DNA from: Conchocele bisecta
Taxonomy: Eukaryota; Mollusca; Bivalvia; Lucinida; Thyasiridae
NCBI GenBank assembly: GCA_029237695.1
Contig: CM055274.1
Coordinates: 68,934,828 to 68,998,827 of the forward strand
Reading direction: 5' to 3'
Length of the DNA stretch: 64,000 nt
Shown here: positions 1 through 64,000 of the stretch, one piece after another
Position numbering within the stretch: position 1 is the first letter of the stretch
Layout of the letters: the number at the start of each line of letters is the position of its first letter
Made by a program: the position numbers and the translations under genes
The notes under the pieces: model-generated
Databases searched by the model: none
Told to the model about the DNA's origin: nothing
What the model saw: only the letters and a program-made list of their open reading frames with translations

Positions 1-935
1 GATGGTGATGTCATCCAAGATGGCCGCCGAAAGGTCAAAAGATCGTTCTTTTATTAGAGATTTCAAAATTCTTCTTCACATGAACCGCTTGGCCCATGGT
101 AGCCAAACTTAAAATTTATGGTCCATGGGTGAAGCCTTTTCAGATTTATTAAAATGGAGGTCATCGCTAATCCAAGATGGCCGCCGTCGAAAAATAGCAT
201 AAATTCTTAAAAAAATCTTCTTCTCATGAACCGCCAGCCGGATTTCGACTAAACTTTGTAGGAATGATCAATGTACAATGCTCTTTCAAAGTTGTTAAAA
301 TGGTGACCCCGGGGTCAAAAATGTGCGTGGCCCGTGGGGTCAAATTGGGGTCAAATTTTATTTGTGACCGAATATGGTCATGTTATATATCAAATCGAAG
401 GTATCAATGAGGCGATCACTCTGGTGAATTTTTTGTCGAAATCTGATGGTTATGTCATCCAAGATGGCTGCCGAAAGGTCAAAAGGTCGTTATGCTCTTT
501 TAAAGTTGTGAAAATGGTGACCCCGGGGTCAAAAATGGGCGTGGCCCGTTGGGTCAAATTGTATTTTTGACCGAATATGCTCATGTCATATATCAAATTG
601 AAGGTATCGATGAGGCGATTACTCTGGCGCAATATTTGTCGGAATCGGATGATTATGTCATCCATGATGGCCGCCAAAAGGTCCATTTATTTGAGATTTT
701 GAACGTCTTTTTCTCAGGAACCACATGGCCGATGCTGGCCAAACTTCATAGGAAATTCCGATCCTTGGGTGAAACATTTTCAGATTTGGTAAAATGAGAG
801 TCATCGCTTAATCCAAGATGACCGCCGTCTAAAAATAGCACAATTTTTTTAAAACACATGAACTCAATGTCACATTCTCCTCTGGTGTTCATGGAGTCAG
901 GTGAGCGAATTAGGGCCATCATGGCCCTTTTGTTT
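1..935 (+). mobile_element. Helentron-like element family A, 3' portion (A1)
   Basis: The sequence matches the bodies of three more complete copies at 22522, 39395 and 59232. It has repeating units with CCAAGATGGCCGCC and TCATGAACCGC, and ends with GTCAGGTGAGCG, the palindrome GGGCCATCATGGCCC and TTTTGTTT. The 5' end is outside the window. Short open frames inside are repeat chance frames, not genes. Confidence 0.8.
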
Positions 936-939
936 ATTG

Positions 940-1113
940 TAAATATTCAGTTCTGATTTTGGGATTTTCCCCCCATTTGTACATGTACTTGAACATGTAC
1001 ATGTACTTGTACAGGTAATATATGGGATTTAGTACTAAACCCATTGACCCGGCCTTAAATGACCTTAGCTGTTGATAGGCCGTTAAACCCCAACAAACAA
1101 ACAGACAAACAAG
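940..1113 (+). mobile_element. SINE 3' part with (AAAC)n tail
   Basis: TTTGGGATTTTCC is followed by AAATGACCTTAGCTGTTGAT, GGCCGTTAAACCCC and an AAAC-rich tail. The same order recurs at 58727-58862, 61425-61570 and, with a tRNA-like head, at 45636-45838. Confidence 0.6.
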
Positions 1114-1114
1114 C

Positions 1115-1489
1115 ACACTTCACTATGAGGTGATACATACTGGCATTCATTCCCTACATATTTGCTGTGACATTGTTAAACTATATATTGTGTCGTTTGA
1201 TGTCAAATTTATCAGGCAAGGCTGAGAAATGTTGAGGAATTCCGAAGCTTGCCAAGATATTCTTAACATTTCCAGTCGAACCTGATAAACTTGATATTAA
1301 GTTGAACTAGTCTGGTATTCTATTGATCAGGTAACATTTTATGGTAAGAAATTCTCATGTATAATGTGTTAGTCATTGAAGCAACATGTGTTCTACTAAT
1401 GAAACATCAGCCAAAGTAGTTTTCCGTCTGGATCGACCATGATACGTTATATCTACGTCGGTGTCTGCTACAGCATTTATATAACAGGG
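1115..1489. other. Intronic stretch, nothing recognised
   Basis: AT-rich sequence without a credible exon or repeat end. It contains a loose inverted pair, TCAAATTTATCAGG near 1203 and CCTGATAAACTTGA near 1280. Confidence 0.4.
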
Positions 1490-1775
1490 TATGGGATCAC
1501 GTGGTCTATTGTTTACACTCGGTTGATTGCCTTGAGGTCTCAGGTAAATCTTATTTTTCATCAATATGATTGAATCAAATTTCTCTGCAGAATGTTCATA
1601 AATAATGCTGCTAAATTTGGTATTTGCGGACTTGTAGTGTTAATGGCTGGAACATGGTCATCATTAAAAGGAAGAAACCGCAATCGTATTGATGAAAAAT
1701 AAGATTTACCTGAGACCTCAAGGGCGCCGCCATTAATCCAATGTCAACAATAGACCATGTGATCTCATACCATGT
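1490..1775. repeat. Foldback element, about 80-bp arms
   Basis: The left arm carries TGGTCTATTGTTTACA and GAGGTCTCAGGTAAATC. The right arm has the reverse complements, GATTTACCTGAGACCTC and CAACAATAGACCATG. The roughly 110-bp spacer is unrelated. This looks like a non-autonomous TIR element; no target duplication was identified. Confidence 0.6.
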
Positions 1776-1954
1776 ATATAAGTCGGTGTGTAGTCCGTCA
1801 ATACATACAGTGTTGCCTGATATACTTCAATACTCTCTTGCAGGAGTCCGTCTTCAGCCAGAATGTAATTGTATTGTAATGATTGTGCCTGTGAATGATA
1901 GAATCGAGCTTACCGTTTTGCGGCCAGAATTATGCCTGTGACTGAAATCTGGTT

Positions 1955-2050
1955 TATGGCTGTATGGCCAGTGTAGACCTAATCTGGCATATCTGCATCT
2001 GATCAGGGTCCGTACTGTTCACCACTCAGTGGAATGTCGGTCATGTTTCT
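1955..2050. repeat. Copy of a dispersed GATCTGGATCTACAC-type repeat
   Basis: Divergent copy of a repeat whose core reads as CAGTCTGATCTGGATCTACA, then GCCATAAGCCCAATTTCTCC and AGTCACAGCCACAT. Other copies lie at 7148-7250, 35440-35545, 40980-41170 and 62015-62236. Repeats of this wording are abundant in several bivalves (recollection). Confidence 0.45.
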
Positions 2051-2198
2051 AACAATCAATATACTGGTAGGTCTTTATCTGGCTGTGTGTTAGTGAATTA
2101 GGACCTAAACTAGCCACATATTCCATACGCTCCAATTCTTCAGTCACAGCTACAATTCAATGGTCAGTGGATAAATCTCTTCAATTATGTTTTAATGT

Positions 2199-2538
2199 TC
2201 AGAGCTCCAGATATGTTTTGTATTTAAATAGTATTATACCCCCAGATTTCAAATTCAATGCATATTTTACTTTTACAAATGTGTTATTGATTTTCTTCCT
2301 TGTTCAATAGGAAACAAATGATAAAAAATAAAACAAATTTAAAAATTCACTTATCAGCTGCAAAAAGCAAACACTGTCAATTTTCAACTTTAATACTGTA
2401 TTTTCGCTACTCAATTTGAAAATCAATGCATATTTTCACATTGAATATTTTGCACTCCCACTTTTGCTAATCAATGCGTATTCTGCTAAAATAAGTGTGT
2501 AAAATACGCCAATACGCACCTTATCTGGAGCTCTGAAC
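2199..2538. mobile_element. MITE-like element, 16-bp TIRs
   Basis: TTCAGAGCTCCAGATA at the left pairs with TATCTGGAGCTCTGAA at the right. The interior is AT-rich and non-coding. CAG-type ends suggest a hAT-like origin, but no 8-bp target duplication is visible. Confidence 0.55.
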
Positions 2539-3057
2539 CCTTACAATGCTGAATTGTCATCTGTGGTTTATCTTGTAATTTCCATTTTGTCTCATTAAAC
2601 ACATGGTTTCACCTTGCTTTAGAATCATTTCCTATGTTTTATTGAGAAACAAGTAAAAATACATAACAACAGCAGACGACAATTTTTGTTTCCCGCATTC
2701 TACGGGTAAATTTTGCGTTAATTGGGCAACTATCAACTACACAATAGAGAATTACAACTATCAACTACACAATAGAGAATTACACTTAAATTAGAAAGCC
2801 ATTTTGACCACAAGGTTGTAATTTAATACCCTAAATAACTGTCATAGACTGGTTCATCTTAAAGTTTGGACTAGTTCATTAATCATGTGAGGTATATTTA
2901 AAAAAAAATGAAAATACCGACATATATTGTAGACCTTGATGAGATGGCTCATTATGAGCCGGCTCATCTGGATATTCAGTGTTCGCAAGTATTGGCTTAA
3001 TGGTAGGGTTGTAAATTTAGTCCTGTGAGCAGAACTCGCTATTTGTTTACATATAGT
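2539..3057. other. Intronic stretch with short repeats
   Basis: A 29-bp unit (ACTATCAACTACACAATAGA...) is duplicated at 2727-2784. At 2925-3030 there is a copy of another dispersed motif, GAGCCGGCTCATCTGGAT, also near 28190, 30950 and 38790. No exon is seen. Confidence 0.45.
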
Positions 3058-4221
3058 TGTCGCGCCTGCTTTAGCAGAGGCGCAACTATAGTCGGCGCTT
3101 TTCCCGTCGTCGTCCGGTTTTTTGTAAGGCAAATGCGTTAAAGTTATTGTTTTTTCACAATATCTCTTTAACCCCTTGCCAGATGTTCATAATATTTCAC
3201 ATCAATGTTTGTCTAGGGATGATGCTTCATTACTCACACCCCCACATCCAAATTCTCAAGGTCAAGGTCATTTATTTACTTTTAATGTTCACCGGTTTTG
3301 TAACAGAAATGCGTTTAAGTTATTGTTTTTTCACAATATCTCTTTAACCCCTTGCCAGACTTTGATAATATTTCACACCAATGTTTGTCTACGTATGATG
3401 CTACGTACACCCCCACATCCAAATTCTGAAGGTCAAGGTCATTTATTTACTTGTAATGTTCACCGGTTTTGTAACAGAAATGCGTTAAAGTTATTGTTTT
3501 TTCACAATATCTCTTTAACCCCTTGCCAGATGTTCATAATATTTCACATCAATGTTTGTCTCGGAATGATGCTTCATTACGCACACCCCCACATCCAAAT
3601 TCTCAAGGTCAAGGTCATTTATTTACTTTTAATGTTCAACGGTTTTGTAACAGAAATGCGTTAAAGTTATTGTTTTTTCACAATATCTCTTTAACACCTT
3701 GCCAGACTTTGATAATATATCACACCAATGTTTGTCTACGGATGATGCTTCATTACGCACACCCCCACATCCAAATTCTGAAGGTCAAGGTCATTTATTT
3801 ACTTTTAATGTTCACCGGTTTTGTGACAGAAATGCGTTAAAGTTATTGTTTTTTCACAATATCTCTAACTCCTTGCCAGACTTTGATAATATTTCACATC
3901 AATCTTTGTCTACAGATGATGCTTCATTACGCACACCCCCACATCCAAATTATCAAGGTCAAGGTCATTTATTTACTTTTAATGTTCACCGGTTTTGTAA
4001 CAGAAATGCGTTAAAGTTATTGTTTTTTCACAATATCTCTTTAACCCCTTGCCAGACTTTGATAATATTTCACATCAATGTTTGTCTATGGATGATACTT
4101 CATTATGCACACCCCCACATCCAAATTATTAAGGGGTGTCAAGGTCATTTATTTACTTGTAATGTTCACGGTCAAATGCCTCGGCAGGCGTGATACCGCT
4201 TCCGTGGCGGAATTCTTGTTT
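3058..4221 (+). mobile_element. Hairpin-headed minisatellite element (family B-prime)
   Basis: The 5' hairpin is CGCGCCTGC ttta GCAGAGGCGC. Six units of about 176 bp follow (starts near 3133, 3311, 3482, 3658, 3834, 4008), each with CACAATATCTCTTTAACCCC and CAAGGTCAAGGTCA. The end carries GCAGGCGTG (inverse of the head arm), a CCGC/GCGG hairpin and AATTCTTGTTTT. Long overlapping frames here are products of the tandem repeat. Confidence 0.75.
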
Positions 4222-4740
4222 TATCAATGTCAATGTCTGAGGTATTGTTTGTAACAGAATACACCAGTAAACATTGACAGTTACCGGTATTTTAATTTCT
4301 ATATCACTATGTTTATTCCAAACACCCCACTGAATGTTGTAAGGTTATGTAGTGTAGGTTATGTAGGGGTCTGGTAATATGTGATAAATGTAGACTGAAT
4401 TTATAATCTAGTGGAACTGACACTGAAAGGGCAGTATATATGTGCGTGTATTTGGTGGTTGCTCCAGTTTTAGCCTTTGCAGTTGTTACATCATTTGGAA
4501 TGTTCCTTCATTATCCCGATAGGCAAGAGGGATATAGTGTTAGTCCATGTACATACGTACGTTAGTAACACCTTTAATTTTTCAATAACTTATGAACCGC
4601 TTCCATCAATTAAGATAATATTTGGCCACAATGTGTGTCTACGGATGGTGCTTTGTATACGACCTGCTTCCGACCACCCAAGGTCACTGAGGACTGATGT
4701 TCACCTTGTTTGTAAGGCAAAACAGTAAAAGATTTATTTT
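4222..4740. other. Intronic stretch with a decayed minisatellite unit
   Basis: The second half (about 4560-4740) resembles one worn unit of the B families (AATAACTTATGAACCGCTTC, CCACCCAAGGTCACTGAGG, GTAAGGCAAAACAGTAAAAG). Nothing is recognised in 4222-4460. Confidence 0.4.
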
Positions 4741-6245
4741 TTGTCCCGCCTGCTTTAGCAGAAGCGGGACATAGGCATAGCTTTTCCGTCGCCGTCGCCG
4801 TCAGCGTAGACGGCATCAACATTTCACGTTAAGTTTTTGCGTTTAGCTCAGTTTCCAGAAAACTATAAGTCCTATGACCGCCAAACTTGGTATACATCAA
4901 CACTGTGGTGTAACCATCTCACACAGAGGGAGCCCATGTGACCTTGGCCTAATTTTAATGGTTCATTGACCTACTTTTCACATGCATTCAACGTTAAGTT
5001 TTTGCGTTTGGCTATGTTTCTAAAACTTAACGCTCAGGTTAATTCGTTGTAACTTCTGTTTCCCTCAATGGAATGCTTTAATATTCCATACATGCATTTG
5101 AACCAACATCCCGCATCATTCTACAGAAAGCCCATGGTGCCCGCTAACCCCAAAGGTCACGGTCACGGGCTTAGAAAATTCTGGGCTTGGAAAACTTACT
5201 TTATTACAACCTTCGTTTCCCTTGATTGATGGAATGCTTTCATATTTCTTAGGTGTAAACTATAGCAACATTCGGCATGATTCTACAGAAAGCCCAAGGT
5301 CAAGGTCACGGGCTTAGAAAATGCACAGTTTTGAAAACTTAATGTTTGGGTTAATTTATTGTAACTATTGTTTCCCTTGATTAAATGTTTTAATATTTCA
5401 TACATGCATTTGTAAGAACATTCTGCATCATCTGCAGAAAGTTCATGGTGTCCGGTAGCCCCAAAGTCAAGTTCACAGACTTCAAAAATGTCTAGTACAT
5501 GTATAGAAATTTAGCATCGGTGCCAGGAGAAACATGTCGTTGGCTGCATTCTTGTTTGTGTTTAGCTGTGTTTGTTGGAAAATAAGTGTTTTGGTTTCAG
5601 TTTATTATCCCCTCGCGTAGCGAAAAGGGGATATAGGGATGCAAAAGTTGCCTGTTCGTCCATCCGTCCATCTGAGCTTACAAATGGATACATATGTGGC
5701 TAGGAGAACAATAGGTTATGTAATATTCTATTGTTCCATGATTTTATGTGGCTAAAAATGGGTTTATGTGGCTACAGAACAATAGGGATGAACAAAGGAA
5801 AAGGTTAGGGTTAGCCACATAAATATCCATTTATAGGAACGTCCGTCCGTCTGTCCATCACAAAAATTAACATTGGGGTTAATCTGCAATAACTTCTGTT
5901 TCCATTGATGGAATGCTTTAGTATTTCATAGGTGCATTTGTAACATCCTGCATCATTCTACAGAAAGCGTACATTTTCTAAGTCCTTGACCTTGGGGTTA
6001 GCGGGCACCCGCTAGCTCCAAGGTCAAGGACTTAGAAAATGGTTTGTTTTGAAAACTTTACACTTCATTATAACTTCTCTTTCCCTCAATGGAATGCTTT
6101 AATATTTCATAGGTGTATTTTTAACAACATCTCACATCATTCTACAGAAAGCCCATGGTGATCACTAACCCCAAGGTTATTACAAGCTCCTTATGTACTA
6201 TCAAACTGCACCAGGCGGGACATCTTGTTCCGCAGAGCTCTTGTT
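4741..6245 (+). mobile_element. Hairpin-headed minisatellite element (families B and C)
   Basis: The head is TGTCCCGCCTGC ttta GCAGAAGCGGGACA. Units carry CTTCTGTTTCCCTCAATGG and CATCATTCTACAGAAAGCCC. A second, different head (TATCCCCTCGC gta GCGAAAAGGGGATA) begins near 5607, followed by CCGTCC repeats and the same body. The 3' end has CAGGCGGGACA, the inverse of the first head, then GAGCTCTTGTTT. An inverted unit lies at 5975-6041. A small TIR insertion sits at 5682-5833. Confidence 0.72.
5682..5833. mobile_element. Nested MITE with TATGTGGCTA ends
   Basis: AAATGGATACATATGTGGCTA-type left and TAGCCACATAAATATCCATTT-type right ends are inverse over about 20 bp with two mismatches. A related insert occupies the corresponding part of the head region of element D (49735-49877). 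Confidence 0.55.
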
Positions 6246-6698
6246 TATATATCAAGGCTACCAATGAGGGGATTAGCTTAGTGATAATGATGCCCTTGTT
6301 TCTTTGTTTGTTTTGATTTTCTTTTCTTCAACTTATGTATCCTGAAAGCAATTTGGGGTACATATAGTCGCCATCCTGGCTGTCTATCTGTCTTTTCGAC
6401 AAGTGTCTCACGATTCAGAGGGTGTGTCGGAGAACATAATTTGGTTGGTTGAAGGAAACACGTAATTGTGACATTACTGACGTCATTTTGCATATATGCG
6501 AAACACATGAATGGTGTAAACTACTGCCGCTCTATAGAACCAAGCGGTGTAATTCACCGCTTTATTTGTGTAAACAGCTGGTTGAAATGTAAGGAATTAT
6601 TTATGTTTCTGTATCGAACCATGTTTCGTACTGACATAGTGTCATATCATCATACTTGCCTTTACCATATATTATGGATATTTGTACTTTGCTTTTAA
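6246..6698. other. Intronic stretch, nothing recognised
   Basis: No exon-like peptide, repeat ends or RNA gene could be supported here. Confidence 0.4.
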
Positions 6699-6896
6699 AT
6701 ACCGTAATAACCCTAAATATTCGGACACAATTTATTTGTGGAAACACATATAGATATCTGGTTTCGCACAACAAAGAGTGTCCCAATGTTTAAGGTTAGT
6801 ATGGTTGTACTAGTTTATCGCATATATATCGTAATATATTAAATTATTTGGATATACTTTGTTTTGGGAAACGCCTATTTTATGTTATTACGGTAT
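6699..6896. mobile_element. MITE with ATACCGTAATAAC ends
   Basis: ATACCGTAATAAC at 6699 and GTTATTACGGTAT at 6884 are perfect inverse ends. The body has CCCTAAATATTCGGACACAA, which recurs near 25815, 32725, 32885 and 33105. The short interior is not coding. Confidence 0.65.
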
Positions 6897-7512
6897 GCAT
6901 AAAACTCCATATAAATGAATGAATGAGTCAATCTGTCACTCCTATTTTCTGCTGGCAATAAGGTATTATTTAAGAAACCATTACAAATTTGACTCCTCCA
7001 GCATTCAAAAGTATTCACTGATTAAAATTTGTTAGAAATGTGAAAATGCAGGTTCAAGAATTATAAATAAATATGAAAAGGTATCATGTGATGGTTACTC
7101 GAGAATTGAGGCTTGTGGCATTCGTGGACAGTCTCAGTTACTTTCATGATATGTTTTACTGACACGCTGGCATATGCACAGTCTGATCTGGGTCTACAGT
7201 GGTCGCAAAAGCCATAAGTCCAATATTTCCAGTCAGTCACATATTACTACACCTCAATGCCGCTATATAACAGTATTCACTATCACATACTTCTAGTTAT
7301 AACAATATCATTTGATGGCTCCCAAATGTTCTATATACATGTGTACTATATGTTCCATTTAGTGTGGACCCCAATCGTAGGTGTGGAAATGCATGTCATT
7401 GCATTGTTCCGGCAGTCTGCGACTGGTTTACAATACCATGCAGTATTATTGAGATCTTCACCATTTGGTCATATTCCCGGGAAATTAACGTTTATATTTC
7501 TGCCATTTCCAG
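6897..7512. other. Intron before exon e1
   Basis: Contains a copy of the dispersed repeat at about 7148-7250 (GCACAGTCTGATCTGGGTC, GCCATAAGTCCAATATTTCC). Otherwise featureless up to the e1 acceptor. Confidence 0.4.
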
Positions 7513-7611
7513 AGTTCTCTGCGACCATTCCTCGTGGATCCGTCATCAAGGGCAACCGAATGGCTCAAGGTGCATCTGAAGGAAAGTCGACTGGAAATCG
7601 TGAATCAACAG
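7513..7611 (+). CDS. DYNC2H1: DYNC2H1 exon e1 (AAA5 start)
   Basis: A 99-nt exon coding 33 residues including DPSSRATEWLKVHLKESR, which fits the segment just before the AAA5 core of dynein-2. It is bounded by TTTCCAG and GTATAC and has phase 0 on both sides, joining to GAT of e2. It stands alone, 20.8 kb before the next exon, with a transposon complex between. No preceding exon was recognised in positions 1-7512. Confidence 0.87.
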
Positions 7612-7730
7612 GTATACTACAGTCTACTTACATCCAGCAACATGTGAACTTTGAAATGGATGAATAATATGTGTGATAAGTGAAGTATGTTATGCAATAG
7701 CAAGGGTATTTCTGTATCATACTTCCCTGT

Positions 7731-7792
<62 letters not shown>

Positions 7793-10700
7793 TGAGAGGG
7801 TAACACATTTAGTTTTCACTAATCTTCCATGTGGCCCTCTATTATATACACACATGTATAACAGAGGCAAGAATTTAAACATGTTACATGTACAAAAATC
7901 ACAGAGTAAGGAAACAACAGGATATCATTAACCCATTGCATTCTAGGAATACACTACCTGGATGAAAAATATTAAATAACTTAATTTTCAACAAAACGGT
8001 TAAAAGAGTGGTAACAAAATATATTTTGGAAAATTAAAGAAAAACAAATTGTATTTAAATTTGATTGTAATAATTATGCCTAGTAATGTATTCTTAATGC
8101 AATGCTATAATGGATTTGAGGACATCTCTACACCAAATGTTTAATTACGTTGATCTGGGAAATTATGATAATGCCCCAAAGAGAAGTGAGAATGACAAAT
8201 GTGATCATACTTGACACCTTATGATGATAATTGTGAATTAGCAACATGACCCCATGTGGTTTGCATTTGATTACTAGTTAAGGAGCAGACTAACCAACAG
8301 ATACAAACATTTTGTTCTTACACTTAAACACACACTAAACATTGCACCCACATGAACCACACACACACACACGGGCGCACACACACTATTTTACAAGTAT
8401 TTACAAGGTCAGTTGACATGTATCAAATGGAAAATTAAAGACAATGCATATACATGTATCTATCTCCTGTAAACAAATGTAATTATTTTACCATCCATTT
8501 AATGAAATGACAATGAAAAGAGTCAATAGTTTTAACATGTTTTATGTCACTTGGCAAGCTATTCCATATAATTGGACCTGCATATGCAATGCTTTGTTTA
8601 TAAATCTCTTTATTAGGTCTGGGTAATATGAAGTTATGTGATGTTGCTGATCTCAGTACTGGCGCATTATTGACTTGATGTTTTATATGAAATAATTCGG
8701 AAATATAGTGTGGTGTTTCTGATTTAGATACTTTATACATTAACTTTGCTTTACGAAGATAAAGTCTCTCAAAGACGGTCAAAATTTTCAGTTGTTGCAT
8801 AGTTCTTGCTATATCATCAACATTGTAATCCATAATTATTTTGCATGCACGTTTCTGAAGTCTAAAAATTCTATTTAAATTTGTCTGTGATGTACCTCCC
8901 CAAACAATATTACATTAATCTATATGAGGTTGAATATATGTTTTATAAAACTGGATTCTAGATTCTATTGACAAATATTCCTTAATTCGTGATAAGAGCC
9001 ATAAATTGGATGAGATTTTCTTACAAGTTTTGTCTATGTGGACTGACCATGAGAGATTGTTGTCTACAACAACTCCTAATATTTTGTCATTTGAAATAGT
9101 GTTTAAATCATCATTTTTGAAATCTAGGTTTAAAGAAACAGATGGAAGAACAGTTCTTTTCTGATGTGTAGTTATTAACATTACTTTGGTATTTTTTGTA
9201 TTGATAAGCATTCCGTTGTACTGACACCAATCTGACAGGTTATTGATAGATTTTTGTAAATTATTTTCAATTTCCGTCTTGGATGAACCTATATCATAGA
9301 GAGTGGTATCATCTGCATATAGATCAGTGTTTACTATATCTGTGTAGAGGGGCAGGTCATTTATAAACATTAAAAATAATAGCGGTCCCAAAATGGATCC
9401 TTGGGGTACGCCATCGCATATTTCTTCACTTTGAGAAATGACATTGTTTACATATACTTTCTGCTTCCTATTTAATAAATATGATGAAAACCATGAAATT
9501 GCATTGTCACTTAGCTTATAGTGTTTCAGTTTCGTCAATAAGATTTTGTGATCAACAAGATCGAAGGCTTTTTTAAAATCTACCATCACTACTCCTACTA
9601 ATAATCCTTTATTTATAGCATCTAACCAGTTGCTAAGCATGCCCAATAATGCAGTTTCGCAAGAGTGTTTTGGCCTAAAGCCTGATTGCGTTTTATGTAA
9701 TAATTCATATTGTGTTAGAAAATGCATTAATGCGTCATGTACATGTATTTCGAGTATTTTTGAAAGAATTGGCAATATAGAGATTGCCCTATAATTGTTT
9801 ACATCATCTTTAGGACCACTTTTATGTAATGGCGAAACTTTACCTTCTTTCCATTTGTCAGGGAATACTGAGCTGTTAATACTCTGGTTGCAAATGTATG
9901 TGATGCTATCTATAACATGAGGTGCTGCAATTTTTAGTAGACGGGGGCCTATGTTATCTGAACCAGTTGCTTTACTAACATCAATATTTTTAAAAAATGT
10001 TTCAACCTGTTTTCTGGTAATTTCAGGAACCAGAAACTCTGTGTTTGGTGGAAGTTTGCTGTTACAGAATAACTTAAGTTTATCAAAGTTAGATGTTTTG
10101 ATTGGTTCTTTCAAAGTTGAGGCAATAGAGACAAAAAATTTGTTGAATTCGTTTGCAATATCACTGCAATTATCAGATTCGTTATCACCTATTTTCACAG
10201 ATGATACGGGTGTATTGTCTTTTCTTTTGTTAATTTTAATTTCTTTGAATATTTTCCATACATTACTAGGATCTTTACTATTTTCACTAATCATAGCTGC
10301 ATATTGTGACTTCTTTGATTCTTTTATAAGTGCAATAACTTTATTTCGCCACATCTTATACTGATGTTCCTCGCTTAATGATTTATATCTATCCCTTGTT
10401 TTAATAGCTTTAAGTATATCTGGAGTTAACTGTTGTTCACGTCTTACTCTTTGCGTTTTTAAAGGTAAATGTTTATCTACTACATTAAGAAACATAGACA
10501 GCCATGTGTCTACAGTTTCATTTGTGTCATCAAATATCTTAATGATGTCCCATGGTGTGGATGCCAAATCGTCTAGAAAGTCTTGTTCCTTAAATGTTTT
10601 AAAAGATATATGTTGCTATATAGCTTCTATTGGGGCTACCCATTCCGAATACAATTTATTGACCCGCACTTACACCTGTCCCATCCCATATCGACCGCGC

Positions 10701-13700
10701 ATGCGCGCACGAGAGACTTCCTCTTTGCTTTGGACGGCTGGCGTGAAAGTATCCTTTTTGGTGCTCATTTTCGTTTGGCTGTTTTATACACTCTATTCGT
10801 GGTTATTGTCCGTAAGTAGGCAATATCTTCTGTAATAGAGTGGGGGCTATTCATTTCTATAAGTTGCTAGTCGAAAATATTTCATTTTGAAAGTATTTCG
10901 ATTTTTTTTTCTTAGTGTGGCCACAGGGCGCGAACTTCGCGATTTTCCTATTGTCGGACGTTCCTATTGTCGACAAAGAAATTTTTATTTTTTATTTTTT
11001 TTTCGACTTTGTCTAGTTCGATATTTGAATAGGTTTTCCGTACCACGTTCACTAATGGGCTAAGGGAAACCTAAACCCAGTTCGGGTCAGGAAATTTGGT
11101 GTTGGTCACAAAACGGGAACTTGTGATTCTCATGAGATAATTTGTTTCCGTTGGTGCTAGATACATAACGGTTGCTCTAATGAGAAACTGGGCTTGTCTC
11201 AGGCCTTGGGGGCCTCTATGGAGGGGCCTGACCATTAGGTACTATCAGGGTAAGTATCAGGGTAAGTATCAATAAGTAAGATTCAGAAACTACAGTGGTT
11301 TCTGAGTCTGAGCCAAGTCCGAGTCCGAATAGTGGCAGGGTGTCTCTTATGACTGAGACATCCAACGTCGCTAGTTCTGCTCTGGGTGGTCCGCTACCCA
11401 CTGAGTAAGAACACCGGACGCCAGTCTGTGTTCGGCAAGATTCAGAAACTAAAGACTGTTTCTGAGTCTAGCCAAGTCCGAGTCCGAATAGTGGCAGGGT
11501 ATCTCTTATGACTGAGACATCCAACGTCGCTAGTTCTGCTCTGGGTGGTCCGCTACCCACTGAGTAAGAACACCGGACGCCAGTCTGTGTTCGGCAAGAT
11601 TCAGAAACTAAAGACTGTTCCGGACATGGACACCGGACACCAGTTCTGCTCTGGGTTATACGCTAACCACTGAGCAAGAACACAGGACACCAGTTAGGCT
11701 CTGGTTTATACGCTAACCGCCGAGCACGAACACCGGACACCGGTTCTGCTATGGGTTATACGCTAACCACTGAGCAAGAACGCCGGACACTAGTTATGCT
11801 CTGGGTTATTAGCTAACCACTGAGCACGAACACCGGACACGGGACAGGTAGATTCAAGGGGATAGGCGATGTGGGTTGTATACACGCAAATCCAATTGGG
11901 CGCGCCTCGGTGGAATGCAAGCGTATTCCTCCGGTCAACAGAGTGTCAAATATAGCCACTGATAACAGCGACGCTGGTCTTGACCACGCCCTTTTCAGCG
12001 GAATATCTGTTCAAGGTTATGGATATACAACAGTGTAACGGTATAGGACATGGCCTGCCGACACAGTGGATTAGTCCTGATGTGAGTCTGATGACGTCAG
12101 ACAGGAGGGCGCACGGACTTGTCGATCAGGACGGGTAGATCCGGGTCTAGTAGCAAGAGAGCTAGGTATAGGTCAACTTCCAGTAGCTCGTCTACCAGGA
12201 CGCGTGATTGTATATCCATGAAACACAAACGACGTTCTAGGTCGTGTCTAGGTACGATCATTCAAGTCGTCATAGGCATAGGGGAAGGGACCTCCTTCGG
12301 GAAGCGTTCCTTCAGGCCACGAATCTGTTTGGAAACAGATGTTCACAGGTGACTGCTGCTGATGCTGCAGTAAGACAGAGTCGGCAGTCAGCGAGACTAT
12401 CAGTGGTCTCTTTAGCCAAGCGGTTCGCTTATAGAAGCGCAACTCGGGCTGGAAAGGGGACATAAGCAAGCTTTAATATCCCCTTCTCCTAAACCAACGA
12501 GTGAGGTAACGGGTAGCTTTAAGCAACCCATAACACCTATACAGCCCCAATAGGGTGGGGCTCCCAGAGGGGCGCTACACGCATCAGAGATTGGCAATCT
12601 CCGAGCTTCTACAGCGTACGGTTTGTTGTACCAACAGACAGATCATTTCTAGATAGAGACGGCTCGATCGATACGTCTGACTATTAGAGTCAACGATTGG
12701 GCAGTCTCCAGCGAACCACAGGAAGGTTATCTTCATATACCGATATGCCATGCGTCCAGAAACTTTATAAGCTTTCAGTCGCAAGGCATGTTATAACAGT
12801 TTCGTGTCCTACCCTTCAGAACCACGGCGTTCACAAAACTAATAGTGGTAATATAGGCACAGTCCAGACCGTGTGTTATTGCATACTTCAATACTTGGAC
12901 GACTGGCTCTTGCACAATCAGTCTAGAGACACACTGCTACTCAAGCGGCGTTTGTTCTGGGATCTTATCACGGGGTTGTGTCTCAGGCCGAACATAGAGA
13001 TGTCGGAACTAGTACCGAAACAGGACATCTGATACGTAGGGATGAGTTTCCTTACCAGACTGGGGATAGTCAGGGTACACTTGGACAGTGCCGATATGTA
13101 CAGAGTAGACATCATGTTGCGTGTGATCTTCAAAGCTGTGTATCCACTTCAACTACCAGCCAGGGAGCTATTTTAGCTGCTAGGGTATTGAATTCAGAGG
13201 CAGATATGCGGTGTAGGTCGTCTACCAATGTACTGTGGACTACCTGTCGAGGGGGGCTCGAAAGTCCGTACCGAGGGGTCACCGTTTAGAACAGTGACCA
13301 ACGCGGTTATCAACAGGTAGAGCCACCCCTGGTTGGGTCTGTTTGCGACCATGATGGACAATCAGAGGCCAATGTATGTGTATCCAGTTCTGGACTAGGG
13401 GACATAGGCGGTGGGCGCATGTCCGTATCATGGAAATGAGCATACGGGTAAGCATTTCCACAATCAGTAAATTCGGGTCACACCATGCTGGCCAATGACA
13501 AGTTGGTTCTCCAGCATACTGGAACGTCTAGTGTACCATACGGTGGGCATTCCAGTGTTTCCCAAGCTTCTGTCACAGCATGCAGGGGGAACACTTCATG
13601 CGAATATGCTCGTTCTGATTCTTCACGTCTGCAGGCTATCAGGAAGGGAATCAGAAAGGACAAATTTTCGCGGCTAGCTACAGCAATCATTGCACAGGCA

Positions 13701-16700
13701 AAGACGCGAATGGGAGGTCTGTGTTAATTGCTGTAAGTAAGGCAAATTAATCCAGTCAGTCCAGCGGTAGGCGAAATGGGCGATTTCATTAAGTAATTGT
13801 TACGATGAAACGAAATAGTCAGCGTTGATTAGGACGGGTTACATGTAGGCATTGGCCAACTGTTTCAAGTTCACTTCAGTGCCGATATGTATCATAGGTT
13901 CAGACCCCAGTTATAAGCGCTGATTTCATTCTTCACTAGGAAAGACCAGTAGCTAGAATAGTTAACCCAAGGGAATCTAACAGTGGTTAGATGAGATTTA
14001 ACGAAAAATCAGTATGAGCCCATGGGACAGCTTCCCTCTTGATTGATCAGTCAAGAATGGGTCACTCCTCGTTTTCGCTTCGGCGAAAAGGCGGAGTGAA
14101 TTACGCGGCCTGTACAGGGGCGACCAGAATCTGGCTTGGATAATGATTCCGTTACTATGGTTGCGAAGCTGGATTCCTTGCTAAGGCTTGGGTCCCAGTT
14201 AGGCATAACCGACCGTTCGTGATCCCAGGCATGTCCAAATCGAGTCAGTTATCTGTGACATTATATACTTTACGTATTCTATAATGTACAATTGTCGTAT
14301 TTTAACTTGGTAAAAGCACATGCTTCCGGTTAATAACAACAACAATGTCAATAGATTAAAATTCATTCGCACTGATCCAGAATATGAGTTTATCTCTCGC
14401 CCAGCACGAACCTACCAAATTTAACCGAGACGGAAAACAAGTTATGCCCTGGCACATAGATCAAGGTCACGATCAGATGATAATGTGGGCTTCGTGGCGC
14501 AATCGGTTAAGACATTCGGCTAGATGATGGTGAATTTCATAAGACAAAATGCACCAGGCTTGTCAGGGGAAAAGGGCACTTCACCGGTACGGTGAATGTT
14601 AAAATCCTCTGATAGCATCAGGTGGGACTGGTCTCGGCAGCTAGTGTAGCTGTGGAAGAACAGTGCCCCATTCTTATCCGGAGGCAGTAGCTTCGGTATA
14701 CCAGTATCTGTCTCATGATAGTGGTCCTGTTTAACCTGCGCAGGTGCCGAGGGCTAAGTCTCTGTGTGAAGCAGAATAGGTTAATGCTTTCAAGGGTAGG
14801 CCTAGACTGCCTCAGACCCACACTGTAGGAGCTCTGTTAGAGGAATTGATTTGGCACAGGGTTTGACCCCAAAACTAAGTTGGATTTCTTAAAGCCAGTA
14901 CTTTTCTGGCACATCAGGGGCTCAAGTATTAGGTTATGCTTACATAAACTTGGCTCATAGAGTATTCGGCCTGGGAAAACAAGGCTCAGAGATGGGAGTA
15001 TCCAAGGCTTAGTTCCATAAGGCACGGACTTGTTTTGTGCAAGGCCAGAGCTTGGTGAATTAGGCACTACATCTCAATGACTAACCAATGAGAGGTAGGC
15101 ACTGGATTTTATTCCATGCGTGGGTAATCAGTTTATATCCAAATCGTCAGTTTACAGATGGATATCTCTCGCAACACGCAGAGCATATCGATCCAATTCG
15201 GTTAAGGGCTCATAAGGTTATAATCGATGCCCATGAGGTAGGTGCAGTAGTTACCTCCTCGGAGTTCCTCTATGGAGTGAGCCTGGGGATAAGATAATGG
15301 AAGTGGCATCAGGGAAGTCTCATTCCACTTTTATCAGTTTTACATACGTACACTGACTGCGCAGAGCGCAGATATTTACACATTGGATCCCCTAGTCGCG
15401 GCTAGCAGGGATGTCGCGGGGGACAAACATGTGTAAAAGGCTCAATTTTTTAGCCTGTTGTTATTCTGGGCCAGTGGATCTAGTCCAGGATAACAAATGG
15501 TTGGTATATTCACATTGGCAGTACAAAACGTTCTAGTTATCAGCTAGTTCAAGTTTTGTGCATGGAAAGTTTTCGTAGATTGTTTTCTTGATTACACATG
15601 ACTGGTTATGCCAGTCTGGATACATATTTTACTATAATGTGTGCAGTTGTTTGGTGTTACCAATGATTGTGAGATCCGGAGAGGGTAAAGGTGAGATACC
15701 TGTGCTCCAGGGTGCTAACGGTACTAGGTATCATGACACTCGAAAACACATAACCATTCATCCAGGGTCATGAATGCCATGTTTGGTAATTATTGATAGT
15801 ATGTGGGTGTCAATATGCATAGGGTATTTTATGTTTGCATTACTATTTGTGAGTAATGTGGGTTAGAACTTTAAGAGACTTGTGGACATGGACAAGGGTC
15901 AGTGTAGATGCTGTGAGTCTTAGATGTGAGGCACAACAGTGTGTATGACATGACGCTAACATGATATGAGTTAGTCACATTCAGTGCGGGTGAAACTGCG
16001 ACTGGGGACAGTACTCAAGCAGACCAGAAGACTTAGCTGGCGGATCAGTTATCTTCTGGGAGCAGGAATAGGGGGGGGGGGGGGGGCTGCTCAGACGGTG
16101 CCCGGGTCTAGTCTACAAGTTTGGTGAGTCAATTTATTGATCCTAGGTTAAGTATTCACAGAGCGAATTTATTTATTTTTCTGGTTTCTGTATCACCTTA
16201 CCTTCCCGCCTTGGAGACAAATTGTAGCAACATATAACGGGGAAGTATGATACAGAAATCAGAATTTTTCAATGTAAAATTAGTTTCTGTGAGTACTTAC
16301 CTGTTATATGTATTTAACACCCGCCTCCCACCCCGCAAGAGATTTGTTCTATCGCAAAGAGGAAGTCTCCCGTGCGCGCATGCGCGGTCGATATGGGATG
16401 GGACAGGTGTAAGTGCGGGTCAATAAATTGTATTTGGAATGGGTAGCCCCAATAGAAGCTATATAGCAACATATAACAGGTAAGTAGTAGTATATAGGGA
16501 GTCAAAATGATACCACCAAAGCTGGAAGCGTTATTGACTCTCATTAACAGCTCCCAACGGTATCGAAAAACGGTGTTTTTGTCCAAAAACACAAACTAGT
16601 CACCAACACTGAAATATTTTAAAACGCGAAACCGTCTCGTTGTACGCCCACCATATATAGTGAAAAAAATTTGAAATTGAGATTGAAAATAATGGCTTCA

Positions 16701-19700
16701 AAAAAGAAGACGAACAAAAGTACTCACCAGCACCCTCGAAAAACGGGCTTTTTGCATAGAGAAAAGCAGAATGATACCACCAGAGGTGGCACCGTTTCCA
16801 CCACCACACGACACTCCCAACACCCACGAAAAATCGGGAACGGATTTCAGAAAAACCCAAATACATCGAACTACAACAAACTACAGGAACTACAACCAAC
16901 ACAGACGAACGACAGATAGAACTTGTCGTAGAAGAAATTCGCCTCCCAAGAGGCAAACAGAAATGATACCACCCATTTGTGTATTTGGACACAGAAATGA
17001 TACCACCCATTTGTGTATTTGGACACATTTGGGAAACGGGTTGGAAAAATCCAATAAACAAAAGTACTCACCAGCACCCTCGAAAAACGGATTTTTTGTG
17101 TAGAGAAAATCAGAATGATACCACCAGAGGTGGCACCGTTTCCACCACCACACAACACTCCCAACACCCACGAAAAATCGGGAACGGATTTCAGAAAAAA
17201 CCCAAATACATCGAACTACAACAAACTACAGGCACTACAACCAACACAGACGAATGACAGATAGAACTGCGTACGAGAACAATCTCGTTCTACTATTTCT
17301 TCTGGTGTAGCTCTCGGAAGCAGGACTCCGCTATTTTTCTTTTGCGTTTTTCTGTCTCTAGGGACGCCTGTAGTTCCGCAACCTGGCTTTCTAGTTCAAC
17401 AACCCGGCTTTCTAGTTCGGCAGTCTGGAGTTGTGTTCTCCAGGGTGCGGTACACCGTTTCTGTTTGTGTCTGCAAAGCGTCTGGGAACTGGAGAAATTT
17501 TTTCCACAACCTTCGCACAGGAATGCAGGAGTACTGCATGTCGTCTTTCTCCCGATGTGCCGTTGCAAGTTGGCCTTCTTGGCAAAAGTTCTACCACACG
17601 TTTCGCATTCCATTTTCCCAATAGTATTTTTCTGTTCAAATGGGAAAATCACAAGAATTTTTTGTCTCCCAAGAGGCAAACAGAAATGATACCACCCAAT
17701 TGTACACATTCGGACTTTTGGGAAAAGTGTAGAAAAAATTTGTCTCCCTAGAGGCAAACAGAAATGATACCACCCATTTGGACACATTTGGGAAAAGACA
17801 ACTCGAACAAAGAAAGAAGGACAACTCGAACAAAGAAGAAAGACAACTCGAAAGACAATTCGAACAAAGAAGGAAAGACAACTTGGAAAAACCTCTCTAG
17901 AATTGGGTCGAGAAACCCACAATTGGGACACGAGTATACACAACTGGACACGATATCCACAATTGGACTGGTAGTACAAAAGACGACGTTTGGTCCAATA
18001 GTGGATGGGGGTTCTAGTCCATTCTGCACGGAGCCACAATTTTTGGAGGATTCCCCTACCTCGTCTCGTCTCGCCTCGCCACATCCACAATCGGACGCCC
18101 ATTTGAAGATATGGGACCCCATTGGAATAGACTACAACTAGCCATGCCATACAAGGAATGCGAGACATGCGGAAAGGGCTTCGACAAGCCCACAAATCTT
18201 CGAAGATACATGGGTCGCAAGAACCCGTGCAGACCTCCCACGAGAGAGTGTCCCAGATGTGGAGGGAAGTTTGCCACCTACAAGACTCTCTGGCAACATC
18301 GCTCGAACAGGTGTCCCGAGGGGCCAGAAGATAGAACCACGGAGGGTGGCAAGAAGGCTGCGACCAGGAAGAGGATCCTGGTACTGGAGAGGAGGGTGGT
18401 AGAGTTGGAGGAGGAGGTGGCTAGACTGCGGGATGGAAAACCTCGCAAGGGAGCGAGACACGAGAACGACGGCGACGACGAGATCGATTGGGCAGATCTC
18501 GATCTGTAGAGAGAGGGGGATTCCCCACTTTTTGCACTGGCCAGTTTACCCCCATCTCGACTCCCAACGGCAAACAAAACACCAGAAAACCTCTCCCCAA
18601 AGTAGGTAGAACAATGATACCACCCAATTGTCCACATTTGGTCTTTTGGGAAAGTCGAAGAAAAATCGTCTCCCAAGAGCAAAACAAGATCTAAACCACA
18701 TCGAAAAACAGAAAACCTCTCCCAAAGGAGGTAGAACGGAAAGAAAGACAACTCGGTACAGAACAAGAAAGACAACTTGGAAAGACAACTCGGAAAGACA
18801 ATTCGAAAAAGACTAAGAACTTTTGTCCAAAACGAGCAGCGACAAAGAACTTTTTTTCAAAATGGCTGCTGCATGTAGAACGGGTCGCGACTACCAGAGT
18901 GCTGGTGTACGGAGTCGCTAGTTTCGTTTTTCCCATTTGGCGTACCGGACTGTTTTGCGGAGTGCACAAACTGGGCGTCGGGGTCTGTTTTCTTCTTCCA
19001 GAGGCTATGGGCCTCTAGAGACACGAATGGGAACAGTGGTTTGCAAACCGCGTACACCACCACAAATACCCCTGTACCTGCATTCGCAACCAAACCAATG
19101 ATGCAGGTGGGATAACGCAAAAACGCAAACTTCAAAATGGGAAGAGTGACTGGATTTAATGGTGTATCGCAATTCGCAAATGTCATCAATTTACATCCAT
19201 CAAACACGTCAAAACTCTGTGGCCATTTTGTCTTAATTACGCAGAAAATCGCAAATTGACGATAATTAAATGTCTCGTGTTGAACGTTCGGCCAACGATT
19301 TCGCAAAGGGCCAAGTTTAATCCAAGGGGAAGAACTCCAACACAATTATTGACACCAGCGTGTTCGGACTTTATGTAAAGTGTGGACTGGTTTCTCAAAC
19401 GCAAGTTGCTACAGTTACAACCCCAATCCACCACTTTGCATTCTCTACGGTTTTCCAAATGTCGTGCACCTCCAGATCGTCTTGCTTCTTTGGACACTCG
19501 GAATCGCTGGAAACCGAGTCCAACAGTTTGTGTTCCAGGGCGCCCAAACGTATCTCCATGTCCAACAGTTTGCGGTCCAAACGTCTCTCCAGGTCGAACA
19601 AGCGCGTAGATTCTTCGAACGAGCTGGCATCTTCTAGTAGATCTGTGGGGAACTCGGTGGGAGGTGGGTTCCCAATCTCGATTGGATGTTCTTCTAGGGG

Positions 19701-22700
19701 TTCTTCGGGCTTTGTACTACGGTCTACATCGGCATTGTCCCATATTTTTCGAAGTCTAGCACTACCGATCCCGTACTTCTTTTTGATTTCGTCGGCTGTA
19801 GTCTTCCCACAGGTGGAAATAATTTCTAGAATATTTTTCGGAGACAAGTAGGTTTTTGGCATGCCTACAAACGCTTCTATCTACATGGGCAACATGTGTC
19901 CAACATGGAATTCCCAAATTGCTCGAGATGTTCAAAATACTTGCTCGAGGTGTTCGAAAAGGGCAAAATGCTTGTTCGCGACTACCACAGTGCTCGGGAT
20001 TCTCCTGGGCGGGAGAGTATGTTCCCCAGGATTCCTATCCTGTCTATCCTAGTGGGTAGAGGAGGAGAATCCCGAGCACTGTGGTAGTCGCGAACAAGCA
20101 TTTTGCCCTTTTCGAACACCTCGAGCAAGTATTTTGAACATCTCGAGCATTTTGGGAATTCAATGTTGGACACATGTTGCCCATGTAGATAGAAGCGTTT
20201 GTAGGCATGCCAAAAACCTACTTGTCTCCGAAAAATATTCTAGAAATTATTTCCACCCGTGGGAAGACTACAGCCAACGAAATCAAAAAGAAGTACGGGA
20301 TCGGTAGTGCTAGACTTCGGAAAATATGGGACAATGCCGATGTAGACCGTAGTACAAAGCCCGAAGAACCCCTAGAAGAACATCCAATCGAGATTGGGAA
20401 CCCACCTCCCACCGAGTTCCCCACAGATCTACTAGAAGATGCCAGCTCGTTCGAAGAATCTACGCGCTTGTTCGACCTGGAGAGACGTTTGGACCGGAAA
20501 CTGTTGGACATGGAGATAACGTTTGGGCGCCCTGGAACACAAACTGTTGGACTTGGTTTCCAGCGATTCCGAGTGTCCAAAGAAGCAAGACGATCTGGAG
20601 GTGCACAACATTTGGAAAACCGTAGAGAATGCAAAGTGGTGGATTGGGGTATTTGTGGTGGTGTACGCGGTTTGCAAACCACTGTTCCCATTCGTGTCTC
20701 TAGAGGCCCATAGCCTCTGGAAGAAGAAAACAGACCCCGACGCCCAGTTCGTGCACTCCGCAAAACAGTCCGGTACGCCAAATGGGAAAAACGAAACTAG
20801 CGACTCTGTACACCAGCACTCTGGTAGTCGCGACCCGTTCTACATGCAGTAGCCATTTTGAAAAAAAGTTATTTGTCGCTGCTCGTTTTGGACAAAAGTT
20901 CTTCGTCTTTTTCGAATTGTCTTTCCGAGTTGTCTTTCCAAGTTGTCTTTCTTGTTCTGTACCGAGTTGTCTTTCTTTCCGTTCTACCTCCTTTGGGAGA
21001 GGTTTTCTGTTTTTCGATGTGGTCTACATCTTGTTTTGCTCTTGGGAGACGATTTTTCTTCGACTTTCCCAAAAGACCAAATGTGGACAATTGGGTGGTA
21101 TCATTGTTCTACCTACTTTGGGGAGAGGTTTTCTGGTGTTTTGTTTGCCGTTGGGAGTCGAGATGGGGGTAAACTGGCCAGTGCAAAAAGTGGGGAATCC
21201 CCCTCTCTCTACAGATCGAGATCTGCCCAATCGATCTCGTCGTCGCCGTCGTTCTCGTGTCTCGCTCCCTTGCGAGGTTTTCCATCCCGCAGTCTAGCCA
21301 CCTCCTCCTCCAACTCTACCACCCTCCTCTCCAGTACCAGGATCCTCTTCCTGGTCGCAGCCTTCTTCTTGCCACCCTCCGTGGTTCTATCTTCTGGCCC
21401 CTCGGGACACCTGTTCGAGCGATGTTGCCAGAGAGTCTTGTAGGTGGCAAACTTCCCTCCACATCTGGGACACTCTCTCGTGGGAGGTCTGCACGGGTTC
21501 TTGCGACCCATGTGTCTTCGAAGATTTGTGGGCTTGTCGAAGCCCTTTCCGCATGTCTCGCATTCCTTGTATGGCATGGCTAGTTGTAGTCTATTCCAAT
21601 GGGGTCCCATATCTTCAAATGGGCGTCCGATTGTGGATGTGGCGAGGCGAGACGAGACGAGGTAGGGGAATCCTCCAAAAATTGTGGCTCCGTGCAGAAT
21701 GGACTAGAACCCCCATCCACTATTGGACCAAACGTCGTCTTTTGTACTACCAGTCCAATTGTGGATATCGTGTCCAGTTGTGTATACTCGTGTCCCAATT
21801 GTTGGTTTCTCGACCCAATTCTAGAGAGGTTTTTCCAAGTTGTCTTTCCTTCTTTGTTCGAATTGTCTTTCGAGTTGTCTTTCTTCTTTGTTCGAGTTGT
21901 CCTTCTTTCTTTGTTCGAGTTGTCTTTTCCCAAATGTGTCCAAATGGGTGGTATCATTTCTGTTTGCCTCTTGGGAGACAAATTTTTTCTACACTTTTCC
22001 CAAAAGTCCGAATGTGTACAATTGGGTGGTATCATTTCTGTTTGCCTCTTGGGAGACAAAAAATTCTTGTGATTTTCCCATTTGAACAGAAAAATACTAT
22101 TGGGAAAATGGAGTGCGAAACGTGTGGTAGAACTTTGCCAAGAAGGCCAACTTGCAACGGCACATCGGGAGAAAGACGAGATGCAGTACTCCTGCATTCC
22201 TGTGCGAAGGTTGTGGAAAACATTTCTCCAGTTCCCAGACGCTTTGCAGACACAAACAGAAACGGTGTACCGCACCCTGCAGAACACAACGCAGACTGCC
22301 GAACTAGAAAGCCGGGTTGTCAAACTAGAAAGCCAGGTTGCGGAACTACAGCGTCCCTAGAGACAGAAAAACGCAAAAGAAAAATAGCGGAGTCCTGCTT
22401 CCGAGAGCTACACCAGAAGAAATAGTAGAACGAGATTGTTCTCGTACGCAGTTCTATCTGTCATTCATCTGTGTTGGTTGTAGTGCCTGTAGTTTGTTGT
22501 AGTTCGATGTATTTGGGTTTTTAGCTCACCTGAGCGAAGCTCATGTGAGCTATTGTTACCGCAATATGTCCGTCGTCCGTCGTCGTCGTCGTCCGTGAAC
22601 ATTTTCAAACGTCTTCTCCTCGGTAACCATTGGGCCTATGGTCACCAAACTTCATGGTCATGGTCCTTAGGTAGGGGGATTACAAAATTGTTAAAATGAC

Positions 22701-25700
22701 GTCATTACGTAATCCAAGATGGCCGCCGTCTAAAAATAGCACAAATTCTTAAAAAATCTTCTTCTCAAGAACCGCCAACTGGATTTCGACAAAACTTGGT
22801 AGGAATGATCGATGTACATTGCTCTTTCAAAGTTGTTAAAATGGTGACCCTGGGGTCAAAAATGGGCGTTGCCCATGGGGTCAAATTGGGGTCAAATTTT
22901 ATTTTTGACTGAATATGGTCATTTCATATATATCAAATTGAAGGTATCAATGAGACGATCACTCTGGTGCATTTTCTGTCGAAATCGGATTGTTATGTCA
23001 TCCAAGATGGCCGCCAAAAGGTCAAAAGGTTGTTCTTTTATTAGAGATTTCAAAATTCTTCTTCACATGAACCGCTTGGCCCATGGTAGCCAAACTTAAA
23101 AGTTATGGTCCATGGGTGAAGCCTTTTCAGATTTGTTAAAATGGAGGTCATCGCTAATCCATGATGGCCGCCGTCTAAAAATAGCATAAATTCTTAAAAA
23201 ATCTTCTTCTCATGAACCGCTAGCCGGATTTCGACGAAACTTGGTAGGAATGATCGATGTACATTGCTCTTTGAAAGTTGTTAAAATGGTGACCCCTGGG
23301 TTAAAAATGGGCGTGGCCCGTGGGGTCAAATTGGGGTCAAATTTTATTTTTGACTGAACTTGGTCATGTCATATATCAAATTGAAGGTATCAATGAGGCG
23401 ATCACTCTGGTGCATTTTCTGTCGAAATCGGATTGTTATGTCATCCAAGATGGCCGCCGAAAGGTCAATAGGTCGTTCTTTTATTAGAGATTTCAAAATT
23501 CTTCTTCACATGAACCACTTGGCCCATGGTAGCCAAACTTAAATGTTATGGTCCATGGGTGAAGCCTTTTCAGATTTGTTAAAATAGAGGTCATTGCTAA
23601 TCCAAGATGGCCGCCGTCTAAAAATAGCATAAATTCTTACAAAATCTTCTTCTCATGAACCGCTAGCCGGATTTCGACGAAACTTGGTAGGAATGATCGA
23701 TGTACATTGCTCTTTCAAAGTTGTTAAAATGGTGACCCCGGGATCAAAAATGGGCGTGGCCCAGTGGGGTCAAATTGGGTCAAAGTCAAATTTATTTTTG
23801 ACGAATATGGTATGTCATATATCAAATTGAAGGTATCAATGAGGCGATCACTCTGGTGCATTTTCTGTCGAAATCGGATTGTTATGTCATCCAAGATGGC
23901 CGCCGAAAGGTCAAAAGGTCGTTCTTTTATTAGAGATTTCAAAATTCTTCTTCACATGAACCGCTTGGCCCATGGTAGCCAAACTTAAAAGTTATGGTCC
24001 AAGTGTGAAGCCTTTTCAGATTTGTTAAAATGGAGGTCATCGCTAATCCAAGATGGCCGCCGTCTAAAAATAGCATAAATTCTTAAAAAATCTTCTTCTC
24101 ATGAACCGCTAGCCGGATTTCGACGAAACTTGGTAGGAATGATCGATGTACAATGCTCTTTCAAAGTTGTTAAAATGGTGACCCCGGGGTCAAAAATGGG
24201 CGTGGCCCGTAGGGTCAAATTTTATTTTTGACCGAATATGGTCATGTTATATATCAAATCGAAGGTATCAATGAGGCGATCACTCTGGTACATTTGTTGT
24301 CCAAATCGGATTGTTATTTCATCCAAGATGGCCGCAGAAATGTCAAAAGGTCGTTCTTTTATTAGAGATTTCAAAATTCTTCTTCACATGAACCGCTTGG
24401 CCCATGGTAGCCAAACTTAAAAGTTATGGTCCATAGGTGAAGCCTTTTCAGATTTGTTAAAATGGAGTTCATCGCTAATCCAAGATGGCCGCCATCTAAA
24501 AATAGCATAAATTCTTCAAAAATCTTCTTCTCATGAACCGCTAGCCGGATTTCGACGAAACTTGGTAGGAATGATCGATGTACATTGCTCTTTGAAAGTT
24601 GTTAAAATGGTGACCGCGGGGTCAAAAATGGGCGTGGCCCGTGGGGTCAAATTGGGGTCAAATTTTATTTTTGACTGAATATGGTCATGTCATATATCAA
24701 ATTGAAGGTATCAATGAGGCGATCACTCTGGTGCAATGTTTGATTTTTAACGTCTTTTTCTCAGGAACCACATGGCCGATGCTGGGTGAAGCATTTTCAG
24801 ATTTTGTAAAATGAGAGTCATCGCTTAATCCAAGATGACCGCCATCTAAAAATAGCACAATTTTTTTAAAACACATGAACTCAATGTCACATTCTCCTCT
24901 GGTGTTCATGGAGTCAGGTGAGCGAATTAGGGCCATCATGGCCCTCTTGTTCTGAAATTCGTTCCCGATTTTTTGTGGGTGTTGGGAGTGTTGTGTGGTG
25001 GTGGAAACGGTGCCACCTCTGGTGGTATCATTCTGATTTTCTCTACACAAAAAATCCGTTTTTCGAGGGTGCTGGTGAGTACTTTTGTTTATTGGATTTT
25101 TCCAACCCGTTTCCCAAATGTGTCCAAATACACAAATGGGTGGTATCATTTCTGTGTCCAAATACACAAATGGGTGGTATCATTTCTGTTTGCCTCTTGG
25201 GAGGCGAATTTCTTCTACGACAAGTTCTATCTGTCGTTCATCTGTGTTGGTTGTAGTGCCTGTAGTTTGTTGTAGTTCGATGTATTTGGGTTTTTCTGAA
25301 ATCCGTTCCCGATTTTTCGTGGGTGTTGGGAGTGTCGTGTGGTGGTGGAAACAGTGCCACCTCTGGTGGTATCATTCTGCTTTTCTCTATGCAAAAAGCC
25401 CATTTTTCGAGGGTGCTGGTGAGTACTTTTGTTCGTCTTCTTTTTTGAAGCCATTATTTTCAATCTCAATTTCAAAAAATTTTCACTAAATATGGTGGGC
25501 GTACAACGAGACGGTTTCGCGTTTTAAAATATTTCAGTGTTGGTGACTAGTTTGTGTTTTTGGACAAAAACACCGTTTTTCGATACTGTTGGGAGCTGTT
25601 AACGAGAGTCAATAACGCTTCCAGCTTTGGTGGTATCATTTTGACTCCCTATATACTACTTAAGTACTCACAGAAACTAATTTTACATTGAAAAATTCTG

Positions 25701-28700
25701 ATATTGGTTTGCTATTGAACATCCATCCATATGTACATTCTTGGTCATTTACGTCAAAAGAGCCTGTAAGAGTTTAATTACCATGTCATAACTTCTATAT
25801 ATGACTTAAAAGGATTACGGTACTATAATATTCGGACACTTGATACATGTGGAAATAACCAACATGCTATCCCCAGTAACTTTAATGCTTTACAATGCTT
25901 TACAATGCTTTACAATGCTTTTACAATGCTTTACAATGTTTAACCTTCATAAGGTTGCATTTAACTATTTTTTTGTAGCGCCCGCTTGTGGACAGCGGGA
26001 TAGAGTCGGCACATTGGCGTCCGGGTTAAAGTTTTTGGTTAAAGTTTTTCGGTATACTATCAAAGCCTCAACGGGCACGATATGCAGGCCGCGGCCATCT
26101 AGTTTGTACACACTGTGGGTGTCCTTTTTATATGTGACTGATTGCTGATACCTTTAAAAAAATATTTATTCAGCTGGGTGCACATTCATCTGGCATTCTG
26201 TGGGCAGTTAGTCGGGAACAAGCAAAGGGTAAATAAAAAAATAAATCCTCTGGTTTCTACATGAGAGCTTTCACCCCTCAATATCCAACATTTGCTGCGC
26301 CATGCTATTTTTTGTCTTCTCTATTATGATAGTATTAATGAGAAAATGTAGAGACTTTAATACGTATTACGTTTTACTGCGGGGCTGGCGAGCGGGCGGC
26401 TGACAGAAAAGCTGCATAGTTTGTGTACGCAACTCCACTGAAACCGTTTAGTCAATCGATATGAAACTATACACATGTCTTCTACACATATGATATTGAA
26501 GATGTTCACCTTGGTGTTTTTATGCCGAAAAAATATTTTTAACAAGAATATCACCTTTTTAACATTTTTAGCCAGGTTTTTTTTTTAAAAATCCAGGCTA
26601 TTGGATTGGCGAAAGCCGGGCGGGCGGGCGGGCGGGCGGCGTCCACAATCAATGTTAAGTTTTCGTGTTTGAGTCCATTTCTTTGTTACTGTACCACCTA
26701 GGACCACCAACTTTCACAGCTTCATAATCAAGGGGTGCCCACCACATATCACTATCCAACATGTTACTTGTTTTTTAACTTGACCCATTTTTTCCGCGCA
26801 GTCGTCTTAGCCATTTTCAATGTTAAGTTTTCGTGTTTACAATGTTAAGTTTTCGTGTTTAAGTCCATTTCTTTGGTACTGTACCACCTAGGACCACCAA
26901 ACTTTCACAGCTTCATAATCAAGGGGTGCCCACCACATATAACTATCCAACATGTTACTTGTTTTTTAACTTGACCCATTTTTTCCGCGCAGTCGACTTA
27001 GCCATTTTCAATGTTAAGTTTTCGCGTTTACAATGTTATGTTTTCGTGTTTAAGTTCATTTCTTTGGTACTGTACCACCTAGGACCACCAAACTTTCACA
27101 ACTTCATAACCAAGGGGTGCCTACCACATACAACTATCCAACATGTGACCATTTTTTTTACCTTCTCCTATTATTTCTACGTACATGTAATTGACTTAGC
27201 CATTTTCAACGTTAACTTTTTAACGTACGTCTGGTTAAAGTTTTTTGGTTAAAAGTTTTTCGTTATACTCTGCAACTGCTTCGCCCATTACCTTGAAACT
27301 TCACATGGGTGTTTATCATCATCCATATTTTCATTCTAACCCCCAACCGTGCGGCCCCTGTGCCCAATGTCAAGGTCAAATTACTTTGAATTGTTTTGTT
27401 AAAGTTTTTTCGTGTACTATGTCTCTGCAACTGCTTCATCCATTACCTTGATACTTCACATGGGTGTTTATCATCATTGTCACACCCGCTTGCGGAAAGC
27501 GTGATATCGTCGGCATTTTGGCATATGTCCGTCCATCCGTCCGTCCGTCCGTCCGTACGTACGTCCGTGTGTCCGGTTAAAGTTTTTCCATCTGCTATAT
27601 CTATTTTTTTAGTGTCCATGCCTCGCCCCAAGGCGCGACATGCAGGCCACGGCCATCTAGTCTACAAAAGTGGGTATAATTATGTTATCCAAGTGTCTAT
27701 GCTTGGAAAAAACCTGGCCTTCGTGGCTTTGCCTCGTTTCTTGTTGTATTCAATTCTATATAGGGTACAGAGTTTGTGTACACAGCTCCTCTGAAACTGT
27801 TCAGTCAATCGATCTGAAACTATACACACGTCTGCTACACATATTGAAGATGTGCACCTTGGTGTTTTTATGGCGAAATTTAAAAAAAAAAAAATATCAC
27901 CTTTTTAACTTAGCTATTTTTCCTACATATTTGTATCCAATTCTATATAATTTCTACTTTACACATCTCTACCTAAATTGGTATACCTGTTTATCCCAAC
28001 AAGAGGAAGAAATAATGCTATAGATTTTCAAATTCTCATTAATGTTTTTTGCCTTGGTGACAGCTTCACATTTCTGCATCTTCGCTGTCTGGCCCATCTT
28101 CGACGGGCGTATTTTGCGACTTACAGCACTCTTGTTTAGCGTTTTGCAATACTAACAAATGCTGCAGATCCTGATGCGATAACTCGTTAGGAGCCGGATC
28201 ATCTGGAGTTACAGTATTTGTGCAGCTCCTGATGAGACGGCTCATTAATAGCTGGCTCATCTGGATCTACAGTGTTTGCAATTGTTGGCTTTATGGTATG
28301 TATGGTTGAAAAGGTTAATTATGCACACATTGTTGCCCCCACATGTTGAAGTATGGTCTGCTGTGTAAAGGGTTGATCATGGCCACATTGTCGCCCCCAG
28401 GATGCGAACTTCAGCACGGCCCTGGAGTTGGCGGTGAGGTTCGGGAAGACCCTGATCATCCAGGAGGTCGATGGTGTGGAGCCGGTCCTCTATCCACTGT
28501 TGAGGGGCGACCTCACATCTCAAGGTCGGTATAGTCAGTAGTTATAGAATAGGCAATAGCTCAATTGATGTGGGTCCCATCTTGCAATGGTTTGGTAAAC
28601 AAGCATAACTGTATATCGTTATTTCAGATCATGCTGTGTTGCCCAAGATTAGCATTCAAATTTCCATATGTCTTGGCGAACTGCTGATGGGTACCCATAA

Positions 28701-31700
28701 TGCTCTCTGTACTAAACTGTATTGTTAGACAGATATTATATAAATAACAGTGGTTGGTTGAGGGGAATATTGTGGATTATCTCCCCGAGGAAGCAATATC
28801 TCCTGAGGCGATTTATTACTCCGAAATCTGCCATATTGTTTACGAATGTTGGGCTGGTACACAGTTTCTATTGTAATACTACACCAGACCAACCAACCGA
28901 CCGACCGACCGACCGACCGACCGACCGACCGACCAATTAATGACATGAACCTTTTTACATGATAGATATCTGACGTTTCAGGGCCGCGGTATGTCGTGCA
29001 GATCGGGGAGAAGACGATCGACTACAACGAGGAGTTCCGCCTGTTCCTCACGACCCGTAACCCCGCCCCGGAGATCCCGCCCGACGCCGCCTCTGTCATC
29101 ACCGAAGTGAACTTCACCACCACCAAGGCTGGACTCACTGGACAGGTACCCTTCATTAATTCCCACCCAAAATAATATACACAAATCTGTGCATTGTCAT
29201 TGGCAGTGAGTAGCATGCATGCATGCATATTGGAAGAGATCATAAATGAAAAAACTTCAGATTGTTGATAGATTGCATGTTTTCGAAATTTTAAATGCTA
29301 AGAAACACAATCTTGGAAAAAAAAATACTTGCTATTTGCTTTCATCAACTTTCAGCTTGTAAAATACTCACCATGTCTATACCCTACTATCCATGAACTG
29401 ATCCACAGTTGCTGGTGGTGACAATAGGTTGTAGGGTAATTGCCGTGTCTATATCACTACAAATTTGTTTGATGTACCATAGTTAGCTTGTAACATACAG
29501 GTGATGTCTATACTGTAACTGCAATATACTGTAACTCCAATACACTGTAACTCCAATATACTGTAACTCCAATACACTGTAACTCCAATACACTGTAACT
29601 CCAATATACTGTAACTCCAATATACTGTAACTCCAAAACTCCAATACACTGTAACTCCAATATACTGTAACTCCAATATACTGTAACTCCAATACACTGT
29701 AACTCCAATACACTGTAACTCCAATATACTGTAACTCCAATATACTGTAGCTCCAATACATGGTAGCTCCAATACACTGTAACTCCAATATACTGTAACT
29801 CCAATAATATACTGTAACTCCAATACACTGTAACTGTAACTCCAATATACTGTAACTCCAATACACTGTTTAACTCCAATATACTGTAACTCCAATATAC
29901 TGTAACTCCAATACACTGTAACTCCAATATACTGTAACTCCAATATACTGTAGCTCCAATACACGGTAGCTCCAATACACTGTAACTCCAATATACTGTA
30001 ACTCCAATAATATACTGTAACTCCAATACACTGTAACTGTAACTCCAATACACTGTAACTCCAATATACTGTAACTCCAATACACTGTAACTCCAATATA
30101 CTGTAACTCCAATATACTGTAACTCCAATACACTGTAACTCCAATATACTGTAACTCCAATACACTGTAACTCCAATATACTGTAACTCCAATACACTGT
30201 AACTCCAATATACTGTAACTCCAATATACTGTAACTCTAATACACTGTAACTCCAATATACTGTAACTCCAATATACTGTCATGAATGGGAACCAAGTCA
30301 CCAGATCGCGAAACAATCTGATCGTGGTATAAATTTCAGCCGCTCTGCTCTGAAATTTCTATCAGCTTTCAGCATCATTTACGGAGGATATGACTGATTT
30401 TTAAAATCAATATCTGCAAAATATGATGATGTCTGCTCTGAAATTTATGTCAGTTTTCAACATAATCTATCATGTTTATATAAGTCGATTGTATTTTAAT
30501 GTCTGCCACAAATTAATTTGCTAAATTCCCAATAATTTCTGAATCAGCGATTACACCCAGAATACAGACGAAATTGTGTGTCACTCCGTGTAAAAAAATT
30601 GATAACGCTCAGCCGTGTTGACATCATTCAGCACAAGGCTGTAAACTTTGAAATGTACCGATTTATAAATCTTTTGATATGTGCCGCGGACGTCGCTTTA
30701 GATGTGAAAGGAATATTTGGTCGCCGTGTAATCGTTTATTATGCTTATTAAAATGTAGACTGCTCGCGATCAACAGACATTAAAATGTAGACTATGTGTA
30801 TATTGGGATCGGATAACGTGTAGCCCTATTGATTGTTTGATTCCCAGCTGTGACGACTTTCCAACTCTGTTTCAGCTCGGGTCAATGTTAACCCTTTCAA
30901 CCCTATAAATAACCAGCATGACATAACGTCAACATTTGCAAACACTGTAGATCAAAATGAGCCGGCTCGTAGGAAGTTAATTCGTCACGCTCAATCACTT
31001 TTTGATGAAAAATATTCCCCATATAACAGTCGAACTTGTCCAAATATTAGCGGGAGTCTGTCAATGTCAGTTATTTAGGGGTGAAAGGTTTAATGAATAA
31101 ATTGTGGTCATGTGCCCTGACCAGAGCTTCTAAAATTTCAGAATGCCAATCGGTCCAGACGTAATTGTCGGCCAGAAGGAACCGGTACGATTAGTGCTAC
31201 CAGATATACCCCCCCCTGCCCCCCCCCCCCCCCCCCTCATGTTTTGTTGACTCCCCGTCTTCAGAAATTGAAAATCTGTCGGCTATTGGGTGCAGACGAA
31301 ATTAGGTTACATCTCGCCTCCATAGCTTGGCTAAGTTTTGTGCTTTCTGCAGTTTATCTGAAGCGAAGACACTTCGTGTAAACATAGAAAACATATCTTT
31401 TATGGTTCATGTACTATAATTATCGATTTTTGTATTATGTAAAAGTCGTGTTTGAAACATTTAATACACACAGGCTCTTTGATGCGATGTCATAAATCGG
31501 CTGTTACATCAATTGGACACACAAGATAAAATAGTTAATCAAGTTTTAAAATGGTAATGTTTTATCATAATTCTGGTGTACCAGCATACACAAACTATTT
31601 TTAACTGTTAGGGAAGCAAGCTAATTGTATTTCTGTCAAGTAAATAACGATAATATCAACTAGCCACAACTATAAAGAGGTAAATGGAACAGTCATTACC

Positions 31701-34700
31701 TGGCAATTGCCAGCTGATCAGGTTAATGACCGGACAATGTTTGATTTTGGGAGTCTGAATTGACTGGTAATGTGTGCAGTGTTTTTCTTATTTGTGGCTG
31801 TGATTGGAGAAATAGGGCTTATAGGAATTGTGACCAGTATAGCTTTAACCAAACTAAACGGTGTGTGATTTTACATAACACAGCATGTTATTTTGTTTCC
31901 CTTTGTTTGTGCCTTTTTAAATACGATCGATCGATGGCCATTGTCATAAATATTTGGTGACGCAAGACCCTAATTGACCCACACAATACGTCACATTGGC
32001 GTGTGTCGCTAGAAAATCAATATCTGGTAACACGAGGCACGGCAACTGATCGGGATATCCGTTATCATGGTTATCGAGGTGTGTAACTTCACACGTCACA
32101 CCAGTAAACCAGTGACATGTTGTGTATTATTTTGGGCATTCGGAGCGTGGATAAATGAGACTGAAATAGCAGCCGAATTTCATTATTTTCGGACCGAATT
32201 TTAAGGATAGTTTGCAAATCTCAATCGGTCTGAGATTTCAAAATTCGGTCCAGAACCGACAAACTGAACATTTTAGAAGCCCGGCCCCTGACTATACACG
32301 CGGATGAGCTAATGACATGTCTTCAGAGCCTTCACAGGGGATTCGCAACATGTATGTTGAATGTGTTTAATTGTCTATTTAGCAAAATCAGCACGAGACA
32401 TCGGTTTTTGACAGAAATCACAAATTAAATAATTACGCGATGACCACCACTTCTAAATTTTCTTTTCTAATTTTTGGGATCCATGGGAGATCCGCGGTGT
32501 AATGGAGATTGCGATATAACTCCATTATATGCGGTAAAATGGAGTCATAGTGTACCACTATCCCTGACTTTGTTCCACAGTTGCTGGCGGCAACGATACA
32601 GCATGAGAAACCGGAGCTGGAGGAAAAAAAGACGGCCCTGTTGAAGCAGGAGGAGGACCTCAAGATAGAGCTCGCCAAACTCGAGGATTCCCTACTGGAG
32701 GTACAACCATCTACAAGAACAACCATAAATATTGGGACACAATTTGTTCTAGAAACCCCCATCTACTCTCATCTACCATTGTCTATTCTCTACTGTCCTC
32801 TAGTTTTGGCCACAGTAAATAGGGACTTACTGAGGTTTTGTCCAGTATATCTCCTGAAGATTCCCTGCTGGAGGTACAACCATTACCGTAATAACCTTAA
32901 ATATTAGGAAACAATTTGTTTTGGAAAGCCCCTCATCTACTATTGTCTACTCTCGGCTACTGCTTGTCTATTCTCAGCTACTCTCATCTACCGTCGTCTA
33001 GGATTGGCCACAGTAAATGGGGACTTACTGAGATTTTGTCCAGTATATCTCCTGAGAAGTACACTCATCTACTCTCAATCCACTGTTGTCTACTCTCATA
33101 TATTAATGTAATAACCCTAAATATTGGGACTCAAGATAGCTCGCCAAACTCGAGGACTCCCTGTTGAAGGTACTCTCATCTACCGTCATCAACTCTCATT
33201 TACATTCATCTACCGTCCTCTAGGATTAGCCACAGTAAATAGGGGCTTATTGAGTTTGTAACCAATATAAAGCTATTTTTGCCAAGTTCACATATGGAAA
33301 GGGAGAGAGTGATCACAATGGACATCTATGTTAAAGTTTTTAGATTACTTATATCTCTGCAAACACTTGTTGCATTGACTTGCAACTTCATTTGCTTGCT
33401 TATCATCATCCATAGTTTCATTCTGTAGCCCACCCTTGTGATCTACATGCCCAGGGTCAAGGTCAAATGTCTTGGAGATTTGTGTTGAAGTGTTTTCAAC
33501 ATGACCATGAAATGCCTCGGTGGGCTCAACATTCAGGCTCTGCCCATCTGATCTCACACTAATGTCAGTATTGGGAAAAGATTCTAGAGCATATGCAAAA
33601 TTTAATATCTTACTTACAGTACTTATTGTGTTTACTGTTCGTAGACGTCCAGTCAACAAGCCCTTCGACTTTGCCATAACAATATCTCCAGCTTTAGTCC
33701 TTTCAATCCTTCAGACTGTAATACCAACATTTGCAAGCACTGTACATCCAAGTTCTACAGATATTATCAATGTTTTCCAGATTGTTAAAAAAACAACAGA
33801 TACCACTCATATGATTAATGAACTAGTCCAGCTAGCAGGAAACCATCTATGCCAGTTATGTAGGGGTGAACTGGTTAACTATCTTGTATGCTGTATTGTA
33901 GGAGCTGGCTGGAGCCAAGGGCAACATTCTAGAGAACAAAGAGCTGTTGGACTCCCTCAACAAGACGAAGGCCAGCAGTATCACGATTGCCGACTCCCTC
34001 GCCGAGTCTGTCAGGCTGCAGACATCCTTGGATCAGGTACATTTCTATAGATCTCATGGAAATCAGTTACCAGACTTGATTAATCACAAGGAACTTGTGT
34101 TTTATCAACTTCCGTAGCAGTCTTGAATTTAGAATTGGCAAAATTTGCAGGTTTCCCATCATGTTGCTTAGTTTAAACTAACCAATGTCATCACATTGCT
34201 TAGTTTAAACGAAGCAATGGTTTAGTTTAAACTTTGCAATGTGATGTCAAACCGGCAAACTCCGCCAATTCTAATACTACTGTATGTTTCATGAAATAGC
34301 CTGAAATTGACTGAAATCTGGCTAGATACTAGTAGCTTGGAAATGATGTAACTAAGAAAACAAAAGTTAAATTTTGAAAATTGGTGCACTGTTTCTGAAA
34401 TTATAAAAAATTTAAATCCCCATAAACAACTTCACTCTATGGGGATTTAACATGGAGAAATTGTTTCGCAATAAAATCAATATTGGACCAAATTTCACAG
34501 AATAAAAAGAATGCTTATTCTTAAATTTTGATGATAACATTTAATATTATTGGAAAAAATGTTTTTTCATTGTTTATATAGCCATAACATTTCTGCAGGT
34601 TCGTGAAACAGACAGTAATGATGGCCCAAAGGAAGTTCTAAGGGAATTTACTCCTGATTTTCCAAGTTTGGTAGCGTAATTATAAGACTTTTGAACTTAC

Positions 34701-37700
34701 ACTTTTGTCTTTGCTAAGTGTAATGTTCCATTCAAGCAGTGGATGAAGATTTAGATGGTGATTCAGTTTATGATCCCGATTGCTCCCTTGTTACTTTATA
34801 ACCAGTGATCCAGTTGGTCAGATCTTGATCCCTATAGAGCAGGCTCTCTTTGAAAGTTGTAACACTATTAAATTTGGTAAACATATGTTGAGCTGACATC
34901 ATGCTATTGTCCAGAAGCGTAACATTTATCTACCCCTGGCTGACCGTGGTAGGGCCCTGTACATTGTTAAGCTCTACAACGTGTATTTCTTCAGTCTTGT
35001 TGCCTCCCCGCTCCTGTTTCATTCAATTAATCAATCAGTCAATCAATCTACCCATGTGCCTGTCCCCAGGAGCGGAACATCTACCTGCCCCTGGCTGACC
35101 GAGGCAGTGCCCTGTACTTCGTGATCACTGACCTGGCCAAGATCAACAACATGTACCGCTTCAGTCTCGCCGCCTTCCTCCGCCTGTTCCAGCGCTCCCT
35201 CGACTCCAGACAGGTACACATGCAGTCTGTATGCAGTGAAACAGTCTACTTGTATATGTGGCTGTGAGTCTGTATGCTGTGGCCTGAACACCAGCTACTG
35301 TAACCCTTTTAATGTGGGAAACAAGAATTGTCGTCTGCTGTTGTTTATGTTTTGTCTTTTTTCTCAATAAAAAACATGATAATCAAATCAAATAGCACAC
35401 TCGTGTAGCGTGATAAAGATATACAGTGCTTATTAGAAACATGGCGGGTGTTTCATTGATGGAATGGCGATGCACAGACTGATCTGGATCTACACAGGTT
35501 GCAAAACCCACAAGCCCAATTTCTCCAGTCACAGCCACATATCAGTTTCTTCATTGTGCTAGAAACCATCTGATTTCAGACACACATTTAGTATTAAAGT
35601 AAGTTAGTAAGTAATAACTTTATTTAAAGAAAAGGCTCAGTTGGTGAATACCAATCTTTCCTGAGATCTTATATCTACAGTCTACATGATCTACATATTA
35701 GTACATATCAGTAGCCTATTTCACCAACATTGCAAAGTATACTTATCTAGCAAAGTATACTTTGAGGGAGAAATTTTCAATTTAAGGATAAATTTATTAT
35801 TTTTTATTATACTGAATTTATTACATTATCACAGCCATTTTGGCTGTGATAATGTAATAAATTCAGTATAAAAATTCTGCATACTTTTAAGTATCAAATA
35901 TATGCAGTGGTTAGTTCTATATGAAATAATGTATTTTGGGAAAAATAAATGATTACTCCCTCAAAGTATACTTTGGTAGATATTAAAGTACTGTAACAAA
36001 AGCAAGCGAGCGGTCTTACGATTTGTTGTTGTGTCAGGATGGCTTATGGAGAGTCAATGGAAGATGTTTATTCAGGTATTCAGTTTATTATCTGAGTGTT
36101 ATTCTACAACAAGACCATGACGGGTACTGGTTACAATCAGGTGACGACTACTGGTCACTGGAGAGAATATGCCACTTAGATGTTATATTTTGCTCTTATG
36201 AGCTGAACCCTTCGATCCTAGCCAATTGGGTTGTATTTATAGGTTCTGAAACTGTACCACATGACGTCACATGACCAATCATCATGCTTGGGCATCGGGC
36301 AAATCTGTCAAAAATGTCGGCCATCTTGCCAGATTTGCGAGATCGCCAAAAATGACGTCATCACCATGAGACTTTGAACAATTTCACACATTAAAACAGC
36401 TCAAAACCTATCTGGCACATCCCAAATATGTAGTTTGTATATTTATCTTGGTATTTACACAGGTAATCAAGAGTGGTTCAGTGATTTGATAACTTTATGG
36501 GACAATTTTGATGCGGAGACGCTGGCGTTTTCGCATTCAAAATTGAGCGCCACTTTAACTTGATTTTATCCTTAGAATCAACCAAAACAGGAATTTACAG
36601 TCTGAACCTTTTTGTAAATGTTCGTCTTACACATTAATTAGGATTTACAAACCAACCTCGTGAATATCTGATTAAATAGCCTTAATTTAGCAATTCTAAT
36701 GTGCTTCTCAGGATCTGTCAGAATCAGCAGATCTGCCAAACATGGCTGCTGTCGGAGAGAAATCATGAACATGTCAACCTACCAGACTTGGAATGTAAAC
36801 ACATATAGGACACATAGGCATGCAGGATGTGGGTCAAGACTCTCATAAGATATTCCTCTTTACAAGAAAGAGTGAATTAGTCATTGAAACACTTGCATCA
36901 TCCTAAGAATAAGACTGCTAGACACTGTCAGTAAGGTTGCCAGACATGTTTGTCAGCCTTTCCACAATTCTGTCAAGTTGCCAGATTTCTTCCTATGACC
37001 ATACAAGCTATCAGGCATGTTTGTCTTAGTGAAAATGTGAAATTATATACCTGAATCACCATTATATTAGCTACAGAGTGTAAATATGTCAATAATAATA
37101 CCATAGCTAACTTGTGAAAATGAGTCATATACCCCACCCACTCACTTTGCATGGTGGTTATAATTACACTCAGGTTCTATTCTGTTACAGTACACTTTGC
37201 AATTTTGATGAAATCGGCTACAGGTCCATGCAAAGCTTGTTAACTGATAAAATGATTTGAATCTGATTTCACTATATATTGCGTGGCAGGATGGTGGGGG
37301 TACAGAACATCGCCTCAAGGTGCTGGTGTCCCACCTACAACAGCTCGTGTACGAGTATGTGTGCCGATCTCTCTTCAAGATGGACCGACTCATGTTCGCC
37401 ATGCACATGGTACACGGCATGAAGCCAGACATGTTCGAGGAGAATGTAAGTTTTTCTTGTCACCATTTCAACCCTACAGACCACAAGAACAATATGAAAC
37501 ATGTCATGTGATTTGTACTTTCGAACATCTGCGTAATTTCATGAAATATGTTTGCAAAATATACAATATTTTCCGTAAATTGCGTCAAAAGTTGACATAC
37601 TTTTCAGAGTACTTCCGCATGTACTCTGAAAATTTTGTCAACTTTTGACTTTACTTATGAAAAATATTGTGAACTTTGTAAAGGTATTTAATGAAATTAC

Positions 37701-40700
37701 GCAGATGTCCGAAGGTACAAAATCACATGACATGTCTCATATTTGAACAGTGTATCATATCAAGCCGTCTCATCAGGATCCAGTCCAATTTGTGAATGTA
37801 TTTTTTATCACAAAATCATCCTTTTTCAATTAATGGAATACATGTAGAATGAAAATTAAGATGGAAGTCCATTACAGATAATTTAGGATGGAATAGTAGT
37901 GTTGTTAAACATTTGTCAGATAGATTGAAAGCATTCTCATGCTCTATTTCTATACAGTATAATATGCCACCCATTTACACCATCATATCTGCCATGCATC
38001 TGTTGTTTCATTACGTGGTAGGAGTGGGAGGCATTTACCGGCATGATTGTGGCTGACGTGAAGTCCGACGCGGGCAGGAACCTTCCCAGCTGGATAGAAC
38101 CAGACAGGACCCAGGCCGTCGCCAGTCTCAAGGTCAGTATTGTCGTTCAAAGGTAAATTCAGGCTGATGCTAGTTAACTCATAGGAATTCTGAGGCTTGC
38201 AGAGGAATTTCTGCTGTTTCAAAAGACTCCAGCATGGTATTCTATTTATCAGGTAACTTTTTTGTCCCGCCCTCTTGTGGACAGTGCGATATAGTCGGGT
38301 ACATTGGTGTACGTATGTACGTATGTACGTATGTACGTATGTACGTATGTACGTATGTACGTACATGTCTCCGAGTTAAAGTTTTTGGTTATAGTTTTTT
38401 TTTTGGGTTAACGTTTTTTGGAAACTATCAAGGCCTCAGCAGGCACGACATGCGGGCCACGGCCATCTCGTATGCTAGAGGACGTCATTCGATAATGTCA
38501 TCTGATGCCGTTCGTTCAATGGAATGTCAGCGAGTAGTTTTGATCTGGATATGCGTATCTTGTCCATGCAGAATGTGATAATTTGTCAGTCCATGTGTGA
38601 TCGAATGCAGAGTGAGTTACCGATATATCGCTATATTACCTGGCTGTTGAATGATTTTTACACCCATTTCCCATTTCCTAGACATCCCCCGGAGGTTGTG
38701 ATGGTATGTGTATATTAATGATGCTCTAGGATTCATATCTTAACCCTTTCAACACCACAGACCTGCATAGTGGTATTGGTAAAAAGTGTGGATCCAGATG
38801 AGCCGGCTTGTAATGAGCCGTCTATTTTTGACAGAAAAAACACCCTTTTTCATGAATGGACTGGTATGAAAATCAGTTTGTGACGATTGGATTGGTTGCA
38901 AAATTAACATCAAAATCCATTCCAGTTACTTGGGGGGTGAATGGGTTAATGGTGAATCTTGCTGGAATTCACATCTGGTGCTATGTGATCGGGTAGTTTG
39001 TCAGTGAGAAAAGTTTTTATTGTAATTTCAGTGTCTATGACTTTAGTTGTCTGTATATGACATTGAATGGATGTCAGACCCCAATAAATTGATAAACCTT
39101 CAGTCAAACCTACCGAGATTCTACCAAGCGCTGAGCCTGGATGACGGCAGTACGTGGTCCAACTTCTCGCGGAGCAGTCAGTGTGAGCAGGAGGTGCCGT
39201 CCACCGTGGAGAAGAGAATCTCGCAGTTCCAGCAGGTTCTACTGGTCCAGGCTGTCCGACCTGACAGACTGCAGAGCGCCATGAGCCTGTTCGCCTGTCG
39301 CTCGCTAGGTACGCTCGTCTTGTTTAACTCTATCTATTCACGTGCTACACCACTGCCTGTGCTACTTTTGCCAATATTTGTCCATTCTTTTATTAGCTCA
39401 CCTGAGCGAAGCTCATGTGAGCTATTGTTACCGCAATGTGTCGTCCGTCGTCGTCCGTCGTCGTGCGTGAACATTTTCAAACGTCTTCTCCTCGGTAACC
39501 ATTGGGCCTATAGTCACCACTTCATGGTCATGGTCCTTAGGTTGGGGGATTACAAAATTGTTAAAATGACGTCATTACGTAATCCAAGATGGCCACCGTC
39601 TAAAAATAGCACAAATTCTTCAAAAATCTTCTTCTCAAGAACCGCTAACCGGATTTCGACAAAACTTGGTAGGAATGATCGATGTACAATGCTCTTTCAA
39701 AGTTGTTAAAATGGTGATGGTAAAAAATGGGCGTGGCCCGTGGGGTCAAATTGGGGTCAAATTTTATTTTTGACCGCATATGGTCATGTCATATATCAAA
39801 TCGAAGGTATCAATGAGGCGATCACTCTAGTGCATTTTTTGTCAAAATCGGATGGTTATGTCATCCAAGATGGCCGCCGAAAGGTCAAAAGGTCGTTCTT
39901 TTATTAGAGATTTCAAAATTCTTCTTCACATGAACCGCTTGGCCCATGGTAACCAAACTTAAAATTTATGGTCCATGTGTGAAACCTTTTCAGATTTGTT
40001 AAAATGGAGGTCATCGCTAATCCAAGATGGCCGCCGTCTAGAAATCTCATAAATTCTTAAAAAATCTTCTTCTCATGAACCGCTGGCCGGATTTCGACTA
40101 AACGTATAAATGATCGATTTACAATGCTCTTTCAAAGTTGTGAAAATGGTGACCCCGGGGTCAAAAATGATTATAACATCCATGATGGCAGCCAAAAGGT
40201 CCATTTATTCGAGATTTTGAACTTCTTTTTCTCAGGAACCACATGACCGATGCTGGCCAAACTTCAAAGGAAGTTAAGATCCTTGGGTGAAGCATTTTCA
40301 GATTCGGTAAAATGAGAGTCATTGCTTAATCCAAGATGACCGCCATTTAAAAATAACACATGAACTCAATGTCACATTCTCCTCTGGTGTTCATGGAGTC
40401 AGGTGAGCGAATTAGGGCCATCATGGCCCTCTTGTTTCAACATACTTCAATATTGTACTTGAAATCAAGCAGCTTGATTGGTTGAGCCTGAGCTGTGGCA
40501 CATCTCAGGCTCAACCGATCAAGCTGCTTGATTGTGAGTTGAGAGCGTCAGTAGATTTCCAACAAGCTTAACGCAGGCGGTTGTGTAGCTGATATATGGC
40601 ATTTCACATGTTGTTAGTTGGGTTTGCTTGATGTCGGGCTATTCTACATGGATTCAAATATACCACTGGCTCATAAAATGCCTACCACACATGCTGTTCA

Positions 40701-43700
40701 CTTGGTATGCTGATTTTGTTAATATATCTCTATCCACCTACTAGCAAATGATGTAAAGTGAGCCAATATGCAATTCATATGCAAAATATTTTACATATGA
40801 ACATCATATGAATTTTGTTCATATGAATTGCATATGTTGCATTCAATACATTCAATTCAATATGTTCAATTCATATGAAAAGTGTATAGATTTAAAAGCA
40901 TTGTACATGGGTCTTCATATGAAATTCTTATGATTTGCATATGAAATTCATATGATTTCTATAATTTCATATGATTGCTATGCGACCAGTGTAGATCCAG
41001 ATCAGCCTGTGCATCCGCACAATCTGATCAGAATCTGCACTGTTCGCCATTCAGTCGATGAAAGGCCCGTATAGCTTCTCATAATCAGGCTTCAGGAGTG
41101 CGCTAGAAGATCAGAAGTTTGATATCCGCAACAGCCATAAGCCCCATTTCTCCAGTGACAGCCACATATAATAAATGAAGGATGAATCAATCGCCACATC
41201 ACTGAAATAACCGTGTACCCTGCCAGGTATGAAGGAGCTGTCGCCACCATCTGTCAACCTGAAGAAGATGTTTGAGTACGAGACGATGGCTGCAGAGCCC
41301 ATACTGATTGTGATATCGCCCGGTGCTGACCCCTCGCAGGAATTGCAGGACGTGGCCAATGAAACCATCGGACATGATCGCTACCACCAGGTGAGGATGG
41401 CTGTAGCAATTCTGAGTGCTTTAGATTTGATTACATTGCATGCAATTTATATTTCTTTTGCGTATATTGTACGGTATAAAAGTGTTGTTTGTGACCAATA
41501 TAGCCCTAAGTCCCCGTTTTCAGTCCGGGCCGATTCGCATCTTTCTGTGACATTTGGCGCCCAACGAGGGACTGTGACTGATAAATACTTCCCAAAATGT
41601 ATCAAAAATATGGAATTCAGAGACAAATTAAATATAGAATTTGGGGACGAATTTAAATTTGGCACGGAAGTATGTCACGGTATGTAACTCGCCATGGGGA
41701 GAAGTTGTGTATTCGTGCCCGGTTAGCTCAGTCGGTTAGAGCAATGGTACTGTAAACCAGAGGTCCCGGCTTCGAGCCCCGTGGTCAGATATGCATCTTT
41801 CTAGCCCTGTGACATAAGGACAGCTCTCTGTTTCTAAGGTTCAGAATAACCGACTGATACAGTAGTATTTGTGTGTTCCCATTGGAAACTAGTGAACGTG
41901 GTATTTACTTGGTCCAAACGTGGTACAAACGTGGTACAAACGTGGTACAAACGTACAAACGTGATCCAAACGTGGTCCAAACGTGGTCCAAACGTTGTCC
42001 AAACGTGGTATAAACATTGTCCAAATGTGGTACAAACGTGGTACAAATGTGGTACAAACGTGGTCCAAACGTGGTCCAAACGTGGTCCAAACGTGGTACA
42101 AATATGGTCCAAATGTGGTATAAACGTGGTCCAAATGAGCATTTCATGTACTCCTATTAGCCTATCAAATCACTGTATTTCCTGTTGCAAACATCCGGAA
42201 ATGTGTTTCCCGAAACCCGTTTTTTACTGAATTCAGACCATTTCATGGTTTTATCAATAAAAATGCCGTTTTTTCATGACGTAGAATTTTCTCTGAAAAT
42301 CTTGCGCATCCAAAAACCAGCTTTTCCATTCGCAGTACTATAAAAACGGATAAATGTGTCATCGTTTTTGTATCACTGAGCATGTACAGTGAAGATAAAA
42401 GTGGAAATGTGCACACCACAAAAACTGGTTTTCTGGTAAATACTATGTGCTTCTTAGTGAATTGTCACTACGACAGACGTAAATCTATGGTAGTTGTTGT
42501 TCCAAACCAGATTGAACACCTTTGATTTGCATAGCCACCGAGAGGTTATACTTTGTCAATGTGTTTCCCATGTAAGTACATATTCCTACATGTGTGTTGT
42601 AGGTGGCGATGGGTCAAGGTCAGTCAGACCTGGCCATGCAGTTACTGAGGGAGTGCTCACAGAATGGCGACTGGCTCTGTCTCAAGAACTTGCATCTTGT
42701 CACTGCCTGGCTGCCTCAACTTGAAAAGGTAAAATCTTATCTGCTGTGTTTTCTTGTATCTAGTGCTCCAAATCAAGCTGGCAAATTGCCATACCTTGTA
42801 TTGACTAGATTCACATATCCGAATTACAACAGGAATAAAATTACTTTTGATGACGTTTCATTGGTTTATCAATGTTACATGACGTTACTGAATGACGTCT
42901 GTGTAAAAAGGCAACGTAAACAAGGCCGCTTTCTGGAATGTTAAAGCCTTTCACCTTTTTTTCACCATATCTTATTTTGCAGGAGATCAACACGTTGAAA
43001 CCACACAAAGACTTCCGACTGTGGATGACGGCCGAAGTCCATCCCAAGTTCCCAACTATTCTCCTGCAGTCCAGTCTGAAAATAACCTATGAGGTAACAT
43101 AATTTGTTATGCCCCCTATGCGATAGCAAGGGGAGCATATTGCGTTGCTCTTGAGGTCCCGTCCATCCGTTCGTGTACATTTACATGGAAACGTTTTTAA
43201 GAGTTTCTCCTTCATGTAATATTGCGCGAAGGATTGATTCAATACATGGAATCGTGAATAATCTGAACTTTTGTCACACACTTGCGCCACCATTAACACG
43301 ACCTTGACCTTTGTCACCTTTAAAATGTCGCTGAAACACTTCCATTTTGTTACATTGAAAAGTTTGTAAGAGTTTCTCCAACATGTCATATCTTCAATTT
43401 TTCGCGAAGGATTGCTTGAATACTTGGACACGTGAATCACCTGAACATTTGTCACACACTCGTGCCACCATTAACACGACCTTGACCTTTTTGACCTTTG
43501 AAATGTCGCTGAAATATTTAGCCATTTTGTTAAGGGCTATTCCAGGAAAAATTCTCTGGGGGGGGGGGTCGGACCGCACTTTATTTTTGACCCCCGCACC
43601 CACAGAATTTAATTATGTCTCGTCCCCACAACCAACAGCACTGATATTTAGCTGTTCCCCACTACCAACAGCACTTAATTTAGGTAAAACCCCCCTACCA

Positions 43701-46700
43701 CCAGTACTGAATTATTTACCATGTCGTTATGCACCGGCGCATCCAGAATTACGCGGTTCACAGACAACACGATCATTATTTAGGTATGATAATTATCGTA
43801 TTCCCAATCTAAATGTACTGTAACTGCAGGCCCATAGCCGGGGGGGATCGGAGCGGTCGAGGACCACTTTTTTAGTATCGAGGTCCACTTTTTTAGACCC
43901 CTCCTAGATTCTCAGGCTCATTGGGCCTTCAAAACGACCCCCCCCCCCTTCAAACAGGTCTGGCTACGGGCCTGAACTGTACATGTAAATACGGTCATAA
44001 GCATCCATTGCCAACAGATCAGTAAATGGAAAGTGTCATTATTAGAAGTAATTAGAAATTGTATCGGTCCCGTTAGTATTCGTTAATTTAATGACCGGCC
44101 TCCGTTTCGCCCTTCGACCAACTCGTCCCCGTCAGCCACTCAAAATAATACGACAGCCGACTCAGGTTATGAAAGGCCCATACGCAGGGGGTGCAGCATA
44201 CTCGAAACACATTTATCAACAATAAAACAAAATAAGAATCGTTTTCTAAAATAATGAGAATCGTCTCGCGTTTTCGCGATCTCGCCTTCCGCTTTTGAAA
44301 ATAAGTTTTGCTCCAGCCCAAATGTTCTGTCTGTAACTTGGGGCGACTATCACTGTGTTACAGACAGAACATTCGGATTCGTTTTGCTCATGCATGTAGA
44401 ACACAATTCCAACACGCATGAAAGATCGCGAAGCAAAAACACGCGCGACAAGGTTGCAAAACGCGAGATTGAATATGATAGAATTTCGCGTCTTCGTCTC
44501 CAAAGCTCGAAATCGCGAGGTATAGGACAGGTAAACATTGTCTTAGGAGACGATTCTCATGTGCTGCAAACACATGTTTTTATTAATTAATATAACAAAT
44601 GTGGACAAACATTTATATTTCTTGACAACAAAAATATAATTTGACAAAACATGATAATCGTCTTAAGAGACGATTCTAATGTGCTGCCAATACACGTTTA
44701 TTGAGAAAAAAAAAACAAAACACATTTCGATACGTGTTATTGGTTACTGCATCGCATCGTCAACATGCGCACACATTACATGCACGTACGTACATACGCA
44801 TTTCGAACTAGCATGTTTTATATGCATGTACGTACGTAGAACGCAAGTCCAACACGTAATATGATATATTACACATGCATGGGCAAATCGTATTTCCAAA
44901 AGCGGAAGGCGAGATCGAGATCGCAAAAAAACGCGAGATTGTAACATAAAACAAATATACCGCCCATCCCAAACTAGCACATTTGCGACATATCATTTTC
45001 GGTCTAGCTGCACACCTGATGGTGTTTACAATCATCAGTGGTAATCCAGTTTCACGTGCAAAGTGTGAATGACCTTTAGAATTCAGCGGAAACACAACAT
45101 ACCAAAACCACGCTATTTTTTTTTTTTCTAGTCGCTCATGTCATCGATGCGTCTTACGCATTAGCTTGTGCATTTTCACCTATGTTCGAGATCTTTATAA
45201 AAGCAAGATTTGGCAGCACATGAGAATCGTCTCCTAAGACGATTCTCATAGTTTGTCAAAATGTTTTTGTAAAGATTATACCAATGTATTCTTTTCACAT
45301 TTGTCCGATGTCTTAATGAAACATGCTTTGGCAACACATGAGAATCGTCTACGTAGACGATTTTAATGTTTTGTAAAAAAAAATTGTTGTCACATGTCTT
45401 TGATTTCTTAGACCGTGCAAACAATTGACACATTCAGAAATCAACAACTTAATATGTGTTTCTCGAGTCTGGTTTCATATGGTGGCGAGGAAATACAATT
45501 GATTAAACACCGTGAAAATCTTGTTGGAAAGTAAATGTCCATTGTCACGTAGGCCATTTCAGTTTACCGCCGTTACGTCAGCTGTTATTCTAAGTATGTA
45601 TGGTCGCTTGTTAGGGGTATTTCTTTCCCTTGTTTATAATGCATGGGTTGTGACCTAGGGCTTAGAACACCCGACTTCCAATCTGGAGGTTGTGTGTTCA
45701 AACATCACCTTGGTATCAAACATACCTTCATAATATTTCCATCCCACTGGTCTGTCGGGTGAGACCTTAAACTGTGGTCCCCGGCTCTATATGACCTTAG
45801 CTGTTGCTGTCTGCTGGGACGTTAAACCCATTCAATTTCAAAAGAGTAACGGAATCTTTATGTATGGTGGTAGCGGCAAAAACCGGCGATGTGATACATT
45901 AAACAAAAAAAAATCAAAATATTTGTTTTTCCTCAATAAACATGTATTGGCAGCACATCAAAATCGTCTAAGACAAGTGCCGTGTTTTGTCGAACCATGT
46001 TGTTTTGTCAAAAATATTGATGTTTGTCCACATTTGTTAAATTTCTTAATAAAAACATGTGTTGGCAGCACATGACTCGCATGAGAATCGTTGTCTCCTT
46101 AGACGATTTGTACGTGTCCTGTTAGGGACGTGTTACAATTTCGCGTTTTCTCGATCTTGGCACAGGTCGAGATCGCGAAAACGCGAAGCGTGATCGCGAG
46201 AGCTGAAACGATTTAAAATGCAACATATTCTCAACAAAACATGGTTTGACAGTAGGTTTGACAGTACTGTGCTGCTGCATATGAGAATCGTCTCCTTTAA
46301 AGATTTTCCAGTTTTGTCAAAATCTGTTTTTGTATGATTTATTTTTAGATTAGTTTTCATGTTTTTAATTTCTTGATAAAAAATATTTTGACAGCACACG
46401 AGAATCGTCTCCCAAGAGATATATTGATAGAAGAAATATTGATGCTTTTATATTCGTTTTATTCCTCAATAAAACATGTTTGGTAGCAGATGAGAATCGT
46501 CTCGATTTATACATGTCGTGTTTGGGACATGCTACAATCTCGCGTTTTTACGATCTCGCGCATGGGTCGAGATCGCGAAAATGGTCGTGGTCTCTAGAGC
46601 TCCAAACGGAAACGCGACATAGTCTTAACAAAACATGTTTTTACTGCACTGTGCATATGAGAATCGTCTCCTAAGATGATTCTCAAGTTTTGTCAAAACA

Positions 46701-49700
46701 TTTTCTTGTAGGAAATTTAAAGATATTTTTTTCATATTTTTAATTTCTTAATAAAACTATATTGGCAGCATACTAGAATCGTCTACTAAGACTAAATATT
46801 TATGCTTTTATATTTGTTTTATTCCTTAATAAAATAGGTTTGGTAGCAGATGAGAATCCTCTCAATTTCCGTGAAATATGTGTGTTTTAAGTATTAGTTT
46901 TTGAATGGATGCGATTCAACAGATCGGTGTCACGGTTTCAAACAGAAATTCGAAACACGAATATTTGTGTTGTTAGTATCGGGTTCCATATGGTGGATGG
47001 GAAATGCGATCGATTACAACACGAAAATCTTGGAAGAAAATGTCATTTGTCACGTAGGCCGTTTACCTTTTCCCGCCGTTATGTCGGCTGTTATTTTAAA
47101 TATGTATGGTCGCTCGATTTCCGTCGATTACTTAAATTATGTTTCCTCGTCGTGAAGGAACGTACACTATTCCTCAAAATATATCCTTTGTAACGTACCT
47201 TCGCCTGTCGACGGGACGAAATTAAAATGCTCTCCTCGCTGTCGGTATTACCTGTATACTGGCACGGTGATGCGCCGTGGGTTAACAAGGGGGAACACGG
47301 TGTGCGGCAGATTCGGTCTTAGAAATGTTCCCACGGTGGAGATTTTGCCTCTCCATCGGTACGAATGGGATTTCCACCCGACACGGTGGGAGGAAGTTTT
47401 ACGTCCACTCTCCATATGATCACGGGGTCAGGTGGACGAAGGCAAAAATCGCGCTGAGCGTACTGTATGCAGTGGTGGATCCAGGATTTCACCAAGGGGG
47501 TGGGGGGGGGCCACATGGAACTTGAACGAGGTATGCTCCTTCGTCGACTGAGTGGTGCGAGGGAGTTGGCTAGGGGGGTCCGGGGGCATGCTACCCTGGA
47601 AAATGTTTGAATTTAGGAAGCCATTTCCTGCATTCTACGCTCAATATTTTGTAAAAAAAAAAAAGAAAAAAAAAAAGAAAATCGGGATTTCTGAAGGGGA
47701 GGCCCCCCTGAATCCGCCACTGGTATGTACATGTGATGCTTCCGTGTTCTGCCGAAACGCGTCCTTGCGAAACGCGTCCTTGCGAAACGCGTCCTTGCGT
47801 ATGTAACAATTTGTCAAAAAAATCGTGAACGACGCATGAAAATTCGGGCGCGCCGAAAGTGTTCGTCTTATTCGCCAGTGGCGAAATGGAAGCGAACGAA
47901 CAACGCTTGGTACGAATTGCAGCTTCCAGACGTAATTATCTATCGGCAGTTTTCACTGGACACTACTTTGGAAGTGTCATTTTGTTGGCCAATTGACATG
48001 AGCGTTTTACAATGCATGATGCATTGTGAATGACATGAAATAGAAGCTGTGAGGCAGCGAAAATCTAATTTTCTAATCGACGCGAACACCCACAGCATTG
48101 AATTAATTATATGAGTGCACCCCCCCCCCCCAACAGAATCAAGTAAATTGAATACCCCCCTACCAACAATAACAATATAGCTTCCGACCCCACAACCAAC
48201 CGGAATTAATTTTGTCGGACACCCCCCCACCCACAGGTCAAAATTAAAAGTGCGGTCCGACCCCCCCAGATAATTTTTCCTGGAATAGCCCTAAGTCAAA
48301 TAGTTTGTTAGAGTTTCTCCAGTTAGAGTCCGGTATGCCACGACAGCATATCCATATTATACAAACATAATGTCTAGTTGGAACATGGCATTGCCCTTCC
48401 ATCATTACACTTGTGTATATCTGCTGTTCTTGAAGAACTCTTTGTTCATGATTCCTGGATTGAATATGTTCTCCAAATTCATCCTAAAAAATAGGTACAG
48501 CTCTAAACCTTCCCAATTGTGAGCAGAAGAATGGTATAATTATTGAGAAAGATTTATAAGCATGTACTCATTTCTCGTGCTCAAAATCAGGAAATTTGAT
48601 TGGTCGAGACTTAGCGTGTGCAGTCTTGGCCAATCAAACTGCCTAATTTAAACATTAACAATGGCCGACGACCACAATTCCAAATCTTGATTGTTGTAAT
48701 AGGCGCCACCTGGTGTGAAGAGGAACCTGATGAGAACGTTTGAGTCGTGGAGCCCAGAGTACATCGCAAAGGGTGGCAACATCGTGCGGTCACAGGCGCT
48801 GTTTGCCCTCGCCTGGTTCCACGCCATTATGCAGGAAAGGAGAATGTACATACCACAGGTTTGTCACGCAATTCACCTTAGAGTATCCTGTGTCAGGTGT
48901 AAGCCTGAGACTTCATAGACTTAATATTGTATTACAGTGGGACCTCTCTATACCGGACACCCTGGGAGGAGCCCAGGGTGTCCGGTATAGAGATGTTCCA
49001 CTGTAAATCAGGGATTTGACCACTCCAATGCATGTTTTAGTGATTTGTGATCACGAACAGACAGTGTCATCGGCGATAAATAACAGTGAAACCCATCAAC
49101 ACTACACAAAACATGGGTGCAAATGATGTCCGGTTTAGTGAGGTTCCACTGTATATTATATATTTTTCTGGACTGCGTACACTTTTATTTTTACCATCTA
49201 CACATCATTTAGTGAAGAGGAACCTGATGAGGACGAAATACCAATTGACTGTTACAAAACAGATTTATGAGTTGGTACTGATAGTAGTGTCACTCAGAGT
49301 GACACTTCTGAGTGACACTACAATCACGACCCACTCATAAATCTGTTTTGTAACAGTCGATTGGTATTTCAGTGTGACACTATCATCAGTACCAACTTGT
49401 GATTCTGTACAGTACAATCACTGATGATTTATGTTAGGGAATTGGGAATCATTTGATATTGTGTACACCTGTAATCCTGAGTGACACTACAATCAGTGCC
49501 AAATCTTAAATCTGTTTACTAACACACACTTGGCAGTCCGTACCAACACAACAATCATGTCCAGATGTCAGAAAATATGGACCTATATACATGTAGGTGT
49601 TGTCTTGTTTGCTGTTTTTTTATTATACCCCCCCCCCCCCCCCCCCGCAACAAAGTTGTGGGGAGGTATACTGGAGTCAGCTTGTCCGTCCATCCGTCCG

Positions 49701-52700
49701 TCCGAGTTTCCGTGTTTCCGGGCACACATTAGGGTACTTATGTGGCTAGCCCCACAGGGTTACGGACTTGGTAAAGGATAGGGTTGGTTACAATTAGCCA
49801 CCTAAAAAATCGTTTTATGTGGCTAAAAATCGTTTTATGTGGCTAATATTTAACATGTGATAAGCCACATAAGTATAGTAATGTAAGAACGTCCGTTTTT
49901 CCGTCCGTCACAAAACTTAACAATTGTAAATTTCCTTTTAACTTCTCTTTCCCTTTGCGGAAATCTTTCATATTTTACCCGCCCCTTCTCTGACACTCAT
50001 ACATCATTCTGCAACAAACCTACGACCCCCATTTATGCCAGGGGTCAAGGTCACGGACTTAGAAAAAAACGAAAACTTAACAATTGTAAAAAAAAATTTA
50101 ACTTCTCTTTCCCTTTGCGGAAATCTTTCATATTTTATCCACCCCTTCTCTGACACTCATACATCATTCTGCAACAAACCTACGACCCCCATTTATGCCA
50201 GGGCTCAAGGTCACGGACTTATAAACTTAGAAAAAAACTAAAACTTAACAAATGTAAATTTCCTTATAACTTCTCTTTGCGGAATGCTCTTTCCCTTTGC
50301 GGAATGCAGTGATATTTTACCCGGCCCTTCTCTGACACTCATACATCATTCTGCAACAAACCTACGACCCCCATTTATGCCAGGGGTCAAGGTCACGGAC
50401 TTAGAATGTCTAGTTTGCTTTTTAGCTCGACTATTCGAAGAATAAGTAGAGCTTATGTTGTCACCCCGGCGTCGGCGTCACCTCACGCCTTGGTTACGGT
50501 TTTTAGTCAACCTTGTATATGGAATACTACTGGCCCTACACCCACCATACTTGCACAACTTCATCTCCTAGTGATGTACATCAACAACCACTGACCTATA
50601 TTTGACCTTCACCTACATTTAACCTTGAATTACTTAGTTAATTCCCCTTGGTTAAGGTTTTTAGTCAACCTTGGTTAAGGTTTTTAGTCAAGCTTGTACA
50701 TGGAATACTATTGTGCATACAGACACCATACTTGGACAACCTTTTCTCATAGGGATGTACATCAATAACTCCTGATCTATATTTTACCTTGACCTACATT
50801 TCCTCTTGAATTACTTAGTTAATTCCCCTCGGTTAAGGTTTTTACTCAAGCTTGTATATGGAATACTCCTGGCCCTACACCCACCATACTTGGACAACTT
50901 CATCTCCTAGTGATCTACATCAACAACCCCTGACCTATATTGGACCTTGACCTACATTTAACCTTGAATTACATAGTTAATTCCCCTTGGTTAAGGTTTT
51001 TAGTCAACCTTGGTTAAGGTTTTTAGTCAAGCTTCTACATGTAATACTAGTGTGCATACAGACACCATACTTGGACAACCTTTTCTCATGTACATCAATA
51101 ACCCCTGATCTATATTTGACATTGACCTACATTTCCTCTTCAATTACTTAGTCTTAGTTAATTCCCCTTGTTTAAGGTTTTTAGTCTAGCTTGTATATGG
51201 AATATTCCTGGCCCTACACCCACCATACTTGGACAACTTCATCTCCTAGTGATGTACATCAACAACCACTGACCTATATTTGACCTTGACCTACATTTAA
51301 CTTTGAATTACTTTGTTAATTCCCCTTGGTTAAGGTTTTTTAGCTCGACTATTCGAAGAATAAGTACAGCTTATGTTGTCACCCCGGCGTTGGCGTCGGC
51401 GTCACCGTCACGCCTTGGTTAAGGTTTTTAGTCAACCTTGTATATGGAATACTACTGGCCCTACACCCACCATACTTGCACAACTTCATCTCCTAGTGAT
51501 GCACATCAATAACCCCTGATCTATATTTGACGTTCACCTACATTTCCTCTTGAATTACTTAGTTAATTCCCCTTGGTTAAGGTTTTTAGTCAACCTTGGT
51601 TACGGTTTTTAGTCAAGCTTGTACATGGAATACTATTGTGCATACAGACACCATACTTGGACAACCTTTTCTCATAGCGATGTACATCAATAACCCCTGA
51701 TCTATATTTGACCTTGACCTACATTTCCTCTTGAATTGCTTACTTAATTCCCCTTGGTTAAGGTTTTTAGTCAACCTTGGTTAAGGTTTTTGGTCAAGCT
51801 TGTACATGGAATACTATTGTGCATACAGACACCATACTTGGACAACCTTTTCTCATAGGGATGTACATCAATAACCCCTGATCTATATTTGACCTTGACC
51901 TACATTTCCTCTTGAATTACTTTGTTAATTCCCCTTGGTTAAGGTTTTTAGTCAAGCTTGTATATGGAATACTCCTGGCCCTACACCCACCATACTTGAA
52001 CAACTTCATCTCCTAGTGATATACATCAACAACCCCTGACCTATATTTGACCTTCACCTACATTTAACCTTGAATTACATAGTTAATTCCCCTTGGTTAA
52101 GGTTTTTAGTCTACCTTGGTTAAGGTTTTTAGTCAAGCTTGTACATGGAATACTAGTGTGCATACAGACACCATACTTGGACAACCTTTTCTCATAGGGA
52201 TGTACATCAATAACCCCTGATCTATATTTGACCTTGACCTACATTTCCTCTTGAATTACTTAGTTAATTCCCCTTGGTTAAGGTTTTTAGTCAAGCTTGG
52301 TTAAGGTTTTTAGTCAAGCTTCTACATGGAATACTAGTGTGCATACAGACACCATACTTGGACAACCTTTTCTCATGTACATCAATAACCCCTGATCTAT
52401 ATTTGACATTGACCTACATTTCCTCTTCAATTACTTAGTCTTAATTAATTCCCCTTGTTTAAGGTTTTTAGTCAAGCTTGTATATGGAATATTCCTGGCC
52501 CTACACCCACCATACTTGGACAACTTCATCTCCTAGTGATGTACATCAACAACCACTGACCTATATTTGACCTTGACCTACATTTAACTTTGAATTACTT
52601 TGTTAATTCCCCTTGGTTAAGGTTTTTTAGCTCGACTATTCGAAGAATAAGTACAGCTTATGTTGTCACCCCGGCGTCGGCGTCGGCATCACCGTCACCG

Positions 52701-55700
52701 TCACGCCTTGGTTAAGGTTTTTAGTCAAGCTTGTATATGGAATACTACTGGCCCTACACCCACCATACTTGGACAACTTCATCTAGTGATGTACATCAAT
52801 AACCCCTGATCTATATTTGACCTTGACCTACATTTCCTCTTGAATTACTTGGGTAATTCCCCTTGGTTAAGGTTTTTACTCAACCTTGGTTAAGGTTTTT
52901 AGTCAAGCTTGTATATGCAATACTACTGGCCCTACACCCACCATACTTGGACAACTTCATCTCCTAGTGATGCACATCAATAACCCCTCATCTATATTTG
53001 ACCTTCACCTACATTTCCTCTTGAATTACTTACTTAATTCCCCTTGGTTAAGGTTTTTTTTCAAGCTTGTACATTGAATACTATTGTGCATCCAGACACC
53101 ATACTTCGACAACCTTTTCTCATAGTATGTACATCAATAACCCCTGATCTATATTTGACCTTGACCTACATTTCCTCTTCAATTACTTACTTAATACATT
53201 TTGGTTAAGGTTTTTAGTCAACCTTCTATATGGAATACTACTGGCCCTACACCCACCATACTTGGACAACTTCATCTCCTAGTGATGTACATCAACAACC
53301 CCTGATCTATATTTGACCTTGACCTACATTTCCTCTTAAATTACTTACTTAATTCCCCTTGGTTAACGTTTTTAGTCAAGCGTGTAGATGGAATACTCCT
53401 GGCCCTACACCAACCATACTTGGACAACTTCATCTCTTAGTGATGTACATCAACAACCCCTGACCTATATTTGACGTTGACCTACATTTAACCTTGAATT
53501 ACTTAGTTAATTCCCCTTGGTTAAGGTTTTTACTCGACCTTGGTTAAGCTTTTTACTCAAGCTTGTACATGGAATACTATTGTGCATACAGACACCATAC
53601 TTGGACAACCTTTTGTCATAGTGATGTACATCAATAACCCCTGATCTATATTTGACCTTGACCTACATTTCCTCTTGAATTACTTACTTAATTCTCTTTG
53701 GTTAAGGTTTTTAGTCAAGCTTGTAGATGGAATACTCATGGCCCTACACCAACCATACTTGGACAACTTCATCACCTAGTGATGTACATCAATAATCCCT
53801 GACCTATATTTGACCTTGACCTACTTTTAACCTTCAATTACTTAGTTATTTCCCCTTGGGTAAGGTTTTTAGTCAAGCTTGTATATGGAATACTCCTGGC
53901 CCTACACCAACCATACTTGGACAACTTCATCTCCTAGTGATGTACATCAACAACCACTGACCTATATTTGACCTTGACCTACATTTAACCTTGAATTACT
54001 TAGTTAATTCCCCTTGGTTAAGGTTTTTACTCGACCTTGGTTAAGCTTTTTACTAGCTGCTAATGAATACTATTGCATACACACCATACTTGGAATCAAC
54101 TGTATAGTGAGTACATCATAACTGATCATGACTTTGGACCTATCATTCTTGGATTACTTACTTAATTCTCTTTGTCATAGTGAGTACATCAATAACCCCT
54201 GATCTATATTTGACTTTGACCTACATTTCCTCTTGAAATTACTTTACATTTCTCTTTTGGTTAAGGTTTTTAGTCAAGCTTGTAGATGGAATACTCATGG
54301 CCCTACACCAACCAGACTTGGACAACTTCATCTCCTAGTGATGTACATCAACAACCCCTGACCTATATTTGACCTTGACTTACATTTAACCTTAAATTAC
54401 TTACTTAATTCCCCTTGGTTAAGTTTTTTGTCGCGCCCACTTGCGGAAAGCGCGATATAGTCGCACTTTGGCAGTTAAAGTTTTTGGTTAAGTTGTTTGG
54501 TTAAGTTTTTTGGTTAAAGTTTTTGGTTAAGTTCTTTGGTTAAAGTTTTTGGTTAAGTTTTTTGGTTAAAGTTTTTCGTTAAAGTTTTTCGTTATACTAT
54601 ATCTCTGCAACTGCTTTGCCCATTACCTTGAAACTTCACATGGGTGTTTATCATCATCTATATTTTCATTCTACCCCCACCCCCTCCCGTGCGGCCCCCT
54701 GCCCCCTTGCCCAATGTCAAGGTCAAATTACTTTGAAGTTTTTGGTTAAGTTCTTTGGTTACAGTTTTTGGTTAAGTTTTTTGGTTAAAGTTTTTGGTTA
54801 AGTTTTTTGGTTAAGTTTTTTGGTTAAAGTTTTTCGTTATACTATATCTCTGCAACTGCTTTGCCCATTACCTTGAAACTTCACATGGGTGTTTATCATC
54901 ATCTATATTTTCATTCTACCCCCATCCCATGCGGCCCCTGTGCCCAATGTCAAATTACTTTGAAGTTTTTCGTTAAGTTTTTTGGTTAACGTTTTTGGTT
55001 AAGTTTTTTGGTTAAAGTTTTTCGTTATACTATATCTCTGCAACTGCTTTGCCCATTACCTTGAAAACTTCACATGGGTGTTTATCATCATCTATATTTT
55101 CATTCTACCCCCCTCCCGTGCGGCCCCTGTGCCCAATGTCAAGGTCAAATTACTTTGAAGTTTTGGTTTAAGTTTTTTGGTTAAAAGTTTTTGGTTAAGT
55201 TTTTTGGTTAAGTTTTTTGGTTAAAGTTTTTAGTTAAGTTTTTTGGTTAAATTTTTTCGTTATACTATATCTCTGCAACTGCTTTGCCCATTACCTTGAA
55301 ACTTCACATGGGTGTTTATCATCATCTATATTTTCATTCTACCCCCCCTCCCGTGCAGCCCCTGTGCCCAATCTCAAGGTCAAATTACTTTGAAGTTTTT
55401 GGTTAAAGTTTTTTTCGCGCCCGCTTGCAGAAAGCGCGATATAGTCGGCACTTTGTCGTACGTACGTATGTACGTACGTATGTGTGTCCGGTTAAAGTTT
55501 TTGCTTAAGTTTTTTGGTTAAAGTTTTTCGTTATACTATATCTCTGCAACTGCTTTGCCCATTACCTTGAAACTTCACATGGGTGTTTATCATCATCTAT
55601 ATTTTCATTCTACCCCCCTCCCGTGCAGCCCCTGTGCCCAATCTCAAGGTCAAATTACTTTGAAGTTTTTGGTTAAATTTTTTTTCGCGCCCGCTTGCGG

Positions 55701-58700
55701 AAAGCGCGATATAGTCGGCACTTTGTCGTACGTACGTATGTACGTACGTATGTGTCCGGTTAAAGTTTTTGCTTAAGTTTTTTGGTTAAAGTTTTTCGTT
55801 ATACTATATCTTTTTTTTTAGTGTCCTTGCCTCGCCACAAGGCGCGACATGCAGGCCGCGGCCATCTAGTTACTCAATCTTGGTTAAGGTGTTTAGTCAA
55901 GCTTGTAGATGGAATACTATTGTGCATACAGACACCATACTTGGAGAACTTTTTCTCATAGGGATGTACATCAATAACCCCTGACCTTTATTTTACCTTC
56001 ACCTACATTTAACCTTCAATTACTTGGTTAATGTTTATAGTCGAGCTTGTACATGTATATGGAATACTTTTGGGCCTACATCAACCATACTTGGACAACT
56101 TCATCTCCTAATGATGTACATCAATAATCCCTGACCTATATTTGACCTTGACCTACTTTTATCCTTGGATTACTTAGTTATCTCCCCTTGGTTACGGTTT
56201 TTAGTCAAGCTTGTATATGGAATACTCCTGGGCCTACAGCAACCATACTTGGAAAACTTTATCTCGTAGTGACGTACATCAATAATCCCTTGGTTAATGT
56301 TTTTAGTCAACCTTGGTTAAGGTTTTTATGCAGGCCGCAGCCACCTTCTTTGTCAAGCTATGTGTACGTCGACAACCCTCGTAGTCGAGCTATGCTGTTC
56401 TCCTACAGCTCTTGTTAGTCAAGCTTGTACATGGAATACTATTGTGCATACTAACACCATACTTGGACAACCTTTTCTCATAGCGATGTACATCAATAAC
56501 CCCTGATCTATATTTGACCTTGACCTACATTTTTAGTTTTTACTCAACCTTGGTTAAGGTTTTTAGTCAAGCTTGTAGATGGAATACTATTGTGCATACA
56601 GACACCATACTTGGATAACTTTTTCTCATAGGGATGTACATCAATAACCCCTGACCTTTATTTTACCTTCACCTACATTTAACCTTGAATTACTTGCTTA
56701 ATGTTTATAGTCAAGCTTGTATATGGAATACTTCTGGGCCTACATCAACCATACTTGGACAACTTCATCTCCTAGTGATGTACATGTACATCAATAATCC
56801 CTGACCTATATTTGACCTTGACCTACTTTTATCCTTGGATTACTTAGTTATCTCCCCTTGGTTACGGTTTTTACTCAAGCTTGTATATGGAATACTCCTG
56901 GGCCTACAGCAACCATACTTGGAACACTTTATCTCCTAGTGATGTACATCAATAACCCCTGACCTATATCTGACATTGACCTACATTTAACCTTGAATTA
57001 CTTACTTAATTTCCCTTGGTTAATGTTTTTAGTCAACCTTGGTTAAGGTTTTTATGCAGGCCGCAGCCACCTTCTTTGTCAAGCTATGTGTACATCGACA
57101 ACCCTCGTAGTCGAGCTATGCTGTTCTCCTACAGCTCTTGTTATGCAGGCCGCGGCCACATTGACCTACATTTAACCTTCAATTACTTACTTAATTTCCC
57201 TTGGTTAAGGTTTTTAGTCAACCTTGGTTAAGGTATTCTGTAAGCCCCCGCTTACTGACAAATCTAGTTAGATATTATTTCTGCAAATCAAACGTATTTT
57301 CTGTTAATTATTATGGAATTTGCTTCTGCAAGGTTGCCAATTTTGCAATCATGTATGAATGAAATACCGCACCTTTTTATGACCAATATTGGTAAAATGT
57401 GAACATAATCACAGACACTTGCCTGTCGATATATATTCCACAGGTTTGTCATGTCCTGCTTGTCCATTCATGTGATATGAGCTGCAAGCCAATAGAAAGG
57501 ACATTGCAGGTGTACGTTCAATTACCAGAACTTATTTAAACAGTTTCATTCTGCCCCATATGCGATAGCAAGGGGGGGGCATATTGCATTGCTCTTGAGG
57601 TTCCGTACGTCCGTCCGTGTACATTACGCGAAGGATTGCTTTGATACTTACTTAGACACTTAAATCACCTGTACATTTGTCACACACTTTGTCGCCACCA
57701 TTAACATGACCTTGATCACCTTTGAAATGTCGCGTCAAAAAGTTTGTAAGCGTTTGTAATATCTTCAATATTACACGAAGGATTGCTTCGATACTTGGAC
57801 ACATGATTCGCTTCGATACTTGGACACACTCGCGCCACCATTAATACGACCTTGACCTTGGTCACCTTCGAAATGTCTCTGAAACAGTTAGCCATTTTGT
57901 TGTGTCGAAAAGTTTGTAAGAGTTTCTCCAACATGTAATATCTTCAATATTAGTTGAAGGATTGCTTCGATACTTGGACACTTGAATCACCTGAACATTT
58001 GGCACACGCTCGCACCACCATTAACATGACCTTGACCTTTTTCACCTTCGAACTATCTCTCAAACACATAGCCATTTTGTTACATCAAAAAGTTTGTAAG
58101 AGTTTCTTCATCATGTAATATCTTCAATATTTCTTGAAGGATTGCTTTAATATTTGGACAGTTCATTCATCTAAATATGTGTGATGCAATCACACCACCA
58201 ATGGCATGACCTTGACCTTTGTGACCTTCAAAATGGCACTAAAACATTTTCTTACGTCAAACAGTTTGTAAGACTTTCTCAAATGATTTTGAATTTTTTG
58301 TAAAATTAAAATATTTCTAGTTCGAGTCCAGGGCATATCCATGTTTTACAAACATCATGTCTAGTCAAGCTTAGCAATTGTTGTCTCACTCCATCTTTAT
58401 GTTTGTTTGAGTAATGATTGTTTCATACTGTACTGTAGATGTACAAGTTGATTGTCACTGCTTGCAGGGTTGGACCAAGTTCTATGAGTTCTCGCAGTCG
58501 GACCTTCGGGCGGGGGCTGACATCATAGACAGACTCTGCCATGGCGGTAAGTCCCAAACTATCCTCTATGAATTGCCGCATTGTATGCCTAATACTAATG
58601 TTACTTTTAGGGGAAGGGGCCAAGTGACTATGGTGTGGTATGGACCTGGCATCATGTCCGGTTATTCTAATTTCAGGGCTGAATACATGTGTATATTTTT

Positions 58701-61442
58701 TCTCGATATAAATAATCCGTTCTGATGTTGGGATTTTCCTCCCAATGCAGCAGGTTAAATACAGGATCCAACCCGTTGGCCCAGCCTTAAATGACCTTAG
58801 CTATTGATAGGCCATTAAACACCAACAAACAAACAAACAAACAAACAAACAAACAAACAAAATAGTCATTTTTGTACGCCTGTTTGAAAAAATGGGACGT
58901 ATTATGTATGCATCTTGTACGGGCGGGCGGGCGTTCACAGCTTGTCCACGCAATAACTAGTCTACTTGACGGATTGTAACCAAATTTGGTATACATGTTT
59001 ATCACGGCAAGACTAAGAAGCCTATTGATTTTGAAAAATTTCCGATGACATATCTCCCCTTGGCGGCCATTTTTTTATTTTCACACTCTGTATCCTTGTC
59101 CACGCAATAACTCAAGTTATGCTTCACCATTCGTAACCAAATTCGGTATACATGTTTATCACGGCAAGACGAAGAAGCCTATTGATTTTGAAAATGTTTT
59201 GATGACTTACCTCCCCTTGGCGGCCATTTTTAGCTCACCTGAGCGAAGCTGATGTGAGCTATTGTTACCGCAATGTGTCCGTCATCCGTCGTCGTCCGTC
59301 GTCGTCCGTCCGTGAACATTTTCAAACGTCTTCTCCTTGGTAACCATTGTGCCTATAGTCGCCAAACTTCATGGTCATGGTAGGGGGATTACAAAATTGT
59401 TAAAATGATGTCATTACGTAATCCAAGATGGCCACCGTCTAAAAATAGCACAAATTCTTCAAAAATCTTCTTCTCAAGAACCGCCAACCGGATTTCGACC
59501 AAACTTGGTAGGAATGATCGATGTACAATGCTCTTTCAAAGTTGTTAAAATGGTCACCCCAGGGTCAAAAATGGGTGTGGCCCGTGGGGTCAAATTGGGG
59601 TCAAATTTTATTTTTGACCGAATATGGTCATGTCATATATCAAATCGAAGGTATCAACGAGGCGATCACTCTGAAATCGGATTGTTATGTCATCCAAGAT
59701 GGCCGCCGAAATGTCAAAAGGTCGTTCTTTTATTAGAGATTTCAAAATTCTTCTTCACATGAACCGCTTGGCCCATGGTAGAAAAACCTAAAAGTTATGG
59801 TCCATGGGTGAAGCATTTTCAGACTTGTTAAAATGGAAGTCATCGCTAATCCAAGATGGCCGCCGTTTAAAATAGCATAACTTCTTAAAAAATCTTCTTC
59901 TCATGAACTGCTTGCCGGATTTCGACAAAACTTGGTAGGAATGATAGATGTACAATGCTCTTTCAAAGTTGTTAAAATGGTGACCGCGGGGTCAAAAATG
60001 GGCGTGGCCCGTGGCGTCAAATTGGGGTCAAATTTTATTTTTGATCTAATATGGTCATGTCTATATCAAATCGAAGATATCAAAGAGGCGATCCGCTCTG
60101 GTACATTTTTTGTCGAAATTGGATGGTCATGTCATCCAAGATGGCCGCCGAAAGGTCAAAAGGTCGTTCTTTTATTAGAGATTTAAAAATTCTTCTTCAC
60201 ACGAACCGCTTGGCCCAATGTGGCCAAACTTCACAGTTATGGTCCATGGGTGAAGCCTTTTCAGATTTGTTAAAACTGAGGTCGTCGCTAATCCAAGATG
60301 TCCGCCATCTAAAAATAGCACAAATTCTTAAAAAATCTTCTCATGACCCGCCGGCTGGATTTCGACGAAACTTGGTAGGAATGATTGATGTAGAATGCTC
60401 TTTCAAATGTGTTAAAATGGTGACCCCGAGGTCAAAAATGGGCGTGGCCGAATATGCTCATGTCATATATCAAATTGAAGGTATCGATGAGGCGATTGCT
60501 CTGTTGCAATATTTGTCGGAATCGGATGATTATGTCATCCATGATGGCCGCCAAAAGGTCCATTTATTTGAGATTTTGAACTTCTTTTTCTCAGGAACCA
60601 CATGGCCGATGCTGGCCAAACTTCATAGTAAGTTAAGATCCTTGGGTGAAGCATTTTCAGATTTGGTAAAATGAGTCATCGCTTAATCCAAGATGACCAC
60701 CATCTAAAAATAGCACAATTTTTTAAAACACATATGAACTCAATGTCACATTCTCCTCCGGTTTTCATGGAGTCAGGTGAGCGAATTAGGGCCATCATGG
60801 CCCACTTGTTTATTTTCCCACTCTGTATCCTTGTCCACGCAATAACTCAAGTTCTACTTCACTAATTGTAACCAAATTTGGTATACATGTTTATCACGGC
60901 AAGATGAAGTAGCCTATTGATTTTGAAGAATTTCTGATGACTTATCTCCCCTTGGCGGCCATTTTTAATTTTCGCACTCTGTATCCTTGTCCACACAATT
61001 ACTTGGTTTAATGGTGATAATTCAGTTGTCCGGTGAAAATACAGAAATATGGTAAAATAAAGTGCAACCTCTCTAATCCAGACACCAAGAAAATATATCT
61101 GATCTAATTTTGAGAAGTTTCTTGGTAATACATCTCAGATAATAATGCATGTTCATGATTGCGAAAGACTTAAGTGTGTCCCAGAATGGTCATACGCAAA
61201 TTTCAGTGAGATACAGTGGAACATCACTAAACCGGACACCCCGGGGACCTCCCAGGGTGTCTGGTTTAGTTATTTCAGTTGAGAACTGATTGTAAAACTT
61301 TCTGAACATAATACTCTGTGCTCGTGCTGGAAATCAGTAAATTTGATTGAGACTGAGCTGAATATGAAATACAAACCCCTTCCATAACAAAATGCATCCA
61401 AATACACTGTTCTTGTGATATATAGATTTTGGGATCCCCCCC

Positions 61443-61473
<31 letters not shown>

Positions 61474-63995: not shown

Positions 63996-64000
63996 GTAAT

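What the first reader, a model, noticed from the sequence alone, without database searches (positions are those of the whole stretch)
16486..25660. A 9.2-kb nearly perfect palindrome that behaves as one transposed unit with virus-like genes
Seen: inverse ends AGTAGTATATAGGG, exact TAAGT duplication on both sides, and the unoccupied target CAGGTAAGTACTCACAG readable in the DIRS internal region (inverted at 16295-16312). Arms of 3.2-3.5 kb (after removing later insertions) are head-to-head around a 56-bp centre, and the Z2 copies differ at about two sites in 370 nt. Known: AG..CT ends and 5-6 bp duplications mark Polinton/Maverick integration, and H-x-x-R-K-x-x-C fingers are common in giant viruses and their relatives. 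Inferred: an end of a Polinton-like element was palindromised and then inserted as a whole, or this is a distinct class with gene-bearing 3-kb terminal repeats. None of the expected replication or capsid genes is present.
Basis: partly seen in the sequence, partly recalled or inferred. Interest (0 to 1): 0.92.

Follow-up and report, generated by a model that had tools for sequence, protein, structure and literature searches.

The report
Mirror-image offshoots of a Maverick transposon
A genome of 1.9 billion bases from an unnamed organism carries pieces of a virus-like jumping element whose one end was copied into a mirror image of itself and inserted as a single unit, which suggests that such elements can shed self-folding satellite forms.

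Summary
Window 16486-25660 is a head-to-head palindrome around a 56-bp centre, with TAAGT on both sides, a readable empty site, and later insertions private to each arm, so it is not an assembly fold. In the host genome its end has 40 full or nearly full matches, with 40 of 626 candidates scored. Of 30 such loci 21 were examined; 12 show both ends. All 12 fit a 5-bp target duplication: 10 exact, one with a mismatch, one by eye. Four are nearly whole palindromes, four partly inverted, four asymmetric. On contig C5 the same end, with relatives of the same three genes in the same order, borders 18 kb with a retroviral-type integrase (Pfam score below cut-off), an A32-like ATPase and a polymerase-B-like ORF known by motifs only. 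The window arm differs from it by 2.55% over 2535 bp. AGTAGT//ACTACT is the commonest vertebrate Maverick end motif (PMC8097293). Best reading: one end of a Polinton/Maverick was folded back into a palindrome and integrated in trans. Palindromes recur. The replication step is inferred. Searches aimed at it showed no printed palindromic Maverick derivative.

The parts
16481..16485 (.). Left target-site duplication TAAGT
16486..20006 (+). Left arm (3521 bp, includes a later 347-bp insertion plus its 5-bp duplication); starts AGTAGTATATAGGGAG
20007..20062 (.). Unpaired centre (56 bp), related to the centre of palindrome L035 by way of L036; own fold not exceptional (z -1.7 as DNA)
20063..25660 (-). 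Right arm (5598 bp, includes a later 2424-bp insertion); ends CTCCCTATATACTACT
25661..25665 (.). Right target-site duplication TAAGT
16506..18624 (+). Eight copies of AATGATACCACC pointing inward in the left arm (starts 16506, 16770, 16962, 16996, 17114, 17685, 17763, 18613)
   Evidence: 16 exact copies in 64 kb, all in the element; none with 1 mismatch, 3 with 2 mismatches, outside it
21094..25640 (-). Eight inward copies of AATGATACCACC in the right arm (5' ends 25640, 25376, 25184, 25150, 25032, 22036, 21958, 21105)
17293..17613 (-). [not shown]
   Evidence: PF00096 1.1e-10
22108..22425 (+). [not shown]
18144..18509 (+). [not shown]
21209..21577 (-). [not shown]
   Evidence: relative P0001, 78% identical
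18863..19862 (-). X, left arm: helix-turn-helix, coil, probable transmembrane stretch (my reading); interrupted by the 347-bp insertion
   Evidence: relative P0002, 41% identical to the 19398-19862 piece; fold model is of P0002
20207..20852 (+). X, right arm: frame shifted near 20519
19073..19419 (.). Later insertion, left arm: 347 bp, TGTA...TACA, ACCCC duplicated; like a solo LTR
22523..24946 (+). Later insertion, right arm: tandem units of about 445 bp; related copies at window 1-934, 39389-40436 and 59227-60810
16258..16316 (-). Inverted copy of the unoccupied target site
   Evidence: (I16)

Best explanation
[not shown]
Confidence: 0.74

Rival explanations
1. The palindrome is the native, inherited body plan of a separate transposon family with gene-bearing 3-kb terminal repeats; short-repeat copies are palindromes that lost one arm, and the Maverick on C5 merely captured or shares that end.
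For: Centres of the window, L035, L036, L038, L021, L023, L030 and (by eye) L026 are related; among six copies with one X arm next to a recognisable centre, three have it in one orientation (L036, L030, L026) and three in the other (L021, L038, L023), as expected if either arm of an older palindrome was lost; L032 has the centre without X and was left out.
Against: Arms within a palindrome are closer than the copies compared, so one arm was probably copied from the other not long before each insertion. No palindromic window ORF encodes a recognisable transposase; core-like genes with the same ends exist elsewhere. A flipping hairpin centre would give both orientations as well.
Confidence: 0.15
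2. A Maverick with 3-kb terminal repeats lost its whole core by internal deletion, leaving two repeats around a 56-bp remnant; no fold-back synthesis was needed.
For: Inverted repeats of varying length occur in the family, and a deletion ending inside one repeat gives a short centre.
Against: At C5 the far end shares only about 32 bp plus a 33-bp patch with the right end, not 3 kb, so the long repeat is not a feature of the core-bearing copy seen. It would have to happen several times with near-symmetric outcome.
Confidence: 0.08
3. Assembly artefact: an inverted chimeric read or fold.
For: Long palindromes are a known assembly risk (recalled).
Against: Private insertions in each arm, one with its own 5-bp duplication; 38 substitutions between arms; outer target duplication and empty site; similar palindromes on other contigs with other duplications.
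Confidence: 0.02

Closest known systems
Polinton/Maverick elements (vertebrate Mavericks, PMC8097293, section 7 and passages)
   Same: (AGT)2//(ACT)2 ends; accessory genes between end and core; the related C5 locus has integrase-like, A32-like ATPase and polymerase-B-like ORFs
   Different: No core genes in the palindrome; two copies of the same end region head to head; 5-bp rather than 6-bp duplication; about 6.4 kb without later insertions rather than 12.7-24.6 kb
Foldback-like elements with long repeats, such as Galileo (PMC3688188, abstract and introduction)
   Same: Long inverted repeats with several internal binding sites; non-autonomous copies
   Different: Galileo belongs to the P superfamily with a THAP transposase; here the arms carry three genes and the ends are Maverick-like
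Defective palindromic genomes of protein-primed viruses such as adenovirus (recalled, no paper read)
   Same: One end duplicated as a mirror image gives a molecule with two native ends that a helper could replicate
   Different: Here the product is integrated in a genome; replication not observed
Polinton-like viruses (PMC12220804 and PMC7805220, passages)
   Same: Integrated, terminal inverted repeats, duplications of 5-6 bp (5-7 bp) reported
   Different: 14-40 kb elements with capsid and other core genes; the stem 'palindrom' does not occur in the main text of PMC12220804

Membership tests
Polinton/Maverick (the palindrome itself) | Ends (AGT)2//(ACT)2 or (AG)3//(CT)3 | tested here: met
   AGTAGT...ACTACT in the window; AGTAGT at both ends in 10 of 12 complete copies (left ends of L020 and L037 are changed); motif from PMC8097293
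Polinton/Maverick (the palindrome itself) | 6-bp target-site duplication | tested here: not met
   12 of 12 fit 5 bp (10 exact, 1 with one mismatch, 1 by eye); identity of the 6-bp flanks is 0-3 of 6
Polinton/Maverick (the palindrome itself) | Polymerase B, integrase, ATPase, protease, capsid genes | tested here: not met
   No such Pfam match in the 17 ORFs of 150 aa or more overlapping the element
Polinton/Maverick (C5 core-bearing locus) | Retroviral-type integrase | tested here: met
   L042:5189-5968 minus, PF00665 2.4e-6 (28.2 bits, cut-off 32.6) and NCBIfam IS481 transposase 8.7e-7, also below cut-off
Polinton/Maverick (C5 core-bearing locus) | A32/FtsK-type packaging ATPase | tested here: met
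   PF04665 5e-10, 39.7 bits, cut-off 22.8
Polinton/Maverick (C5 core-bearing locus) | Protein-primed polymerase B | tested here: inconclusive
   Motifs GNSCCGK and DTDS read by eye; no Pfam or PDB match
Polinton/Maverick (C5 core-bearing locus) | Jelly-roll capsid proteins and protease | tested here: inconclusive
   ORF P0006 (456 aa) has no Pfam or PDB match; protease not sought
Polinton/Maverick (C5 core-bearing locus) | Target-site duplication | tested here: not met
   flanks ATTGG and GGCGG; far end rearranged
Foldback/Galileo | P-superfamily (THAP) transposase | tested here: not met
   no such Pfam match in the window element's ORFs

The most novel reading that the evidence does not exclude
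Mavericks make snap-back hairpin satellites: a fold at a fixed site beside gene X turns one end into a self-complementary molecule with a flipping centre and two native ends. It spreads by the parent's enzymes, carries three regulatory genes in double dose, and so acts as a built-in parasite or brake of its parent, a defective-interfering genome preserved in the host chromosomes.
Probability: 0.35. Interest if true: 0.87.

Novelty: new variant of a known kind. Interest (0 to 1): 0.74.

Why it matters
Mavericks are thought to replicate by protein priming, but I know of no observed replication intermediate (recalled, not searched for). A family of integrated palindromes with native ends would be a physical trace of fold-back replication and of integration in trans. 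It makes the question of how these virus-like elements replicate, and whether they carry interfering satellites, testable by genome census and by looking for hairpin DNA. It also offers a defined candidate end signal (AATGATACCACC) and possible binders.

Tried and rejected

Centre as a special cloverleaf: rejected. 13 of 200 shuffles fold as well, and 26 of 334 GC-matched arm stretches do too.

X as a known protein: Pfam, PHROGs and PDB profiles gave nothing below E 0.001, nor did BFVD with the fold model. That model is of the relative P0002 and is confident only for the N-terminal helix-turn-helix.

6-bp duplication with one lost base: considered for the window, dropped because the other copies also fit 5 bp.

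P0004 of L020 as a rolling-circle Rep: only an impression; no Pfam match and nothing telling in the PDB, so not claimed.

Papers: 10 searches. 'Non-autonomous Polinton/Maverick' phrases gave 0 papers. Seen: section 7 and passages of PMC8097293; abstract and introduction of PMC3688188; matching passages of PMC2836005, PMC12220804, PMC10045372, PMC6431247 and PMC7805220; all others as listings with abstract starts.

Full report
WHAT IS THERE. Window 16486-25660 is a head-to-head palindrome: two arms pair at 97-99% block by block around 56 unpaired bases at 20007-20062. The left arm holds a private 347-bp insertion with solo-LTR-like ends and its own ACCCC duplication; the right arm holds a private 2424-bp insertion of a repeat that recurs in the window. 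Without these the arms are about 3.17 kb each. The outer ends are AGTAGTATATAGGG...CCCTATATACTACT, flanked by TAAGT on both sides. An inverted copy of the unoccupied site lies at 16258-16316 with one TAAGT. The whole palindrome therefore went in as one unit. An assembly fold would not explain private insertions, 38 substitutions between arms, outer duplication and empty site together.

THE FAMILY. The genome search answered once. The first 315 bases of the element gave 63 matches, 40 of them full or nearly full length, with 40 of 626 first-look candidates scored, so counts are lower bounds. These 40 end matches fall in 30 loci. Twelve of 21 show both ends within the stretch fetched. Duplications in those twelve: TAAGT, GAACA, GTTTG, GATTG, ACATT, ATTTA, GTGTT, ACAAC, GTCTG, GGGGC exact; L025 CGCAC/CGCGC with one mismatch; L037 scored 0 of 5 in the script because its start was set two bases inside, and reads CCATT on both sides if those two changed bases are counted as element. 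Shapes: nearly whole palindromes window, L035 (arms 2968/2973, centre 58), L025 (centre 160), L037 (gene-less, centre 64); partly inverted L019, L022, L023, L027 (71-83% in inverted blocks); asymmetric L020, L021, L024, L026 (19-60%) (the window scores only 70% because of its later insertions and because its central block was not counted there). Nine loci show one end only: L028-L034, L036, L038.

HOW IT MOST LIKELY AROSE. Arms within a palindrome differ by 0.64% (L035), 1.08-1.69% (window, two blocks), 2.52% (L025) and 5.43% (L037), while ten between-copy comparisons give 2.55-10.5% (L037 was compared only with the window, 8.70%). In each palindrome one arm was therefore probably copied from the other not long before insertion. 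A second palindrome on C1, with arms of about 10 kb or more and a 1.5-kb centre, contains P0006-like, ORF214-like and ATPase-like genes in both arms; its outer ends were not found, and the family end on that contig lies about 8.7 kb outside the mapped arm. So palindrome formation seems to recur, at more than one place. The centres of the window and L035 are related through L036. Copies with a single X arm beside a centre show it in both orientations, three each. Fold-back synthesis with a hairpin intermediate explains near-identical arms, both centre orientations and native ends on both sides; loss of one arm explains the asymmetric copies. The terminal repeat of three bases (AGTAGT) resembles the repeats on which protein-primed polymerases jump back (recalled). 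None of the replication steps is observed, and the C5 copy lacks the centre sequence.

COMPARISON AND VERDICT. The palindrome is not itself a Maverick: core genes are absent and the duplication is 5 bp, not 6 (for the 6-bp statement; 5-6 bp is reported for Polinton-like viruses). It works like a helper-dependent derivative of one. Galileo is the nearest analogue for long repeats with many internal binding sites (PMC3688188 abstract and introduction). In the paper searches aimed at it I saw no report of a palindromic Maverick derivative; listings were capped and the library lacks most subscription journals. I rate this a new variant of a known kind, interest 0.74.

Noticed in passing
L034:8912-10000, L041, L044, L046 (G000:C1:205062588-205083676): A second, larger palindrome whose arms carry P0006-like, ORF214-like and ATPase-like genes; centre about 1.5 kb at L044:1156-2678; outer ends not located.
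   Followed up: partly
L020:2750-5500: An asymmetric complete copy (5847 bp, GTTTG duplicated) carries two further long frames, P0003 and P0004, in place of the second arm; no family match.
   Followed up: partly
L043:3842-3907: At the far end of the C5 locus the 32-bp terminus is followed at once by its own inverted copy (93.5%), a 66-bp hairpin, then a run of C.
   Followed up: no
[not shown]
   Followed up: no
window 10607-16485 and 25661-25702: The target appears to be the right end of an element with inverted termini and an internal inverted copy of its end, as in DIRS-like elements (recalled); no Pfam match in three short ORFs.
   Followed up: partly
window 22523-24946, 1-934, 39389-40436, 59227-60810: Repeat starting AGCTCACCTGAGC with tandem units of about 445 bp and a GGGCCATCATGGCCC hairpin near its 3' end, inserted at T runs without clear duplication; Helitron-like by recall.
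   Followed up: no
window 8915-10615: 566-aa reverse transcriptase frame on the minus strand (PF00078 1.5e-27).
   Followed up: no
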